Positions 1 through 64,000 of a DNA stretch of 64,000 nucleotides are shown here, one piece after another. Origin of the DNA: Candidatus Gastranaerophilales bacterium (lineage in GTDB: Bacteria; Cyanobacteriota; Vampirovibrionia; Gastranaerophilales; Gastranaerophilaceae); assembly GCA_944325875.1 (NCBI GenBank), contig CALVBU010000001.1, positions 310,001 through 374,000 on the forward strand, written 5' to 3'. The notes beneath the pieces were generated by a model. It ran no database searches. It was given only the letters and a program-made list of their open reading frames with translations, and had not been told where the DNA came from. Both the position numbers and the translations under genes were made by a program. Position 1 is the stretch's first letter. Each line of letters opens with the position of its first letter.

Positions 1-512
1 AGTTCAAAATCTGGACCATCTTCAGAAGCTTTAGAATGAGTTGTGTAGCCAGACAAAGTTGTAGAAAGTATATTTGCGCCAAGTTTTGCACAATTAACAC
101 CTTCTTCAACAGTAGAAATATCAGCCATTGAAATACGTTTATTTATTTTAATATATTTAATAATATCATTTAACGTACACCCCTCACGAAGTCTTGAAGT
201 TCCGTCAAAAGCAATAATATCAGCACCTGCATCAATTAACGATATAACATCTTTTAATGTCGGTGTAATATACACAATCTCTTTCCAGTTCTTAGGTATC
301 ACATCCGGTTTTGTTAAACCGATAACCGGAACATCAAAAAGTGTTTTTGCGTTTCTTACATCTCTAGCACCAGCTACGCGAAGGCCACCGGCACCGCCTT
401 TTACAACGGATTTCATCATTGCAGCCATGCATTTTTCTAAATACAAAGGTTCAGAAGGCATCGCCTGAACTGACACTACAACCTTATTTTTTAATCGATT
501 AACCATTTCCAT
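1..512 (-). CDS. nanE: N-acetylmannosamine-6-phosphate 2-epimerase, 3' part missing
   Basis: The first 170 codons of a NanE-type TIM barrel are visible and the C-terminus runs off the window edge. NanE converts ManNAc-6-P to GlcNAc-6-P in sialic-acid and amino-sugar catabolism. Family-typical segments seen are VSVQAMPSEPLY near the N-terminus, the VPVIGLTKPD strand, the VYITPTLKDV strand, the ADIIAFDGTSR catalytic strand, and MADISTVEEG followed by GANILSTTLSGYT. Two in-frame ATGs lie six bases apart (512 and 506), and neither has a Shine-Dalgarno sequence. A TATAAT box ends 7 bases before the first ATG, so the mRNA is probably leaderless. It is divergent from the M16 peptidase gene. Whether other nan genes follow cannot be seen. 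Confidence 0.88.
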   Translation of the reverse strand, partial: MEMVNRLKNKVVVSVQAMPSEPLYLEKCMAAMMKSVVKGGAGGLRVAGARDVRNAKTLFDVPVIGLTKPDVIPKNWKEIVYITPTLKDVISLIDAGADIIAFDGTSRLREGCTLNDIIKYIKINKRISMADISTVEEGVNCAKLGANILSTTLSGYTTHSKASEDGPDFE

Positions 513-519
513 GGTACAC

Positions 520-552
520 ATTATAACTTAAAATTATAACTTATGCTATAAT
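520..552. promoter_or_regulatory. Divergent promoters for nanE and the M16 peptidase gene
   Basis: Two opposed -10 boxes share about 33 bases. TATAAT is on the minus strand at 525-520 for nanE, and an extended -10 (TGC followed by TATAAT at 547-552) is on the plus strand for the peptidase. No convincing -35 is seen for either. The nanE start lies where transcription should begin, suggesting a leaderless message. The peptidase has a normal leader with a GGTGAGG ribosome site at 565-571. Confidence 0.5.
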
Positions 553-580
553 AAATTTGAAAAAGGTGAGGAAAATTAAC

Positions 581-1912
581 ATGAAAAAAACATTAGTAAA
601 ATATCCGTTTTTAACAAAAGAAGTTGAAGTATATACAAGAGAAAATGGTCATACGATTGTGCTTGCACACAAAGAAGGATCTATGGTAAACGTAAGCACA
701 TGGGTTAAAACCGGTTCAATCAATGAAAATGACAAAAACAACGGAATTTCTCACTTTTTAGAACATTTGATGTTCAAAGGTACACATAAACACGTTGCCG
801 GAGAATTCGACAGAATACTTGAAGCAAAAGGGGCAATAGTTAATGCTGCGACTTGGAAAGATTATACCTTTTACTATGTAACACTTCCAAAAGGTGAAAA
901 CGGAAAAGATTTTTATGAAGCAATAGAACTGCATGCAGATATGATGCTCGATCCTATTTTACCTTACGAAGAAATCGGTGCTCCTTTTGACTTAAACGAT
1001 ACAACCGTAACAGATAAAAGAGAACGCCACGTTGTAATTGAAGAAATCAGAATGCGTAAAGACCAAAATTGGACAAAGGTTTACAATGCATGCAATTACA
1101 ATATGTATACAAAGCATCCTTACAAACGTGACGTAATTGGAACTCCTGAAATCATCTCTCAAGTTACTAGAGAAGATATCATGAACTACTATCAAACATT
1201 CTATTCTCCTGAAAATATGACAACAATAATAGTAGGAGATTTTGACTCAAAAGAAGTTCTTGAAAAAGTTGAAAAAGAATTTGATTTTAAAGGGCGCAAA
1301 AATTCACCTAAACAAATTAATGAAATTGATAAACCTGTTAGCTCAACAAAGACCATAAGAAATACCGGTCACATTAATACATCATATATGATGTTCGGAT
1401 GGTTAGGACCAAAAGCTGCTAACTTAAAAGATACAATATGTCTTGACTTGATAAGTATTATTTTCGGGGATGGTACAAGTTCAAGACTATACCAAAACTT
1501 AATTGAAAAACAATCTGAACCAATATTTAATATGGTAAATTGTGAGCATTATCAGTTTAAAGATGGAAATAATTTCTTTATTCAAGCAAACTTTAAACCT
1601 GAAAGACTTGAAATTGCCCAAAATCTTATAGAAGAAGAAATCGCAGGTCTATTAAAAAATCCAATTACTGATGCTGAAATTCAGAAAGCTAAGAAAAAAA
1701 CTAAATCTCGATTTGCATATTCTGCAGAAACTGTATCTGAAATAGGGGAAACTATCGGATATTACACAACAGTATGCGACAATCTAAAACTTATTGAAGA
1801 ATATTTGAATGACTTAGACTCAATCTCAATAGAAGATTTGAATACTGCAATAAAAACATACCTAAACATTGACAACGCAGTTATATCAATTCTTACTCCT
1901 GAGCAACAATAA
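581..1912 (+). CDS. M16 (insulinase/processing-peptidase) family zinc protease, single unit
   Basis: A 443-residue M16 metallopeptidase of the bacterial processing-protease type. The inverted zinc motif HFLEH is at residues 58-62 in the typical context GISHFLEHLMFKGT. The C-terminal half has the usual FGDGTSSRLYQNLIEK segment. Length fits one M16 subunit of about 420-450 residues. I place the start at ATG 581, eight codons into the open frame, because GGTGAGG lies 9 bases upstream; the earlier TTG has no such site. No signal peptide is evident. Substrates are unknown; family members digest unfolded peptides. A second, two-lobed M16 protein is encoded at 21020. Confidence 0.88.
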   Translation: MKKTLVKYPFLTKEVEVYTRENGHTIVLAHKEGSMVNVSTWVKTGSINENDKNNGISHFLEHLMFKGTHKHVAGEFDRILEAKGAIVNAATWKDYTFYYVTLPKGENGKDFYEAIELHADMMLDPILPYEEIGAPFDLNDTTVTDKRERHVVIEEIRMRKDQNWTKVYNACNYNMYTKHPYKRDVIGTPEIISQVTREDIMNYYQTFYSPENMTTIIVGDFDSKEVLEKVEKEFDFKGRKNSPKQINEIDKPVSSTKTIRNTGHINTSYMMFGWLGPKAANLKDTICLDLISIIFGDGTSSRLYQNLIEKQSEPIFNMVNCEHYQFKDGNNFFIQANFKPERLEIAQNLIEEEIAGLLKNPITDAEIQKAKKKTKSRFAYSAETVSEIGETIGYYTTVCDNLKLIEEYLNDLDSISIEDLNTAIKTYLNIDNAVISILTPEQQ

Positions 1913-1931
1913 GTTTTAACAAGAAATCTAA

Positions 1932-2570
1932 TTATTTATAAACATCTGTAAGATTATGTATTCCATCCTTTTTCACAGGGAGGCAATATGATACATTACT
2001 ATGGAAAAAGTATGAACCGTTTTTATTACGCATAATTGCCATAGAAAATAAATCTTCACCAGCTTTATTAGGCTTTGCAAAGCCGTTTGCATCAACAGCA
2101 AAAATTGGTCTGCGCTGTTTATCAACTTCATTGTATATAATTAAATTACTACTATCACTCATCACAAATGCATCTGCATAGTTATTAAGCATATTTCTAG
2201 AAAATCCAAAACATTCTGGTTTAGTTGTATATTCAATATATTCAGGTACACAACCACCCTTTAAAGCTTTTTCTTGGCAATATTTTTCCAACTGCAAATT
2301 AGAAACAAATATCGTATAAAACTTATCACATTCAGAAAAATTATTTTTAACACTTCTATCTGTCGAATAATAACACCCAGTTTCACCAGCCATCTGCCCA
2401 ACTGTCCTTATAAGAGCTTGAGTATACGCTGAATAGATATTTTGAAAACGTCTTTTAACCTCATTTTGAGCCATTGTACCAACAATTTTAGTTATTGCTA
2501 CAGCAATACATAAAATAAAAACTCCTAATAAAATTATAAATGTTGTATTAAAAGCATTTAATTTTCTCAT
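1932..2570 (-). CDS. Divergent pilin-like membrane-anchored protein without a prepilin motif
   Basis: A 212-residue protein with a hydrophobic N-terminal helix (about residues 9-32) followed by an amphipathic stretch NEVKRRFQNIYSAYTQAL. That stretch matches in style the post-helix region of the window's true prepilins. Later it has AVDANGFAKPNKAGEDLFS, close to the D-x-NG-x-K-x-PN-x-x-G-x-D-x-F motif of the other pilins. It lacks the GFTLAE cleavage site: the N-terminus reads MRKLNAFNTTFIILLG, so normal prepilin peptidase processing is doubtful. The ATG lies two bases beyond the ilvB stop, so the two genes are probably co-transcribed. I read it as a decayed or specialised pilin relative; function unknown. 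Confidence 0.7.
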   Translation of the reverse strand: MRKLNAFNTTFIILLGVFILCIAVAITKIVGTMAQNEVKRRFQNIYSAYTQALIRTVGQMAGETGCYYSTDRSVKNNFSECDKFYTIFVSNLQLEKYCQEKALKGGCVPEYIEYTTKPECFGFSRNMLNNYADAFVMSDSSNLIIYNEVDKQRRPIFAVDANGFAKPNKAGEDLFSMAIMRNKNGSYFFHSNVSYCLPVKKDGIHNLTDVYK

Positions 2571-2572
2571 AA

Positions 2573-4222
2573 CTACACAACTTCCATCGGTTCAATTACA
2601 AAGTCAACTAACACTGGCTCTTGAATTTCAAAAGCGAACTTCAATGCTGAAGAAATTTGGTCTGCGTTATCTACTCTTATACTTTTTATGCCATAAGCTT
2701 CTGCCAATTTGAGGAAATCAGGATTTAATAATTTTGTCTGAGAATATCTGCCCTCGCAGAAATTTTGCTGTAATTGCCTTACCATACCAAGATAACCATT
2801 ATTTAGAACAAATAGCTTAACCGGAAGATTATACTCCTTGCAAACAATCAATTCTTCAAAATTCATTTGCAAAGAACCATCCCCAGATATACAAATTACA
2901 GGATGAGTTTTATCAGCAACACAAGCTCCAATAGCAGCCGGCAAACCAAATCCCATAGTTCCTGCACCCCCTGATGTTAAAAACTTTCTGCTTTCTGGGA
3001 ATTTGAAATTTTGAGCCGTCCAAAGCTGGTGCTGTCCAACTTCAGTCGCCACGACAGGATTTAAATTCTTTGAGTACTCATAAATCTTTTCAACAACTTC
3101 AAACGAATGTAATCTATCTGATATTTTTCTATTTGTTTTATTTTTTGCTTTTAAGCCTACAGCAACTTTTAACCAATCCTTTTGTTTAGGATTTTGGATA
3201 TAATCCCCTGCTTCAAATTCTTTAATCATATCAGATAAAGTCAATCTAGCATCACCAACTAAAGAAACAGAAGCCGAAACATTTCTTGAAATTTCATTTT
3301 TATTTACATCAAGTTGAATAAAATTACGTTCCAATTCTCCGTTTTTAAAACAGCAAGTAACTCTATCATTGAATCTTGCCCCTACAGAAAAAATCAAATC
3401 ACTTTCTCGTAAAGCTTCATTTGCAGAAAATTGTCCAAAAATTCCTATCATTCCAAGATAATTTTCTGAATCTTGCGGATAAGTACCAAGTCCCATCATA
3501 GTATTTACTACTGGGATATTAAGCTTTTGAGCAAATTCAGTAATAACTTTTGAAGCTTCAGATTGAACAACCCCACCTCCAGAAACAATTACTGGTCTTT
3601 CAGCCGAACATATTTCCTTCAAAGCATCTTTAATATAAGCTTCAGGACAAGCTTCCTTGTTGTTAACAAAAAACGAAGCAGAGCCAACTGCAGTAGTTTG
3701 TGAAAAAATATCTTTAGCTAAATCAACAACAACAGGGCCTTGCTTACCTGACGTTGCAATATTAAAAGCTTTTTCCAATGTATATTTTAAATCATCTACA
3801 TTTGTAACTTGAAAATTAGCTTTTGTACAAGATCTAGTTATATCAATGATATTAACTTCCTGAAAAGCATCTTTTCCAATAAGATTTGAAAGCACTTGCC
3901 CCGTCAAAACCACAATAGGATAGCCATCTAAATAGGCATTTGCAATTCCAGTAACTGTATTAGTAGCACCAGGACCTGATGTTACTAGGACAACACCGCA
4001 TTTTCCAGTTACTCTAGCATAACCTTCAGCTGCATGAACGGCAGCTTGTTCATGGCGCATCAAAATATGTTTTATATCATTCTGGCTAAACAACTCATCA
4101 TAAATACTCAAGACAATCCCGCCAGGATACCCAAATATTGTATCGACACCGAGATTTTTTAAAGTTTTAACAAGCATTTTTGCGCCGGTAAGAGTCCTAA
4201 CGCTGTTATCTGTCGTAAGCAT
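2573..4222 (-). CDS. ilvB: Acetolactate synthase large subunit
   Basis: A 549-residue thiamine-diphosphate enzyme that condenses pyruvate to acetolactate (or with 2-oxobutyrate) in valine, leucine and isoleucine synthesis. The catalytic glutamate is E58 in MRHEQAAVHAAEGYAR, followed by TSGPGATNTVTG. The ThDP-binding motif starts with GDGS at 447 and ends at NNGYLG about 28 residues on. The FAD/beta-domain middle section is present, and length is normal for the biosynthetic type. An AGGAG site precedes the ATG. No ilvN regulatory subunit lies next to it; the following gene is instead a pilin-like protein. Catabolic ALS is the alternative, but the sequence style is IlvB. Confidence 0.9.
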   Translation of the reverse strand: MLTTDNSVRTLTGAKMLVKTLKNLGVDTIFGYPGGIVLSIYDELFSQNDIKHILMRHEQAAVHAAEGYARVTGKCGVVLVTSGPGATNTVTGIANAYLDGYPIVVLTGQVLSNLIGKDAFQEVNIIDITRSCTKANFQVTNVDDLKYTLEKAFNIATSGKQGPVVVDLAKDIFSQTTAVGSASFFVNNKEACPEAYIKDALKEICSAERPVIVSGGGVVQSEASKVITEFAQKLNIPVVNTMMGLGTYPQDSENYLGMIGIFGQFSANEALRESDLIFSVGARFNDRVTCCFKNGELERNFIQLDVNKNEISRNVSASVSLVGDARLTLSDMIKEFEAGDYIQNPKQKDWLKVAVGLKAKNKTNRKISDRLHSFEVVEKIYEYSKNLNPVVATEVGQHQLWTAQNFKFPESRKFLTSGGAGTMGFGLPAAIGACVADKTHPVICISGDGSLQMNFEELIVCKEYNLPVKLFVLNNGYLGMVRQLQQNFCEGRYSQTKLLNPDFLKLAEAYGIKSIRVDNADQISSALKFAFEIQEPVLVDFVIEPMEVV

Positions 4223-4260
4223 TTGCTCTCCTATTGATTGAATATTAACACATCAATATA

Positions 4261-4284
4261 TTTCTTTCAAGAAAATTCATTATA
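4261..4284 (-). promoter_or_regulatory. Probable ilvB promoter with an overlapping inverted repeat
   Basis: On the minus strand TATAAT lies at 4284-4279. Just downstream, where transcription would start, TTTCTT-TC-AAGAAA (4261-4274) is a perfect 6-bp-arm inverted repeat that could be an operator. The -35 is weak. Confidence 0.35.
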
Positions 4285-4354
4285 TCTTAATAAAATAAAA
4301 CCAAAAGCTTACAGAAATAAATTTTTCAACAATAACTTACATTCAAACCAGAAT

Positions 4355-4380
4355 AAAAAAGCGGCGGGTTTAAACCCGCC
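4355..4380 (-). terminator. Rho-independent terminator of the small secreted protein gene
   Basis: Perfect palindrome GGCGGGTTTAAACCCGCC (4363-4380), preceded on the plus strand by six A. On the minus strand this reads as a GC-rich hairpin followed by a T run, just past the stop at 4392. Confidence 0.9.
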
Positions 4381-4391
4381 GTTCAAAACTC

Positions 4392-4706
4392 TTATTTATT
4401 ATCTATTTCCAACAAATCTTTCCATTGTTGTTTTTTAGTTTCTATTTTCTTTTGTCTTGCTTCTTGACGAGCTTTAGCTTCTGCTTGCTGTTTTTTCAAA
4501 GCTTCTTGTTGAGCTTTTTGTTGTTCAGCTCTTTCTTTTTTACGAGCTTCAGCTTCCTGCTTGTTTGCTTCTAATTTTTTATAAGTAGCTTCTTCTTTAG
4601 CTTCTAATTTATTTAAGAAATTAGAAACAGGACGTTGTTCAGCAGCCTGTGCAATACCTACAGAAAGCATAGAAAATGCCATTAACGCAACGATTGTTTT
4701 TTTCAT
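4392..4706 (-). CDS. Small secreted, highly charged coiled-coil protein
   Basis: A 104-residue protein with a clear signal peptide (MKKT, hydrophobic core, cleavage probably after AQA near residue 21). The rest is a lysine-, glutamate-, glutamine- and alanine-rich helix rich in KK, EA and QQ pairs, expected to be a single alpha-helical coiled coil. It is likely periplasmic or surface-associated. An AGGAG site lies before the ATG. It follows rph by 32 bases, so may be read from the same operon, and it is closed by a strong terminator. Function not recognised. Confidence 0.75.
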   Translation of the reverse strand: MKKTIVALMAFSMLSVGIAQAAEQRPVSNFLNKLEAKEEATYKKLEANKQEAEARKKERAEQQKAQQEALKKQQAEAKARQEARQKKIETKKQQWKDLLEIDNK

Positions 4707-4738
4707 AAAAAACTCCTTTCTTTAGTAAAAGAATTATA

Positions 4739-5440
4739 CTAAACTTTATCGTACATTTCAACTATTTTGTCAATTCCGTTTTTAGCGACATTAAAGATTT
4801 CCAACATTTGATTATATTCATACGGTTCACCTTCTGCTGTGGTTTGGAATTCTATAATCTTACCACTTTTAGTCAAGACAACATTACTATCAACTTGAGC
4901 ATGAGAATCTTCTTCATAGCACAAATCAAGCATTACTTCACCATCAATTATACCTGCAGAAATTGCTGCAACTGGTTCTAGAATAGGGTTTTCTTTTAAA
5001 ACACCTTGGGCAAGAAGTTTTTCTATAGCAATTTTAAGTGCAAGATAACCTCCACAAATACTTGCAGTTCTTGTTCCACCGTCAGCTTGGATTACATCAG
5101 CATCAATAGTAATAGTTAAATCTGACATTTTTTCTAAATCTACACAAGCCCTCAAACTTCTTCCTATTAATCTTTGAATTTCTTGAGTTCTACCTGAAAT
5201 TTTAGTTCTTTCCCTTTGGCATCTTGTATTAGTTGAAGATGGCAATAGAGAATACTCAGCAGTCAGCCAACCTCTTGGATCTTCTTTATCCATCCATTTC
5301 GGTTTTCCTTGCTCAACAGAGGCTGTCGTTATAACCCTTGTATCTCCAAATTCAACAAGTACTGATCCTAATGCATTTTTAGTAAAATCTTTAGTAAATT
5401 TAATTTCTCTTAATTCGTCGTTTTTTCTACCGTTTCTCAT
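4739..5440 (-). CDS. rph: Ribonuclease PH
   Basis: A 233-residue phosphate-dependent 3'-5' exonuclease that trims tRNA 3' ends. Typical blocks are seen: the MRNGRKNDELREIKFTKDF start, GSVLVEFGDTRVITTASVE, GWLTAEYSLLPSSTNTR, the GRTQEIQRLIGRSLRACVDL arginine-rich region, and DADVIQADGGTRTASICGGY. Length is normal. It is the third gene of a tight minus-strand set (membrane protein, two-CxxC protein, rph) with gaps of 2-3 bases. No Ham1/RdgB gene follows, unlike many bacteria. Confidence 0.96.
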   Translation of the reverse strand: MRNGRKNDELREIKFTKDFTKNALGSVLVEFGDTRVITTASVEQGKPKWMDKEDPRGWLTAEYSLLPSSTNTRCQRERTKISGRTQEIQRLIGRSLRACVDLEKMSDLTITIDADVIQADGGTRTASICGGYLALKIAIEKLLAQGVLKENPILEPVAAISAGIIDGEVMLDLCYEEDSHAQVDSNVVLTKSGKIIEFQTTAEGEPYEYNQMLEIFNVAKNGIDKIVEMYDKV

Positions 5441-5443
5441 AAT

Positions 5444-5668
5444 TTATCCTTTATAATCATAGTCCCACATATAAATCTGACCGCAATATTTACATACTGC
5501 ATGTTCATTCATAAATTGCAAATCCGGAACAAAAGTATAACCGTCTACTGAAATTTCAATTTCATTTTTGTCATTATATCGCTGTTCGAAATGTCTTGCT
5601 CCTTGATAATCAGGAGAAAACATTAATTCAAATTTATCCTTGGATTTACAGAATTTACATATAAACAT
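5444..5668 (-). CDS. Small zinc-ribbon-like protein with two CxxC motifs
   Basis: A 74-residue protein with CKFC at residues 4-7 and CKYC at 59-62, the spacing of a small zinc ribbon whose two knuckles are separated by an acidic and aromatic insert. It sits 3 bases upstream of rph and 2 bases downstream of a membrane protein gene, so it is surely translated with them. A role in RNA processing or membrane biology is guesswork. Confidence 0.7.
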   Translation of the reverse strand: MFICKFCKSKDKFELMFSPDYQGARHFEQRYNDKNEIEISVDGYTFVPDLQFMNEHAVCKYCGQIYMWDYDYKG

Positions 5669-5670
5669 TT

Positions 5671-6651
5671 CTAATCTTCTTTTCTTTGAGCTCTTTTTAT
5701 AATATTTTTATCAAGCTTTTTTGCATTAGATTTTCTAGCAGGTTTTGCTGCCGGAGCTTCAGTATTTAAACCCTTATACCACAATGTCCAACAAATACTT
5801 CTTAATGGAAGAGTAAATCCAGTTACAACAAAAAATGCAATCTGATATACAAATAGATCTGCAACTTTTGTCGGAGTCAATATCTCTGCGCGAGGATTTA
5901 AATTTAAAATCCAGTTATTAAACCCATCAAGCGGGATATTTGTCATTATCCAATTTTCAAATGGTTTTGTAAGCAATTCAGTAATTCTTGCAAAATCAAA
6001 TAACACAGAAAAACCTTCTACAAATAAGAAATGTGTAAAAAATCCTATTATGCACATTAAGATAAATGTTCTTGCAAAGTTACCTTTTATAATTTCCATA
6101 CTTCTTCTAAAACAACCCAATATTGATACATCATCCTCAAAAGTGAATACCTGAAATACCAATATAAAATAGATAAAAAGTACAGCTGCAATTATTATAA
6201 AAAATGGATTTATTGCAATCAAACTCAATAAACTTATTAAAAACCAAAGTCCCACATATTTGAAAGTTCTTTGCGTAATCAAAGAATTATGAGCAGGAAA
6301 ATCATATACTCTACCAGTATTAAGCGCACTATCAGCCATAGAATTTAACGCACCATACGCAACTAAAAAATCCCAAAATGCTTTCAAAAAAAATATCATC
6401 CCAGGGACTGTAATCAAAATCACACAAGCTACTATGGTTGAAAAGCTGTTAAACGCAGGAGATTTTTCGATTAATACCGGCAAATATGCAGTATACAAAC
6501 CAGCCAACCCAAAAATCAGCCCTAAGCCAAGCAATTGACCTAAAACTGGGAATGCCATATATTGGGTAAATTGTAAAAAGTTTGAACAATATATTTTTAC
6601 ACCTTCAATTAATATACCGAAAATACTGTTATTTTCTTTTGCTCTTGCCAT
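5671..6651 (-). CDS. Polytopic membrane protein of unknown function
   Basis: A 326-residue protein with about six hydrophobic segments (roughly residues 34-58, 70-96, 130-168, 190-215 and one near 270-290). It has a basic, alanine- and lysine-rich cytoplasmic tail (PAAKPARKSNAKKLDKNIIKRAQRKED). The central pattern, a long TM pair followed by FEDDVSILGCFRRSMEIIKGNFARTFILM, resembles membrane proteins of the DUF4013/YciC-like type. I cannot name it. AAGGAGAG lies before ATG 6651. It leads the operon with the two-CxxC protein and rph. Confidence 0.7.
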   Translation of the reverse strand: MARAKENNSIFGILIEGVKIYCSNFLQFTQYMAFPVLGQLLGLGLIFGLAGLYTAYLPVLIEKSPAFNSFSTIVACVILITVPGMIFFLKAFWDFLVAYGALNSMADSALNTGRVYDFPAHNSLITQRTFKYVGLWFLISLLSLIAINPFFIIIAAVLFIYFILVFQVFTFEDDVSILGCFRRSMEIIKGNFARTFILMCIIGFFTHFLFVEGFSVLFDFARITELLTKPFENWIMTNIPLDGFNNWILNLNPRAEILTPTKVADLFVYQIAFFVVTGFTLPLRSICWTLWYKGLNTEAPAAKPARKSNAKKLDKNIIKRAQRKED

Positions 6652-6743
6652 ATTCTCTCCTTATACTGAGCACAACAATCAGTGCAGATGATTTTTTTCT
6701 TTTCTTGTATTATAATTCTATTACAAATAAATTTAAAAAAACA

Positions 6744-7373
6744 ATGACAAATTACAAAGAATTAATCAAAAGCTTTAATAAAGAAGATTTCACTGAGCAC
6801 AGAGTAAACCTTCATATTCATTCGACTTACTCAGATGGGAAAGGAAACTTTTCTGATTTGATAAAACAGGCAAAAGAGAAGGGTTACAAAAATATAGCCA
6901 TAAGCGATCACAATACAGTTAACGGTTATATTGAAAATGAAATTCCTGAATACGTAATCCCTGCAGTCGAATTTGATGTATGGTGCGGATATGTTTTTTT
7001 GCACCTGTTGGGCTACGGAATTGACGTTAATAACAAGGAATTGCAGTCATTTTGCGCTAAAAACAAACGTGAAACAGAGTGGGATATAATAAGAATTTTT
7101 GCAAAAAGGGATATAAAAAAACTAATCAAAGCAATCCATAATGCTGGAGGAATTGCAGTTCTTGCTCACCCCGCTTGCTGTTGGGCACTAAATCATGAAA
7201 GATTTGTAAAAAAACTCATATCATACGGTCTTGATGGGATTGAAGTTTATTACCCATATAAAAGACACCGTGGAATTATAAAATTTGCAACAGCTCATCA
7301 TATAGAAAAGATTGCAGATAAATTTAACCTCATAAAAACAGGCGGAACCGACTTACACGATTATATCTTATAA
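6744..7373 (+). CDS. PHP-domain metal-dependent phosphoesterase
   Basis: A 209-residue PHP protein. Metal-ligand motifs are HIHSTYSDG (H24, H26, D31), SDHNT at 55-59, E76 in AVEFDV, LAHPACC, and GGTDLHD near the C-terminus. Family members hydrolyse phosphodiesters, for example 3',5'-nucleoside bisphosphates in the RNase AM/TrpH group. I start it at ATG 6744: the open frame extends further upstream but reads back through the start of the divergent membrane-protein gene. A TATAAT-like -10 lies about 35 bases before the ATG and the ribosome site is poor. Its 3' end overlaps the convergent pilin gene by 13 bases, and the C-terminal DLHDYIL is short for the family. Confidence 0.8.
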   Translation: MTNYKELIKSFNKEDFTEHRVNLHIHSTYSDGKGNFSDLIKQAKEKGYKNIAISDHNTVNGYIENEIPEYVIPAVEFDVWCGYVFLHLLGYGIDVNNKELQSFCAKNKRETEWDIIRIFAKRDIKKLIKAIHNAGGIAVLAHPACCWALNHERFVKKLISYGLDGIEVYYPYKRHRGIIKFATAHHIEKIADKFNLIKTGGTDLHDYIL

Positions 7374-8053
7374 GGGTAATCCTTTTTAAACTCCCAGTTA
7401 TCATGCTGTAATAATGCACTGCAATATTTTGGTTCTTTTTTACACGCTTCAAGTGCTTTCACCCTTGTATTATATACAGGCATATATACAGGACCGAAGG
7501 ATTTATTCTTATATAATTCGTGTTCAAAATCCCTACTATGAGATTTATTAGTTGCTATAAAAAAGTAAAACAAATCTTTTCCAAGTTCATTAGGTAATCT
7601 ATCGCCATTTACATCAAAAATTAAATCCATACAAAAACCAAAATGCATTGCAACAGTAGAGCCATCAGCAAAATATACTTTTGTTCTTTTCGTATTATCT
7701 TTCTCACCATCTGCAGTTTCTACATATACACCTTTTTCAACTCTCAAAGATTTTATATATGGTGCAAAATACTGATTCCAATAAGCATAGGTCAAATCAT
7801 GCTCTAACTGAGGATTTTCCGCTATCTGCTCAGAATAATTATCAATATCAGTCCAAGAGTATGCCTTAGTACCGTTATCATTTTCTGCAAATAAAATAGC
7901 TTGTTCCATTGAACTGACAAATTTTTTTAGTCGGGCTGTAGCTTCAACTCGTTTATTATTTTGAATAATTATTGGCAATGTCATTGCTGCAACTATTCCT
8001 ATAACACCCAATGTTATCAAGACCTCTGCTAACGTAAACCCTTTATTTTTCAT
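7361..8053 (-). CDS. Prepilin-like protein, cassette 1
   Basis: A 230-residue type IV pilin/pseudopilin-like protein. The class III leader MKNKG is followed by FTLAEVLITLG, with glycine at -1 and glutamate at +5, then the long hydrophobic alpha-1 helix. The variable domain contains DVNGDRLPNELGKDLFYF, a motif shared with the other pilins here, and ends with CSALLQHDNWEFKKDYPYKI. GGAGGA lies before the ATG. It would be cleaved by a prepilin peptidase and assembled in the membrane as a (minor) pilin; the partner machinery is not in the window. The divergent neighbour is a 70-residue XRE regulator, with operator-like repeats between them. Confidence 0.88.
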   Translation of the reverse strand: MKNKGFTLAEVLITLGVIGIVAAMTLPIIIQNNKRVEATARLKKFVSSMEQAILFAENDNGTKAYSWTDIDNYSEQIAENPQLEHDLTYAYWNQYFAPYIKSLRVEKGVYVETADGEKDNTKRTKVYFADGSTVAMHFGFCMDLIFDVNGDRLPNELGKDLFYFFIATNKSHSRDFEHELYKNKSFGPVYMPVYNTRVKALEACKKEPKYCSALLQHDNWEFKKDYPYKI

Positions 8054-8070
8054 AAATTCCTCCTATTTTG

Positions 8071-8111
8071 CTAGTGGTACTAGTTGTATTATTTGCTAGT
8101 ATAGCTAACAA
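8071..8111. promoter_or_regulatory. Cassette 1 operator pair and pilin promoter
   Basis: Two perfect inverted repeats lie between the divergent genes: CTAGT-GGT-ACTAG (8071-8083) and GCTA-GTA-TAGC (8095-8105). The octamer TTGCTAGT is repeated directly at 8068 and 8093. On the minus strand a candidate pilin promoter, TTGTTA (8111-8106), 17 bases, TACAAC (8088-8083), has the second repeat directly after its -35 and the first over the likely start site. Binding by the neighbouring XRE protein would block it. Confidence 0.55.
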
Positions 8112-8118
8112 TTTAAAA

Positions 8119-8331
8119 ATGGACAAGGGATATTTACAAAAATTTGCAAAAAACCTAAAAAAATTACGCAAAGCCAAAGGACTTACTCAAGACGATTTGG
8201 CTTCTGAAAAAATCTCGCGTTCGATGATAAGTTTAATTGAAATTGCAAAAACAGACCTTACAGTATCAAAAGTAAAAATTATTGCTGACACACTAAAAGT
8301 ACACCCAAAAGATTTATTTGATTTTGATTAG
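8119..8331 (+). CDS. Single-domain XRE/Cro-C1 regulator, cassette 1
   Basis: A 70-residue helix-turn-helix protein: [51 protein letters not shown] spans the five-helix XRE domain and almost nothing else. I start it at ATG 8119; the open frame extends 17 codons further into the intergenic operator repeats, which I regard as non-coding. It is divergent from the cassette 1 prepilin gene with about 65 bases between them, so it most likely represses that gene and itself. The stop overlaps the convergent prfB end by 4 bases. No toxin-like partner is present. Confidence 0.82.
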
Positions 8332-9414
8332 TGATTTTGCTTTAAATAAGCTTCAATAAATCCGTCAAGATCACCATCCATAACAGCATCAACATTTCCA
8401 ACTTCAAAACCAGTTCGATGGTCTTTTACCATTTTATACGGATGAAATACGTATGAACGGATTTGGGAACCAAAGTTTATATCAACATTCTCACCTTTTA
8501 ATTCAGCGAGCTTTTTCTCATGCTCAGCCTGTCTTATAGCAAGGAGTTTTGATGCTAAAATCTGCATAGCATTTTCTTTGTTTTGCAATTGTGAGCGTTC
8601 CTGTTGACATTTAACAACAATACCTGTCGGTTTATGCAAAATTCTAACGGCTGTCTCTACTTTATTTACATTCTGACCGCCTGCCCCACCTGAACGCATT
8701 GTATCAATTTCCAAATCCTCAGGAGGAATAGTAATCGTTTTTTCAAAATCAGCAATAATTGGTGATACCTCTAAAGAGGCAAAACTCGTCTGGCGTTTCC
8801 CGTTTGCATTAAAAGGCGAAATTCTAACCAAACGATGAACTCCTTTTTCAGCTTTGGAATATCCAAACGCATATTTACCAGTTATTTTAATAGTAGCAGA
8901 CTTAATTCCAGCTTCATCACCATCTAATTTATCTAGTAAATCAACATGCCAGCCTTTGCTCTCAGCCCAACGCATATACATTCTAAGAAGCATACTTGCC
9001 CAATCTTGAGCATCTGTACCTCCGGCACCAGCATTTATGGTTAAAATAGCATCAGCCTCATCATACTCACCGCTAAGCATCAATTTTACTTCAAACTTGT
9101 CCAGTTCTTTTTCAAGTTTTTGAAGCTGGTCATAGCTTTCCTTTATCAAATCTTCATCAGAAATATCAAGTGCAACCTCTGCATCATCTATGGCATTTTG
9201 CCAATGACAGAGAAGTTGCATATTTTCTTTTACTTCTTTTATTTCAGCACCAAGTTTAGAAACTTTTATTTTATCAGACCAAATTTCAGGCGCCTGCATT
9301 TCAGATTCCAACACCACTAATTTTTCAGGCAAAGAAGCATAGTCAAAGACACTCCTTCGCACTTTTAATTCTAGGTTTTAAACTATTTAAAAGCTGCTTT
9401 AATTCTGTTTCCAT
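8328..9414 (-). CDS. prfB: Peptide chain release factor 2, with programmed +1 frameshift
   Basis: RF2 recognises UGA and UAA and triggers peptidyl-tRNA hydrolysis. The GGQ catalytic loop is in [16 protein letters not shown] and the [12 protein letters not shown] segment follows the family. The gene is split over two frames. Frame 0 runs from ATG 9414 for 23 codons ([20 protein letters not shown], then ECL) and stops at TGA 9345-9343. Skipping T9345 continues as D-Y-A-S-L-P in the second frame down to 8328. The product is 361 residues, the usual RF2 length. The shorter ATG-type start sometimes assigned inside the second frame would lose the conserved N-terminal helix. Confidence 0.95.
9342..9356 (-). 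promoter_or_regulatory. prfB programmed frameshift signal
   Basis: On the minus strand AGGAG (9356-9352), three bases, then CTT TGA C (9348-9342). This is the classical RF2 autoregulatory element: an internal Shine-Dalgarno-like sequence three bases before a CUU-UGA slippery site. Low RF2 lets ribosomes shift +1; high RF2 terminates at UGA. Confidence 0.95.
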
Positions 9415-9435
9415 AAACTAATTGTACTACAAAAA

Positions 9436-11004
9436 TTAATTATCAACGATAGTTATTCTTCCATCATCAACAATATCAACAGGTTCTTTATGTTTTCTGA
9501 AATAATCTTCCACACATTTTGTCAAATCATAATCAAAGACCTTTTCAGCCTGAGCGATTTTATCGAGCATACTGAAATTATCTCCACCAGCTGCGATGTA
9601 ATCGTTTACAGAAACCAAATATTTTTTATCGGTACGAGGATTTTCCAAATCTATTTTTTCTAAACTTCCGTCAGGTTTTACAAAGTTTAAATCCTTAACT
9701 TCACCTTGTCTATTAACAGTATATCGTAAGCCTGACACGTAAATTAGCCCTGGTTTATTATTTCTGTTATTAAATGATTTAGCTGCAAACTTAATCGCAT
9801 CAACCAAATCTTTCTCTGTGTAATAGATATTGGCAATTTTATTCTTGAACGGTGATAATTCTGAAATTGTTCTGGTATCTACCCTTCCTTTTTCAAAACT
9901 TCCACGAAGCAAGGCTGATGTTATAATTGCAATTTCACTACCTGTATCTTCTCTTACAGCATCCAGTGCAAAGTTAGCAAGAGGACTTGGGTCTATCAAA
10001 TCGTTTTGCATAATAGGAGGAGCTGTTCTTATATAGCCAACGACTTCAGGTTTACCTAAAATTGTATCAAAGACGTGTCTTGCCGGAGCATTTCTACTAA
10101 ATATTCTGGTTTTTCCAACATTATTTTGAGCGCGACGAATAATACCATCTTGATCAAACTCTAAGTTCAATATACCAAAATTTCTTCCGTCACGACCTGC
10201 TTGAGTAATAATTACAGGCTCACCGGATTTTGAATTAAACAAATTAACATTTTCTTTTATCTCTGTAACTAAATTGTGAGAATGCCCGCCTAAAATAACA
10301 TCAATTCCCTCTGTTTCTTTAGCTATTTTCACATCATATCCATAGCCACTATGAGATAATAATATTATTTTATTTATACCTTGGGCCTTCAATTTATCTA
10401 CTTCAGCTTGAACCATAGAAATTGTCTCTTTTATATTTGCAGGTTCAATATTTTTTTCTTTTAAAACACTTCCATATTTTAGCCTTGTCAATAAATCTGT
10501 TGGTACAGTACCAATAATTCCATACTTATTACCATTATGTTCTTCTACTATAGAAGATTTTATATATTTATGAAAATCATCATTCTCATCTTTTGATTTA
10601 AGGTTACAAGCAAGCAGAGTATATGATAATGACGGAAATATATTTTTAATCTCTGCTGGATTTATATCACATTCGTGGTTTCCAACCGCAGAAGCAGTAA
10701 CTCCGATAATTTTCAAAAATGTAGCTGCTACTTTATTAATCATAGAATCTTCACCAAGCATTATATCGCCTGATGCAAGTTTTAATTTGTCCGTTTGTTC
10801 AGACGGAACAAACCTATCAAACTCATTAGATGCGGTAATAGTTCTCTCCATATTTATTGCTCTGCCGTGGTAGTCATTAACATAAAATATACTTGTGCGG
10901 GTATAGTCTTGTCTACTTGGCGAACTTTGATTGTTTAAAGGATTCTGCCTCAAATTCTGAGATATTAAGTTTTGCGGTCGAGAGCTAAGCGCAGGATTAA
11001 TCAT
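9436..11004 (-). CDS. 5'-nucleotidase/UshA-type metallophosphatase
   Basis: A 522-residue two-domain enzyme. The N-terminal calcineurin-like phosphoesterase motifs are VNDYHGR (near residue 43), LASGDIMLG, GNHECD (usually GNHEFD), LLSHSGYG and GGHSHN. The C-terminal 5'-nucleotidase domain has PLANFALDAVRE, SALLRGSFEKGRVDTRTISELSPFKN and the late YIAAGGDNFSML. It probably releases phosphate from nucleotides or related esters. Unlike UshA it has no signal peptide; residues 1-35 are an Asn/Gln/Ser-rich low-complexity tail, so it may stay cytoplasmic or use another export route. It is 21 bases downstream of the prfB start region on the same strand but appears separately promoted. Confidence 0.85.
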   Translation of the reverse strand: MINPALSSRPQNLISQNLRQNPLNNQSSPSRQDYTRTSIFYVNDYHGRAINMERTITASNEFDRFVPSEQTDKLKLASGDIMLGEDSMINKVAATFLKIIGVTASAVGNHECDINPAEIKNIFPSLSYTLLACNLKSKDENDDFHKYIKSSIVEEHNGNKYGIIGTVPTDLLTRLKYGSVLKEKNIEPANIKETISMVQAEVDKLKAQGINKIILLSHSGYGYDVKIAKETEGIDVILGGHSHNLVTEIKENVNLFNSKSGEPVIITQAGRDGRNFGILNLEFDQDGIIRRAQNNVGKTRIFSRNAPARHVFDTILGKPEVVGYIRTAPPIMQNDLIDPSPLANFALDAVREDTGSEIAIITSALLRGSFEKGRVDTRTISELSPFKNKIANIYYTEKDLVDAIKFAAKSFNNRNNKPGLIYVSGLRYTVNRQGEVKDLNFVKPDGSLEKIDLENPRTDKKYLVSVNDYIAAGGDNFSMLDKIAQAEKVFDYDLTKCVEDYFRKHKEPVDIVDDGRITIVDN

Positions 11005-11055
11005 TTTCAGTCCCTCTACATTAAAGTTCGTGAAAAAAAATTTTTGCCTATTGAT

Positions 11056-12675
11056 TTACAAAGATTTACAATAATCTTTCCAAGCTTTAGTATATCCATC
11101 TTCAACGCATTTTACAAAGCTTTCTGGATCACTTCTTAAAGGTGATTTATTTAATATATCTCTTAAATTATGTCGGTAGTAATCAAGTTTTTTTATATCA
11201 CTTGCGAGCTTTTTAGCCTTAGCAATATATTCACCCTCATCTTCCGCAATCAAATCGTTTAATTTCAAAACTTTATTAATATGCGCACAACCCCTTGATT
11301 GCATACTCTCACCAGCCAATGTAATTACAGGTATTCCCATTGAGATCTGCTCTATTGTGATAGTTAATCCATTAAACGGTGTCGTATCAAGAGCAATATC
11401 TACAAGCTTATAAGCATTAAAATGCATACCATTTACTGGTTCATTTCTATAGATTACTCTATTTTCTGAAATTCCTAATTCAGAAAATTTCTTTTTAAAC
11501 TTTAAAATAATTCCATCACTCATTTGCGTTCTATAAATCAACAACTTTGAGTTAGGGACATTTTGAAGTACATTTGCCCACAACGAAAGTGTATAATCAT
11601 TTATTTTTGAAGGACAATTAAAGCTTCCAAATGTAATATAACCATTTTCATAATAAGGAAGCTCATTTATTTCCGGAAGAAGTATTCTTGAATTATTATA
11701 ATCAAATCTATGCATTCCTGATTTCAAATACATTGGTTTTTCGGTATAGTATTTTGCAGTTTTTTTAGGGATTACAAACTCATCTGCAAATATATAATCG
11801 ACTTCTTTCATCCCCATTGTATTTACAAAACCCAAATACTGCATAATTATTGGTGCAGGTTTGTAAAACAATGAAAAACATCTGCAATGAGTATAACCAC
11901 CTAAATCCACTAAAATATCAATCTCATCATCATGAATTTTTTGCGCAAGCTCTTTTTCATTTAAATCCGAACAATCAACAAACTTCATTCCAACAGCTTT
12001 TATTCTTGCAGTTGTGGAATCACTCTTTTTCGAGCAAGAATAAAGAGTAAAATTAAATTTTTTCTGATTATGATATTCTAAAAGAGGCAATACAAATTGC
12101 ATCATTGCATGTGAATAAAAATCTGACGATAAATATCCTATATTTAGTTTCTTATTAGGATCTTTTTCTCCATTGTATTCAAAAGGTTTGTCATCTTTTA
12201 ACACAAAAGGTCTGTATTTATTTATTTGATTTTCGATAGCTTCTTTTACAGTTTTTTGTGAATATTTATCAGACTTCAACATAGTAAGACAAATAGTAGA
12301 AACACAAGTTGGAATAGGTTTTAAAGAAAGAGCCTTGGCATAATAACTAATACTCTTTTCATTATCATAATAATAACAGAGATAACCAAGCATTGAATAT
12401 ATACTTGCATTTGTAGTGCAATATTTTAGAGTCTCTTCATAATAAAATCTGGCCTGATCTCTATTTTTCAGATTATAGTAACAATTTCCGATTTTACGAT
12501 TTAACTCACAAATATCGAACTCATAAGATTTTTCAATCTTTGCTAAGACTTCTTTAAATACCTCTATAGCTTCTTCAAGCTTATTTGATTTAAATAAATT
12601 GTCACCCTCGGCAATTTTATCAAGCAATGGCTTATTTGTCAGCCTTTTTTGTAAACGTTCATACTCTGTCTTCAT
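11056..12675 (-). CDS. TPR protein with O-GlcNAc-transferase-like (GT41/SPINDLY) domain
   Basis: A 539-residue protein. Residues about 15-165 are three to four TPR repeats. The rest is the GT41 catalytic fold: LNIGYLSSDFYSHAMMQFVLPLLEYHN, YLGFVNTMGMKEVDYIFADEFVIP, ITFGSFNCPSKI, and the UDP-binding region RNEPVNG through DTTPFNGLTITIEQISMGIPVITLAGESMQSRG. Family members move a sugar from a nucleotide donor to protein Ser/Thr, or glycosylate surface structures. The TPR array is much shorter than in animal OGT but normal for bacterial forms. It lies downstream of the 12704 gene on the same strand. The substrate is unknown; pilins or flagellin-like proteins are candidates by analogy only. Confidence 0.85.
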   Translation of the reverse strand: MKTEYERLQKRLTNKPLLDKIAEGDNLFKSNKLEEAIEVFKEVLAKIEKSYEFDICELNRKIGNCYYNLKNRDQARFYYEETLKYCTTNASIYSMLGYLCYYYDNEKSISYYAKALSLKPIPTCVSTICLTMLKSDKYSQKTVKEAIENQINKYRPFVLKDDKPFEYNGEKDPNKKLNIGYLSSDFYSHAMMQFVLPLLEYHNQKKFNFTLYSCSKKSDSTTARIKAVGMKFVDCSDLNEKELAQKIHDDEIDILVDLGGYTHCRCFSLFYKPAPIIMQYLGFVNTMGMKEVDYIFADEFVIPKKTAKYYTEKPMYLKSGMHRFDYNNSRILLPEINELPYYENGYITFGSFNCPSKINDYTLSLWANVLQNVPNSKLLIYRTQMSDGIILKFKKKFSELGISENRVIYRNEPVNGMHFNAYKLVDIALDTTPFNGLTITIEQISMGIPVITLAGESMQSRGCAHINKVLKLNDLIAEDEGEYIAKAKKLASDIKKLDYYRHNLRDILNKSPLRSDPESFVKCVEDGYTKAWKDYCKSL

Positions 12676-12703
12676 AGAGTATATAATAGTTTATAAACAC
12701 AAA

Positions 12704-12937
12704 TTAGTCAAATTTCATTACCTGAACTACCCATTGTTTTGAAAGCTCCTCAACAAGTTTCGGCTCTTCTTTTGCTAAATCCAATAGAACAACTCCGCAA
12801 TTTGTACAAGAATTATTTTCAGGATGGTGCAGACCAATACGAGTTCTAATGGAACAACCATATTTACTCAAAATTTCTTGAAATTCTACTGAGCTTTCAG
12901 CTCTATCTGTTAATTTTACCCCTATAATTATAGTCAT
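12704..12937 (-). CDS. Small ACT-like protein, TM1266/iron-hydrogenase-regulator-like
   Basis: A 77-residue protein with the beta-alpha-beta pattern of a stand-alone ACT-type fold: IIIGVKLTDRAESSVEFQEILSKYGCSIRTRIGLHHPE, then CTNCGVVLLDLAKEEPKLVEELSKQWVVQVMKF. This layout resembles the small TM1266-type proteins annotated as iron-only hydrogenase system regulators. The CTNC pair at about residues 43-46 could bind a metal but is not typical of the family. GGAG lies before the ATG. No hydrogenase maturation genes are in the window, so the functional label is uncertain. Confidence 0.5.
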   Translation of the reverse strand: MTIIIGVKLTDRAESSVEFQEILSKYGCSIRTRIGLHHPENNSCTNCGVVLLDLAKEEPKLVEELSKQWVVQVMKFD

Positions 12938-12983
12938 ATATTCTCCTTTTTAATATCAAACCATTATTATCTTATTTATAAAC

Positions 12984-13020
12984 AAAAAAAAAATAACACC
13001 CGCTCAATTGGGGTATTATT
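12984..13020 (-). terminator. Terminator after the 13057 gene
   Basis: Stem AATAACACCC (12992-13001) pairs with GGGTATTATT across an 8-base loop, with one mismatch. A ten-A run on its left gives a T run on the minus strand. T-rich sequence on the right may also make it work on the plus strand. Confidence 0.75.
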
Positions 13021-13034
13021 TTTCTTATAATATG

Positions 13035-13048
13035 TGGGAATATTCCCA
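13035..13048. repeat. 14-bp perfect palindrome
   Basis: TGGGAATATTCCCA lies between the stop at 13057 and the terminator hairpin. As RNA it would form a short stem just after translation ends; as DNA it could be a protein site. No second copy noticed. Confidence 0.5.
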
Positions 13049-13056
13049 TTTGTGAC

Positions 13057-13371
13057 CTACTCAATGTCGAGGTCATCTGTGGCTTGAAGCTGTTTTTTCT
13101 TTAAATTATGCATAACTGCATCGACAAGTAACTCATAAGATTTCATATTCTCTATGTTAGGGAATTCTTCTTTGAGTTGTTCTCTGACCATTGCTTCCAG
13201 CCTACGTTCGTCAGAATTTGTTTGTATATCATCAACTCCGCTAATCATTCTTATGTATTCCGGTGAAGACTTATTAACAGTATGTTTTGAAAACTGAAGC
13301 CAACGTAATTTTGGGCTAATTGAATCATTCAGTTTTTTTACAATTTTTAAGTTTTTCAATCGGTCTAACAT
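13057..13371 (-). CDS. Hypothetical protein, 104 residues
   Basis: A charged, soluble, mostly helical protein (MLDRLKNLKIVKKLNDSISPKLRWLQFSKHTVNKSS at the start and an acidic TDDLDIE end). I do not recognise a family. It stands alone between glyS and the 12704 gene and has its own terminator. A plausible ribosome site (GAGGTAATT) precedes the ATG. Codon use looks like its neighbours. Confidence 0.6.
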   Translation of the reverse strand: MLDRLKNLKIVKKLNDSISPKLRWLQFSKHTVNKSSPEYIRMISGVDDIQTNSDERRLEAMVREQLKEEFPNIENMKSYELLVDAVMHNLKKKQLQATDDLDIE

Positions 13372-13500
13372 AATTACCTCTACTTTTTGATTATCGGATT
13401 GTTTTTTAACCTTCTTGTACTATTTTAAAGTATCCTCAAAAAAATAATTTACTTTTTTAAGAAATTTGTTTAGAAATCGTTACAAATCGTCAAAACGCAA

Positions 13501-15570
13501 TTATAGCTTGCTGAAATCTGTAAGTCTTTCATACTTTTTCTTTAACATTGTTAATAATGCAAGACGATTTTCTTTAACTTTTTCATCTTTATCCATTACT
13601 AAAACATCGTTAAAGAACTTTTCAACAGCTGGATTTATTGCAATTAATTGATCCAAATAAGTTTTATAATCTGCATTTTCATCAACTGTCTGAATTTCTC
13701 TATAAAGCATGCCCTCAGAAGCTTCTTTGAATAAATCCTTATTAACTTTAGAAATAGAATCTTCTTTCAATATTCTAATTACACGATTAGAAGCTTCTAG
13801 TAAAGCTGGATTATCAAGAGTGGAAACGACATTCACTCTTTCAATATAATCAGCTAAGTCTTCCATAGGATTTTTGTTAGAAGCACATGCTTCCAAAACA
13901 TTTTTACTATATTTATCACCCAAGAATATGATTAATCTTTGAACAAAGAATTCATTAATTTCTTGAGGGCATTGTTGAGGAACAAGTCTTGCTACATTCT
14001 TTTTAACAGTATCTGCAATTTTTTGTAATGCATTCTTTTCTTGAGCAGTTTCAATTGAAACCGGTAATAATAGCATATCTTTTTTAATTAAATCTGCTAC
14101 ATTAACTTTTAAATTATTATCAAGAATTGTTCTTATAATACCTAATGCTGCACGACGCACACCTAGAGGATCAGAAGAACCTGTAGGTTTTTTACCATCA
14201 GCAAATACTGCACAAATAGTATCAAGTTTATCTGCAATACCGACAACTTGGCCCTCAATACCTTTTGCAGTTTCACTTTCTGCGTTTAATGGGAAATAAT
14301 GTTCTTTAATACCTTCTACAACTTTTGCATTTTCGCCGGATACTCTTGCGTAATCAGAACCAATATATCCTTGTAATTCAGTGAACTCAAATACTAATTG
14401 AGTAACTAAATCAGCTTTACAAAGAAGAGCTGTTCTTTCAATATCAGCACTTGGTACATTTAAACCTTTTGCAATATCCTTTGACAATGAGATTATTCTT
14501 TGAGTTTTATCATAAACAGATCCCATACCTTTTTGGAAAGTAACGCCTTTTAATTCTTCTACATAATCAATTAAAGGCTTTTTAGTATCTTCATTAAAGA
14601 AGAATACAGCGTCATCCAAACGAGCTTTGATAACTCTTACATTTCCAGCCTTAATATTAGCAAATTCATCACCAATATAATTTGTCATTGTGATAAATTT
14701 ATTAATCAACTTACCATCTTTATAAAGAGCAAAATATCTCTGATGAACAGCCATAACTGTTACTACCAACTCCTCAGGCAGTTTTAAATATTCTTCAGAG
14801 AATTCACAAGTTGCAGGCACAGGATATTCGGTAATAAATGTAACCTCTTCTAGCAAATCATCTGTATAATATGGTTCAGCACCTAATTTTGCAGCCTCAG
14901 CTTTTGCTTTTTCTACAATAATTTGTTTTCTTTCATTTTGATCAACAATTACACAGCAATTACGCATAATTTCAACATAATCATCAGGATGACCTATAAT
15001 TACATTTTGCTGAGCAAATCTGTGACCTCTTGAAACATTGCTTGAAACCTTATCAATAATTTTTACTTCAACTTCTTCTTTATCTAAAAGTGAAACAATC
15101 CATTTGATTGGACGGGAGAACTTTTGATCATTATATCCCCATCTCATAAAATGAGCACCTTGTAATTTTGAGAAAATTACAGGAACATTTTCTTTTAAAA
15201 GTTCTACAATTGATTTACCTTTAACAACAATTTTTGCATGAACGTAATTATCTTCCACATACAAATCTTCAGGAGCAACACCGTTTTTCTTTGCAAAACC
15301 TTCCCCAGCTTTAGTAAGATTTCCGGCTTCATCGTAAGCAATTTTTGCAATAGGGCCTTTTACAATTTTTGTTTCATCATCACTTTTTTCTTCCAATCCG
15401 CTTACGATAACAGCAAGTCTTCTTGGAGTAGCATACACATCAACTTTTTCAAAGCCGATTTTATTATTATTTAAAAAGCTTTCAAACCCGTTATGCAACT
15501 GTTCGATTGCTTGTGGAATAAATCTATATGGTAATTCTTCTGTTCCGATTTCTAATAAATATTTGCTCAT
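13501..15570 (-). CDS. glyS: Glycine-tRNA ligase beta subunit
   Basis: A 689-residue GlyS of the alpha2-beta2 bacterial enzyme. Landmarks are the N-terminal LLEIGTEELPYRFIPQA, VDVYATPRRLAVIVSGL, KIVKGP, FMRWGYNDQKFSRPIKWIVSLLD, RGHRF, TVMAVHQRYFALYKDGKL, the HD-like region, SDPLGVRRAALGIIRTI, and the C-terminal anticodon-binding helices. GGTGAG precedes ATG 15570. The alpha subunit gene glyQ is not adjacent and must lie elsewhere. It reads as the only gene of its unit. The matching tRNA-Gly (UCC) is at 62071. Confidence 0.96.
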   Translation of the reverse strand: MSKYLLEIGTEELPYRFIPQAIEQLHNGFESFLNNNKIGFEKVDVYATPRRLAVIVSGLEEKSDDETKIVKGPIAKIAYDEAGNLTKAGEGFAKKNGVAPEDLYVEDNYVHAKIVVKGKSIVELLKENVPVIFSKLQGAHFMRWGYNDQKFSRPIKWIVSLLDKEEVEVKIIDKVSSNVSRGHRFAQQNVIIGHPDDYVEIMRNCCVIVDQNERKQIIVEKAKAEAAKLGAEPYYTDDLLEEVTFITEYPVPATCEFSEEYLKLPEELVVTVMAVHQRYFALYKDGKLINKFITMTNYIGDEFANIKAGNVRVIKARLDDAVFFFNEDTKKPLIDYVEELKGVTFQKGMGSVYDKTQRIISLSKDIAKGLNVPSADIERTALLCKADLVTQLVFEFTELQGYIGSDYARVSGENAKVVEGIKEHYFPLNAESETAKGIEGQVVGIADKLDTICAVFADGKKPTGSSDPLGVRRAALGIIRTILDNNLKVNVADLIKKDMLLLPVSIETAQEKNALQKIADTVKKNVARLVPQQCPQEINEFFVQRLIIFLGDKYSKNVLEACASNKNPMEDLADYIERVNVVSTLDNPALLEASNRVIRILKEDSISKVNKDLFKEASEGMLYREIQTVDENADYKTYLDQLIAINPAVEKFFNDVLVMDKDEKVKENRLALLTMLKKKYERLTDFSKL

Positions 15571-15708
15571 TTCTCACCTTCTAATAATTTACATTTACGA
15601 AAATTATAGATAAAGCAAAAGCTATTGTAAAGCAAATATTACTTTTTATAATATTTCAAACTCGATATTTAACAGATTAATAACAATATTGAGAATAATT
15701 TCAAGACC

Positions 15709-15737
15709 TTGATTATATACTTACATTTGTGTATAAT
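15709..15737 (+). promoter_or_regulatory. Sigma-70 promoter of the nfnA-etf operon
   Basis: TTGATT (15709-15714), 17 bases, then TATAAT (15732-15737) with a TGTG extension just before it. Start would be near 15744, and GGAGAG follows before ATG 15768. This is one of the best promoter matches in the window. Confidence 0.75.
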
Positions 15738-15767
15738 ATTCACATAGTTAATAAGGAGAGATAAACG

Positions 15768-16616
15768 ATGGGATATAAAATTTTATCAAAAAAAGAAATT
15801 TGTCCAAACCAATACGAAATTACAATTGATGCACCTTATGTTGTAAGAAACGCTCAAGCAGGTCAGTTCATCATATTTAGAGCTGACGAAAACGGTGAAA
15901 GAGTACCTTTGACAATAGCTGACGTTAACAAAGAAACAGGTGCTTTAACTTTAGTATTCATGGCTGTTGGTTATTCAACTAAAAAACTTGCAGCACTTGG
16001 TGTTGGTGATGAAATAGCTGATATCGTAGGGCCTTTAGGAAAACCAACCCATATTAAAAAATATGGAACAGTAGTTTGCCTTGCAGGTGGTTACGGTGCT
16101 GCACCTTGTTATTTGATTGCAAAAGCGTTTAAAGAAGCTGGTAACAAAGTTTATATGATTATGGGTGCTAGAAACAAAGATTTAATTTTCTGGGCTGATA
16201 AAATGAAAAATGCATGCACAGAATTGTTTATCACAACTGACGATGGCTCACTAGGCGAAAAAGGTTTCGTAACTCAGGTAATGGAAAGATTGATGAATCA
16301 AGAAAAAATTGATTATGCCATAGCTGTAGGACCAATGCCTATGATGAGAGCAGTAGCAAACCTTACAAGAGACAAAGGAATCTATACAGAAGCTAGCATG
16401 AACCCTATCATGGTTGATGGTACAGGAATGTGCGGAGCTTGCCGTGTTACAGTTGGTGGAGAAGTAAAATTTGCTTGTGTAGACGGACCTGACTTTGACG
16501 CTCACAAAATTGATTTTGATGAAGTCATTAACAGAACAAGAATTTATAAAGACCAAGAAAAGAAACGCGACGAAAATTGCAACTTATTGAAACAAGCAAG
16601 TGAACTTAGCAAATAA
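15768..16616 (+). CDS. NfnA/SudB-like ferredoxin-NADP reductase flavoprotein subunit
   Basis: A 282-residue FAD/NAD(P) reductase with a C-terminal [2Fe-2S] site. FAD motif GERVPLTIAD is at about residues 44-53, the nucleotide-binding glycine motif is GGYGAAPCYLIAKA, and the cluster ligands are in GTGMCGACRVTVGGEVKFACVDGPDFD. This is the small subunit of NADH-dependent ferredoxin:NADP oxidoreductase (NfnA) or sulfide dehydrogenase; PyrK is the other relative. The partner glutamate-synthase-like subunit NfnB/SudA is not adjacent. Instead a Cys-rich small protein and EtfBA follow within the same operon, suggesting coupling of Etf electrons to ferredoxin or NAD(P)H. Confidence 0.82.
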   Translation: MGYKILSKKEICPNQYEITIDAPYVVRNAQAGQFIIFRADENGERVPLTIADVNKETGALTLVFMAVGYSTKKLAALGVGDEIADIVGPLGKPTHIKKYGTVVCLAGGYGAAPCYLIAKAFKEAGNKVYMIMGARNKDLIFWADKMKNACTELFITTDDGSLGEKGFVTQVMERLMNQEKIDYAIAVGPMPMMRAVANLTRDKGIYTEASMNPIMVDGTGMCGACRVTVGGEVKFACVDGPDFDAHKIDFDEVINRTRIYKDQEKKRDENCNLLKQASELSK

Positions 16617-16632
16617 ATAGGAGATTGCAAAT

Positions 16633-16827
16633 ATGGCAGATATAAAAAAAGGAATACCTTTTTGTCCATTACTTAGTGTTGGACAGGATGTTGATATGGT
16701 ATGCACACAAGACAGATGTGCTTGGTATATGCCTAACGTAAAAAAATGTTCTATTTATTTAACGGCATATAACGCTTTGTTAGAAGCTAATGCAAGACAA
16801 GCCGCAACAAAAACTCGTGTTCAATAA
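16633..16827 (+). CDS. Cysteine-containing small protein between nfnA and etfB
   Basis: A 64-residue protein with four cysteines (C12 in PFCPLL, C24 in DMVCTQDRCAWY, C29, and C39 in KKCSIYL), spaced as for an iron-sulfur or zinc site. GGAG lies before the ATG. The 16-base gaps on both sides place it in the electron-transfer operon. No named family recognised. An accessory role to the reductase or Etf (cluster carrier or adaptor) is inference from position. Confidence 0.7.
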   Translation: MADIKKGIPFCPLLSVGQDVDMVCTQDRCAWYMPNVKKCSIYLTAYNALLEANARQAATKTRVQ

Positions 16828-16843
16828 TTCTATTGAGGTTTAA

Positions 16844-17626
16844 ATGAAAATAGTTTTATGCGTAAAACAAGTTCCCGACACGTCGGATATTAAGTGGACC
16901 GAAAATAATACAATTCAACGTGAGGGACTTGAAAGTATCATTAATCCTTATGACGTTTATGCTATTGAAGCTGCTCTAAAATTAAAACGGTCTTATGATA
17001 ATATTGAAATAACGGCTCTTACAATGGGGCCGTTTCAAGCTGCCGACATGCTAAAAAAAATTATAGCTGTTGGCGCTGATAATGCAATATTATTGAGCGA
17101 TAGAAAATTTGCAGCAGCTGATACTTATGCAACCGGTAAAACAATTGGCACCGCAATTAAAGAAAAAATTTCAGACTTTGACTTAATTATTTGCGGACAA
17201 TTTGCAATAGATGGAGATACTGCACAAACTGGCCCAAGTATTGCAAACACTTTAAACTTGCCACAAGTCACTTATGTTCAAGAAATATTGAACTACGATA
17301 ATGATACAATTACAGTAAGAAGAGAACTTGATGATGGAACTGAAATTGTAAAAGTAGCTCTACCTGCTCTCATTTGCGTATTAAAAGATTACTTTGAACC
17401 AACCAGAGCAAAAATTAACGGAATAATAAAAGCTCAAAATACTGAAATCCAGACTTTGGGATTTGATGATTTATCATTAAATGCAGAAGAAGTCGGGCTA
17501 AAAGGTTCTCCAACTTATGTAAGTAAAGCTTTCAGACCGGCTCCGAAAGAAGTTGAATGCAAACTTTGTGAAACTTGTGAAGAACTTGCAGAAAAAATTA
17601 AAAATTGCGGAGGATTAGATGAGTAA
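16844..17626 (+). CDS. etfB: Electron transfer flavoprotein beta subunit
   Basis: A 260-residue EtfB starting with the diagnostic MKIVLCVKQVPDTSDIKW. It continues with NPYDVYAIEAALKLK, ALTMGPFQAADMLKKIIAVGADNAILLSD, the CGQFAIDGDTAQTGPSIANTLNLPQVTYV nucleotide-binding region and RELDDGTEIVKVALPALICVLKDYFEPTRA. In bifurcating Etfs this subunit carries the extra FAD; whether this one bifurcates cannot be told by eye. GAGGT precedes the ATG. The end overlaps etfA by 8 bases, so expression is coupled. Confidence 0.95.
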   Translation: MKIVLCVKQVPDTSDIKWTENNTIQREGLESIINPYDVYAIEAALKLKRSYDNIEITALTMGPFQAADMLKKIIAVGADNAILLSDRKFAAADTYATGKTIGTAIKEKISDFDLIICGQFAIDGDTAQTGPSIANTLNLPQVTYVQEILNYDNDTITVRRELDDGTEIVKVALPALICVLKDYFEPTRAKINGIIKAQNTEIQTLGFDDLSLNAEEVGLKGSPTYVSKAFRPAPKEVECKLCETCEELAEKIKNCGGLDE

Positions 17627-18605
17627 AGAAATCCTTATCTTTGCAGAAGTAACAAGAGAGAATTATATTCATACAGTATTTTTTGAACTTGCAAACAAAG
17701 CTCAAGAACTTGCAAACAAGCTTGAAAATGCAGAAGTAAATGCCCTTTTAATTTCTAAACCCGGACTGGCTGAAGAATACAAAGAAGCATTTGAAAACAG
17801 TGGAATTAACAAAATTTATGCAATAGAGGATTCAAGATTTGAATCATATTGCACAGACTATTTTGCAAAAGCTGCAATTGACGTAATCAAAGAAGTAAAA
17901 CCTGAAATATTGCTAATAGGAGCAACACATCAGGGGCGAGATCTTGCACCGAGAATATCAACAGCATTGCACACAGGACTTACTGCTGATTGTACAGAAT
18001 TAGATATTAACGAAAAAGGACAGCTTGCTGCTACACGTCCGACATTTGGCGGACAACTTATGGCAACTATTCTTTGTAAAAACATGCCTCAAATGGCAAC
18101 TGTACGACCAAAAGTCTTTAAACCAGCTGAAAAAGATAATAGAAAACCCACTGAAATTATTTATAAAAATGTAGACCTTGAAAACATTCCAAGATGCGTA
18201 GAATTAATAGAATTTCAAAAGAAATTAACAAACAGCATAAATGAACTTGATAGCGCAGAAATTATTGTAGCTGGAGGCCGAGGTCTTAAAAATGCCGAAG
18301 GTTTTAAGCTTCTAAAAGAATTTGCAAATAAACTAGGTGCTGCTGTTGGAGCAAGTAGAGTTGCAGTAGAAATGGGGCTAGCTTCTCATGAAATGCAAAT
18401 AGGACAAACTGGAAAAACGGTTACTCCAAAACTATATATCGCCTGCGGAATATCAGGAGCTATTCAACACACAATTGGAATGAATAAATCTGATAGAATT
18501 ATTGCAATCAACACAGATGAAAAAGCTCCAATATTTGAAATAGCTGACTATGGAATAGTTGGAGATGCGTTTGAAATTTTACCTGAACTAATTAACAAGT
18601 TCTAA
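17619..18605 (+). CDS. etfA: Electron transfer flavoprotein alpha subunit
   Basis: A 328-residue EtfA. The C-terminal FAD domain shows AEIIVAGGRGLKNAEGF, VGASRVAVEMGLASHEMQIGQTGKTVTPKLYIACGISGAIQHTIGM and the terminal FEIADYGIVGDAFEILPELINKF. The N-terminal domain is normal, without an added ferredoxin domain. It forms a heterodimer with EtfB and passes electrons between an acyl-CoA or similar dehydrogenase and an acceptor. No dehydrogenase gene is adjacent, but an NfnA-like reductase is in the same operon. The stop overlaps the convergent XRE gene by 4 bases. Confidence 0.95.
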   Translation: MSKEILIFAEVTRENYIHTVFFELANKAQELANKLENAEVNALLISKPGLAEEYKEAFENSGINKIYAIEDSRFESYCTDYFAKAAIDVIKEVKPEILLIGATHQGRDLAPRISTALHTGLTADCTELDINEKGQLAATRPTFGGQLMATILCKNMPQMATVRPKVFKPAEKDNRKPTEIIYKNVDLENIPRCVELIEFQKKLTNSINELDSAEIIVAGGRGLKNAEGFKLLKEFANKLGAAVGASRVAVEMGLASHEMQIGQTGKTVTPKLYIACGISGAIQHTIGMNKSDRIIAINTDEKAPIFEIADYGIVGDAFEILPELINKF

Positions 18606-18847
18606 TCAGTATTATCAATATCTTTGACTAAAACTTCTAATTTAACATTCAAAGCCTGAGCTATTCGAAACAAGGTATATATTGTTGCGGACTTTTCTGC
18701 TCGCTCAATACAGCCTATAAAATTCCTTGCAGAATCTATTTTAAAAGCAAGCTCTTCTTGAGATAAACCTTGTTGCTGACGGAGTTTTTTTATATTTTTT
18801 CCTAAATTTTTAAGAATTATTTTTTTTGAAGCATCAGATTGACTCAT
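18602..18847 (-). CDS. Single-domain XRE/Cro-C1 regulator, cassette 2
   Basis: An 81-residue HTH_3 protein: LGKNIKKLRQQQGLSQEELAFKIDSARNFIGCIERAEKSATIYTLFRIAQALNVKLEVLV is a full XRE domain, with short tails only. The start codon touches the left operator repeat, and AGGTGG just upstream on the minus strand can act as ribosome site while also being part of that repeat, so bound regulator would sit on its own translation start region. It is divergent from the cassette 2 prepilin with 68 bases between the start codons. Confidence 0.85.
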   Translation of the reverse strand: MSQSDASKKIILKNLGKNIKKLRQQQGLSQEELAFKIDSARNFIGCIERAEKSATIYTLFRIAQALNVKLEVLVKDIDNTD

Positions 18848-18896
18848 ACCACCTATTGTGGTACATTATTTTACGAGTTACTACCACCTATAGGTG
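18847..18896. promoter_or_regulatory. Cassette 2 operator pair and pilin promoter
   Basis: Two inverted repeats: TACCAC-CTATT-GTGGTA (18847-18863) and the palindrome CACCTATAGGTG (18885-18896). The decamer TACCACCTAT is directly repeated at 18847 and 18882. A candidate pilin promoter is TTGTGG (18856-18861), 17 bases, TACTAC (18879-18884): operator 1 covers the -35 and operator 2 begins at the end of the -10. Confidence 0.6.
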
Positions 18897-18915
18897 TCAT
18901 AGAGGTTGAAAGAAT

Positions 18916-19557
18916 ATGAATAAAGGTTTCACTTTAGCAGAAGTATTGATTACTTTAGGTATAATAGGCATTGTAGCAGCAATGACTCTTCCTAATATTC
19001 TAGGAAACTATAGAAAAAAAACTGTAGAGACAAGATTGCAAAGATTTTATTCTGTTGCAAATAATGCACTAAAAGCATCCGAAGCTGAAAATGAAAGTTG
19101 GGATTTTTGGTATTTTGAGACAAACGCAAATGTTATTAACACTAAAAAATGGTATGATACATACCTAGCAAAATATTGGAAAACTGTAAAAGTTGAAGTT
19201 CTAAATGAAGGTTTTGTTGTAGCCTACTTTCCTGATGGAAGCTTATGTGTTATAAAATCCGGCTTCGACTACTTTTATTATCCTGAAGGGAAAAACTTTT
19301 CAGAATTAAAATTCAGACAAAGAACAAAATATATGGGGAAAACATTATTTGTATTCAGTTTTCACCCTGATCAAAAAACAGATGATATGCATTATAAAAA
19401 AGGAATTGAACCATATGGTTCTTCAAAATCAGATTTATACGCAGATCCTTTATACGGTTGTAATAACAATAATCCTACAGGAGGAGCTGCTTTTTGTACA
19501 CAAATAATAGCAAAAAACGGCTGGAAAATTCCGGAGAATTACCCATTTAAATTTTAG
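18916..19557 (+). CDS. Prepilin-like protein, cassette 2
   Basis: A 213-residue prepilin: MNKG leader, FTLAEVLITLG with Glu +5, hydrophobic helix, then KTVETRLQRFYSVANNALKASEAENESWDFW. The DVNG-PN-G-D-F motif of its paralogs is reduced to a short YYPEGKNFSELKF region. The C-terminus CTQIIAKNGWKIPENYPFKF matches the W-K-x-YP-x-K end of cassettes 1 and 4. GAGG lies upstream of ATG. The alternation with unrelated genes (etfA before, purA after) marks it as an inserted module with its XRE partner. Confidence 0.88.
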   Translation: MNKGFTLAEVLITLGIIGIVAAMTLPNILGNYRKKTVETRLQRFYSVANNALKASEAENESWDFWYFETNANVINTKKWYDTYLAKYWKTVKVEVLNEGFVVAYFPDGSLCVIKSGFDYFYYPEGKNFSELKFRQRTKYMGKTLFVFSFHPDQKTDDMHYKKGIEPYGSSKSDLYADPLYGCNNNNPTGGAAFCTQIIAKNGWKIPENYPFKF

Positions 19558-19624
19558 ATGAAAGTTTGGTTTCTTTATGCTAAAATAAATCAGTAAATGA
19601 CCTAAAAAATAGGAAGGATATGGT

Positions 19625-20899
19625 ATGAATAAAGTTGTAGTTGGAGCTCAATGGGGCGATGAAGGAAAAGCAAAAATTACTGATTTATTAGCTCAAGATG
19701 CTGATTTAATTATCAGATATCAAGGCGGTTGTAACGCTGGTCACACAGTTGTTGCACATAATAAGACATTTAAGTTTCACCTTATACCATCAGGTATTCT
19801 TTACGGAAACAAAACTTGTTTTATCGGTGCTGGAACTGTTATTTTACCTGAGGCTTTTGACAAGGAAGTAAAAGAACTTATCGAACAGGGTATTGATGTT
19901 TCTGGCCTAAAAGTAAGCCCGCTAGCATCAATTACAATGCCTTACCACACAGAAGTTGACGGATACAGCGAAGACAATGCTAAAAAAGGAAAAATCGGAA
20001 CAACTAAAAAAGGTATAGGACCTACATATACTGATAAAGTTGCTCGCTTCGGTTTAAAAATTGAAGATTTATATTCACCTGAAGCTTTAAACGAAAAACT
20101 TGATGTTATCCTACCTTTAAAAAATAAGACATTAGAAAAAGTTTACGGACTCCAACCATATTCAAAAGAATGCGTTCTAGCTTTATGCGAAAAATACGCA
20201 GAAATATTTAGACCTTATGTATGCTTTGATTGGCAAGAAATGCTAAATAACTCAAAGAAAAATCAAATTCTTTTTGAAGGTGCACAAGGTGTTATGTTAG
20301 ACGTAGATTACGGAACTTATCCATTTGTAACATCCTCAAATCCAATTGGGGGAGGCGCATGCACAGGCTCAGGTTACGGTCCTAAAATGATTGACGAAGT
20401 AATTGGGGTTGCAAAAGCATACGTAACTCGTGTCGGAGAAGGTCCTTTTGTTACAGAATTAACGGATGAAACTGGTAATAAAATTAGAGAAATAGGGCAT
20501 GAATTCGGCGTTACAACAGGCAGACCTCGCCGTTGCGGATGGTTTGATGCCGTTACAATGAAATATGCTGTACTTGTTGGTGGACTTACGTCAGTTGCAC
20601 TAACAAAAATTGATGTATTTGATACATTTGATGAAATTAAAGTATGTACAGCATATAAAGATACAAGAACCGGAGAAATATATAAATCATACCCTACAAA
20701 TGTTTATATTCATAAATATTTGGAACCCGTATACGAAACTCATAAGGGTTGGGGTGAAAATGTTTCAGCTATCCGTGAATATTCACAACTTCCGGAAAAT
20801 TGTAAAAAATATCTGGCAAGGTTAGAAGAATTGTTAGAAGTACCTATTTCAATAGTTAGTGTAGGTCCTGATAGAGAACAAACAATATTTAGAAAATAA
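19625..20899 (+). CDS. purA: Adenylosuccinate synthetase
   Basis: A 424-residue GTP-dependent ligase joining IMP and aspartate in AMP synthesis. It has the GAQWGDEGKAKITDLL phosphate loop (residues 7-22), RYQGGCNAGHTVV, GIGPTYTDKVAR, LFEGAQGVMLDVDYGTYPFVTSSNP and TTGRPRRCGWFD. The usual glycine after the catalytic-loop lysine is alanine here (A16 in GDEGKAK), a substitution I believe occurs in other lineages. Upstream is TATGC-TAAAAT, an extended -10. A clean terminator follows. Confidence 0.97.
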   Translation: MNKVVVGAQWGDEGKAKITDLLAQDADLIIRYQGGCNAGHTVVAHNKTFKFHLIPSGILYGNKTCFIGAGTVILPEAFDKEVKELIEQGIDVSGLKVSPLASITMPYHTEVDGYSEDNAKKGKIGTTKKGIGPTYTDKVARFGLKIEDLYSPEALNEKLDVILPLKNKTLEKVYGLQPYSKECVLALCEKYAEIFRPYVCFDWQEMLNNSKKNQILFEGAQGVMLDVDYGTYPFVTSSNPIGGGACTGSGYGPKMIDEVIGVAKAYVTRVGEGPFVTELTDETGNKIREIGHEFGVTTGRPRRCGWFDAVTMKYAVLVGGLTSVALTKIDVFDTFDEIKVCTAYKDTRTGEIYKSYPTNVYIHKYLEPVYETHKGWGENVSAIREYSQLPENCKKYLARLEELLEVPISIVSVGPDREQTIFRK

Positions 20900-20903
20900 A
20901 ATA

Positions 20904-20930
20904 AAAAGACCCTACTTAATAGGGTCTTTT
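20904..20930 (+). terminator. purA terminator
   Basis: AAAAGACCCT (20904-20913) pairs perfectly with AGGGTCTTTT (20921-20930) around a 7-base loop, ending in a T run. Confidence 0.92.
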
Positions 20931-21019
20931 ATTTTATAATTATGAATAAATTCATTGAAAATCTACACTCAATAGCAATTTTTCCACAACTTGTGTTTTT
21001 ATAATATTGTAGGTATTTT

Positions 21020-23812
21020 ATGCTCAATATAAATCCATTTTATAAAACAGGTATTCCAAATCTAAAACCGCCTTTATCTCAGTCACAAAAGAAAATTGAG
21101 GAGAAGGCTCAATGTAATGAAATCGCAGAAGTAACACCTGACTACAACATAAAAACTCCTATAAGTTATAAAAAACTTGAAGAAATAGATTTACCATTCA
21201 ATACAAAAGCTCATCTTTATAAACTTTCAAATGGACAAAGAATAGCTATTATACCCAATGAAGGTCAAACAGTTGTTAAAACCTACGTAAATACAGGCTC
21301 AATGAACGAACCTGATAATGTCCGAGGAATAAGCCATTATATTGAGCATAACCTGTTTAATGGCTCTGATGGACTTGATGCCGGAGAATTCTTTAAAAAG
21401 ACTGATGAAATGGGAGCTAGTACAAACGCTAGCACAAGTTTTGCTGAAACAAACTATTTCATTAAATCATATCTTTTAAATGACGGCGACTTAGAAAAGA
21501 AAATTAAAATTCACGCCTCAATGCTTGAATCTCCAAAGTTTGCTGTTGATATGTTGGAAAAAGAAAAAGGAATTGTTAATTCTGAAATTAACATGATTAC
21601 ATCAAACCCTGAAAACATAGGATTTAACAGAACAATAAAAAATCTTTTTAACATCAATAGCAAATCCTCAGACTTAATTGCAGGAACTACAGACAACATA
21701 ACCAATTTAAGCAAACAGGATGTTGTAGATTATTTTAATAAAAATTACTATCCTGCAAACATGGTAACTGTAATATCAGGTGACGTAAAACCTGATGAGA
21801 CAATGAAACTTGTTGCAAAATATTTCACATCAACAAAAGCTCCACAAAACAATCGTCATTTTGAAGATTTAAAACCAATAGAAAAACCTGTAAGAGAAGA
21901 TATTATATCAGATAAAGCAGTATCCACATTTGTTTCAATGGGATTTGCAGGACCTGAAAATAACAATACAAAAGATAGAATTCTTCTTCAGGCATTTCTT
22001 GAACTTTTACTTACCTCACCGGCAATTACTCAATATACAAATCCACTCAATATAAAAGTTTTTGCAAATGACGAAAAAATAAGTACACAATACAATGCGC
22101 CACGTGCACTTGTACTTTCGGCAAATACTAATGAAGAAAATTCGGAAAAGTTATTAAAAATTTTATATCAACAAATTACAAACAGACAAAATATAAATTT
22201 GACAGATGATGAAATGCAAATTATAAAAAAACGCATGCTTAAATATTTGTCTGACAATTTTGAATATTCTGAGAACATGAATAACCTTGTTGGTGAAGCA
22301 CTTTTAGAAAATAATATTGAATCAATTAAAGATTACGAAAAGATTATCAATAATCTAACAGCAGAAGATTTCAAAAATATTGCGAAAAAGTACTTTGACT
22401 TAAATAAAACTGCAATTACAATCGTACACCCTCAAGAAGCTAATAATATTAAAGAAAATTATACAAAAGCACAAAAGCTTTCATTCACAGGAAGAAGCCA
22501 AGTTATAAATTTGAATAATGTTGAAGAATACAACATCTCTCCAAATAATATGAAACTTGTATTAAATAATACAAAAACACCTAACTCATCATTCAAAATT
22601 ACCTTTAGTTGTGACAATCCTGTAAAAACAGATAAACCGGCAACAGCATTTATCTTGGATAGCTTACTAAATGAAGGCTCACTATTCAGAAATAAGACCG
22701 TATTTTCAACTGATAACGCAAAAAAAGCTATTACAGAAGACTTTGTTGCAACAGACAAGACAATTAGTGCAAACGCAGACTGCAACGCCAGTGATTTAAA
22801 AACTGCAATAACAAATGCTAAAGAAGTCCTTTTAAGTCCACGTTTTACTGAAACAGTACTAAATGATGTGAAAAATAACTTAAAAGATGATTTGTCACGT
22901 GCTGAAAAAACTCCTTATAACAAATTAAACAAAGAACTACATCAAGGCACTTTATATGGATACACAAATGAAGAAATCTTGAATAGCATAGACAAAGTAA
23001 CACTTGCTGATGTTAAAGCTCTTTATAATCAAATTATAAATAATTCAAAAATGTCACTTGTGATATCTGCACCATTCAAACAAAATCCAGCCCTAAAAAA
23101 ACAAGTATTCAAAGAAGCATCACTTTTCCCAAATGCAAAAGAATATAACACTTTAAAATTTGAAAATTATACTCCGCAAAAAGAAACAAAAGTTCTAACA
23201 GATATACATAATAAAAACCAAGCTCAAATTATTATGGCTTATAAATTTAAATCAAATGACAACCTAAAAGATATAACAACACTTGAACTGTTAAATGCAA
23301 TCTTAGGCGGAAGTCCTTCCTCAAGACTCTTCTCAGATCTTCGTGAAGAACAAAAACTTGCATACTCTGTTCACTCAAAGTTAGACAAAGTATACGATAC
23401 AAGAGCAATTCATCTTATAATAGGTACAACTACTGAAAATAAAGAAACAGGTGAAGTAAGTTACGACAACCTCCAAAAATCAATAGAAGGATTTAAAAAA
23501 CATATTCAAAAACTCAAAACTGAAAAAGTTTCTGAAAAAGAATTAGCGAGTGCAAAACTTGCCCTCAAAAATGAATTGCTTGAACAAAACGAAAGCGGCG
23601 CTGATAAAACTGAAACTTTAAATTACAGCTTATCTTCAGGTTATGGACTAACACGTGAAAATAAGCTGCTTGAAATGATTGATACAATTACTGCCGATGA
23701 TATTTACAATGCTGCAAACTATATTTTTAAAGAAAAGCCTGTATACTCAATAGTAGCAACAGAAAATACACTTAAAGCTAACGAAAAATATTTAAATTCA
23801 TTAACTGCATAG
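21020..23812 (+). CDS. Two-lobed M16 family metallopeptidase
   Basis: A 930-residue protein with two M16 repeats. The active lobe carries HYIEH (H106, E109, H110) in GISHYIEHNLFNGSDG. The second, inactive-type lobe starts near residue 500 and keeps the LNAILGGSPSSRLFSDLREEQKLAYSV segment. The linker carries KLSFTG (F489-G491), a lineage-type motif noted elsewhere in this window. The first 50 residues are a polar tail, not a signal peptide. The -10 TATAAT (21000-21005) lies close upstream and CACAA-C-TTGTG (20985-20995) is an inverted repeat over the promoter spacer. Likely an oligopeptidase; substrate unknown. Confidence 0.88.
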   Translation: MLNINPFYKTGIPNLKPPLSQSQKKIEEKAQCNEIAEVTPDYNIKTPISYKKLEEIDLPFNTKAHLYKLSNGQRIAIIPNEGQTVVKTYVNTGSMNEPDNVRGISHYIEHNLFNGSDGLDAGEFFKKTDEMGASTNASTSFAETNYFIKSYLLNDGDLEKKIKIHASMLESPKFAVDMLEKEKGIVNSEINMITSNPENIGFNRTIKNLFNINSKSSDLIAGTTDNITNLSKQDVVDYFNKNYYPANMVTVISGDVKPDETMKLVAKYFTSTKAPQNNRHFEDLKPIEKPVREDIISDKAVSTFVSMGFAGPENNNTKDRILLQAFLELLLTSPAITQYTNPLNIKVFANDEKISTQYNAPRALVLSANTNEENSEKLLKILYQQITNRQNINLTDDEMQIIKKRMLKYLSDNFEYSENMNNLVGEALLENNIESIKDYEKIINNLTAEDFKNIAKKYFDLNKTAITIVHPQEANNIKENYTKAQKLSFTGRSQVINLNNVEEYNISPNNMKLVLNNTKTPNSSFKITFSCDNPVKTDKPATAFILDSLLNEGSLFRNKTVFSTDNAKKAITEDFVATDKTISANADCNASDLKTAITNAKEVLLSPRFTETVLNDVKNNLKDDLSRAEKTPYNKLNKELHQGTLYGYTNEEILNSIDKVTLADVKALYNQIINNSKMSLVISAPFKQNPALKKQVFKEASLFPNAKEYNTLKFENYTPQKETKVLTDIHNKNQAQIIMAYKFKSNDNLKDITTLELLNAILGGSPSSRLFSDLREEQKLAYSVHSKLDKVYDTRAIHLIIGTTTENKETGEVSYDNLQKSIEGFKKHIQKLKTEKVSEKELASAKLALKNELLEQNESGADKTETLNYSLSSGYGLTRENKLLEMIDTITADDIYNAANYIFKEKPVYSIVATENTLKANEKYLNSLTA

Positions 23813-24013
23813 TTATTTTTCAAAAATTTCTTTAAATGTAGTTGCAATAGATACAATTGCAGCAACACCTACGGCAATATAAATAATTCTTGCAAATAAA
23901 GTCATATCACCTAATAAAAGTGCAACTAAATTAAAGTTAAAAATTCCTACTAATCCCCAATTTAAAGCACCAATAATTATCAAAAGATAAGAAATAATTT
24001 TTAAAGCTCGCAT
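23813..24013 (-). CDS. DUF378 small membrane protein
   Basis: A 66-residue protein with two membrane helices: ISYLLIIIGALNWGLVGIF and a second near residues 40-60. The signature IGALNWGLVG is typical of DUF378 (YuzA-like). GGAG precedes ATG 24013. It is convergent with the M16 gene with no gap between stops. Function unknown in the family. Confidence 0.9.
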   Translation of the reverse strand: MRALKIISYLLIIIGALNWGLVGIFNFNLVALLLGDMTLFARIIYIAVGVAAIVSIATTFKEIFEK

Positions 24014-24107
24014 ATTAAAATTCTCCTTTCAACAAGATTATTACAAATTTTTAAAAGGAATACATTAGAAAAAAGGCTATAATAAACCTGTTCAATATGC
24101 CAAACAT

Positions 24108-24413
24108 TTAAAATAGCATTTTATATATTAATCTAACCAAATCATCATCTTTTTCTAATTTTTTAAAGATTTTTTTACGTAAAAGTGAAATATCTTGTAA
24201 ATGTTCATAAAGAAAGAGTTCTGATATACTTATTTGAAATACTTCTAATAGTTTTTCCAAAGTTTTTAGTCTTGGGAAAGTCTCCCCGTTTTCAAGTTTT
24301 ATTATATTTCTAGTATCAATATCAATAAGCTCAGCCAATTTTTCCTGCGTAAGATTTTTTTCTTTACGAAGCTCTTTAATTCTTTTACCTAGTAAATCTT
24401 TTATATCCTGCAT
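24108..24413 (-). CDS. XRE/Cro-C1 regulator with short C-terminal extension, cassette 3
   Basis: A 101-residue protein. LGKRIKELRKEKNLTQEKLAELIDIDTRNIIKLENGETFPRLKTLEKLLEVFQISISELF is the XRE domain (about residues 8-67). About 34 further residues, basic and hydrophobic, follow and may mediate dimerisation. AGGAG lies before the ATG. It is divergent from the cassette 3 prepilin with about 130 bases between them, containing two matched 17-bp operators. Confidence 0.87.
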   Translation of the reverse strand: MQDIKDLLGKRIKELRKEKNLTQEKLAELIDIDTRNIIKLENGETFPRLKTLEKLLEVFQISISELFLYEHLQDISLLRKKIFKKLEKDDDLVRLIYKMLF

Positions 24414-24460
24414 TAAAACTCCTTTAAATAAAATTATATTATTTTTTTTCGTAAGTTATT

Positions 24461-24530
24461 ATGATTTTAAAAATCATTTAGAATTGACAAAAGTGACAAT
24501 ATAAGCCATAATAATGATGTAAAATATCAT
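24461..24530. promoter_or_regulatory. Cassette 3 pilin promoter bracketed by two 17-bp operators
   Basis: Two sites with the same frame ATGAT-N7-ATCAT: 24461-24477 (centre TTTAAAA, giving a 7-bp-arm inverted repeat) and 24514-24530 (centre GTAAAAT). Between them is a good sigma-70 promoter, TTGACA (24484-24489), 17 bases, CATAAT (24507-24512), reading toward the pilin. The start site would fall near 24519 inside the second operator. Matching size and half-sites make this the clearest operator pair besides cassette 5. Confidence 0.75.
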
Positions 24531-24545
24531 TTTTTGGAGGAAGAT

Positions 24546-25277
24546 ATGAAAAATAAAAAGGCATTTACATTGGCTGAAGTATTAATTACTTTAGGGATAA
24601 TAGGAGTAATTGCAGCAATGACACTGCCAACCTTAGTTCAAAAGCAGCAAGAAAAAGCTACTGTAACAGCATTAAAAAAATTCTACTCCACAATATCCCA
24701 AGCCTACCTTTTTGCAATAAATGAAAAAGGAACCGTTGATAATTGGGGTTTTACAACAGGAAAAGCAAAAGAACTTCTTACAACAATAAAACCATACCTA
24801 AATTTTATAAAATACTGTGAAGTAGGTGAAAAATGCCATCCAGCAGAAAATGTAGTTTTTCGTAATGGCACAACTTATATAAATGAAATCTTTAATCCTA
24901 TAAACGAAGCTCGAGTATCGGCAATTCTCTCGGATGGTAGTATTATTGGAGCATATTTACAAAGCCCTGACTGTAGTATAGTATATGGAAATAATAAAGC
25001 CCTTTCAAATGTATGTGGTGAATACATGATTGATATAAATGGAGGGAAAAAACCTAATCAATATGGGAAAGACATATTTATATTCAATATAACAAAATAT
25101 GGTATTATACCAAATGGTACAGAAAATTATACGTTTAATAAATATAACTTTAATGACGGATGTCTAAATAAAACTTCAGAAGGTTTTGGATGTACAGCTT
25201 GGGTTATTTACAATGAAAACACTGATTATTTAAAATGCGATTATTTAGCTTGGAATGGAATGAAAAAATGTAAATAA
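24546..25277 (+). CDS. Prepilin-like protein, cassette 3
   Basis: A 243-residue prepilin. The leader MKNKKA has alanine, not glycine, at -1, a change prepilin peptidases can tolerate, followed by FTLAEVLITLG. The globular part has DINGGKKPNQYGKDIFIF and four or more cysteines in spaced pairs (CEVGEKC, CSIV, CGEY, CLN, CTAW, CDY, CK), suggesting disulfides after export. I use ATG 24546, four codons after an in-frame TTG, because GGAGGA (24537-24542) is ideally placed. A bidirectional terminator separates it from gap. Confidence 0.88.
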   Translation: MKNKKAFTLAEVLITLGIIGVIAAMTLPTLVQKQQEKATVTALKKFYSTISQAYLFAINEKGTVDNWGFTTGKAKELLTTIKPYLNFIKYCEVGEKCHPAENVVFRNGTTYINEIFNPINEARVSAILSDGSIIGAYLQSPDCSIVYGNNKALSNVCGEYMIDINGGKKPNQYGKDIFIFNITKYGIIPNGTENYTFNKYNFNDGCLNKTSEGFGCTAWVIYNENTDYLKCDYLAWNGMKKCK

Positions 25278-25297
25278 AAACAATAAATTAAAACAAA

Positions 25298-25325
25298 AAA
25301 AGACCCCTCAAACGAGAGGTCTTTT
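25298..25325. terminator. Bidirectional terminator between pilin 3 and gap
   Basis: AAAAGACC pairs with GGTCTTTT, extended by CTC/GAG around AAAC. A run on the left and T run on the right serve both convergent genes. Confidence 0.88.
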
Positions 25326-25345
25326 ATTTATTATAATTTTAAAAA

Positions 25346-26350
25346 TTATAATTTTTCAGCAACCATCAAAGTAGTTTCAGCTAAACGAGTTGAATAACCC
25401 ATTTCGTTGTCATACCAAGAAATGATTTTAACTTGGTTTCCGCCCATTACACGAGTTAATAGAGCATCAACTGTAGATGATTGAGAAGTACCAACGTAGT
25501 CAGAAGATACAAGTGGTTCTTCAGTGTAGCAAAGAACGTGTCCATCAGCACCTTCTTTTAATGCTGCGTTAACTTCTTCAACAGTAACATCTTTTGAAAG
25601 TTCAAATACAACGTCAACTAATGAAACGTCTGGAGTAGGAACTCTCATTGCGAAACCGTCCAATTTACCTTTTAATTGAGGTAATACAAGAGCAACAGCT
25701 TTAGCAGCACCAGTTTTTGTAGGAACGATGTTTAAAGCACCAGCTCTAGCACGACGTGGATCTTTGTGTCCAGCATCAAGGATTCTTTGGTCACCAGTAT
25801 AAGAGTGAACTGTTGTCATCAAACCTTTAACGATACCGAATTTTTCATCGATAACTTTAGCTACAGGAGCTAAGCAGTTTGTTGTACAAGAAGCCATTGA
25901 AATTACATTGTGTTTAGCTGGATCATATTCTTTATCGTTAACGCCTAAAACGATAGTTTTATCTTCGTTTGTAGCAGGAGCTGAAATGATAACTTTTTTA
26001 GCACCAGCTGCGATGTGAGCTTTAGCTTTTTCAGCATCTGTAAAGAAACCAGTTGATTCAACAACAACTTCAACACCTAGATCTTTCCAAGGTAATTGAG
26101 CTGGATCTTTTTCTGCGAAGAATTTAATTTTTTTACCGTTTACAATGATACCTTCATCATAAGCTTCTACAGTACCATCAAATTTACCCATAACTGAGTC
26201 ATATTTGAAAATACGAGCAGCATCTTCAGGTTTTAGACCTGGGTCATTGATTGCTACATAATTAATTTTGTCAAAAATACCTTCTCTGATAGCGGCTCTT
26301 AAAGTGTTACGGCCGATTCTACCAAAACCGTTAATTGCTACATTTACCAT
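25346..26350 (-). CDS. gap: Glyceraldehyde-3-phosphate dehydrogenase, type I
   Basis: A 334-residue NAD-dependent GAPDH of glycolysis. It starts MVNVAINGFGRIGRNTLRA (Rossmann fold). The catalytic cysteine is in ISMASCTTNCLAPVAKV, TVHSYTGDQRILDAGHKDPRRARAGALNIVPT follows, and the C-terminus WYDNEMGYSTRLAETTL is intact. The sequence has visibly more optimised codons and slightly higher GC than its neighbours, as expected for a highly expressed gene. Pilin cassettes 3 and 4 flank it on either side. Confidence 0.97.
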   Translation of the reverse strand: MVNVAINGFGRIGRNTLRAAIREGIFDKINYVAINDPGLKPEDAARIFKYDSVMGKFDGTVEAYDEGIIVNGKKIKFFAEKDPAQLPWKDLGVEVVVESTGFFTDAEKAKAHIAAGAKKVIISAPATNEDKTIVLGVNDKEYDPAKHNVISMASCTTNCLAPVAKVIDEKFGIVKGLMTTVHSYTGDQRILDAGHKDPRRARAGALNIVPTKTGAAKAVALVLPQLKGKLDGFAMRVPTPDVSLVDVVFELSKDVTVEEVNAALKEGADGHVLCYTEEPLVSSDYVGTSQSSTVDALLTRVMGGNQVKIISWYDNEMGYSTRLAETTLMVAEKL

Positions 26351-26458
26351 AAGTTTTTACTCCTTCTTATTCTGTAAATCTATAACATGTACTTTATATC
26401 ATCAACAAAAAAACTAATCAATAGGTTTAGGACGTTTGAATTATTAAGAAAAAATTAA

Positions 26459-27118
26459 TTATTTTAGTTTATAAGGATAATCCTCTAAAATTTTCCAACC
26501 ATCATACATAATTAATGCTGAACAATTCATCGGTGTTGACTTACAAGAATTTAACAACTGCGTTCTTGTACAACCTGTCTTTGCACATGAAACAGGAAAA
26601 TATGCATCAAAAGGATTTTGACGATTTCTACTTAATCCAGCATTATAACCTTCTTCGGTACAAAGTAAAAAATCAAACATATCAACCCCTAAAATATTAG
26701 GGGCTTTTTCCCCATTATAGTCAAAGTTTATATCCAGACAATACCCACTACCAAAACGTATTGTTGACCCGTCTGCAAACATTACAGAAATACCTTTTCC
26801 TCCTGTATCTAATTCTGTAACTTTTTTCAAATATTTTGCCAAATATTTATTATAAAAAGCAATAGTTCCTTCTCTATTACCAGCATTTCCTCCCTCTCCA
26901 TCATCGATTCTTGGTGATTTGTCCCAGTAAAAAGCCGGTCCATTATCAATTTCAGAAAGTTTTACTGCTTGAGCCATGTTAGTATAAAATCTTTTAATTT
27001 TTGACTCAATCTCCTGTTTTTTATAATTATGAACAATTACAGGCAATGTCATTGCAGCTACAACCCCAATAATACCTAGCGTTATCAATACTTCTGCAAG
27101 AGTAAATCCTTTCTTCAT
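26459..27118 (-). CDS. Prepilin-like protein, cassette 4
   Basis: A 219-residue prepilin: MKKG, FTLAEVLITLG, hydrophobic helix, then YKKQEIESKIKRFYTNMAQAVKLSE. The globular domain has FDYNGEKAPNILGVDMFDFLL, and the C-terminus CSALIMYDGWKILEDYPYKLK is near-identical in pattern to cassette 1. GGAGG is 8 bases before the ATG. About 110 bases without obvious features lie between its stop and the gap start. The divergent partner encodes a HTH_26-type regulator. Confidence 0.88.
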   Translation of the reverse strand: MKKGFTLAEVLITLGIIGVVAAMTLPVIVHNYKKQEIESKIKRFYTNMAQAVKLSEIDNGPAFYWDKSPRIDDGEGGNAGNREGTIAFYNKYLAKYLKKVTELDTGGKGISVMFADGSTIRFGSGYCLDINFDYNGEKAPNILGVDMFDFLLCTEEGYNAGLSRNRQNPFDAYFPVSCAKTGCTRTQLLNSCKSTPMNCSALIMYDGWKILEDYPYKLK

Positions 27119-27147
27119 AAAACCTCCATTTTATTAAACGTTATTAC

Positions 27148-27183
27148 AATATTATTAAATACATGAATAATATTATTAGTCAA
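27148..27183. promoter_or_regulatory. Cassette 4 candidate promoter and operator repeats
   Basis: The palindrome AATAATATTATT (27166-27177) and an upstream half-matching AATATTATT (27148-27156) together form a 9-9-9 inverted repeat. On the minus strand TTGACT (27183-27178), 16 bases, TATTTA (27161-27156) could drive the pilin, with the palindrome directly after the -35 as in cassette 1. AT-rich sequence makes chance repeats more likely here. Confidence 0.4.
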
Positions 27184-27435
27184 TCATTTAATCTAATCAC
27201 TAAGATTATAAATAATGATAAACTTGCAAATATGATTAAAAACAAATTATCAGAAATGATGGGTATAAGAAGAATGAACATGGCAGAAACGGCAAGAATA
27301 GCCGGATTGAGCCATGTTGCAGTATTTAAAATTTATCATAATAAAACTAAAACAATTGAACTTGAAACTATAAACAAACTGTGTTATGCTCTGGATTGTA
27401 GAATTCAGGATATCTTTGAATATATACCTGACTAG
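27163..27435 (+). CDS. HTH_26-type Cro/C1 regulator, cassette 4
   Basis: A 90-residue protein (67 if started at the in-frame ATG 27232). The domain IKNKLSEMMGIRRMNMAETARIAGLSHVAVFKIYHNKTKTIELETINKLCYALDCRIQDIFEYIP has the HTH_26 signature (KIYHNKTK and ALDCRIQDIFEYIP), a different XRE branch from the other cassettes. Neither start has a Shine-Dalgarno sequence. The downstream start is favoured by domain length and would free the pilin promoter region from coding. Divergent from the cassette 4 prepilin. Confidence 0.8.
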   Translation: MNNIISQSFNLITKIINNDKLANMIKNKLSEMMGIRRMNMAETARIAGLSHVAVFKIYHNKTKTIELETINKLCYALDCRIQDIFEYIPD

Positions 27436-27448
27436 ATTAGGGAATTAT

Positions 27449-27781
27449 ATGAAAATACAAAGACTAAGCAGTTACAGTTTTTCTGGAACTAATGGAAACA
27501 AAAAGGAAAGTTTTCTTGATAGAATACACGAAAACACAAAAAATTCAGCAGATCTAACTGACACAATCGTTGTTCCAAGAACAATTTTTAAAGGTTACTT
27601 GGGCATTATGGCTGGTACAACGTTAATCACATTAGGGGGACTTGTCAATAACACAAAGCATCCAAAACTTTTTAAAGGAACAATGGGCGCAGGACTTTTG
27701 ACATCTTTATACGGAACATGGGCCTTTGTAAGACCTTTTATAATAAAAGATGCAAAAGGCGTTGAAACACAAAAGAAATAA
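27449..27781 (+). CDS. Small membrane protein with N-terminal F-x-G motif
   Basis: A 110-residue protein starting at ATG 27449, after GGGA. The N-terminus MKIQRLSSYSFSGTNGNKK carries F11-S-G13. One or two hydrophobic segments lie at about residues 48-67 (GIMAGTTLITLGGLV) and 78-95. No named family. The motif and layout recall other hypothetical proteins in the window (56373, 63541). It begins 14 bases after the cassette 4 regulator stop, so may be co-transcribed with it. Confidence 0.65.
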   Translation: MKIQRLSSYSFSGTNGNKKESFLDRIHENTKNSADLTDTIVVPRTIFKGYLGIMAGTTLITLGGLVNNTKHPKLFKGTMGAGLLTSLYGTWAFVRPFIIKDAKGVETQKK

Positions 27782-29152
27782 TTATTTAGAAACGCATGCT
27801 GCTATTGCATCCATTAAACGTTTTACCTTAACTACTTCTATTTTCTTTATATCCGAAGGGACATCATTTGCATAAGGAATAATGGCCTTCTTAAATCCTG
27901 AAGCAACAGCTTCATTCAAACGTCTTTCAATATTATTTACAGGATGAATTTCTCCAGACAAACCAATTTCACCGATAATAACAGTCTGACTATCAACAAC
28001 CACATCACGCGCACAAGTTGCAACAGCAAGAGCGATACCTAAATCTGCACTAGGTTCATCTACCTCTATTCCGCCCATTACATTAACATATACGTCTTGT
28101 TTTGAAAGGTTCAATCCTACACGTTTTTCCAACACTGCTAGAATTTGGTGCAATCTGCTAATATCAACCCCATTGGTAACTCTTCTTGGGGTAGGGTAAG
28201 ATGTCATACCGACAAGTGCCTGAATCTCTACCATCAAAGGTCTTGTACCTTCATTTGTCACAATTATAGCACTACCGGGAGCTGCAACTTGAGAACGCTC
28301 ATTCAAGAAAAGTTCATTTGGATTAGTCACACATCTTAGACCGCTTGAATTCATCTCAAAAATACCGACTTCTGATGTATTTCCGAAACGGTTTTTCATA
28401 GAACGAAGCATTCTATAAGATTTATACTTATCACCTTCAAAATAAATTACTGTATCTACCATGTGTTCAAGCACTTTTGGTCCTGCAATATTTCCATCTT
28501 TTGTCACATGGCCTATCACAATAGTTGTAATATTTTTACTTTTTGCAATATGCATCAAAATATTACAACATTCTCTGATTTGCGATACAGAACCGGCTGA
28601 ACTTGGAACATTATTTGAATATATAGCTTGGATACTATCTACAACAACAAAATCAGGAGAAATTTCTTCAATTTGAGATTTAATATTCTCCATATTAGTC
28701 TGAGGATAAATATATAAACTTTCAGCACATATTCCTAAGCGTTCTGCTCTTAATTTCAATTGAGTCGCACTTTCTTCCGCTGAAATATATAAAACTTTTT
28801 TGCTACTTTTACACAACTCACCACAAGTCTGTAAAGTTATCGTAGACTTTCCAATCCCCGGATCCCCTGCTAGAAGAACTAAAGATCCCTGAACAAACCC
28901 TCCTCCAAGTACTCTGTCAAACTCTGAGATATTAGTAGAGACCCTTACACTCTCATCAACTTTAATATCTTTTAAAAGAGCAGGTTTTTCTGTATTTATA
29001 AATTCATTTGCAACAGCATTGTGAAGCTTTTCTGAATATTGAACTTCTTCAACCAAAGATCCCCAAGTTCCACATTCAGGACACTTTCCAAGATAACCTG
29101 CTGTTTCATAACCACATTCTGAACATACCCATTTTGATTTAACTTTAGCCAT
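27782..29152 (-). CDS. radA: DNA repair protein RadA/Sms
   Basis: A 456-residue RecA-like protein that promotes branch migration in recombination and natural transformation. The N-terminal zinc finger is CSECGYETAGYLGKCPECGTWGSL. Walker A is GDPGIGKST, the RadA KNRFG motif is in RSMKNRFGNTSEVGIF, and the C-terminal Lon-like domain has VNVMGGIEVDEPSADLGIALAVA and IGEIGLSGEIHPV. I start at ATG 29152, not six codons upstream, because a TTGACT/TATAAT promoter ends 6 bases before it, predicting a leaderless transcript beginning at the ATG. Confidence 0.95.
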   Translation of the reverse strand: MAKVKSKWVCSECGYETAGYLGKCPECGTWGSLVEEVQYSEKLHNAVANEFINTEKPALLKDIKVDESVRVSTNISEFDRVLGGGFVQGSLVLLAGDPGIGKSTITLQTCGELCKSSKKVLYISAEESATQLKLRAERLGICAESLYIYPQTNMENIKSQIEEISPDFVVVDSIQAIYSNNVPSSAGSVSQIRECCNILMHIAKSKNITTIVIGHVTKDGNIAGPKVLEHMVDTVIYFEGDKYKSYRMLRSMKNRFGNTSEVGIFEMNSSGLRCVTNPNELFLNERSQVAAPGSAIIVTNEGTRPLMVEIQALVGMTSYPTPRRVTNGVDISRLHQILAVLEKRVGLNLSKQDVYVNVMGGIEVDEPSADLGIALAVATCARDVVVDSQTVIIGEIGLSGEIHPVNNIERRLNEAVASGFKKAIIPYANDVPSDIKKIEVVKVKRLMDAIAACVSK

Positions 29153-29158
29153 AGAGAG

Positions 29159-29188
29159 ATTATAGTACAACTTTTATACAAAAGTCAA
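29159..29188 (-). promoter_or_regulatory. radA promoter, leaderless
   Basis: TTGACT (29188-29183), 18 bases, TATAAT (29164-29159), then CTCTCT and the ATG. The start site should fall on the initiation codon itself, so the message would have no 5' leader or ribosome site. Confidence 0.65.
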
Positions 29189-29202
29189 AAAGAACAAAAA
29201 TA

Positions 29203-29227
29203 AGGCGGATTTCTATTTAATCCGCCT
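29203..29227 (-). terminator. Terminator of the 29255 gene
   Basis: AGGCGGATT (29203-29211) pairs perfectly with AATCCGCCT (29219-29227). On the minus strand the hairpin is followed by TTATTTTTG. Confidence 0.82.
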
Positions 29228-29254
29228 CATCATATATTTTTTAAATAATATTAA

Positions 29255-30313
29255 TTATTTTTTTCTTTCTGTTCTATTAATTGCAGCTACATCGTTAACT
29301 CTCATTGCAAAATAAGGTTTATCTTTTCCTTGTTCTTGTAAGAAAATTACGAATGTATCATCAAAATAGAATTTTCTAGTTTTAAGTTTTTGGGCTGGAA
29401 GCATTGCAGACATTTTTGTAGCAATTATAGCTTCACTCTTAAGTTTCACACCTTCATTATCCATTTTGAAATCAACAGTTTCCAAAGCCTTATCAATCAT
29501 CATATTTGTGCCTTTGATTGGACGATTGCATAGCTCGTCAAAAGACTGTTCTTTATACAATCCAATATTTGGAACCTTCAACAAATCTTTTTCTGTAAAA
29601 TCTGTATTACCGTCATATTTTGCTCTTTTAATAAACATATCTGAATACAATTTATCAAAAGGCTTATCATCATTAGTTCTATACAAATACAAAACATCAT
29701 CTGTTTGAGTATAAATTACTATTGCAAAATCTTTTGAAGAGTTAAAGAACATAACGTTAACTGTTTTGTCCAAGATTTTGTCACTATCTTTATTGATTCC
29801 GAAATATTGAACTTTTTCTCTATTTTTACCAAATCTTTCCATTTTCAACTTATCGAATGCTGTTAAGAATTTAAAATCTTTCTTCAACATTGCATAAGCT
29901 GTATATTTTTCAGGACCTGGAGTCCAATCTACAGAATCTAAAACATCACTTGTCTCGTTAAATTTTTCTTTAATTGCATTTTCAATTGTTGTACGCAACT
30001 CAGGTGAAGTTTCTCCGAACTTTGTATAGTATGAATCTTCAGAAATCATATTTTTAGTAAAAGACTGAGTATTTAACTGTTCTACTAATCTTGATTTTTT
30101 ACCTTCAAAAACAACAGGGCCTTTTACTACTTCATTCATCAAATCGTTCCATACAAGCTGGAATGTACCAACCCATATTCTATTCGGAGCAGCAGATTGA
30201 GTCTTCATTGTCGGAAGTAATGCTAAAGTTTCAGGCGCTTTATCTAATGCAAACACCGATAAACCTCCAGCCAAGAGCAATGCTGCAACGATTGCCGATA
30301 GAGTTTTTTTCAT
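29255..30313 (-). CDS. Secreted protein of unknown function
   Basis: A 352-residue protein with a signal peptide (MKKTLSAIVAALLLAGGLSVFA, cleavage near residue 22). The mature part is alpha/beta in pattern, with NRIWVGTFQLVWNDLMNEVVKGPVVFEG early and KTRKFYFDDTFVIFLQEQGKDKPYFAMRVNDVAAINR at the end. That ending is the strand-loop-strand pattern seen near the reactive loop end of serpin-like proteins (FVIFLQEQGKDKPYFAMRV resembles PFLFLI-type serpin endings), but I cannot confirm homology. AGGAG lies before ATG 30313, which I prefer to the upstream start. It follows a DUF167 gene by 35 bases. Confidence 0.65.
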   Translation of the reverse strand: MKKTLSAIVAALLLAGGLSVFALDKAPETLALLPTMKTQSAAPNRIWVGTFQLVWNDLMNEVVKGPVVFEGKKSRLVEQLNTQSFTKNMISEDSYYTKFGETSPELRTTIENAIKEKFNETSDVLDSVDWTPGPEKYTAYAMLKKDFKFLTAFDKLKMERFGKNREKVQYFGINKDSDKILDKTVNVMFFNSSKDFAIVIYTQTDDVLYLYRTNDDKPFDKLYSDMFIKRAKYDGNTDFTEKDLLKVPNIGLYKEQSFDELCNRPIKGTNMMIDKALETVDFKMDNEGVKLKSEAIIATKMSAMLPAQKLKTRKFYFDDTFVIFLQEQGKDKPYFAMRVNDVAAINRTERKK

Positions 30314-30348
30314 ATTAATAGCTCCTTTCAATCTAATACCATAAGGTA

Positions 30349-30627
30349 TCAATATAAAACACTTTTAATCATGGAAATCTTATCATCATCAACGGTTTTA
30401 ATCAATAGAGTTTTTTCTTTAGAAGTTTCGCCTTTTAAAATCTCAATTGAGGTCTTTGGCACTTTAAATAATTTAGATAAATACTCTACCAAACACTTAT
30501 TTGCCTTGCCATCTATCGGTTGAGCCGTAATTTTAACCTTCACACCCTCCGGAGTTTTTATAATCTCATTTTTAGAGGCATTTGGCGAAATTTTTAGACT
30601 TATAATTATACCTTCATCTTTTTTCAT
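30349..30627 (-). CDS. DUF167 (YggU) family protein
   Basis: A 92-residue YggU-type protein: ISLKISPNASKNEIIKTPEGVKVKITAQPIDGKANKCLVEYLSKLFKVPKTSIEILKGETSKEKTLLIK spans the whole domain. The P-x-DGKAN core is the family mark. Function unknown; in cyanobacterial relatives and others it is a conserved cytoplasmic protein. First gene of a short unit with the secreted protein at 29255. Confidence 0.9.
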   Translation of the reverse strand: MKKDEGIIISLKISPNASKNEIIKTPEGVKVKITAQPIDGKANKCLVEYLSKLFKVPKTSIEILKGETSKEKTLLIKTVDDDKISMIKSVLY

Positions 30628-30700
30628 CAGTAATCCTTATGTATGAAATTTGTACAATTTGCTTGAAATATATAAATAAAATTCGTATTATTATTATATC

Positions 30701-32917
30701 ATGTCCGAAAAATCACTATTTGATGAAATTAAACAAGCACTAATTGCACAAAACAGAGAAGAAAGCGATATTGCAAAAATTGAAGAAGCTTTCCACTTTG
30801 CAGAGCGATTGCATGAAGGACAATACAGGGTATCAGAAGAGCCTTATATTATTCACCCCGTTGAAGTAGCAAAAATACTTATAAACCTTAAAGCTGACTC
30901 TCATACAGTTATGGCAGCATTCTTGCATGATATTCTGGAAGATACAGATACTCAACCGGAAGAAATTGAAAAACGTTTTGGAAAAGATGTCTTAACGCTT
31001 GTACAAGGCGTTACAAAACTCGGAAAACTTCAGTTCAAATCAAAAGAAGAACGCCAAGCAGAAAATTTCCGCAGACTATTTATAGCAATGGCAAACGACA
31101 TAAGAATTATTTTTCTTAAGCTTGCTGACAGATTGCATAATATGCGAACCCTAAACTTTATGGCAGCCCCTAAACAAGTTAAAATAGCAAAAGAAACCCT
31201 TGATATATTTGCACCTCTTGCCAATCGTTTAGGTATTTACAAAATCAAAGCAGAATTAGAAGACTTATCACTCCGTTACCTTGAACCGGATAAATATTTT
31301 GAAATTGCACAACTCGTATCGCAAACTAAAGCTGAAAGAGAAATGACCGTGCAACTTCTTATTGATAAGATTTCAAAAGACGTTAAAAAAAGCGGAATTA
31401 ATGCACAAATCACAGGCCGAGCAAAGCATTATTACAGCATATACGCTAAAATGAAAAGATTAAATCTTGCATTCCACGAGTTATACGATATTACAGCAGT
31501 AAGGGTAATCGTTGATACAGAAAAAGAATGTTACGAAGTTCTCGGACTAATTCATTCCCAATTCAAACCAATTCCTGGCAGGTTTAAAGATTACATAGCG
31601 ATGCCTAAAGGCAACATGTACCAGTCACTTCACACCTCAGTAATCGGACCGCGTTCAAAACCGTTGGAAGTCCAAATCAGAACCTGGGAAATGCATGAAG
31701 TTGCTGAATATGGTGTCGCTGCTCACTGGAGATATAAAGAAAAAGGTTCTCAAAAAGCTGACAATCAATCTGATTTGCAGTTCTCTTGGATGAGAAAACT
31801 TGTAGAATATGACAAAGATATGACATCAGCTGAAGACTATGTAAACTCAGTAAAACTTGATTTGTTTTCAGATCAAGTCTTTGCATTCACTCCAAATGGA
31901 GATGTATTTGACCTACCAAGAAATGCAACACCTGTAGATTTTGCATATAGAATTCACTCCGAAGTCGGAAACAAAACCGTTGGAGCTTTAATAAACGGCA
32001 GAATAGCCCAATTAGATACAAAACTAAATAATGGTGACATAGTTGAAATTTTAACATCAAAAACTCCTGCGCCGCGTCTTGATTGGCTAAACTTTGTAGT
32101 AACAAAACAGGCATCATCAAAGATAAAACAATGGTTTAAGAAAAATAATCGAGAAGCACACTTAGAAACAGGTAAAGCAAATCTGGAACACGAGCTTACT
32201 AAAGCTGTCTTTGATGATTATGTAAAACAAGGCGAGTTTGAAAAAGTCGCCAAAATTATGAATTACCAAAGCGCAGATGATTTATTTGCAGCATTGGGAT
32301 ACGGTGAAACCACTGTAAATAAAGTAATTAATAAACTCAAAAAGCCTCAACAAAAATCTGTAGAAAGTACTTTCCACACTTCAAACCGTAAAAAATCTGA
32401 AAAAGATATCGTCGGACTTGAAGGACTTATGTATTCATTTGCGCGTTGCTGTTCACCAATTCCCGGAGAACCAATCGTAGGTGTGGTAACCAGATCTAAA
32501 GGGGTATCAGTTCATAGAATAGATTGCAAAACCCTTGAAAACGTTCCTCCTGAAAGATTAATGGATATACATTGGTCAGGACAAAATATTAATAAAACAT
32601 ATTCTACAACTATTAGAATTGAAACCGGCGAAAAAATGGGGTTATTAAAAGATATTATTGCTGCGGTATCAGACAATAACATCAATATTAATTATGCAAA
32701 TGTAAAAGCTAAAAGTGCTAAAAAAATAGGTGTAATTGAACTCGGTATAGAACTTGATAATGTTGAAACCCTAAAAAAAGTAATAAATTGTATTCAATCT
32801 ATACCAGATGTATATTCCGTAAAAAGAATTCAGACTTCTTACTCTGCACACCCACAACAACCTAGAAACAATAAGAATCAAAAAAATTCTAAAAATATTA
32901 AAAAGAAAACTAAATAA
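30701..32917 (+). CDS. rel: Bifunctional (p)ppGpp synthase/hydrolase
   Basis: A 738-residue Rel/SpoT-type protein controlling the stringent response. The hydrolase HD site is H52 (YIIHPVE), H76-D77 and E80-D81 in FLHDILEDT. The synthetase has FKDYIAMPKGNMYQSLHTSVIGP. TGS (FAFTPNGDVFDLPRNATPVDFAY), the conserved-cysteine region (FARCCSPIPGEPIVGVVTRSKGVSVHRIDC) and a C-terminal ACT domain follow. All hydrolase and synthetase motifs look intact. A lysine/asparagine-rich tail of about 25 residues ends it. Confidence 0.95.
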   Translation: MSEKSLFDEIKQALIAQNREESDIAKIEEAFHFAERLHEGQYRVSEEPYIIHPVEVAKILINLKADSHTVMAAFLHDILEDTDTQPEEIEKRFGKDVLTLVQGVTKLGKLQFKSKEERQAENFRRLFIAMANDIRIIFLKLADRLHNMRTLNFMAAPKQVKIAKETLDIFAPLANRLGIYKIKAELEDLSLRYLEPDKYFEIAQLVSQTKAEREMTVQLLIDKISKDVKKSGINAQITGRAKHYYSIYAKMKRLNLAFHELYDITAVRVIVDTEKECYEVLGLIHSQFKPIPGRFKDYIAMPKGNMYQSLHTSVIGPRSKPLEVQIRTWEMHEVAEYGVAAHWRYKEKGSQKADNQSDLQFSWMRKLVEYDKDMTSAEDYVNSVKLDLFSDQVFAFTPNGDVFDLPRNATPVDFAYRIHSEVGNKTVGALINGRIAQLDTKLNNGDIVEILTSKTPAPRLDWLNFVVTKQASSKIKQWFKKNNREAHLETGKANLEHELTKAVFDDYVKQGEFEKVAKIMNYQSADDLFAALGYGETTVNKVINKLKKPQQKSVESTFHTSNRKKSEKDIVGLEGLMYSFARCCSPIPGEPIVGVVTRSKGVSVHRIDCKTLENVPPERLMDIHWSGQNINKTYSTTIRIETGEKMGLLKDIIAAVSDNNININYANVKAKSAKKIGVIELGIELDNVETLKKVINCIQSIPDVYSVKRIQTSYSAHPQQPRNNKNQKNSKNIKKKTK

Positions 32918-32944
32918 TTTTAAATATTAGCAATAGCTTGTATA

Positions 32945-34681
32945 TTAAGAATACATTTTAAGAGTTCTTTCAATATTTTTGCTTATTACACCCTTGATTG
33001 AATCGTATTCTGTTTGTAATGCGCTGTGTTCTGTATCCAAACGTTTCAAGATATTGTCATACTGCTTGTCTTTTGCTTCTATATCGCGAACTGTTTGTTG
33101 GTATTCTACTTCTGCTCTGGTTATTGCTGCCTCATTCTCCTGCTCGGTTATATCGGCTGCATTGGTATAGATTATTGATGTCCAAGTTGCATTCTCTAAG
33201 CCACTGCCATCTTCGGTTGGCTCGGTGTAGTTTACGCGTTCTAACGTTACATAGCCGTTTTCTAATGCGTACTTCAACCATTCTTGGCTATTCATTAATC
33301 CGTCTTCTAATACAGTCCACAAGATCTTTCCATTCGCGGTCAAGCCTGTCTCTGGGGTTTTTGCATCATCATCTAATGGCTCATCTTCGCCATTCTCATG
33401 TTCCGGATGTGCACCGTTTTCTATGCCATCTAATTCCACTTTATCATCACTTGGACCATTCATTCTGTGCCACAAGTTTACATACCACTGACCTTGGTCT
33501 TTGTCTGTGTATACGATTACTTGTTCGGTAATTATTGGGTCTATTTTATTAAATTCTTCTATCTCTTTCGCTACTTGCTCTTCCCATTCTTTGTGCGCTT
33601 TCTCCCATGCCTCTACGTCGGGTACGGTCTTCATTTCAGTTCCCATTTGTTTTAAATCATGTTCAATGAAATAGAAAAATTTCTGTAGGGACTCTTCTGA
33701 AGCCTGACCCCCGTAGGAATCTCCTATTTTATATTCACCATGCACTTCCCACAACAAGTCAACAGCTCTTTGATAAATAGACATATTAGGATCCGAAGGC
33801 GGGCCACCAACTGTAACTGTAGCATTTTGAGAACCATATGTTACATCAACATTTTCTGTACCACCATCAATTACATCACCTGAACAGTTAGCATCCTGAA
33901 TCATTTTATGAATAGAATCCCAATCTGCTTGATCCTGATGTTTTGCGGTATTCCAACACCAAGAAGTTCCGTGCTCTTGACAGTTTCCATTATATATAGT
34001 AAACGTATGGCCATCACTAGTTTTATGCTCCCCTGGGCCTATTAAATCAGATAAAACGTGCATATAACAGTTTTGATGTCCTGGATTTCCATCAATTGTA
34101 AACCCTAAACAACCACCAGAATTGGTAACAGCATCATATATTTCATTATTTGTAGATGGAACTTCTTCTATTTTATTGAAATCTTTTTGTTGTGGTTCTT
34201 TGGCTATTAAGCCGCCGGGAGTTCCGGTTCCGCCATTTACCCAGTTCTTCCAATCTGAACCCCATATTGAAGTCGCTTTATCTACATATTCAGGATTCTC
34301 CTTATCTTGGTCTTCTACATTTGCAACTCCATATTTCTCCAAGAATTCACCCATTGTTGCACTTTCCAAATAATTTGTCGCATCTGTTTCTGATACCATT
34401 ATTTGGCCGTCTGTATTTATTATTCCATATTGGTTCTTTAATATTCCATATTGGGTTAAACTTGTTCCAGTCAACTTCTGAAGAGTTTTATTTCCGTCTT
34501 CATCATAGGTTGAAAACATTAATTCTGTCTGGCTTAATGCATCTAAATATGCTGAGCTTGCTTCACTTGTCTTGCTAGCTAAGGCCATTTTTGCGGTCGT
34601 GATTGTCTGTGAACGCAATTCATTATCTGACAATCGCGCTGTTATGCTTAGTAATCTCGCTTGTGATGCACTTAAGCCCAT
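32945..34681 (-). CDS. Large lineage-type protein with conserved coiled ends and a variable centre
   Basis: A 578-residue protein. The N-terminus (GLSASQARLLSITARLSDNELRSQTITTAKMALASK) and C-terminus (about 60 residues of heptad-rich helix, from AITRAEVEYQQTVRDIEAKDKQY to NIERTLKMYS) are helical, with a polar, acidic, cysteine- and tryptophan-containing middle. This coil-variable-coil layout resembles axial or filament-forming proteins (flagellin/hook family), though no specific motif proves it. Base composition is unusual: 46% GC in 33121-33240 by hand count against 33% in 34801-34860. No signal peptide. Function unknown. Confidence 0.7.
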   Translation of the reverse strand: MGLSASQARLLSITARLSDNELRSQTITTAKMALASKTSEASSAYLDALSQTELMFSTYDEDGNKTLQKLTGTSLTQYGILKNQYGIINTDGQIMVSETDATNYLESATMGEFLEKYGVANVEDQDKENPEYVDKATSIWGSDWKNWVNGGTGTPGGLIAKEPQQKDFNKIEEVPSTNNEIYDAVTNSGGCLGFTIDGNPGHQNCYMHVLSDLIGPGEHKTSDGHTFTIYNGNCQEHGTSWCWNTAKHQDQADWDSIHKMIQDANCSGDVIDGGTENVDVTYGSQNATVTVGGPPSDPNMSIYQRAVDLLWEVHGEYKIGDSYGGQASEESLQKFFYFIEHDLKQMGTEMKTVPDVEAWEKAHKEWEEQVAKEIEEFNKIDPIITEQVIVYTDKDQGQWYVNLWHRMNGPSDDKVELDGIENGAHPEHENGEDEPLDDDAKTPETGLTANGKILWTVLEDGLMNSQEWLKYALENGYVTLERVNYTEPTEDGSGLENATWTSIIYTNAADITEQENEAAITRAEVEYQQTVRDIEAKDKQYDNILKRLDTEHSALQTEYDSIKGVISKNIERTLKMYS

Positions 34682-34772
34682 TTTGACAATCCTTTTCCTT
34701 ATAAATCGTCAATATGAATATCGGCTCAATTAGCTTATTACTTAAGAAAAATCACGATTTGTAAAGATATTG

Positions 34773-36095
34773 TTACACGTTTTCCTTGTGCACACATGAA
34801 GAAATTACAGCAACCATCATCCAAAAGACAAACTGAATTTGAGGTCTAAAGAATACAGTATCGACAAAGCCATGAACCATTACTGCACAAATAGATATTA
34901 ATGCCGAAGATACAAATATTACTTTCTTTATGTCTAAAGATTTTAAAATAAATTCAATAGAATTTTTGATTAAGACAAAAAGAAAACCTAGAAATGCAAT
35001 AAGTGCAAAAATACCGCTTTCAACAGCTGTTTCTAAAAAGATATTATACGCACTTAGAGCATCAAACCCTGTACGCATATACAATCCATAAATTTCTCTA
35101 AAATTTTTATTTCCAACACCAATTCCCAAAAGCCAATTATCTTTGAACATTTGGATTGATGATTGATATACATTGAACCTAAATGAATTTGATGAATCCT
35201 GACGCATTGCAAAAATTGACAATACTCTTGCTCTTAATGACGATACAAAAAGAATTGCAGAAGTAAACATCGCAAAACAAAAAGCTACAAAAGATAAATA
35301 TATCTTTTTATAGTTTTTCCATAAATATTTAGCCGAAACTGCAAAAATTCCAGCAAATATAACCATACAGCCTATATATGAACCTCTACATCCTGTCAAG
35401 AAAAGAGCTATAACAGAAATTAAAGTCAACAATAAAGAAATAACTAAGGATTTAAATTTTTTCTCTACTGCAAAATAAGCACTCATACCAAACAAAGCAG
35501 GAAGCCCTGCAACAAAATAACCACCCAAAAGGTTTGGGTTATATGGTTTTAATGTTCCATATACACGGGTCATAACTTCTTCAGGATTTAAATTTGAAAC
35601 ATCCTGCCAAGTTGAAATTTCTTCGACCTGAGCAAAATTTTGCAAAAATCCAACGACACCCTCAAAACTTATACAAATACCAATTGCCCCAAAAATATAT
35701 GGAATCTTATCAGTATTATTTTTTAAATAATGAGCTGCAGAAAGATAAAAACTCAAATAAGTAAAAGTTTTCATAAATCCTTTCAAACTCAACGCAAAAA
35801 GAGTTGACCCAGCAAGACTTATGACAACAATCATAAAATATGCTAATAACCATAATTCAAAAGTTTTTGGCTCAAATTTTTCACCTTTACAAGTAATCAA
35901 CTTAATCAGTGTTAGAAATATAGTTATTAATGCAATAAATCCTATACCATCAGAAGATAAAGCAACTGATGACAAGATTACAGCTAAAATAGACAAGAAA
36001 ATCAGTTTGTCAATGCTCTGCAAAAACAAACTGTTTTCATATAAATATTGTAATTTATTTTGAGTAAAATTAAAAATACTATTGAATATCATCAC
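34773..36095 (-). CDS. O-antigen ligase/IctB-like polytopic membrane protein
   Basis: A 440-residue protein with about 11-12 membrane helices and the large periplasmic loop of Wzy_C proteins. The region RVYGTLKPYNPNLLGGYFVAGLPALFGM, then GCRGSYIGC and GIGVGNKNFREIYGLYMRTGFDALSAYNIFLETAVESGIFAL, is the O-antigen ligase signature. It is closest in style to cyanobacterial IctB. It is likely a glycan ligase or polymerase for a surface polysaccharide. Its start overlaps the DUF4330 gene by 17 bases, and a heptose-type kinase gene is upstream. Confidence 0.82.
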   Translation of the reverse strand: MMIFNSIFNFTQNKLQYLYENSLFLQSIDKLIFLSILAVILSSVALSSDGIGFIALITIFLTLIKLITCKGEKFEPKTFELWLLAYFMIVVISLAGSTLFALSLKGFMKTFTYLSFYLSAAHYLKNNTDKIPYIFGAIGICISFEGVVGFLQNFAQVEEISTWQDVSNLNPEEVMTRVYGTLKPYNPNLLGGYFVAGLPALFGMSAYFAVEKKFKSLVISLLLTLISVIALFLTGCRGSYIGCMVIFAGIFAVSAKYLWKNYKKIYLSFVAFCFAMFTSAILFVSSLRARVLSIFAMRQDSSNSFRFNVYQSSIQMFKDNWLLGIGVGNKNFREIYGLYMRTGFDALSAYNIFLETAVESGIFALIAFLGFLFVLIKNSIEFILKSLDIKKVIFVSSALISICAVMVHGFVDTVFFRPQIQFVFWMMVAVISSCVHKENV

Positions 36096-36630
36096 TATGA
36101 TTCATAATTTCTGAATCTGCACTTACTTGCAGATTTGAAACTGTCCCGTTAAATTTATAATCTTTACCTTCCAAAGTAATAGGCAAACCTATTTTTATTT
36201 TATTTCCACCAACCACAGCTCCGTCTTTAGTAATTTTAGCAACATCAGTTAATGAAACTAATATATCGTATACATTAGACTGAGATGGATCTTCAACTAC
36301 TAAAACTGTTTTGTTATCATTATTTGTAGAAGTTGTAAGTCTTGGCAAAACAACTTTTCTTTTTTCAGTTTTAACTGAAACAATTTGCAAATCTGAATAT
36401 GGAACATTTCTTATACTAATAAAAGTTTTTTCTCCAGATTTAATAGGCAAATTATCACCGGTATAAGTAATACCTCTGATAAATACATCAAAATTTATCT
36501 GAGAAGTAGCCTCAATTTGTTTAGATGCAGTTTGACGGAAATTTCTATAAGTAATAAATCCGACTAATAAGGCCAAAATAATACCTATAACTATAATCAA
36601 ATCAACCGCTTTAAATTTAAATTTTTCCAT
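36079..36630 (-). CDS. DUF4330-type single-pass membrane protein
   Basis: A 183-residue protein with one N-terminal transmembrane helix (about residues 11-29, LIIVIGIILALLVGFITY) and an extracytoplasmic beta-rich domain (VFIRGITYTGDNLPIKSGEKTFISIRNVPYSDLQIVSV). This matches DUF4330, found mainly in cyanobacteria and Firmicutes near polysaccharide genes. It lies between the heptose kinase (13-base gap) and the O-antigen ligase-like gene (overlap), so is part of an envelope-glycan operon. Confidence 0.75.
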   Translation of the reverse strand: MEKFKFKAVDLIIVIGIILALLVGFITYRNFRQTASKQIEATSQINFDVFIRGITYTGDNLPIKSGEKTFISIRNVPYSDLQIVSVKTEKRKVVLPRLTTSTNNDNKTVLVVEDPSQSNVYDILVSLTDVAKITKDGAVVGGNKIKIGLPITLEGKDYKFNGTVSNLQVSADSEIMNHSDDIQ

Positions 36631-36642
36631 AACATTCTCCTA

Positions 36643-37647
36643 TTAGAGTTTTTCTACAGCAGATAAAAGTTCATCTACAGTAGTTGTAGCGCAGCCATAC
36701 TGTCTTACAACAATACTAGCTGCAACATTGCCTATAATCGCAGCATAAGCAGGCTCTGCACCTGTTGCAAGAGCTAATGTATAAACTGCGGTAACAGTAT
36801 CTCCGGCACCTGTAACATCAAAAACTTCTGACTTATTAAATACAGGAATTTTAGTATATTTTTTGTCTGGTTCTGCTACAAACATTCCATCAGCACCACA
36901 TGTGATAAGAACTGCCTTTGCAAATGTCTTATACAATAATTTATCACCAGCACGTTTTAAATCATCTTCTGACTCTATAAAAAATCCAACGGATTTTTGC
37001 GTATCCGGAAGATTTGGGGTCATAGAAGTTACATCTTTATATTTTTCCAAATCCTTTTGAGCATCTACAACAATTACTTTGTTATAAATATTAGCTAACT
37101 CAATTGCACGTTTTATAATCTTATCAGTTAATGTTCCAATATGATAATCCGATAATATAATTGCATCATGTTTAGGAATAGCTTTCTCAATTTCTGCAAT
37201 AACTTTATTTTCAGTTTCAACAGAAATTTTAGCATTTGTTTGTCTATCGACACGCACAATTTGTTGAGTAATTGAAGTCGTAATAGAACCTGAAATTCTT
37301 GTTTTTGTAGTAGTCTTCCTAGTAGCATCTTTTATTATATGCTCACAGTTGATACCCGCCTTTTCAAAAGTTTCCAAAAGCTGACCAGCTTGATAATCAT
37401 CGCCGATTACACCAATTACACTTACATTTCTTCCATTTAAAGTTGCGACGTTATGAGCAGCATTAGATGCGCCTCCAAGAATTAACTTTGTATACGTATG
37501 CTGCAAAATTAAAACTGGTGCTTCTCTTGAAATTCTTTCAGCATCACCATATATCATCTCATCAAGAGCCAAATCCCCGATTACGAGGACTTTTGGTTCA
37601 GTAAGTTTTTTTATATGATATATGAGTTTTTCTTTATCAATTTTCAT
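36643..37647 (-). CDS. D-glycero-beta-D-manno-heptose-7-phosphate kinase type (HldE N-domain, PfkB)
   Basis: A 334-residue PfkB sugar kinase corresponding to the RfaE/HldE kinase half: VLVIGDLALDEMIYGDAERISREAPVLIL, GGASNAAHNVATLNGRNVSVIGVIGDDYQAGQLLETF, TKTRISG, VRVDRQT and the catalytic DVTGAGDTVTAVYTLALATGA. The adenylyltransferase half is absent, so it is a stand-alone kinase (HldA/RfaE1-like). Presence suggests heptose in a surface glycan and a Gram-negative type envelope. First gene of the glycan operon. Confidence 0.85.
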   Translation of the reverse strand: MKIDKEKLIYHIKKLTEPKVLVIGDLALDEMIYGDAERISREAPVLILQHTYTKLILGGASNAAHNVATLNGRNVSVIGVIGDDYQAGQLLETFEKAGINCEHIIKDATRKTTTKTRISGSITTSITQQIVRVDRQTNAKISVETENKVIAEIEKAIPKHDAIILSDYHIGTLTDKIIKRAIELANIYNKVIVVDAQKDLEKYKDVTSMTPNLPDTQKSVGFFIESEDDLKRAGDKLLYKTFAKAVLITCGADGMFVAEPDKKYTKIPVFNKSEVFDVTGAGDTVTAVYTLALATGAEPAYAAIIGNVAASIVVRQYGCATTTVDELLSAVEKL

Positions 37648-37701
37648 AAGACTAATCTATATTTCAAAGGTAACTTAACACAAACAAAATTTATAATCAA
37701 A

Positions 37702-38439
37702 TTACATATGCCTGATAAGCGGAACAAGAAGTTGGTCAGCTATTTGCTGGCAACCTTCAAACTCTCTTACTCGCATCAATTCAGACGCCGTTTTACAATC
37801 ATAATCTATTTCTTTATGAGTTACAGAGAAAGATCCGTTATCAAAATCAATAATTGCATAACAAGCTTTTGGAACACCTGTCATTGGACGCCCTACACTA
37901 CCAACATTAACAATGGTTTGTTTAGTCAATGTTTGATATCCGCAAGGAACATGTGTATGGCCACAAAGAATTAAATCTGCAATTTCACCTTCAATCATTT
38001 CTTGAACTTCTGACAATTTCATATTTGGCAAAATATCTTCATTCATTCGTCTTGGTGAACCATGAACTAAAAGAACAGATACCCCTTCAACCATCATTTC
38101 TTTTCTCGGAGGTAGTGATTTTAAAAAGTCTTTTTTATCCTGTTCTATAATATCATTATCGTCAAGAAGTGCATTTGCCATAACAGGCATCTTTTGCTGT
38201 AACTTATTATAAATATCCAATGAAAAATCTGCTATTAATTTATCAGTATTTCCTTGAATTATAGTCCAATCATAACCATGTTCCATTATATATGACAAAA
38301 CCATTCTTGGCTGAGGTCCAGCCATTGCTAAATCACCTAAGCACCAAATTTTGTCACATTTTTCCTTAGAAATATCCATTATAACACTTTCTAAAGCTTG
38401 AAAATTTCCATGAATATCAGATATTACAGCAACTCTCAT
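37702..38439 (-). CDS. Calcineurin-like metallophosphoesterase (YfcE/MJ0936 type)
   Basis: A 245-residue two-metal phosphoesterase: VISDIHGNFQALESV (D8, H10), WCLGDLAMAGPQP (GD), IIQGNTD, VLLVHGSPR, LILCGHTHVPCGYQT (GHTH) and IVNVGSVGRPMTG. These are all the ligands of the small prokaryotic phosphodiesterase group. AGAGAGG precedes ATG 38439. It probably stands alone. Substrate unknown. Confidence 0.9.
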   Translation of the reverse strand: MRVAVISDIHGNFQALESVIMDISKEKCDKIWCLGDLAMAGPQPRMVLSYIMEHGYDWTIIQGNTDKLIADFSLDIYNKLQQKMPVMANALLDDNDIIEQDKKDFLKSLPPRKEMMVEGVSVLLVHGSPRRMNEDILPNMKLSEVQEMIEGEIADLILCGHTHVPCGYQTLTKQTIVNVGSVGRPMTGVPKACYAIIDFDNGSFSVTHKEIDYDCKTASELMRVREFEGCQQIADQLLVPLIRHM

Positions 38440-38521
38440 TTTTATCCTCTCTTTTATACATTATAAATTTTAATTAATTAAAATTAAGCACTACAAATTT
38501 TATTTGTGCTAACATGATTAT

Positions 38522-39577
38522 ATGATAAACAGAAGAAAATCAAAAGAAATTTCAATTGGAAATGTAAAAATAGGAAATAACAATCCTATTAGCGTTCAGT
38601 CAATGTGTAACACTGACACAAGAGATGTATTATCAACTTGCAGACAAATTGATGAACTCGCAGATAAAGGTTGTGAAATAGTAAGACTTGCAGTACTTAA
38701 TTCTGAAGCTGCTGATGCTATAAAAGATATTGTAAAAAAGACAAACGTTCCACTCGTTGCTGACATACATTTTGACTACAAACTTGCAATTAAATGTATA
38801 AATAACGGTATAAACGCACTTAGACTTAACCCTGGCAATATTGGAAAACGTGAAAACGTAGAAGCAGTTGTAAAACTTGCAAAACAACAAAATATCCCAA
38901 TTCGTATCGGAGTAAATGCAGGTTCTCTTGAAAAAGAATTACAGGATATGGACATTCCGCTCTCTGAAAAAATGGTATTAAGCGCAATGAAACATATCCA
39001 AATTTTAGAAGATTTAGATTTCGACTTAATTAAAGTTTCACTTAAATCTTCAGATGTTTTAACAACAATAGAAGCTTACAGGTCAATTGCAGAAAAGATA
39101 CCTTATCCGCTACACTTAGGCGTAACTGAAGCCGGAACATTAAGAGGCGGATTAATAAAATCCTCTGTTGGACTTGGAACACTTTTAGCTGAGGGAATAG
39201 GTGATACCATAAGAGTTTCGCTTACTGAAAACCCTGTAGAAGAAGTAAGTGCTGGCTTTGATATTCTAAAGAGCCTCAATCTAAGAGAAAGAGGAGTTAA
39301 CTTTGTATCTTGCCCAACTTGCGGAAGAACACAAATTGATTTAATTTCGCTTGCAAAAAAAGTGGAAGAAAGATTTAAAGATTTACCATATCCAATTACC
39401 ATTGCAACAATGGGTTGTGCAGTAAACGGCCCAGGAGAAGCTAAGCATGCCGATTTCGGAATTGCTGGCGGTGTAAATGAAGGCCTCGTATTTAAAAAAG
39501 GTGAAATTGTAGCTAAAGTTCCAGAAAATCTACTTCTTGAAAAGTTAGAAGAAATTATAAGAAAATCATACAAATAA
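38522..39577 (+). CDS. ispG: 4-hydroxy-3-methylbut-2-enyl-diphosphate synthase (GcpE)
   Basis: A 351-residue [4Fe-4S] enzyme, the penultimate step of the MEP isoprenoid pathway. It has ISVQSMCNTDTRD near the N-terminus, VADIHFDYKLAIKCINNGINALRLNPGNIG, the cluster ligands CPTCGRTQIDL and GCAVNGPGEAKHADFGIAGG, and a C-terminal KVPENLLLEKLEEII. Compact bacterial form with normal length. Divergent from the metallophosphoesterase. It shows that this organism makes isoprenoids by MEP. Confidence 0.97.
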   Translation: MINRRKSKEISIGNVKIGNNNPISVQSMCNTDTRDVLSTCRQIDELADKGCEIVRLAVLNSEAADAIKDIVKKTNVPLVADIHFDYKLAIKCINNGINALRLNPGNIGKRENVEAVVKLAKQQNIPIRIGVNAGSLEKELQDMDIPLSEKMVLSAMKHIQILEDLDFDLIKVSLKSSDVLTTIEAYRSIAEKIPYPLHLGVTEAGTLRGGLIKSSVGLGTLLAEGIGDTIRVSLTENPVEEVSAGFDILKSLNLRERGVNFVSCPTCGRTQIDLISLAKKVEERFKDLPYPITIATMGCAVNGPGEAKHADFGIAGGVNEGLVFKKGEIVAKVPENLLLEKLEEIIRKSYK

Positions 39578-39661
39578 TTCATACGTTTTTTTTGTAAAGA
39601 ATTTATAATATACTTGTAACTGTTCAAAAATGTATTATCATGATATATGATGAGGTGGATT

Positions 39662-39973
39662 ATGAAAAAAAGTTTAATTTTAAGTACAATTATGTTAATG
39701 GGAGCTGTACCTGCTTTGGCAGGGGTTGATATACACGAAACAACCAGTCCTCAATATTTATACAACGGAGGATACTCCAGCGAAGCCATTAAATTAATTC
39801 AATACAACAAAGCTTACGCAAACGGAGAAGACTTTAGAGCTGAAGAAGCAGCTAGAGTTAATAATAAGCCGTTTATATCTAAATTTTTAGATTACCTTGA
39901 TCCTAGTAGAGATGACGGTAAATTTTTCCTAAGAGATCTTGAGTTATCAACTCCTACATATGAAGATCTATAA
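39662..39973 (+). CDS. Small secreted protein
   Basis: A 103-residue protein with a signal peptide (MKKSLILSTIMLMGAVPALA, cleavage near residue 20). The mature part starts GVDIHETTSPQYLYNGGYSSEAIKLIQYNKAYANGEDF. I use ATG 39662 because GAGGTGG lies just upstream. The mature sequence includes FISKFLDYLDPSRDDGKFFLRDLELSTPTYEDL. No family recognised. The stop lies inside the next gene's start region (14-base overlap), so it heads a four-gene envelope operon ending with comEC. Confidence 0.7.
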   Translation: MKKSLILSTIMLMGAVPALAGVDIHETTSPQYLYNGGYSSEAIKLIQYNKAYANGEDFRAEEAARVNNKPFISKFLDYLDPSRDDGKFFLRDLELSTPTYEDL

Positions 39974-40628
39974 GAATAAATTTATTTTAGTTATTTTATT
40001 TACTTTCATAATCACCTGTTTTTGCAATGTAGAAGTTTTGGCATTGCAAAGAGGTTCTTTGGAATACTTAGAAAATCGTTTTGATTATTCCACACTAAAT
40101 CCAGCTGGACTAATCCAGCTGGGAGATACATATTTTGAACAAGCTATAAATACAAAAAATAAACTAACCCGCGAACGACTTTTTCGATATGCAATGGGAA
40201 ATTATTTTTTAAGTTCAAAAGCTGATCCTAAAAATGTTTATCCATACGTACAATTAGGACGTATATACGATAAAATGAACATAAATTCGCTTGCGAAAGA
40301 ATCATTCTACAAAGCAACAAATCTTGACTACTATAATCCTTATGCAAATTTTTATTTTGCTGAGTATTATTACGACAGAAGGGACTACAATAGAGCTTTA
40401 AGATATTATATTATATCTTACCAAAACGGATATGAAAACAATTTTGAAACAGCTGCTAAAATTGCAAATATATATGAAAAACTCGGGGACTTAATAAACG
40501 CAAAAGATTTTTATAATAAATCTTTAGAGCTTAATCCTGAAAAAGCAGCAGAATTTCAAAAGAAGTTACAACAGATAGACAGTTTAAAATATGATGAATC
40601 CGAATATTATTATATCATTAGGGAGTAA
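39960..40628 (+). CDS. Exported TPR-repeat protein
   Basis: A 222-residue protein: signal peptide or N-terminal anchor (IYKNKFILVILFTFIITCFCNVEVLA), then four TPR-like units (NPAGLIQLGDTYFEQA, NVYPYVQLGRIYDKMNINSLAKESFYKATNLD, NPYANFYFAEYYYDRRDYNRALRYYIISYQNG, ETAAKIANIYEKLGDLINAKDFYNKSLELNP). ATG 39960 lies inside the preceding gene. It ends 2 bases before the glycosidase-like gene, and is likely a periplasmic scaffold working with it. Confidence 0.75.
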   Translation: MKIYKNKFILVILFTFIITCFCNVEVLALQRGSLEYLENRFDYSTLNPAGLIQLGDTYFEQAINTKNKLTRERLFRYAMGNYFLSSKADPKNVYPYVQLGRIYDKMNINSLAKESFYKATNLDYYNPYANFYFAEYYYDRRDYNRALRYYIISYQNGYENNFETAAKIANIYEKLGDLINAKDFYNKSLELNPEKAAEFQKKLQQIDSLKYDESEYYYIIRE

Positions 40629-40630
40629 AA

Positions 40631-42526
40631 ATGAAGCTTAGGCAAATATTCACAGTAATAACTTTACTTATAGTAACAGGGACACAAATAGCATCAGCTG
40701 CAAATAACAACAATCTTTTAGAACCCTACACATTAAAAAGAGGGGAAATTCTTTTTAATCAATCAAAAAGACCGGTTGATGCAGTTAACCCTACACCTTA
40801 TTCAAATAAGGCAGGTAGCTTTTTCCCTGGAGCTAGAGGATCAAATCAATTAGTAATCTACACTCATGATTATGGCGAAAGAACTCATACTAATGAATTC
40901 GGAACAGAAGCTATTATTGAAGGAAATACTGTTACCGATTTAAGCGGAGCTGATTCATTTATTCCCGAAAACGGAGCTGTAATAAGCGGTCATGGAACGG
41001 CTAAAAATTGGATAACTTCTAATATAACAGTCGGAACAAAAATATACTATGACGAAATTTCTGGCGTAATAACAACTTTTACAACCTCTGAAAGTCTTAT
41101 GTTTGAAGCTCAACATAAAATAGATGAAGCAAAAACTATGATTAGCTACTACAAAAACAAATATAAAGACTATGATATGACTTCCCCTGAAAATTACATA
41201 AAATCAGCTGAAACATACCTAAAAAAAGCAGAAAAAAGTCCTGAAGATACCCAAAAATATTCTCAGTTAGCTATTAAATCAGCTAATGCAGCTTTAAAAA
41301 GTGTAATTCCATTTAAAAATACAGAATTCAAAGGGGTATGGCTTAGACCTACTGAAACAACAGAATCCGCCATCATCGATTCTGTAAAAAAGATTAAAAA
41401 CTCCGGAATTGATAACGTATTTATAGAAACATATTTCCATGGCAGGACGATTTTCCCAAGTAAAACCATGGATAAATATGGTTTTATCTCACAAAACGAA
41501 AAATTCAACGGAATAGATCCTCTAAAAATTTGGATTAGAGAAGCTCATAAAAATAACATTAAAGTTCATATATGGTTTGAGACTTTTTATGTAGGAAACC
41601 AAAATCCAAATAGTAACCCTAAAAATATTCTTGCCGTTAAACCTTCATGGGGAAATAGAACAAAACAATTCTATGAATCAGCTTCAGCAACTCCATCTGT
41701 ATCTGAACATAACGGGTATTTTATAGATCCAGCAAACCCTGAAGTACAAAAATTCCTTGAAGAATTAATAACAGAAATTATTACAACATATAAACCTGAC
41801 GGAATAAATTTAGATTATATAAGATATCCTCAAGCGGTTAGTAATGCAGCAGTAAGCAATTGGGGGTATACGGAATTTGCAAGAAGTGAATTTTATTCAA
41901 AATATGGAAAAGACCCAGTAGAAATAACTAATACAGATCCCCTATGGCAACAATGGGGCAATTACAGAAGACAGAAAGTAAGTGACTTTGTCTCAAGGAT
42001 TGGGAAACTTGGCCGCAGTCATAAAATATATGTCAGCGCAGTAATATTCCCAGATATTAAAGGAGCTTATTCTTCAAAGTTACAAAACTGGCAATATTGG
42101 TCTGTAAACAACTTAATTGACGGATTCACACCATTATTCTTAACTTGTAACGCAAAAACACTAAACTCAATGGTGACTGAAGTACTTCAACATAAAGCAG
42201 CAAACACTGATTTATTTGCAGGTTTGTTTGTAACATTTATGGGCGGAAGTGAAGAAGATCTGATAAGAGAAATTCATGAGACAAGAAAATTAGATATAAA
42301 CGGTGTTATTTTATTTGACTTTGCGCACTTGGATGACAAATACATTAATGCTATTTCGACAAGAGTATTCAGTGCAAAGGCAAAAGACTCAACAACATCT
42401 GCTTCAGGGTCAACAACATTACCTAAAATTGATACAAAACAAGATGTATATCAAAATATACCTAAAACTCCTGCTCAACCAACATTAGCACCATCAAAAA
42501 AGAAAGAAAAAGGCTGGTTTAAGTAA
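40631..42526 (+). CDS. Secreted GHL10/DUF187-type glycosyl hydrolase-like protein
   Basis: A 631-residue protein with a signal peptide (cleavage near AASAA, about residue 24). Residues about 60-150 form a beta-rich domain (VIYTHDYGERTHTNEFGTEAIIEGN through DSFIPENGAVISGHG) that often precedes GHL10 domains. A helical linker follows, then a TIM-barrel-like domain from FKGVWLRPTETTESAIIDSVKKIKNSGIDNVFIETYFHGRTIFPS through WIREAHKNNIKVHIWFETF and the acidic INLDYIRYPQ strand. The tail is Pro/Thr/Ser-rich and basic. Likely cleaves or binds a surface or peptidoglycan glycan. Confidence 0.85.
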   Translation: MKLRQIFTVITLLIVTGTQIASAANNNNLLEPYTLKRGEILFNQSKRPVDAVNPTPYSNKAGSFFPGARGSNQLVIYTHDYGERTHTNEFGTEAIIEGNTVTDLSGADSFIPENGAVISGHGTAKNWITSNITVGTKIYYDEISGVITTFTTSESLMFEAQHKIDEAKTMISYYKNKYKDYDMTSPENYIKSAETYLKKAEKSPEDTQKYSQLAIKSANAALKSVIPFKNTEFKGVWLRPTETTESAIIDSVKKIKNSGIDNVFIETYFHGRTIFPSKTMDKYGFISQNEKFNGIDPLKIWIREAHKNNIKVHIWFETFYVGNQNPNSNPKNILAVKPSWGNRTKQFYESASATPSVSEHNGYFIDPANPEVQKFLEELITEIITTYKPDGINLDYIRYPQAVSNAAVSNWGYTEFARSEFYSKYGKDPVEITNTDPLWQQWGNYRRQKVSDFVSRIGKLGRSHKIYVSAVIFPDIKGAYSSKLQNWQYWSVNNLIDGFTPLFLTCNAKTLNSMVTEVLQHKAANTDLFAGLFVTFMGGSEEDLIREIHETRKLDINGVILFDFAHLDDKYINAISTRVFSAKAKDSTTSASGSTTLPKIDTKQDVYQNIPKTPAQPTLAPSKKKEKGWFK

Positions 42527-42558
42527 TCTTATCTTTATGCTAACATCAAAGCGGGATT

Positions 42559-44961
42559 ATGATTAGAGCGGAAATAATTGAACTATTTAAAAATAAAAAT
42601 ACGATAATGTTCATTACAACAATATTTTTTATGTTAGGAATATTATCGTATTTTTATAACTGTGAAATTCTTTTATCAAGTATAGTTACAATTATCTCAA
42701 TATTTTTACTTTTAAAAAGGTTTCTCTCTTATAAATATATTCTATTTTGGATATTCATATTTTACTTTGGATTTTTTAGCACAAGCTATAGAATCAAAAA
42801 TTTCGACGAACTTTCAAATATAGCTCCACAAAAAGGGACCATTAGCGGACAAATAATTTCTATACCTAATAGTAATTCGCCTAATAAAACAAAATTTTTC
42901 TTCAATATCAATAAAATTAATAATCAAGCCATAAAAGGTAAAACTCTGGTAACATTGAATGCTAATAGCGAAGATTTCTCAAAATTAAATATTGGCAACT
43001 ACTATGAAATTACAGGAAAGCTGAATCTTCCATTCAAAGGAACAAATCCTTCTCAATTTGATTATGCAAAATACTTAAGGAACTTCTCAACATATACAAC
43101 ATTTTATGCTGATTTAGAAAATTGTACCGAGATAAAAACTCAACTGACTCCAAAATGGAAATTCTTACAAGAATTAAACAATTTAAGAAATAACATAATA
43201 AATACCCATGCCAGTTACTTAAAAAGTCCAAATTTAGAAATCCTCGGAGGCATTGTATTTGGAGATGATGCAATTGCACCACCTGATTATATAAAAGATT
43301 ATTTTGTTAATTCAGGACTCCTACATATTTTAGCTGCATCTGGGATGAACGTCGCATTTATCTATGGGTTTTGGTACTTTATCTTACGGAGATTCAGAGT
43401 ACCGTTTAAGATAACCGTAATAAGCGGTATGGCTGTTGTAATTTTATATACACTTATGACAGGACTTGGACCTTCTGTAATAAGAGCCGCACTAATGCTT
43501 CTTTTTATATTGATAGGAAAACTAATAGACCGAGATGCTCACAGTATATCTCTACTTTCTCTTGTAGCAGCATTAATGCTTTTATACAATCCGGCTTATA
43601 TAAATGATGTAGGCTTTCAATTGTCATTCATTGTAACTTTCGGAATTTTAGTGAGCGCAAATCCTATTTTAGAAAAATTTAGAAATACAAAATGCCCTGA
43701 TTGGCTTACTGCCGGAGTATTTATTCCTATAATTGCACAGATCTGGGTAGCACCGATACAAATGTTTTATTTCAACACATTCTCAACATATTCAGTATTT
43801 GCTAACGTATCTATTATGCCATTTTTAAGCGTAATTAGCTTCGGTGGCTTTGTAAGTTCTATACTTGCTCTATTAGGACCTATCGGCAAATATGTTTGTA
43901 TATGTGCAGATTTTATTTTGAATTATTTCCTTGATGCACTTGTCCTAATATCAAAATTTTATTCTGAACTTCCGCATTCACTTCTTACAACAACACACCC
44001 AAGCATAGTTCAAATTATTTTATATTACGCAATAGTCCTTTTCATTACACTTATGTTGAAAAAAGGATTTACTAAAAAAGAGGTTATTCTTGCAACTGCA
44101 CTGCCAATAATATTATTAATAACAACAGTACAGCTTCCAAACAAAAATCTTGAAATAATAACCTTTGACGTTCAAAACGCAGATGCATTCCTTATAAAAA
44201 CACCTAAAAACAAATATTTTATAATTGACACAGGAAAAGCGCCATACAAAGGGAATTCAACCCAAGCAAAAATAATTATTCTCAAATATCTAAAAGACAG
44301 AGGAATAAAAAATATAGAAGGAATGATATTAACACATTTTGACAGCGACCATTCAGGTGGTGCTGTTGATCTAATGAAGAATTTAAACATCAAAAATGTA
44401 TATTTAACATCCTTTAATGATAACTCTCTTACATCTAAAAATATCTATAAAACACTTAAAGCAAGAACAATAAATACAAATATAGCCACAAATAACAAAG
44501 AAATATACACGGAATCGGATCTAGCAATTAAAACGTTTAAAATAAACACAAAAGATGAAAATGAAAGTTCAATAATGACACTTATTACTTATAAAGATTT
44601 TGAAATGCTTTTTATGGGAGATGCCGGAGTAAAAGCTTTTAATGAAATTAATAAATATATTCCACAAAATATAGACGTCTTAAAAGTCGGACACCACGGA
44701 GCAAGAGGAATTGTTGATAACAAAATGGCAGAATATCTTAACCCTAAAATTTCAGTAATTTCTACAGGAATAAACTATTTTGGGCACCCTTCAAAAGGTA
44801 CTCTTGATGTATTAAGAAAAAGTTCAATATATAGAACAGATAAAAACCATTCCATAAAAATATCTACAGACGGAACTTCTTCAAAAGTCTACACTTTCAA
44901 TAGCACAATTCACAAATATGAATTGAATAAAACTATTCAAAACCAAGTTCCCGAGCCTTAG
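42559..44961 (+). CDS. comEC: ComEC/Rec2 competence DNA channel
   Basis: An 800-residue DNA-uptake membrane protein. The N-terminal OB-like domain is at about 80-180 (GTISGQIISIPNSNSPNKTKF), the Competence transmembrane core at about 220-490 (HILAASGMNVAFIYGFWYFILRRF, DRDAHSISLLSLVAALMLLYNPAYINDVGFQLSFIVTFGI), and the C-terminal metallo-beta-lactamase domain has LTHFDSDHSGGAVDLM, MGDAG and LKVGHHGARG. All three parts are present, so it looks functional for single-strand DNA import. Its 3' end overlaps a convergent TPR gene by 29 bases. It supports natural competence and gives the nearby pilins a possible role. Confidence 0.93.
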   Translation: MIRAEIIELFKNKNTIMFITTIFFMLGILSYFYNCEILLSSIVTIISIFLLLKRFLSYKYILFWIFIFYFGFFSTSYRIKNFDELSNIAPQKGTISGQIISIPNSNSPNKTKFFFNINKINNQAIKGKTLVTLNANSEDFSKLNIGNYYEITGKLNLPFKGTNPSQFDYAKYLRNFSTYTTFYADLENCTEIKTQLTPKWKFLQELNNLRNNIINTHASYLKSPNLEILGGIVFGDDAIAPPDYIKDYFVNSGLLHILAASGMNVAFIYGFWYFILRRFRVPFKITVISGMAVVILYTLMTGLGPSVIRAALMLLFILIGKLIDRDAHSISLLSLVAALMLLYNPAYINDVGFQLSFIVTFGILVSANPILEKFRNTKCPDWLTAGVFIPIIAQIWVAPIQMFYFNTFSTYSVFANVSIMPFLSVISFGGFVSSILALLGPIGKYVCICADFILNYFLDALVLISKFYSELPHSLLTTTHPSIVQIILYYAIVLFITLMLKKGFTKKEVILATALPIILLITTVQLPNKNLEIITFDVQNADAFLIKTPKNKYFIIDTGKAPYKGNSTQAKIIILKYLKDRGIKNIEGMILTHFDSDHSGGAVDLMKNLNIKNVYLTSFNDNSLTSKNIYKTLKARTINTNIATNNKEIYTESDLAIKTFKINTKDENESSIMTLITYKDFEMLFMGDAGVKAFNEINKYIPQNIDVLKVGHHGARGIVDNKMAEYLNPKISVISTGINYFGHPSKGTLDVLRKSSIYRTDKNHSIKISTDGTSSKVYTFNSTIHKYELNKTIQNQVPEP

Positions 44962-46690
44962 CAAAAACTTTTTCTGCTTCAAGTTTCTTACCCAAGTTAC
45001 TCAACGCAACGCTTTTATAATAATAAGCATTAGCACAATCTCTATCGAGCATTATCGCTTTATTTGCAAACTCTAACGCAGAGAAATTTTCCTGCTTATC
45101 AAGAAATACACCTGTAATTCCTAAGTAATTATATACATCAGTAGGATCTAACTCTATTGCTTCAAAATAATCGTCAATAGCTTCATCAAACTTGCCGAGA
45201 TTATGCAGAGCCCAAGCTTTTCTGTAATGAGAATATGCATAATCCTTGTTTACCATTATAGCCTTATTTGCAAAAAGTATAGACTTTTTAAAATCAGAAA
45301 GCTTTGAATAGCAATATGAAATATTCGCATATGCATCTACAAATGAAGCATCGTATTCAATACATTTTTGATAAGTATCAATAGCTTCTTTATACTTTTC
45401 AAGCTCTTGCAAAGCCCAAGCTTTTCTAAAATAAGAATAAGAATCTTCTTTATCTAATAACAATGCTCTATTAGCATATTCAAGAGATAATTCAAGTTCA
45501 CCTGTCTTAGAATAACTGTAAGATAGCGAATGATAATAATCGACATCATCAGGCTCTAATTCAACACTTTTTTTGAAAGCTTCTGCAGCTGCATCATATC
45601 TTTCTACAGATAGCATAATGTTACCTTTGCGATAATATGAATAAGCAGATTTTTCATTTAATTCAATAGCTAAATCCGCATAACTATCAGCTAATTTGTA
45701 ATCATCTAACTTTGAATAGCAATATGAAATATTCAACAATAAGTTGTCATCATACCTATCAAACTTTAAAGCTTTCTTATAGAACATAAGTGCACTGTCA
45801 AAATCATTTTTATCTTCATAAACGTTTGCCATAAGTTCATAAAGATATTCTGTAGGCTCTGTCGTATAATCAGCAAAACGTAAATATCTTAACGCTTTAT
45901 TATACTCACCTCTCTTTTTAGCAGTCAAAGCTAAAAATTTTAGCACTTGTTGTTTATCATCAGTTTTCCGATATAATTCTCTCGAAAATATATCTGCTTC
46001 ATCATATCGTTCTATATATATCAAACACTGAATTCTACGTTCTAATAAATCAACACTCTCATAAATAGAAATACATTTTTCCAAATATTCCAAAGCTGAT
46101 TCAATATCATCTAATTCAGCATAACACTCCATTATTTTGTAATAAAGATTATACTTATCCTTATAATTTTCAGCTCTATGGAAGTATTCTAAAGCTTTTT
46201 CATAATCAGAAGGTTCAATTGAATAAAAAGCAAACGCTAAATTATAATAATAAGCAGGGGAATCAACCTCATTGGCTAATAATTTAGTAATGTAATCTTC
46301 TGATTTTTCTTCAAAACCGGTATAATTAAACAATAAAACTAAAAAAGATTGGATTAACCAGTCGTCTTCACCTAAAGATTCTGCAACAGCAGTATATTTA
46401 ATTGCATCTTTTTTCTTGCCGAGTCGTCCACAAACAAATGCGAGTCTAATATAGCCATAAGCATAATTAGGGTCAAGTTTAATAGCTTTTTTAGCATATT
46501 TTAGGGCTTTTTTATCATCCCCGTAAAAGACATAAGCCTTAGACAAATATGCGCACTGCTCAGCTGATAAATGCTTTTCTTTTTCAAGCATCTTAATAAC
46601 ATTTTCAGCCGTAGCGGTATTTATGAATATTTTAGCATCTTCATATTTTGTATAAAAGTTATCGTACATTCTAACCCGTTCTTTACACAT
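44933..46690 (-). CDS. Large TPR-repeat protein
   Basis: A 585-residue protein made of more than ten tetratricopeptide repeats, for example KALKYAKKAIKLDPNYAYGYIRLAFVCGRLG, SALEYLEKCISIYES and EAIDTYQKCIEYDASFVDAYANISYCYSKLSDFKKSILFANKAI. No signal peptide, so a cytoplasmic scaffold. The repeat DYKLADSYADLAIELNEKSAYSYYRKGN recurs with small changes, showing internal duplication. The start is uncertain: ATG 46690 or 46669; neither has a strong ribosome site. The convergent overlap with comEC is 29 bases. Confidence 0.8.
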   Translation of the reverse strand: MCKERVRMYDNFYTKYEDAKIFINTATAENVIKMLEKEKHLSAEQCAYLSKAYVFYGDDKKALKYAKKAIKLDPNYAYGYIRLAFVCGRLGKKKDAIKYTAVAESLGEDDWLIQSFLVLLFNYTGFEEKSEDYITKLLANEVDSPAYYYNLAFAFYSIEPSDYEKALEYFHRAENYKDKYNLYYKIMECYAELDDIESALEYLEKCISIYESVDLLERRIQCLIYIERYDEADIFSRELYRKTDDKQQVLKFLALTAKKRGEYNKALRYLRFADYTTEPTEYLYELMANVYEDKNDFDSALMFYKKALKFDRYDDNLLLNISYCYSKLDDYKLADSYADLAIELNEKSAYSYYRKGNIMLSVERYDAAAEAFKKSVELEPDDVDYYHSLSYSYSKTGELELSLEYANRALLLDKEDSYSYFRKAWALQELEKYKEAIDTYQKCIEYDASFVDAYANISYCYSKLSDFKKSILFANKAIMVNKDYAYSHYRKAWALHNLGKFDEAIDDYFEAIELDPTDVYNYLGITGVFLDKQENFSALEFANKAIMLDRDCANAYYYKSVALSNLGKKLEAEKVFAKARELGFE

Positions 46691-46802
46691 CTTGCTTGGC
46701 AAAACATGTAAACATATCTAACCTTATTACAAAAAATAATACGGTTCTATTAGAATTAAACTTTAGGAATTTCCATAAAAAATTTACATAAGTTTAAAAC
46801 TT

Positions 46803-47567
46803 TTATACAAGAATTTCGTTTTCTTTATCCTCAAGCGCGGTAGTAATCTCATCAAGAATCAACTGTGCAGCTGCAATTCTGTTATCAGCAGTAGTAATAG
46901 GTCTACCAATTACCATATAATCAACCCCTGATAAAATAGCACTACGAGGAGTATCAACTCTCACCTGATCATTAACAGAAGCCCAAGTAGGACGAGTTGC
47001 TGGACATACAATAATAAAATCTTTATCAGGGATTTGTTGTCTAATACGTCTTGCCTCATCAGCACTTGCAACAACCCCGTCCAGACCTGACTCATAAGCG
47101 ACTTGTGCAAGTTTTGATACGTAATCTTCAATATTTTTATCAACACAAAGCTCTTCAGTAAGCGTTCTTTGTCCAAAGCTTGATAAAAGTGTAACCCCTA
47201 AAATCACAGGAGGCTCTTTATCTAATCTTTTACAACAAGCATTAACAGCTTTGACGGTACCGGAAATCATTTTAGATCCGCCTTGTATATGAATATTAAA
47301 GAAATGAATATTATTTTTTACAAGGTTAATACAAGCCTTTTGAACAGTATTAGGAATATCATGAAATTTGCTGTCATAATAGCATCTTCCACCCAATTCT
47401 TCGATAAGACGAACCGCTTCAAAACCATAAGTTACAATTAACGGCAAACCGATTTTAAAATATCCTACATAATCCTTTAATTCCAACACTAGCTCTTTTA
47501 CTTCTTCCAGCGTATCAACATCAAGAGCCAAGATAATTCTGTCCTTTGGACATTGAGGTTTTATCAT
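46803..47567 (-). CDS. pyrF: Orotidine 5'-phosphate decarboxylase
   Basis: A 254-residue OMP decarboxylase, last step of UMP synthesis. It has ILALDVDTLEEVKELVLEL, GYFKIGLPLIVTYG, CYYDSKFHDIPNTVQKA (catalytic Lys-Asp set), HIQGG, LLSSFGQRTLTEEL, IVCPATRPTWASVND and a final MVIGRPITTADNRIAAAQLILDEI. I start at ATG 47567, since GGTGGGA lies just upstream; the longer open frame reads through hydrophobic junk. Confidence 0.95.
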   Translation of the reverse strand: MIKPQCPKDRIILALDVDTLEEVKELVLELKDYVGYFKIGLPLIVTYGFEAVRLIEELGGRCYYDSKFHDIPNTVQKACINLVKNNIHFFNIHIQGGSKMISGTVKAVNACCKRLDKEPPVILGVTLLSSFGQRTLTEELCVDKNIEDYVSKLAQVAYESGLDGVVASADEARRIRQQIPDKDFIIVCPATRPTWASVNDQVRVDTPRSAILSGVDYMVIGRPITTADNRIAAAQLILDEITTALEDKENEILV

Positions 47568-47910
47568 ATTCAAATCCCACCTTATTAATAGAAACATAAT
47601 ACAATTAAAAGAAAAGAAAATCAATAGTTAAAAGAAGTTGCACTAATGAGCTAAATTAAGACCATGCGGGGGATATGTTGGTGGCAAAAAGCATTTTCTT
47701 GACTAACGATACTACTATTATTGTGGATTTGTATCATAGTCGTACTTAGCGACAATAATAATCCCGTTCCAATGTGTTGCAGTGGCTCAGCCACAAAAAA
47801 AAGAGACTTTTGGTAAAAAGTCTCATAACAAAAAGATTCATTTAGATTTTACTTTATAGAAAAGTAAACTTTGAGTATAGCGGACATTCAACTAAATAAG
47901 AAATGTTCCA
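47568..47910. other. 343-base region between pyrF and pilin cassette 5, with several hairpins
   Basis: No coding frame is supported. From 47660 to 47790 there are several complementary segments: TATTATTGT against ACAATAATA (around 47712-47757), GATAC against GTATC, and GTGGC-TCA-GCCAC at 47782-47794. The GC-rich start near 47665 (GCGGGGGATATGTTGGTGGC) stands out from the AT-rich background. A terminator lies at 47795-47824, TTTACTTT-ATAGA-AAAGTAAA at 47848-47868, and another partial hairpin near 47881-47909. An unidentified structured RNA or a mobile-element remnant are the options; I cannot assign either. Confidence 0.4.
47795..47824 (-). terminator. Terminator downstream of pilin 5
   Basis: GAGACTTTT (47803-47811) and AAAAGTCTC (47816-47824) form a 9-bp stem with a 4-base loop. 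On the minus strand it is followed by eight T. Confidence 0.88.
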
Positions 47911-48594
47911 CTATTTGCCTGCACCATATAGAACAGCTTCAGCAGCAACAGTAGCTGGAAGAACTGTTTGGTCATACATAATTACAGGATAGATATCTGT
48001 AGGGTTAGAAACCTTGCAGTCTCCAGTTGTAGGACCTTTGAATGGATCAGTTTGCCCATCACAATTAACAACTCTGTTAGGATTCTTTTCACCATTAACA
48101 TCTATTGCACCAAAACAGTAACCAGTTTTTGTATCTGTACCTTTATTATTTATTTTATTATTTGCATCAATTTTATCAGTTGCGTTACCTTCTGTACATT
48201 GAGATGAAGTAGTTGCAAATGTAAAAGTAATACCATCATTAAAATACAATGTATAATTATTTGCATCCCCAAACTTTACATTAGCTGAATTACTTGCAGT
48301 ATACGCTTTGCCACCAGTCTTAACAACATTCATACGATTATTAAACAAATTGTATAAAGATGCATTATCATTAGTAGTTGTAGAAGTTGTTTGAGACAAG
48401 TCATAATCATCAAGAGCAACGTTCAAAACTACAGCTTGAGACAATACTGATAGTGCTTTTTTGTAAGCAGTTTTGTATTGAGCTCCGTTAGTTGAATTCA
48501 TCAATGTAGGCATTGTCATAGCGGCAACTACCCCGATAATACCTAGCGTAATCAAGACTTCCGCTAAGGTAAAAGCGTTTTTAAAACTTTTCAT
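47911..48594 (-). CDS. Prepilin-like protein, cassette 5
   Basis: A 227-residue prepilin: the leader MKSFKNA has alanine at -1, then FTLAEVLITLG with Glu +5. The globular domain differs from its paralogs: rich in Asn, Thr and Ala (TTSTTTNDNASLYNLFNNR), with CFGAIDVNGEKNPNRVVNCDG as the conserved motif and no W-K-x-YP end. It may be a small major-pilin-like subunit. GGAGG lies before the ATG, and the gene has its own terminator. Divergent XRE regulator at 48724. Confidence 0.88.
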   Translation of the reverse strand: MKSFKNAFTLAEVLITLGIIGVVAAMTMPTLMNSTNGAQYKTAYKKALSVLSQAVVLNVALDDYDLSQTTSTTTNDNASLYNLFNNRMNVVKTGGKAYTASNSANVKFGDANNYTLYFNDGITFTFATTSSQCTEGNATDKIDANNKINNKGTDTKTGYCFGAIDVNGEKNPNRVVNCDGQTDPFKGPTTGDCKVSNPTDIYPVIMYDQTVLPATVAAEAVLYGAGK

Positions 48595-48626
48595 TTATGT
48601 ACCTCCATTATAATAGTTCCAATTAT

Positions 48627-48676
48627 ATAATACCATATACATATCATTTTGTCAATATAAATGATATGTATATCAT
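48627..48676. promoter_or_regulatory. Cassette 5 pilin promoter with two copies of a 16-bp operator
   Basis: Operator A is ATGATATGTATATCAT (48661-48676), a near-perfect palindrome. Operator B on the other strand (48647-48632) reads ATGATATGTATATGGT. Together they form an inverted repeat with 15-bp perfect arms (48635-48649 and 48659-48673). The minus-strand pilin promoter is TTGACA (48655-48650), exactly 17 bases, TATTAT (48632-48627). Operator B fills the spacer and A lies just upstream of the -35. This is the strongest repression geometry in the window. Confidence 0.8.
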
Positions 48677-48723
48677 AAATAAGACTAATTATCAACTATA
48701 TACTGTACAAGTGAGGAAACATT

Positions 48724-49041
48724 GTGGATAAGGTACTCTTAGGCAAAAAACTAAAACAAATAAGGATTTCCAGAGGGATTTCGCAAGAACAGCTCTCAGA
48801 GATGATTTATCTATCTCCAAGACAAATGAGTATCATTGAAACCGGAAACTCTTACCCCTCTTTAGATACATTTATCAGAATAGCCGAAAAATTAGAATTT
48901 GATATTAACGACTTTTTCAACGTAAACATAAAAAACCAAGATGAAACAAGACAAAAAGTTATAGAACAGATCAAGACACTTGATAAAAAACACCTAAACC
49001 TTGTAAGCGATATTATTAGCGCTATAGAAAAAAATCAATAG
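48724..49041 (+). CDS. XRE/Cro-C1 regulator with C-terminal helix, cassette 5
   Basis: A 105-residue protein starting at GTG 48724, with GAGG upstream. The XRE domain is LGKKLKQIRISRGISQEQLSEMIYLSPRQMSIIETGNSYPSLDTFIRIAEKLEFDINDFF, followed by an amphipathic helix (QDETRQKVIEQIKTLDKKHLNLVSDIISAIEK) likely used for dimerisation. It is probably a repressor of the adjacent pilin and possibly of itself (TATACT at 48699-48704 reads toward it). Confidence 0.88.
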   Translation: MDKVLLGKKLKQIRISRGISQEQLSEMIYLSPRQMSIIETGNSYPSLDTFIRIAEKLEFDINDFFNVNIKNQDETRQKVIEQIKTLDKKHLNLVSDIISAIEKNQ

Positions 49042-49068
49042 CGCCATAAATCAATCTTTCAGTAACGA

Positions 49069-50157
49069 CTACACATTTACTTCTTCATCTTTTAAATCAT
49101 CAGGAAGCCCTGGAATTTGTTTTGAAACTACTCCACCTAGTTTTTCTATACGCTTAATTTGATTTAAAATATTACCGTTACCTTGCAATTTTTTCAATGC
49201 TGTATCCATAGTTGATCTGGCTTTTAAAAGATCTGAGAGCAAATTAGCAAACTTATCAAGCATAGCAGAGCATAGTCTTGAAATTTCGATTGCATTTTTA
49301 TTTTGTCTATCAACTACGTGGAATGAATTGATAATTTTCAACGCTGCAAGCAATGTTGATGGAGATACGGGCATTATTTTATTTTGCCAAGCATAATCCC
49401 ATAACTTGCAATCTTCACAAAACATCATTGAATAACAGCTTTCAATTGGAATAAACATCAAAACATAGTCAGGAGAAGAATCTTCTATTGAATAATCACG
49501 TTTCGCAAGCCCCGCAATATGAGCTTTTGTAGAATCAAAGAACTGTCGAAGATGAATCTCTTTTTCATTGTCGCTTTCTGAATTAACGTAAGCATCCCAA
49601 GAAGAAAGAGAAGTTTTAGCATCTATAAAAACATTTCTACCTTCAGGAAGAAATACTGTCGCATCCGGACGCCCTTCACCGGTACCGAATTGGATTTTAT
49701 ATTCCTCATCTTTCCTAAGTCCTGAAGCCTCTAGGACACGTTCTAAAACGATTTCGCCCCAATGGCCTTGTCTTCTGTTATCAGATCGCATAACATTTAC
49801 TAAAGAGGTTGTATCTTGCGAAATTCTATTTCCAGCTTCAAGAAAGTTCTTGATATTCATATCAAAACGAGTAAACTTCTCAGCTTCAAGCTTAAAGTTT
49901 TCTTCCGATCTTTTTTCAAAGTCTTCAATTTTCTCTTTAAACCTTTTATAAAACTCATCAAGTTTTTCGCGGTTTTGTTCGCTTAATTCCTTAGAACCAT
50001 CTTTTAAAAGTGTATTTGCAGTATTTTCAAAAGACAGCTTCATCTGCTCAAGCATAGCCTCTCTCGAAGACAACTCATTTTTACGACTAATAAAAAACGG
50101 TATATAAACTGCAATAGCACCAATTATAAAACCCAATATAAATATCATAATTTCCAT
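49069..50157 (-). CDS. rmuC: DNA recombination protein RmuC
   Basis: A 362-residue RmuC: N-terminal membrane helix (FILGFIIGAIAVYIPFFI), coiled coil (about 30-110), then the nuclease-like domain with RQGHWGEIVLERVLEASGLRKDEEY, GRPDATVFLPEGRNVFIDAKTSL, HIAGLAKRDYSIEDSSPDYVLMFIPIES and ALLKII-type AALKIINSFHVVDRQNKNA. I start at ATG 50157 (10 codons into the open frame), with GGAGAG upstream. RmuC limits inversions at short repeats. The convergent gap to the XRE gene is 27 bases. Confidence 0.93.
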   Translation of the reverse strand: MEIMIFILGFIIGAIAVYIPFFISRKNELSSREAMLEQMKLSFENTANTLLKDGSKELSEQNREKLDEFYKRFKEKIEDFEKRSEENFKLEAEKFTRFDMNIKNFLEAGNRISQDTTSLVNVMRSDNRRQGHWGEIVLERVLEASGLRKDEEYKIQFGTGEGRPDATVFLPEGRNVFIDAKTSLSSWDAYVNSESDNEKEIHLRQFFDSTKAHIAGLAKRDYSIEDSSPDYVLMFIPIESCYSMMFCEDCKLWDYAWQNKIMPVSPSTLLAALKIINSFHVVDRQNKNAIEISRLCSAMLDKFANLLSDLLKARSTMDTALKKLQGNGNILNQIKRIEKLGGVVSKQIPGLPDDLKDEEVNV

Positions 50158-50449
50158 AAATACACACTCTCCATAAATGCCATACAATAGATTGACTATA
50201 CATATTAATATACCACAACAAAATTAGACCAAAAAGATTAGTGCAAAAAAATCAATCTAAAAAATCAATCATGCCTCAAAGCATGGTCTAGAGCATGATT
50301 GAGGAATTTTCTAAATCCATGGATGTAAATCAATAATTCATGCTTTACAGCCTCAAACATCAATCAAGGCATGGATGAAGAACACCCTCTAAAAGTTGTA
50401 GTATATAAACTGTAGAGGAAAGCAATTAAAAAGTTTAAAGGGGAATAAA
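50158..50449. other. Intergenic region before the response regulator, rich in GCATG repeats
   Basis: 292 bases without a gene. TCAATCATGC (50265-50274) and GCATGATTGA (50293-50302) make a perfect 10-bp inverted repeat. GCATG recurs inside its loop (50281). CATGGATG occurs at 50319-50326 and again at 50370-50377, the latter facing CATCAATC. This many CATG-type repeats in an AT-rich leader suggests binding sites for the response regulator or a structured 5' leader. A TATAAA-like box precedes the gene near 50404. Confidence 0.45.
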
Positions 50450-51148
50450 ATGAGAGAGTTCAAGAGAAAAGCAAGAGTTTTGTTAATTGATGACAACGCA
50501 GATCATTTAAGAGGAGTAAAAGAATTAATCAGCCTAGAAACAAATTACGACATTGTAGGTACAACTACAAGCGCAAATATGGGGATTAATTTAGTAAAAA
50601 AATATCAACCTGATTTGGTTCTAATGGACATCAATATGCCTGAAAAAGATGGCTTACAAGCAATCCAAGAAATCGAAAAACTTGAACTCGGAACAAAAAT
50701 TATTGCATTAAGCGGATATGATGATGCAGATTTAATCTTTAGAGCTATGAAAATAGGTGCTAAAGGATATGTGTTAAAAACAATGGCATCTGCTCAATTA
50801 ATTTATGCTATTGATGAAGTATTAAGCGGAAAAGTTTACTTACCATCTGCACTTTCTTCAAGATTCTTTGAATACTTCCAACGCACATTCAAAGAAGAAT
50901 CTTCAAACCAAAACGAAGAAAACCTATTAAACTACCTAACTTCACGTGAAGAAGAAGTGCTTGACCTACTCACACAAGGTAATAACTACAAGGCTATTGC
51001 AGGAAAATTATTTATATCAGAAACTACAGTTAAAACTCACGTAAATAATATTTTCCAAAAACTACAAGTAAACGACAGAACCCAAGCTGTATTATACGCA
51101 TTGAACAACGGCTTTGCCAACAAAGTTCGTGCTAAAATCTCAGCATAA
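50450..51148 (+). CDS. NarL/LuxR-type response regulator
   Basis: A 232-residue two-domain regulator. Receiver: acidic pair D14-D15, phospho-acceptor D60 in LVLMDINMPEKDG, lysine in GYVLKTMAS. Output: LuxR-type HTH in NYLTSREEEVLDLLTQGNNYKAIAGKLFISETTVKTHVNNIFQKLQVNDRTQAVLYAL. AAAGGGG lies before ATG. A soluble kinase-like gene follows 74 bases later, after a terminator, and may be its partner. The regulator's own upstream region is full of inverted repeats, so autoregulation is plausible. Confidence 0.93.
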   Translation: MREFKRKARVLLIDDNADHLRGVKELISLETNYDIVGTTTSANMGINLVKKYQPDLVLMDINMPEKDGLQAIQEIEKLELGTKIIALSGYDDADLIFRAMKIGAKGYVLKTMASAQLIYAIDEVLSGKVYLPSALSSRFFEYFQRTFKEESSNQNEENLLNYLTSREEEVLDLLTQGNNYKAIAGKLFISETTVKTHVNNIFQKLQVNDRTQAVLYALNNGFANKVRAKISA

Positions 51149-51169
51149 TAAAAAATACAATAAAACCAA

Positions 51170-51195
51170 AAGGGTTCAGCAAATACTGAGCCCTT
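51170..51195 (+). terminator. Terminator after the response regulator gene
   Basis: AAGGGTTCAG pairs with CTGAGCCCTT (one G-T pair) and runs into TTTTTAT. Confidence 0.88.
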
Positions 51196-51222
51196 TTTAT
51201 TTATAAAAAGAAAGAGAAGACA

Positions 51223-51882
51223 ATGCCATCAGAAATAATAAAAGAACAATCCCGCTGCATAGCTCACGAAATCAGAAATCAGGTTTCCATTTGCGATGTA
51301 TATTGCGAAATCATCAAAAAACAACTTACTAAAAACGGAATAGAAAATGACTCAATAGAAAGAGCCGTTGAGTGTATTCAAAAATCAGTAAAAATGATTA
51401 ACAATTCACTTATTGACTTAAAAACACTAGACAATTTAAAACAATCAATCTGTTACGTAAATGACTTAGTCGAAGAAAGCATTAATTTAGGAAAAGTCTA
51501 CATCCAAGATAAACAAATTCAAATTAATTCAAATCTAAAAGAAAATGTTCAAATATACGTTGACGAAAACAAATTCCTCGGTTGCCTTATAAATCTAATA
51601 AAAAATGCAATTGAAGCAATAGAAACAAAAGGCGAAATAACAATATCAACAGAAATTACGAGTAAAAAATGTATAATTAAAATTTCAAACAATGGAAAAC
51701 CAATATCTCCATCAGCGCAAAAAGAGCTATTTAACGAAGGTTTCACCACTAAAAAAACAGGAAGTGGTCTTGGATTATACATCTGTAAAAACAATTTAGA
51801 ACAGCAAGACGCTGCGCTTTCCCTAATAAAATCAACGGTACAAAAAACAGAGTTTGAAATTCAAATACCAATATTTAAATAA
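51223..51882 (+). CDS. Soluble sensor histidine kinase without a sensor domain
   Basis: A 219-residue kinase with only DHp and catalytic domains. The H box is at the very N-terminus, H15 in IAHEIRNQVSI. N box NLIKNAIEAIE, G boxes KKTGSGLGLYICKNNLE. There is no transmembrane or sensory segment, so it must be told what to sense by a partner protein. AAGAGAAG is a modest ribosome site. It lies behind a terminator downstream of the NarL-type regulator and is probably its partner, but transcribed independently or by read-through. Confidence 0.85.
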   Translation: MPSEIIKEQSRCIAHEIRNQVSICDVYCEIIKKQLTKNGIENDSIERAVECIQKSVKMINNSLIDLKTLDNLKQSICYVNDLVEESINLGKVYIQDKQIQINSNLKENVQIYVDENKFLGCLINLIKNAIEAIETKGEITISTEITSKKCIIKISNNGKPISPSAQKELFNEGFTTKKTGSGLGLYICKNNLEQQDAALSLIKSTVQKTEFEIQIPIFK

Positions 51883-51883
51883 A

Positions 51884-51908
51884 AAAAGACCGCATTTGCG
51901 GTCTTTTT
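51884..51908. terminator. Bidirectional terminator between kinase and Spy-like genes
   Basis: AAAAAGACCGC / GCGGTCTTTTT with ATTT loop; perfect stem with A and T runs, serving both convergent genes. Confidence 0.92.
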
Positions 51909-51916
51909 TATAACCC

Positions 51917-52519
51917 TTATTCAGCATCTGCATGTGGTGCAGGTGGTGGAAGTTCAGGGTTTTTATCGCCTGCTGGCGGAGGTCCAAATGGAGGTTTTAA
52001 AGAATTTCCATGATGTTTTTTGAATTCTTTTTCAAACTTTTTACGACCTTCTTCTTTCATTTTTTTCAATTCTTTTAATTGTTTTTTAGTAAGAATTGAT
52101 TCAAACTCTTGCATATTCTTCATACGAATTTCATGAGCTTTCTTTTTCAATTCTTTTATTTCAGCATTTAATTTAGCAATCTTTTCTTGTTGCATTTCAA
52201 CTGCAATTCTTGACAACTTAACAACTTCAATTTCTTGACGTTTTTGTCTGATTGCTTCAATGATAGGCTTCATTTCTTCGTGGCCCTTCATTCTAATTTC
52301 TTTAGCCTTTGCTTTCTGTTCATCTGTAAGTTTTAAGCGTTTTTCAAACGCAGCTTTTTTAGCATCTGGTTTTCTAGGCGGTCTTTGCATTTCAGGAGGT
52401 GCAGGTTTTTCTACACTTTCCGCAGGTTTAACAGCTTCTACAGTCGGAATATCTGCGGCAAAACATTGAGTAGATACTCCGAATGCCAATAAACTTGCTA
52501 AAATTAAAGTTTTTTTCAT
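51917..52519 (-). CDS. Spy/CpxP-like periplasmic protein
   Basis: A 200-residue secreted protein: signal peptide ending near SQCFAAD (about residue 22), a proline-rich linker, then a long helical region with two LT-x-x-Q-type motifs (LTDEQKAKAKEIR and LTKKQLKELKKM), the mark of Spy/CpxP/zinc-resistance proteins. The tail is rich in proline (PPFGPPPAGDKNPELPPPAP). It may be a periplasmic chaperone or metal/stress sensor. It is the last gene behind an ECF sigma factor and its anti-sigma factor, so is the likely target or regulator of that system. Confidence 0.82.
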   Translation of the reverse strand: MKKTLILASLLAFGVSTQCFAADIPTVEAVKPAESVEKPAPPEMQRPPRKPDAKKAAFEKRLKLTDEQKAKAKEIRMKGHEEMKPIIEAIRQKRQEIEVVKLSRIAVEMQQEKIAKLNAEIKELKKKAHEIRMKNMQEFESILTKKQLKELKKMKEEGRKKFEKEFKKHHGNSLKPPFGPPPAGDKNPELPPPAPHADAE

Positions 52520-52555
52520 AATTTTTCCTTTCTTGGTTTTAGCCTGCTAAAGGCT

Positions 52556-53053
52556 TTATAATAAGTCTTCTAACTGAGTTGCTAATTCTTTCTTAGCATT
52601 ATAAATTCTTGATTTTATCGTACCTACGGGACACTTAAATTTTTCTGCACATTGCTCATAAGTATACCCATATATTTCTGAATATAGAATCACATCACGG
52701 AATTTTGGCTTTAAATTCTCTATTGCATCCATAATTCTTTTTTTCCTGTCATTTTTTATTAACCTCAACTCCGGAGACGATTTTGTATCTTTTAAAGTTT
52801 CAAAAGTATTATCATCTTCGTCTACTAACTGCTCATGTTTTTTCACTGCCGACTTTAGATAATCTTTAGAAACATTTTTGGCAATAGTAATTACCCAGCT
52901 TTTTAAACTGCCTTTCTCTTTATACTTGTCGGAATTTTTCCAAACCTTAAGATAAACTTCTTGTTCCAAGTCCTCATTGTCTTCGCCTGAAATCATCCTG
53001 ATTATATTTTTCACATTCGCTCTATTCTTCTCAATTATTTCTTTTAAGTTCAT
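52556..53053 (-). CDS. ECF-type sigma-70 family factor
   Basis: A 165-residue ECF sigma factor. Region 2 is DLEQEVYLKVWKNSDKYKEKGSLKSWVITIAKNVSKDYLK, region 4 is LKPKFRDVILYSEIYGYTYEQCAEKFKCPVGTIKSRIYNAKKEL. No region 3 or extra domain. The ATG overlaps the anti-sigma stop (4 bases), and the Spy-like gene follows 36 bases on. The upstream position of the anti-sigma gene is the reverse of the common order. Confidence 0.92.
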   Translation of the reverse strand: MNLKEIIEKNRANVKNIIRMISGEDNEDLEQEVYLKVWKNSDKYKEKGSLKSWVITIAKNVSKDYLKSAVKKHEQLVDEDDNTFETLKDTKSSPELRLIKNDRKKRIMDAIENLKPKFRDVILYSEIYGYTYEQCAEKFKCPVGTIKSRIYNAKKELATQLEDLL

Positions 53054-53397
53054 TCATCCACCATAATTAGCCCGTATGAATCCACTGGAAAGCCATAATC
53101 CTCAATACTTAGTACCTGACCATATCTGATAAGATCTGCAACATCTGTATTGAAATTAACTATTCCTAATGTAACCCCGCTAAACAGTATCGCAAAAGCT
53201 GCACAAGCAATTTTTAATTTAGCAGATGTTTTACGGGTTTTAAGATATTCAGGTTTAACTTCCTGTATCAAAGCTGAAACCTTATCCATTATTTCTTGTT
53301 CCTTACGACAATCTTCACATTCCAGCAAATGCTGTTGCAAAGTTTCCTCATCGGAAAAAGTAAACAAGGCTTCGTATTTATCACATTTTTTACTCAT
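53050..53397 (-). CDS. Anti-sigma factor with zinc-finger domain (zf-HC2-like)
   Basis: A 115-residue protein: FSDEETLQQHLLECEDCRKEQEIMDKVSAL shows the H-x3-C-x2-C zinc motif of anti-sigma domains. A transmembrane helix follows (LKIACAAFAILFSGVTLGIV, about residues 67-86) and a short extracytoplasmic tail of about 29 residues. It would hold the ECF sigma factor at the membrane. It overlaps the sigma gene by 4 bases. The short external tail leaves little room for sensing, so the Spy-like protein may do that. Confidence 0.85.
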   Translation of the reverse strand: MSKKCDKYEALFTFSDEETLQQHLLECEDCRKEQEIMDKVSALIQEVKPEYLKTRKTSAKLKIACAAFAILFSGVTLGIVNFNTDVADLIRYGQVLSIEDYGFPVDSYGLIMVDE

Positions 53398-53538
53398 TTT
53401 ATTACCTCTATATCATTATAACGAAATTCAAAAATAAATTGTTCATTTTTCTTTATGAAATGTTGAAAAAAATTTTTTTTGGTTTTAATATATGCAGGTC
53501 GAAATATAAATTATCAATTAAAATTTTAACCGGACAAA

Positions 53539-54165
53539 ATGGGATTTCAAAACTTTTTAAGAAATGTATGCACCCAATTAGGGGAAAATAACAAACCAAC
53601 CTATGCTGTAGTAGCTATTGCGGCAGTAAAAGGAATTTGTCGTCCTACATTCACAATGATGGACAAAAAGGAAAAGCCAGAAACTAAAAAATATACAGCT
53701 CTTAGAGAAGGGCTTACTGAACTCATTGCAATTCCTGTATACTTAGGTTGTGGCTACCTAGCAGGAAAGTGTTCAAGATTATTTACTAAAAATGTAACTA
53801 AAGAAGACTTTTTAACAAATAAAGTAAAACAAGATATCGCTAACGGGATTAGTAACGAAAATATAACAAAAGCCATTAGTAATGCAGAAAAACAGCTCGA
53901 AAAATATAAAATAAGAGCTACAAACAATTTAAGATTCATAGGTGTTTGTGCAGCAGCGTTAGTAGCAATTCCGGCATTATGTTCAATCACAATTAAACCT
54001 GTTATGTCAAAGATATTAAAAATGCCAAAAGAAAATAATGAAGAAAACACTAAACAACCTATAACACAACCACAAACACAAATAAGAAATTACACAAAGC
54101 CTGCAGTTAAATTACAAACATACATAACTGCACCGCAAACAGGAATGAAAGTAGGTGGCGTATGA
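53539..54165 (+). CDS. Lineage-type membrane protein, first of a tandem pair
   Basis: A 208-residue protein with two or three hydrophobic helices (about residues 68-86 and 138-156). The segment ICRPTFTMMDKKEKPETKKYTALREGLTELIAIPVYLGCGYL aligns by eye with the next gene's IGRPGFILIDNDISPDTKKYAAAKEFLYQATCLLVYMALVIP, so the pair are paralogs. The C-terminus is Gln/Thr-rich. The stop overlaps the next ATG (4 bases). No named family. No clear ribosome site. Function unknown. Confidence 0.7.
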   Translation: MGFQNFLRNVCTQLGENNKPTYAVVAIAAVKGICRPTFTMMDKKEKPETKKYTALREGLTELIAIPVYLGCGYLAGKCSRLFTKNVTKEDFLTNKVKQDIANGISNENITKAISNAEKQLEKYKIRATNNLRFIGVCAAALVAIPALCSITIKPVMSKILKMPKENNEENTKQPITQPQTQIRNYTKPAVKLQTYITAPQTGMKVGGV

Positions 54166-54803
54166 TAGGACCAATTACAAGCGCACTTACAAATTCAGGA
54201 TTAACAAACCTTGTACAAAGTACAAGCTCTTCCGTAACAACAGAAACAGTTTTAAAAGCCATTGGAAGACCTGGATTTATTCTAATAGATAATGATATCT
54301 CACCTGATACAAAAAAATATGCAGCAGCAAAAGAATTCTTATATCAGGCAACCTGTCTACTCGTATATATGGCCCTAGTTATTCCTGTATTTAAAAAAGG
54401 GGCTTTCAAATTCGGGCAAAAATATTTATACAAAGACATGCCAGAAGCCGGCTTTGCAAAATTCAAAGATTTAAAGACTTACGAATTATACAGGAAACTT
54501 TCTGATAAATCTGTGGAAGACAGACAACACATCTTAAATATAAATAAACTACAAGACCGTTTTTCTCCTGATATCAGAAAAGAACTTACAACAGCAGAAG
54601 ATCCTGATAAATTCACAAAGATAAAAGGATGTGTAGAATTAGGCTCACTTATTGGTTCTGTAGTAGGTCTAGCAATATTAGCACCACAAGTAAGTCATGC
54701 TTTCATACACCCAGCACTAAGAATGCTTGGACTTGAGAAAAAAGAAGCTAAAGAAAACAAAGCTGATGATAATAAAGCTCAAGCCTTAAATAAAACTGCT
54801 TAA
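54162..54803 (+). CDS. Lineage-type membrane protein, second of a tandem pair
   Basis: A 213-residue paralog of the preceding gene, sharing the RPGF-x(3)-D-x(6)-TKKYAAAKE-x-L pattern at residues 37-60, with hydrophobic helices at about 62-80 and 160-180. The basic, lysine-rich, acidic-tailed C-terminus (KKEAKENKADDNKAQ) differs from the first copy. It overlaps the convergent trmFO by 18 bases. Function unknown; likely an inner-membrane protein. Confidence 0.7.
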   Translation: MIGPITSALTNSGLTNLVQSTSSSVTTETVLKAIGRPGFILIDNDISPDTKKYAAAKEFLYQATCLLVYMALVIPVFKKGAFKFGQKYLYKDMPEAGFAKFKDLKTYELYRKLSDKSVEDRQHILNINKLQDRFSPDIRKELTTAEDPDKFTKIKGCVELGSLIGSVVGLAILAPQVSHAFIHPALRMLGLEKKEAKENKADDNKAQALNKTA

Positions 54804-56087
54804 CGCTTCAATAGAGCGTTTTACAATTAGCTCAGCTTTCAACTTTTTATTTTTACGTTCTTTTTTCGGCAATTCTACAGATGGAACAATACCCCAATTG
54901 GAATTTATCGGTTGAAATTTATCATGTTCTGGATTTGAAATATACTTGGTCAAAGCTCCCAGCATAGTTTCTTCAGGTAATACTAAGAGTTGTTCATCAT
55001 TTAAAAATCTTGCCATATTTATACCAGCCAAAAGACCTGAAGCAATTGATTCGGTATAACCTTCTGTTCCTGTAATTTGACCAGCAAAGAACAAATTCTC
55101 ACGTTTTTTTGTCTGTAGTGAAGCTTTGAGAAGCTTTGGAGAGTTAATAAATGTATTACGATGCATAACACCGTATCTTACAATATTGACATTCTCAAGC
55201 CCAGGGATAGACTGTAAAAGTTCTTTTTGAGCACCCCATTTTAAATTTGTTTGGAATCCCACCAAATTAAATAAAGTCTTTGCAGAATTATCCTGTCTTA
55301 ATTGAACAACAGCATAATTTTCTTCCCCTGTACGCTTATCAACAAGCCCAACAGGTTTCATCGGACCAAATCGAAGAGTATCAACACCTCTTGAAGCTAA
55401 AACCTCTATAGGTAGACAACTTTCAAAGAATTTAGCATTTTTCTCAAACTCTTTTAATTCAATTTTTGGAGCATTAATTAATATATTATAGAATTTTTCA
55501 TATTGCTCCTTATTCATCGGACAATTAATATAAGAAGCTTCGCCTTTATCATATCTGCTTGCCCAAAAAGCTTTTTCAAAATCAATGCTATCTTTTTCGA
55601 CAATAGGAGCAATAGCATCAAAGAAATATAAATGCTCGCTTTCTGTAAACTTTTTAATTGATTCGGCCATTAAATCAGAAGTCAACGGTCCTGATGCCAT
55701 AATTACGTTTCCTTCAGGAATTTCTGTAACTTCTTCATTTATAATCTCAATATTTGGATTATTTTTTATTTTTTGAGTAACCGTTTCAGAGAAAAGTTCT
55801 CTATCTATAGCCAAAGCACTTCCAGCAGGAACCGCACAATCTCTTGCAATTTTAATAAGTTCACCGCCTAAAAGCTCCATTTCTTTCTTTAACAATCCTG
55901 AAGCATTTGAGCAATCAGCCGCACCAAGGCTGTTAGAGCAAACAAATTCCGCAAACTTATCTGTCTTATGAGCTCCTGTTGATTTTACAGGTCTCATCTC
56001 ATACAATTTAACTTTTATTCCTCGCTTTGCAAGTTGTAAAGCGGCTTCACTACCCGCTAATCCTGCACCAATTACTTTAACTTCCAT
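54786..56087 (-). CDS. trmFO: Methylenetetrahydrofolate-tRNA-(uracil-5-)-methyltransferase
   Basis: A 433-residue FAD/folate enzyme making m5U54 in tRNA. N-terminal dinucleotide motif VIGAGLAGSEAALQLAKRGIKVKLYEMRP, then AEFVCSNSLG, SNASGLLKKEM, GPLTSDLMAE, YFDAIAPIVEKDSIDFEKAFWASRYDKG, CPMNKEQYEKFY, and the second FAD region FFAGQITGTEGYTESIASGLLAGINMARF. Length is normal. It ends inside the 54162 gene on the opposite strand. Confidence 0.96.
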   Translation of the reverse strand: MEVKVIGAGLAGSEAALQLAKRGIKVKLYEMRPVKSTGAHKTDKFAEFVCSNSLGAADCSNASGLLKKEMELLGGELIKIARDCAVPAGSALAIDRELFSETVTQKIKNNPNIEIINEEVTEIPEGNVIMASGPLTSDLMAESIKKFTESEHLYFFDAIAPIVEKDSIDFEKAFWASRYDKGEASYINCPMNKEQYEKFYNILINAPKIELKEFEKNAKFFESCLPIEVLASRGVDTLRFGPMKPVGLVDKRTGEENYAVVQLRQDNSAKTLFNLVGFQTNLKWGAQKELLQSIPGLENVNIVRYGVMHRNTFINSPKLLKASLQTKKRENLFFAGQITGTEGYTESIASGLLAGINMARFLNDEQLLVLPEETMLGALTKYISNPEHDKFQPINSNWGIVPSVELPKKERKNKKLKAELIVKRSIEALSSFI

Positions 56088-56205
56088 ATTTTGAGTTTAA
56101 AATAGAAAATATCCTATGTCAATTTCAACTTTTATGTAATTTTTATATACCATTTTTATTTAAAAATAAGGTTTATTGCAGTTTTGTAAAATTATTATTA
56201 TAATT

Positions 56206-56265
56206 GTAGTAAATTGCTTGCAAATTTACTACGCATTAAGTATGATAATTACACTTATTCATACT
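56206..56265. promoter_or_regulatory. Inverted repeats upstream of the 56373 gene
   Basis: GTAGTAAATT (56206-56215) and AATTTACTAC (56223-56232) form a perfect 10-bp inverted repeat with a 7-base loop. AGTATG (56239-56244) and CATACT (56260-56265) follow 7 bases on. They lie in a 285-base gap without genes and about 110-165 bases before the ATG. Operator or leader structure; no T run, so not a terminator. Confidence 0.45.
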
Positions 56266-56372
56266 GAGTTTTGTTAAATTATTTTAAACAAACCCCAAAA
56301 TATAGCAATAAGTAGCAATCAATAGTTTTTATTAAACATGTGTAGATAGTTATAAAAAGTTAAAGTAGGGAT

Positions 56373-58520
56373 ATGGTAGTAAAAGCAGTAAATACACCGG
56401 TAAACGAACATGCAGGTTTAAATAACAGACAAAACCGCAATATTAGCAAAGCCTTAAAAAATAATAATAGTTTCAATAATAATCCATCATTCCAAGGCAG
56501 CAATCCGATTGTAATGCTTATGGATGCAATTGATAGAGGCGGTTTTGCAGCATCTTTCATTGCTCAAGATGGTATCGGTATGGTAGCACCTCGTATTAAA
56601 GAAGGTTTAAACCGCGGAAGAAAAACCGACGAAAACGGGAAAAAACATGGTCCGTTAAATTGGGAATTTGCGAGAAAAGAAGGTATCCGTGAAATTTTAA
56701 GCGGTCCAAGTGCGTTTATCATTCCTGCTATTATGCTACATTTCATAACAAAACATTCAGGATCTGCAAACAATGTATCAATTGATACAATTAAAGGTCT
56801 TGGACAAATCTTTGAAAATTATGCAACCGAAAACAGAAATACATTATCTGACATTTCTAAAACAAAAAAAGAATTTTACGAAAAAGTATTTGCAAATGTC
56901 TTAACAGAAACAACATCAATAAAAGATGGTACAGCAATCAAGAAAACCCTTAGTGATGAAACCATTGCAGAAAAAGCTAAAGAATTCACAAATAGAGTTA
57001 TAGAAATAGAAAACGCAAAATCAAAAGGATTCTTCAAAAACTTATTAGATATAAAAGTTGAAGGTTCTGCAGAAGACCTTACTCAAAAATTAGCAGATGA
57101 CTTTATGATGATAAAGAAAGAAAACTTATCACCATCTGTTAATGAAATGCTTGCAAACCTTAAAGTTGAAGGTCGACAAGAACCTGTAACAGAACCATTT
57201 AAAAAACTTCTAGGTTCTATGAAAAACTACTCTGATGATGTAATAGCATCAGTTAATAAACAACTTGAAAAAGACGGAACAACAAATGTTGCAGATTTCT
57301 TGAAAAATCATACATCTCGACGTATCGGTTCAAGATTCACAACAATTATGTCAATGTTCTTTGCTGTTGTTGGATTCTATACAATTATTCCAAAACTGTA
57401 CAACCTTGGTTTAAAAGGAAATCCAGCTCTTAAAGATCAAGAGGAAGCACCTGCTACAGGTACAACTGAAAAAGCAGAAGATTCTGTTCAAGATAAAAAA
57501 GCTAAAGGAAAAGATATTGCATTCCAAGGTGCTGGGATCCAAAAAGTTATGGCAAAAACCGGCGACACCGTAATCAACACAGGATGGTTGAAAAAATTTG
57601 CAGATAAATTTGACTTTGATGGTCCATCAATGTCAGTTACAGCAATGTTAACGCTGTTATTCGGCTTCTGTCTACCTCCACGATACATAAACGGACAAGA
57701 TAAATACGATAAGAAAGAAATTCTTGTACGTGACATTTCAAGTTTCGTAGCTATTTTATTTGGAGCGAAAGCACTATCCAGAGCTTGTTCTGTAGTATTT
57801 TCAAAACTATCAGGCCTTGCTCTAAACACAACACCGGCAGATCATTCTAAATCAATTTTCCATAAAATTAAAAACTATGTAACAGCAGGTAGCGGTATCA
57901 ATGTATTGTCTAGTGAAGCTATTATTTCTAAATACTCAAATATCGACAAATTCAAAGGCGGCATTAACGGATTCTTTGACTTCATCGAAGAAAATGGCGG
58001 AAACATTAAGAAAATGCTTGGTCTAGATAAGACTGTTAAAGCTAATGCTGAAGCTATTATAGGCAAACCTCTTAAAAATGCTTCAATTAAAGATATCAAA
58101 GATGCATTTAAAAATATACCAAACGACAATGAATCACTTCAAAATATTTATAAAGTATTCAAAAACGTTAAAGATAATAAATACATAAATTACGCAAAAA
58201 CAATGAACAGCTTCTTTGGAGCATTATCAACTCTAGCTCTTGTACCAATGTTTATGATATGGCTTGCTAGATATTGCGACAGAATGACTAAAAATGACCG
58301 AGCTAAAGAAAAATTAGCAAGCTCAACACCAGCCAATGATAATACACCAAAGACAGAACAGTCTAACAACACTAACAAAGTTAATGAAACAAAACAAGTA
58401 GCTCAAGTAAAAGAAGTAAAACAACCTGAGCAAATCAAACCTCAAGAAAACTTACAAGCTAATCAACAGACTCAAGATAAAAATACAAAATTAACAATGA
58501 ACCAATTTTTGAAAAAATAA
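56373..58520 (+). CDS. Large lineage-type membrane protein with F-x-G motifs
   Basis: A 715-residue protein. A polar Asn-rich N-terminus carries PSFQGSNP (F40-Q-G42), and DIAFQGAG occurs again in the middle. Hydrophobic helices lie at about residues 115-130, 333-350, 425-445 and 600-625, separated by long helical soluble regions. The segment MDAIDRGGFAASFIAQDGIG recalls the RPGF-x(3)-D region of the 53539/54162 pair. The tail is Gln/Glu-rich and repetitive. AGTAGGG lies before ATG 56373. Closed by a strong terminator. No named family. Confidence 0.75.
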   Translation: MVVKAVNTPVNEHAGLNNRQNRNISKALKNNNSFNNNPSFQGSNPIVMLMDAIDRGGFAASFIAQDGIGMVAPRIKEGLNRGRKTDENGKKHGPLNWEFARKEGIREILSGPSAFIIPAIMLHFITKHSGSANNVSIDTIKGLGQIFENYATENRNTLSDISKTKKEFYEKVFANVLTETTSIKDGTAIKKTLSDETIAEKAKEFTNRVIEIENAKSKGFFKNLLDIKVEGSAEDLTQKLADDFMMIKKENLSPSVNEMLANLKVEGRQEPVTEPFKKLLGSMKNYSDDVIASVNKQLEKDGTTNVADFLKNHTSRRIGSRFTTIMSMFFAVVGFYTIIPKLYNLGLKGNPALKDQEEAPATGTTEKAEDSVQDKKAKGKDIAFQGAGIQKVMAKTGDTVINTGWLKKFADKFDFDGPSMSVTAMLTLLFGFCLPPRYINGQDKYDKKEILVRDISSFVAILFGAKALSRACSVVFSKLSGLALNTTPADHSKSIFHKIKNYVTAGSGINVLSSEAIISKYSNIDKFKGGINGFFDFIEENGGNIKKMLGLDKTVKANAEAIIGKPLKNASIKDIKDAFKNIPNDNESLQNIYKVFKNVKDNKYINYAKTMNSFFGALSTLALVPMFMIWLARYCDRMTKNDRAKEKLASSTPANDNTPKTEQSNNTNKVNETKQVAQVKEVKQPEQIKPQENLQANQQTQDKNTKLTMNQFLKK

Positions 58521-58546
58521 TTATAACTATCACACACAAATAAAAG

Positions 58547-58577
58547 AGCACCGATGAAAATTCATCGGTGCTACTTT
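58547..58577. terminator. Bidirectional terminator
   Basis: AGCACCGATGAA (58547-58558) and TTCATCGGTGCT (58561-58572), perfect 12-bp stem, T run to the right and A run to the left, between two convergent genes. Confidence 0.94.
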
Positions 58578-58592
58578 TTTACTTTTATTTAA

Positions 58593-58799
58593 TTACTTAT
58601 TTTCAATTAAAGCGTTGATATCAGCTACCATTGCATCAGGGTCAAAGCCGTGTACACGAGCACCAGCCTCAAGATTTTCAAATCTTGCTGCAGCACAACC
58701 GATACAACCTAAACCATATTTTTGAAATACTTCAATACTTTCAGGATGAGCTTGTACGATATCCATAATATTCATTTCTTTAGTTACTTTGTCTGCCAT
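58593..58799 (-). CDS. DUF1858 small protein
   Basis: A 68-residue protein: VTKEMNIMDIVQAHPESIEVFQKYGLGCIGCAAARFENLEAGARVHGFDPDAMVADINALI is a complete DUF1858 domain, with the C-x2-C pair in GLGCIGCA. Family members are linked to iron-sulfur or sulfur chemistry and to hybrid-cluster proteins, usually as small partners. AAGGAG lies before ATG 58799. Single-gene unit. Confidence 0.92.
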   Translation of the reverse strand: MADKVTKEMNIMDIVQAHPESIEVFQKYGLGCIGCAAARFENLEAGARVHGFDPDAMVADINALIENK

Positions 58800-58908
58800 A
58801 ATTTTATCTCCTTTTCACTAACACGTACATTCCTAATTCGAATACAAATTATTGACTTTTAAATTTATATCCTTAAATAAATTATACACGAAAAAGAAGG
58901 ATGTGTAT

Positions 58909-59067
58909 ATGGAATTATTAAAAAAACTTTTCAAAGACGACGAAAAAGTAATTGGTTTGTGTGCGTTCAAAAAACAACCACAAAAAATTTATTCTTATGA
59001 GCCAAAGTTTAAAGCAACTAAATTATGCTACTGCACAAACACAAAAAATAACTTCTTCTTATTGTAA
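58909..59067 (+). CDS. Very short protein, 52 residues
   Basis: MELLKKLFKDDEKVIGLCAFKKQPQ and a basic, cysteine-bearing remainder to NNFFLL. I take ATG 58909 because AAGAAGGA is 8 bases upstream and TATACA lies about 25 bases before; the longer frame starts at TTG with no site. Its 3' end overlaps the convergent SpoU methylase by 9 bases. It may be a real small gene, but evidence is limited to the start signals. Confidence 0.45.
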   Translation: MELLKKLFKDDEKVIGLCAFKKQPQKIYSYEPKFKATKLCYCTNTKNNFFLL

Positions 59068-59808
59068 ACAAAAAAGTTTGTACAAAACAACAGCACATGA
59101 AACACTAAGATTAAGTGATTCAACATTCTCAGCCATCTCAATTTTCACTGCACCATCAGAAAATTGAATGAGCTCGTCACTTAATCCATCAGCCTCACTG
59201 CCAAACATAACTAAACACGGAAGACTAACTGTAAAATCCTTTAAATACTTTTGAGCTCGAGGCAAAGTCGCAACTTTTGAAAAGTTGTTAAACACTGAAA
59301 GCTCAGAAAACTCCTTAAGATGCACCACAGGAATTTTCCATAAATTTCCGACAGAAGAACGAACACATTTAGGATTATACAAATCGGCACAATCTCCATA
59401 CAAAACAACAGCATCAGCACCAAATGCTACCGAAGTACGAAGTATCGTGCCGAGATTTCCTAAATCTCTAATATTCTCTAACAACACGACTTTTTTACAA
59501 TCTGATAAAACTTTTTTATCATAAACTCTCTGAGTAGCTATTGCAACAATTTCAGGAGGTGTATCGGTAGTAGAAATTTTCTTTAAAACAGCTTCATTTG
59601 TCTGAACAATTTTATCAGACAAAAATGAATAATTCTGAGCTTTTTCTGATAGAACAAAAGCTTTCTCAATAACAACACCGGCATCAAAAGCCTCTTTAAC
59701 AGACTTTTCACCTTCTAACAAAAATTTATGAGTTTTGTCTCTATATTTTTTTTGCTGTAATTTTACGGTTTCTTTTACTAACTCATTATTAACGCTTGTA
59801 ATTTCCAC
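59059..59808 (-). CDS. SpoU (TrmH) family RNA 2'-O-methyltransferase
   Basis: A 249-residue SPOUT enzyme: N-terminal substrate-binding domain KFLLEGEKSVKEAFDAGV (L30e-like), then the knotted core VVLLENIRDLGNLGTILRTSVAFGADAVVLYGDC, CVRSSVGNLWKIPVVH, MFGSEADGLSDELI and the final IEMAENVESLNLSVSCAVVLYKL. This is the RlmB/TrmH-type 23S rRNA or tRNA ribose methylase set; which site cannot be told. GTG start at 59808 overlaps the pepP stop in TAGTG, so translation is coupled. Confidence 0.92.
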   Translation of the reverse strand: MEITSVNNELVKETVKLQQKKYRDKTHKFLLEGEKSVKEAFDAGVVIEKAFVLSEKAQNYSFLSDKIVQTNEAVLKKISTTDTPPEIVAIATQRVYDKKVLSDCKKVVLLENIRDLGNLGTILRTSVAFGADAVVLYGDCADLYNPKCVRSSVGNLWKIPVVHLKEFSELSVFNNFSKVATLPRAQKYLKDFTVSLPCLVMFGSEADGLSDELIQFSDGAVKIEMAENVESLNLSVSCAVVLYKLFCLQ

Positions 59809-61373
59809 TACAACACCTCAAAATCACTTAACCAAGCTTTTTCTTGTTCACTCAGCATGTCATAATCAATAAGTTTCTTCTCATAATTCATTTTCACAAA
59901 CGAATTTATTTTGCCATCCTTTAAATAGCAAGAATTTTCCAATCTTACTCCAAAATAATCCTGATTATATAATCCGGGTTCTATAGTAAAACACATATTT
60001 TCTTTCAATTTAACTTTAGCGATTTCGCTATTAGAAAGATTTGGCGGATATTCATGAACACTAATTCCAATACCATGCCCTAGTCCATGATTAAATACAA
60101 AGCCATCTATTTCGTTTTCGGCAAAAATCTTTCTGGCTAAAGAATCAATATCAAAACCGCTTGTCTCAGGAGTAACATTATAATTAAAAGCATTTAAAAA
60201 TACTTTTAAAACTGTAGTATAAACTTTTCTTTGAAGATCAGATGGCTGGCCTTTTACAAAAACTCTGGTAATATCCGTCGCTAAACCACCCTCATAATAA
60301 GCACCGCAATCAATTAAAATAAGACTTCCATCACTAATCACTTCATCTTTTGAAGACTTTGAATAATGTGCAAGTGCAGAATTTTTATCTTTTGCGACGA
60401 TTGATTTAAAACTTAACCCTAAAGCTCCAAACTTAATAAATTCTTCCTCTAACTTTTGAGCAATGTCAAATTCCGATATATTATCAGTATTTTCAATATA
60501 AGCCCTAACTGCACTTAGCGTCAAATCAGTTTTTTCAAAAGCTTTTTTATAATGATCTAATTCACAATCAGTCTTTATTGCTCGCAAACTTTGCACAGGA
60601 TTTTCTGTCATAGGAATTGCTTGAGTCTTTATAAGAGAATAATCATAAGCATTTATTGACTTTTTATCAACGTATATTTTACCTTGTATTGACCTTAATT
60701 TTGTCTCAAAATCAACATTTTCAGCTCTGGTAAAATATTCCGCATTAGATTTTATGACAATAGCCTTTGCTGAAATCTTGGAAGCGTAAGGTTTTGAAAA
60801 ATCTCTCTTATTAAATAAATAAGAAACATCCTCTGCATTAGTAAGTATAATCGCATCATCAGGAGCTAAATTTGATGTTATTTTATCAAGTTTTTCGTCA
60901 AACGAAAGACCAATATATTTTTCATCTATATCGACAATTTCATCTATTGGAAGCTCAAATTCAGCCTGTGCAGGATCTATATCTAACAATTTTACTTTAA
61001 AATATTTCTGAAATAATTCAACCCGAGCTTGAGAATTCTTCTTAGCTACCACACCAAGCACAGACCCCTCAGGGAATAATGATTTCATTCTATCAATCAT
61101 TTTTTCCCCAGATTGAAGTTTAACAACACTAACAAAGTTATGATCAACCTCCAAATCTGCTTGAATATGATATCTGCCATCTACAAAAAGATAAATAGAA
61201 TCCTTTGTTACAATAGCATCACCGGTAGAACCCGTAAAACGAGTCAAATTATACCGTGAATTTTCTACCAACGAATTATACTCTACTAACAATTCATTGG
61301 TAGAATTCACAAGTAAACAATCAACTTGCTCTTTTTCTATAAAATCACGAATATTTCGAATAAAAGCTTCCAT
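59808..61373 (-). CDS. M24 aminopeptidase P (Xaa-Pro aminopeptidase)
   Basis: A 521-residue creatinase/aminopeptidase P-type protein with two N-terminal domains before the catalytic one. Metal ligands are D and D in LILIDCGAYYEGGLATDITRVFVKG, H in HGLGHGIGISVHEYP, and E in CFTIEPGLY and VRLENSCYLK. The usual three-domain length is normal. I start at ATG 61373, one base after the parvulin stop, giving MEAFIRNIRDFIEKEQVDCL. It removes N-terminal residues before proline. Confidence 0.92.
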   Translation of the reverse strand: MEAFIRNIRDFIEKEQVDCLLVNSTNELLVEYNSLVENSRYNLTRFTGSTGDAIVTKDSIYLFVDGRYHIQADLEVDHNFVSVVKLQSGEKMIDRMKSLFPEGSVLGVVAKKNSQARVELFQKYFKVKLLDIDPAQAEFELPIDEIVDIDEKYIGLSFDEKLDKITSNLAPDDAIILTNAEDVSYLFNKRDFSKPYASKISAKAIVIKSNAEYFTRAENVDFETKLRSIQGKIYVDKKSINAYDYSLIKTQAIPMTENPVQSLRAIKTDCELDHYKKAFEKTDLTLSAVRAYIENTDNISEFDIAQKLEEEFIKFGALGLSFKSIVAKDKNSALAHYSKSSKDEVISDGSLILIDCGAYYEGGLATDITRVFVKGQPSDLQRKVYTTVLKVFLNAFNYNVTPETSGFDIDSLARKIFAENEIDGFVFNHGLGHGIGISVHEYPPNLSNSEIAKVKLKENMCFTIEPGLYNQDYFGVRLENSCYLKDGKINSFVKMNYEKKLIDYDMLSEQEKAWLSDFEVL

Positions 61374-61374
61374 A

Positions 61375-61656
61375 TTATTTTTTATCAGTAACAAGTATTA
61401 AGTGCCAACCAAATTGAGTCTGTACAGGATTAGTTACAACACCAACCTCAGCATCGAAAGCAGCATCCTCAAAAGGTTTAACCATCATACCACGTCCAAA
61501 ATATCCTAAATCGCCACCATTAGCTCCTGAAGGGCATTCTGAATACTCAGCAGCTGCTGCTGCGAAGTCTTTACCATTTTTTATTTCTTCATACAAATTT
61601 TTAGCTTCAGCCTCAGTTTTTACTAAAATATGACTTGCTCTTACTTCTTCAGTCAT
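61375..61656 (-). CDS. Parvulin-type peptidyl-prolyl isomerase
   Basis: A 93-residue single-domain parvulin (PpiC type): RASHILVKTEAEAKNLYEEI, then FAAAAAEYSECPSGANGGDLGYFGRGMMVKPFEDAAF and the end VQTQFGWHLILV carry all the family landmarks. No signal peptide, so cytoplasmic. AAGGAG precedes ATG 61656. It heads a three-gene unit with the aminopeptidase and the SpoU methylase. Confidence 0.95.
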   Translation of the reverse strand: MTEEVRASHILVKTEAEAKNLYEEIKNGKDFAAAAAEYSECPSGANGGDLGYFGRGMMVKPFEDAAFDAEVGVVTNPVQTQFGWHLILVTDKK

Positions 61657-61704
61657 GGGAACACTCCTTATATTATCTAACTACACCCCTATTATATACA
61701 TGAA

Positions 61705-61744
61705 ATAAAAAAAAGAAAACCTGCCGGTATGCAGGCGACAGGTT
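61705..61744 (-). terminator. Terminator of the 61705 small RNA
   Basis: On the minus strand ACCTGTCG pairs with CGGCAGGT around a 9-base loop, followed by TTTTC and eight T (61703-61717). Confidence 0.85.
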
Positions 61745-61932
61745 CAAGTATATCAAACGTGAAAACTATTATGAAAAAGTGTACATAGCTTTTATAAAGG
61801 AATAAGCTCACCGTATTTTAAACCAAACCCGCTAAAGAAAAACTCTTATCGCAACCCCGAAAAAGTGCCTGGATACAGCAAGCTTACTTTATTATAATAA
61901 CGCTTTTTTAGCTACTTTTCACCCTCCGCGAG
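61705..61932 (-). ncRNA. Putative rod-shaped small RNA (6S-like)
   Basis: A 414-base gap (61657-62070) holds no gene except this. Read on the minus strand it has a strong terminator at its 3' end and pairs with itself along its length. 61916-61922 pairs with 61759-61765, 61910-61915 with 61785-61790, 61881-61893 with 61795-61808, and 61873-61878 with 61811-61816, with small bulges between. The apical part pairs CCAGGC with GUUUGG. A long rod with an internal open bubble of about 230 nt is what 6S RNA looks like. Ends are estimated; the promoter is only a weak TATAAA at about 61940. Confidence 0.55.
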
Positions 61933-62070
61933 AATGTATTTTATATAAAAAATATAACATTGTATAATTAATCCTAAAGAATTAGAGAAAAACTCTTGCA
62001 AAATAAAAACTTTTATATTAGATTAGAAGAGTAGCAAAACTTAAAGCTACAAAATAACTCAATAAATCAT

Positions 62071-62143
62071 GCGGAAGTAGCTCAGTTGGTAGAGCTTCTG
62101 CCTTCCAAGCAGAATGTCGCGAGTTCGAGTCTCGTCTTCCGCT
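62071..62143 (+). tRNA. tRNA-Gly(UCC)
   Basis: Acceptor GCGGAAG / CTTCCGC with T73, D arm GCTC-AGTTGGTA-GAGC, anticodon stem TCTGC / GCAGA with loop CTTCCAA (anticodon TCC, glycine), T arm GCGAG-TTCGAGT-CTCGT with the last pair a G-T. CCA is not encoded. The U73 discriminator fits bacterial tRNA-Gly. A T run follows the 3' end. Confidence 0.96.
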
Positions 62144-62174
62144 TTTTTAGTACAAAATTTTAGGGATTTGCATT

Positions 62175-63020
62175 ATGCTGAATGAATTTCTGGATTATCT
62201 TGATAAAATACAAAAGGTTCTTACGACAATACATTTTGATCTTATTGTACAGATTATTATAAACCTTGTCATTCTCGGTATTATTTTTAAAGCTATAGAA
62301 ATTTTTGAAAATAATTTAAAAAATAAGTTCACCGACAATAAAAATTCTCAAATAATAAAGTTTATACCTGTGTTTACAAGAATTATTAAATTCATAATAT
62401 TTTTTATTCTTGTCGCAGCATTATTACAAAATCACGGATACTCAATATCTTCACTGGTTGCAGGGTTCGGAATTACAGGTTTGGCAGTAGGTTTTGCTGC
62501 AAATGCAACTATTGCTAATATGTTCGGAACAATTGCGATTCTATCTGACAAATCCTTTGAAGTTGGAGATTACATAAAAATCGGAGCTTTTGAAGGAACT
62601 GTAGAAGACATTAATATGCGTTCTACAAAAATAAGAACACTTGATAATGCACTTACAATAATCCCTAACAGTACACTTGCTAACGGCGAAATAATTAACG
62701 TTACAAAAGCCCATAAAAGAAGAATTTTAGAGACTATCGGCGTAACTTATGATACAAGTAATGAAAAATTAAAACGTGCGATTGAAATTATTGAAGAAAT
62801 TCTTAACCAAAATAGCGATATTTATGGGGATTATGTAGTATTTTTAGATACTTTGGCTGATAGTTCTATAAATATTAAAGTTAATGCATATGTAAAAACT
62901 AACAATTATGTAAAATATTTAAAAATCAAAGAAATAATACTTCTTGAAATAATAAAACGCTATAGAGAAGAAAATATAGATTTTGCATTCCCTTCAAGAA
63001 CTTTATATATGGCAAAATGA
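62175..63020 (+). CDS. MscS-family mechanosensitive channel
   Basis: A 281-residue MscS: three N-terminal helices, pore helix TM3 in SSLVAGFGITGLAVGFAANATIANMFGTI, then the beta domain with FEVGDYIKIGAFEGTVEDINMRSTKIRT, IPNSTLANGEIINVT and the C-terminal alpha-beta part. It opens in response to membrane tension after osmotic down-shock. Ends inside the rlmH start (4-base overlap). Confidence 0.95.
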   Translation: MLNEFLDYLDKIQKVLTTIHFDLIVQIIINLVILGIIFKAIEIFENNLKNKFTDNKNSQIIKFIPVFTRIIKFIIFFILVAALLQNHGYSISSLVAGFGITGLAVGFAANATIANMFGTIAILSDKSFEVGDYIKIGAFEGTVEDINMRSTKIRTLDNALTIIPNSTLANGEIINVTKAHKRRILETIGVTYDTSNEKLKRAIEIIEEILNQNSDIYGDYVVFLDTLADSSINIKVNAYVKTNNYVKYLKIKEIILLEIIKRYREENIDFAFPSRTLYMAK

Positions 63021-63487
63021 AGATCAAAATAATCGCGCTAGGAAAAATTAAAGAAAAATTTTTAAAAGAGGGTATTGATGAATTTTTAAAAAGATTAACC
63101 CCCTATGCAAGCGTAGAAATTATAGAACTTCAACCAATAGACATCAAAGATGAACATCTGACTCAAAGGATATTAGATGAAGAAGGTGAAAAAATACTTT
63201 CTTTAATTAAACCGCAATCTTATGTAATAACGATGGAAATTAACGGAAAACAGTTTTCATCAGAAGAATTTGCGCAGAAAATATCCAATCTTACAAACGA
63301 AGGTCAAAGCGAAATTATTTTTGTAATAGGTTCCTCCTGCGGTCTTTCTAAAAATGTATCAGCCAGAGCAAACTTAAAAATGAGTATGTCAAAAATGACA
63401 TTTCTGCATCAATTTGCGAGATTAATCCTTGTAGAACAGATATATAGAGCTTTTAAAATTATAAAAGGCGAAACTTACCATAAATAA
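63017..63487 (+). CDS. rlmH: 23S rRNA pseudouridine-1915 N3-methyltransferase
   Basis: A 156-residue SPOUT methylase: MKIKIIALGKIKEKFLKEGIDEFLKRL start, MEINGKQFSSEEFAQKI, the knotted FVIGSSCGLSKNVSARANLKMSMSKMTFLHQFARLILVEQIYRAFKIIKGETYHK end with the invariant YHK. ATG overlaps the mscS stop. Single-domain, normal length. Confidence 0.97.
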   Translation: MKIKIIALGKIKEKFLKEGIDEFLKRLTPYASVEIIELQPIDIKDEHLTQRILDEEGEKILSLIKPQSYVITMEINGKQFSSEEFAQKISNLTNEGQSEIIFVIGSSCGLSKNVSARANLKMSMSKMTFLHQFARLILVEQIYRAFKIIKGETYHK

Positions 63488-63490
63488 GTA

Positions 63491-63518
63491 TTGATTTACT
63501 TGAAAAAACTGCTATAAT
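63491..63518 (+). promoter_or_regulatory. Promoter of the 63541 gene
   Basis: TTGATT (63491-63496), 16 bases, TATAAT (63513-63518), then AAGGAGGG before ATG 63541. It begins right after the rlmH stop. Confidence 0.65.
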
Positions 63519-63540
63519 TTGTTTTATCAAGGAGGGAAAT

Positions 63541-64000
63541 ATGGAAGTTAACAAAATCACAACGACAAAAGTTAATCAGAAATATATACACACCCCAGCA
63601 CAAAAATTAATTACAACAAAGATACAACAAGAAAATAATGACAAACTAATGAGGGAGCTTGACAATATGGCAAATAGAAATAATATAAACTTCAAAGGAA
63701 ATTATGACTTAAATCTTTCCTCTGAAGAACTTCAAAAAAGAACACATAAAGATTATTTAACTACAAAAAAAATGCTAAAACCTGACGCACCAGAATATCT
63801 TGCACTCGCAGAAGGTGATAAAGAAGCACTTAAACATCTTGTAAAAGCTGCTTATATATTAGAAAAAATAAATATGCAGCTTGATAATCCACATAACCTT
63901 GAATTCAAAGAATACTTAGATAAAGAAGTAGCAAAAGGCAATAAAGATGCAGAAATGACTAAAACCCTTTTTGATGCACAAAAAGGTATTAACGCAATAG
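63541..64000 (+). CDS. Lineage-type protein with F-x-G motif, 3' part missing
   Basis: The first 153 codons are in the window; the C-terminus runs off the end. The N-terminus is polar and basic, then NINFKGNYDLNLS (F51-K-G53) matches the motif seen at 27449 and 56373. The following SSEELQKRTHKDYLTTKKML and YILEKINMQLDNPHNLEFKEYLDKEVAKGNKDAEMTKTLFDAQKGI are helical. That last stretch recalls the helical start of M49-type dipeptidyl peptidases, but without the zinc motif in view I cannot name it. GGAGG ribosome site. Confidence 0.6.
   Translation, partial: MEVNKITTTKVNQKYIHTPAQKLITTKIQQENNDKLMRELDNMANRNNINFKGNYDLNLSSEELQKRTHKDYLTTKKMLKPDAPEYLALAEGDKEALKHLVKAAYILEKINMQLDNPHNLEFKEYLDKEVAKGNKDAEMTKTLFDAQKGINAI

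Follow-up and report, generated by a model that had tools for sequence, protein, structure and literature searches.

The locus analyzed here raises the question of how a pilin-like gene is controlled when a gene for an XRE-type protein starts 129 bp away on the opposite strand and the interval between them contains a pair of related repeats. From sequence comparison, we propose that the divergently encoded XRE protein acts as a dimer that represses this one pilin by excluding RNA polymerase, so that the divergent gene pair would form a self-contained switch, and we place the probability of this reading at roughly 0.83. The cassette lies between rmuC and pyrF (OMPdecase) in a 2.2-Mb genome that shares its genus with Candidatus Scatousia excrementigallinarum and excrementipullorum (Gastranaerophilales). 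The pilin-like product has a prepilin cleavage/methylation motif, which was detected with PF07963 (N_methyl; 22.7 bits, cut-off 21.2) and TIGR02532 (21.8 bits, cut-off 16.3). Positions are those of the window, that is, the whole 64,000-nucleotide stretch of DNA that was analyzed.

Features of the pilin/XRE locus, in window coordinates
Feature	Position	Strand	Remarks
Pilin-like gene, 227 aa	47911-48594	minus	prepilin N-terminal motif FTLAEVLITLGIIGVVAAMTMPTLMNSTNGAQYK (Pfam, TIGR02532)
-10 hexamer TATTAT	48632-48627	minus	pilin promoter; preceded by TG (extended -10); mean 1.54 bits over six positions in 33 orthologues
Spacer AAATGATATGTATATGG, 17 bp	48649-48633	minus	pilin promoter
-35 hexamer TTGACA	48655-48650	minus	pilin promoter; invariant over 33 orthologous regions, in part by selection, because the search that gathered them required TTGACA
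Operator O1 ATGATATGTATATGGT	48632-48647	minus	within the spacer, touching the first -10 base; centre near -19.5
Operator O2, ATGATAT-GT-ATATCAT	48661-48676	both	7-2-7 palindrome; ATGATATGTATATCAT on plus, ATGATATACATATCAT on minus
Inverted repeat AAATGATATGTATAT, 15 bp	48635-48649 / 48659-48673		perfect; shared by both operators
Probable -10 TATACT of the XRE promoter	48699-48704	plus	no recognizable -35
XRE / Cro-CI type HTH gene, 105 aa	48724-49041	plus	proposed repressor; GTG start, GAGG at 48713-48716

The sequence-only reading had described TTGACA, 17 bases, and TATTAT ahead of the pilin gene, and this arrangement was confirmed on the minus strand (48655-48627). With near-consensus hexamers and the optimal 17-bp spacing, it is predicted to be a strong sigma70-type promoter; a 26-bp pilin leader follows, with GGAGG ahead of the ATG. 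The same reading had one operator copy filling the spacer and a palindrome abutting the -35. The former description was nearly exact, in that 15 of the 17 spacer bases, together with the first -10 base, belong to O1; as for the latter, O2 is indeed a 7-2-7 palindrome, but it lies upstream of the -35 across a gap of 5 bp (TTATA), for which “abuts” is slightly loose. The perfect 15-bp inverted repeat formed by the arms was recovered as claimed. Of 20,000 dinucleotide-shuffled versions of the intergenic region, 0.075% contained an exact repeat pair of 15 bp in direct or inverted orientation, whereas 6.3% contained one 7/7 palindrome, and a palindrome alone would therefore mean little here. When the window was searched loosely, allowing three mismatches, seven matches were found versus 4.1 expected, and this count was not significant.

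The support that we regard as decisive for the predicted operators is their conservation in other genomes. Orthologues of the XRE gene were present in 10 of the 13 genomes of the genus and in 60 of the 383 genomes of the family, belonging to 9 of its 41 genera. O1, O2, TTGACA, and a -10 were all retained in the nine intact regions of the genus, and loci of other genera had the same arrangement before a divergent pilin gene. With TTGACA as the anchor, we stacked 33 distinct regions orthologous to this one, which came from nine genera. The information content of the -35 (2.00 bits) and of the left arm of O1 (1.97 bits) is partly selected, because the pattern with which most of the regions were collected includes both. 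Outside this pattern, the arms of O2 had 1.79 and 1.83 bits and its centre 0.67 bits, and the centre and right arm of O1 had 0.30 and 1.49 bits. The -10 had 1.54 bits, and the stretch toward the XRE gene 0.54 bits. The spacing of 29 bp between O1 and O2 was unchanged in all 33 regions. A palindromic site that would fit a dimer, TGATAT-NN-ATATCA, was found in the 33 regions, and constrained TGATAT/ATATCA arms around free 2-bp centres are the trace expected of a dimeric HTH protein. Judged by these sequences, the operator pair and the promoter are real and conserved. One argument against the proposal is that 29 bp does not correspond to whole helical turns; therefore, a cooperative contact between two dimers is not obvious. 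The right arm of O1 varied by genus, being ATATG where the -10 resembled TATTAT and mostly ATATC where it was TATAAT, and in several genera this arm forms the TG of an extended -10. This pattern is suggestive only, as it is clumped by genus, of an extended -10 traded against operator symmetry.

The operators also accompany the XRE gene from genome to genome. The promoter-operator pattern TTGACAAAWTGATAYNNAT matched 55 sites in the 383 genomes, whereas the reversed control matched one, and 52 of the 55 sites were divergent from an XRE orthologue at a distance of 67–78 bp. In terms of genomes, the pattern was present in 52 of the 60 XRE-positive and 2 of the 323 XRE-negative ones (Fisher 5e-53, a value that ignores the kinship among these related genomes). 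Eight XRE-positive genomes had no exact match, including one without the region (G004) and one with a variant (G028). In its own genome, TGATATNNATATSR occurred at ten distinct places, of which only O1 and O2 were outside long open frames. A wider regulon was considered and rejected, the other eight places all being inside such frames; because there are no other intergenic copies, the predicted regulon is this locus. Furthermore, pilin, operators, and XRE gene were jointly absent at the locus in three members of the genus: in one, rmuC directly adjoins pyrF (G003; L176), and in two, another gene occupies the stretch beside rmuC (G006 and G010; L173 and L174); the pattern was absent from all three. 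Two sibling pilins in the window's own genome (L032 and L033, at C12:12433 and C1:220945) have a nearly identical N-terminus without the operators, although L033 carries a TTGACA-17-TATTAT promoter. That the XRE protein directly controls the pilin promoter, as the sequence-only reading had suggested, is thus supported by footprinting over nine genera, by co-occurrence over 383 genomes, by the lack of other intergenic copies in its own genome, and by the joint absence in three relatives.

The XRE protein contains an HTH_3-type DNA-binding domain according to Pfam (HTH_19, 50.8 bits, cut-off 30.2, 1.6e-13; HTH_3, 40.2 bits, cut-off 23, 3.5e-10) and to its fold, for which matches were 3ivp, C.BclI, PlcR, and SinR. 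In the predicted model, the five HTH helices had high confidence and the two C-terminal helices were less certain; no sensor domain was found in the 105-aa protein. The recognition helix, SPRQM, is invariant in the nine orthologues of the genus, where the operator is also invariant. The probable -10 of the XRE gene itself had 1.16 bits in the 33-region stack versus 0.54 bits in the neighboring stretch, and the distance from the start of O2 to its reverse complement, AGTATA, was 28 bp in eight of nine members of the genus and 27 bp in the ninth. Relative to this promoter, O2 spans -35 to -50 and is centred near -42.5; relative to the pilin promoter, it is centred near -48.5.

We infer binding by this XRE protein, repression, and autoregulation from these arrangements. 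As a dimer, the protein would bind the TGATAT-NN-ATATCA sites, and their occupation, chiefly that of O1 between the -35 and the -10, would exclude RNA polymerase and keep the pilin off. When active XRE protein drops, the near-consensus pilin promoter would fire at once. Repression is expected rather than activation because the promoter that encloses O1 is near consensus and its 17-bp spacing is optimal. Since O2 is common to the XRE promoter, with its weak -35, the XRE protein probably controls itself as well; such autoregulation through O2 is likely, and either repression or an activation like that by lambda CI at OR2 is possible.

An XRE protein that activates the pilin by recruiting RNA polymerase from O2, next to the -35 on its upstream side, appears unlikely. 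O2 is within an activator's reach at about -48.5, and PlcR and ComR, kin to the XRE protein by sequence or fold, are activators; however, a near-consensus promoter with an optimal spacer needs no activator, O1 within it would obstruct the polymerase, and O1 is conserved as well as O2. We attach equally little weight to the sites being bound mainly by some other regulator, such as one of the approximately 40 XRE paralogues or a global factor, with the adjacent XRE gene incidental. Although at least 40 XRE-like proteins are encoded in the genome, the operator tracks this particular orthologue at a nearly fixed distance (52/60 versus 2/323 genomes), and a multi-target factor should have further intergenic copies, none of which were found in the window's own genome.

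The repeats might also be chance AT-rich palindromes, or AT-rich sequence retained because it serves the polymerase as promoter or upstream element, in a region that is indeed AT-rich and of which 6.3% of shuffles contain a 7/7 palindrome. This would not explain why, in nine genera, two sites spaced 29 bp apart keep their palindromic arms with free centres, nor the rarity of the 15-bp pair (0.075% of shuffles) or the sibling pilins L032 and L033, which do without the operators even where TTGACA-17-TATTAT is present; we consider it very improbable. Least probable of all is a role as RNA, such as a leader hairpin or a terminator, which the intergenic location of the inverted repeat could suggest. 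On either strand, the predicted transcription start (about 48620 for the pilin, about 48711 for the XRE gene) is downstream of both copies, and hence neither transcript would contain them.

By analogy, the mechanism proposed for the XRE/pilin pair, exclusion of polymerase by the XRE dimer, is of an ordinary, known kind: a Cro/CI-type repressor at a divergent promoter. The right operator regions of lambda, 434, and P22 (CI/Cro) likewise combine a small HTH_3 protein with divergent promoters. As here, lambda has palindromic operators that overlie one promoter and, at the weak promoter of the regulator itself, lie near -42. The present locus differs in having two operators rather than three, with a centre spacing of 29 bp, in its target, which is a chromosomal pilin gene and not lytic genes, and in its 105-aa regulator, which has no cleavable C-terminal domain. 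A lambda-like third operator was considered and rejected: between O2 and the XRE start, the best match in the window was 6/12, and a TGATAT half-site in G001, G009, and G011 was not conserved. The C (controller) proteins of type II restriction-modification systems (C.BclI, C.AhdI, C.Esp1396I, and C.PvuII) are similar in fold, with 2b5a and 1y7y as close matches, and C-protein dimers bind two operators, one for activation and one for repression of their own promoter (PMC3695507). In contrast, the main target here would be a separate, divergent pilin promoter, and the flanking genes are pyrF and rmuC, with no restriction or methyltransferase gene. In NCBIfam, the XRE protein matched the RstR-type repressors of filamentous phages best (3.5e-12, along almost its entire length), but the score of 46.5 bits for NF041951 was well below the curated cut-off of 80 bits, and no phage genes are located beside the XRE gene. 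Chromosomal XRE regulators such as SinR and PlcR share the HTH (PlcR, 3.2e-10; SinR, a fold match); unlike them, the present system has no SinI partner and no peptide-binding TPR domain, and a single local target is predicted.

What is unusual is the setting, a genome with 115 pilin-like genes, at least 44 of them with a divergent XRE gene. This genome (G000) gave 115 pilin-like matches; 44 of the 101 read in detail had a divergent XRE gene within 400 bp, and 29 of 40 XRE matches had a divergent pilin within 500 bp, versus approximately 0.013 expected per XRE. Five such pairs occur in the window (7361-8331, 18602-19557, 24108-25277, 26459-27435, and 47911-49041). Pilins with a divergent XRE gene had stronger promoters than the others, in favor of the proposed repression: 25 of the 44 with such a gene, versus 10 of the 57 without one, scored 10 or more out of 12. 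A 14/14 repeated pair was present in only four of the 44 intergenic regions; a shared operator for all cassettes was therefore rejected, because few have a strong repeat pair and the palindromes differ among cassettes. For example, the paralogous cassette 3 (window ~24414-24545) has another recognition helix and another palindrome, ATGATTTTAAAAATCAT, at an equivalent position (24461-24477), upstream of TTGACA-17-CATAAT; this palindrome is recognizable in orthologues from seven genomes of the genus, and its half-site differs from that of cassette 5, the locus described here. It is conceivable, though we hold it doubtful, that the genome contains dozens of insulated pilin switches, each with its own small, divergently encoded repressor and operator and possibly self-activating. 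If this is true, single pilins could be switched independently, giving surface variation without DNA rearrangement.

For Gastranaerophilales, a gut lineage that is mostly uncultured, the locus thus provides a well-supported predicted pilin promoter with its operator. Of the divergent XRE/pilin pairs in this genome, at least 44 in number, it is the best anchored. In the literature on Gastranaerophilales/Melainabacteria pilins, type IV pili and XRE, Scatousia, and XRE pilin repressors, we found nothing describing this system. Tests of the operator, in vitro and in E. coli, do not require the organism in culture, and a comparison of the recognition helices and operators of the paralogous pairs could reveal how the repressor set stays separate.

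Some orthologous loci of the genus differed in structure. G004 (L067/L175) lacks the promoter together with the N-terminal part of the pilin and the first codons of the XRE gene, and the middle of the pilin is joined to the XRE gene; this gap is either a real deletion or an assembly join or collapse. The pilin leader is approximately 90 bp longer in three genomes (G005, G008, and G012; L064, L065, and L066), with an insert containing AAAAACTGCYCTTA. In G007 (L062), the start of the orthologous pilin is seemingly duplicated, with a GFTLAE start and, in frame behind it, a second complete prepilin N-terminus.
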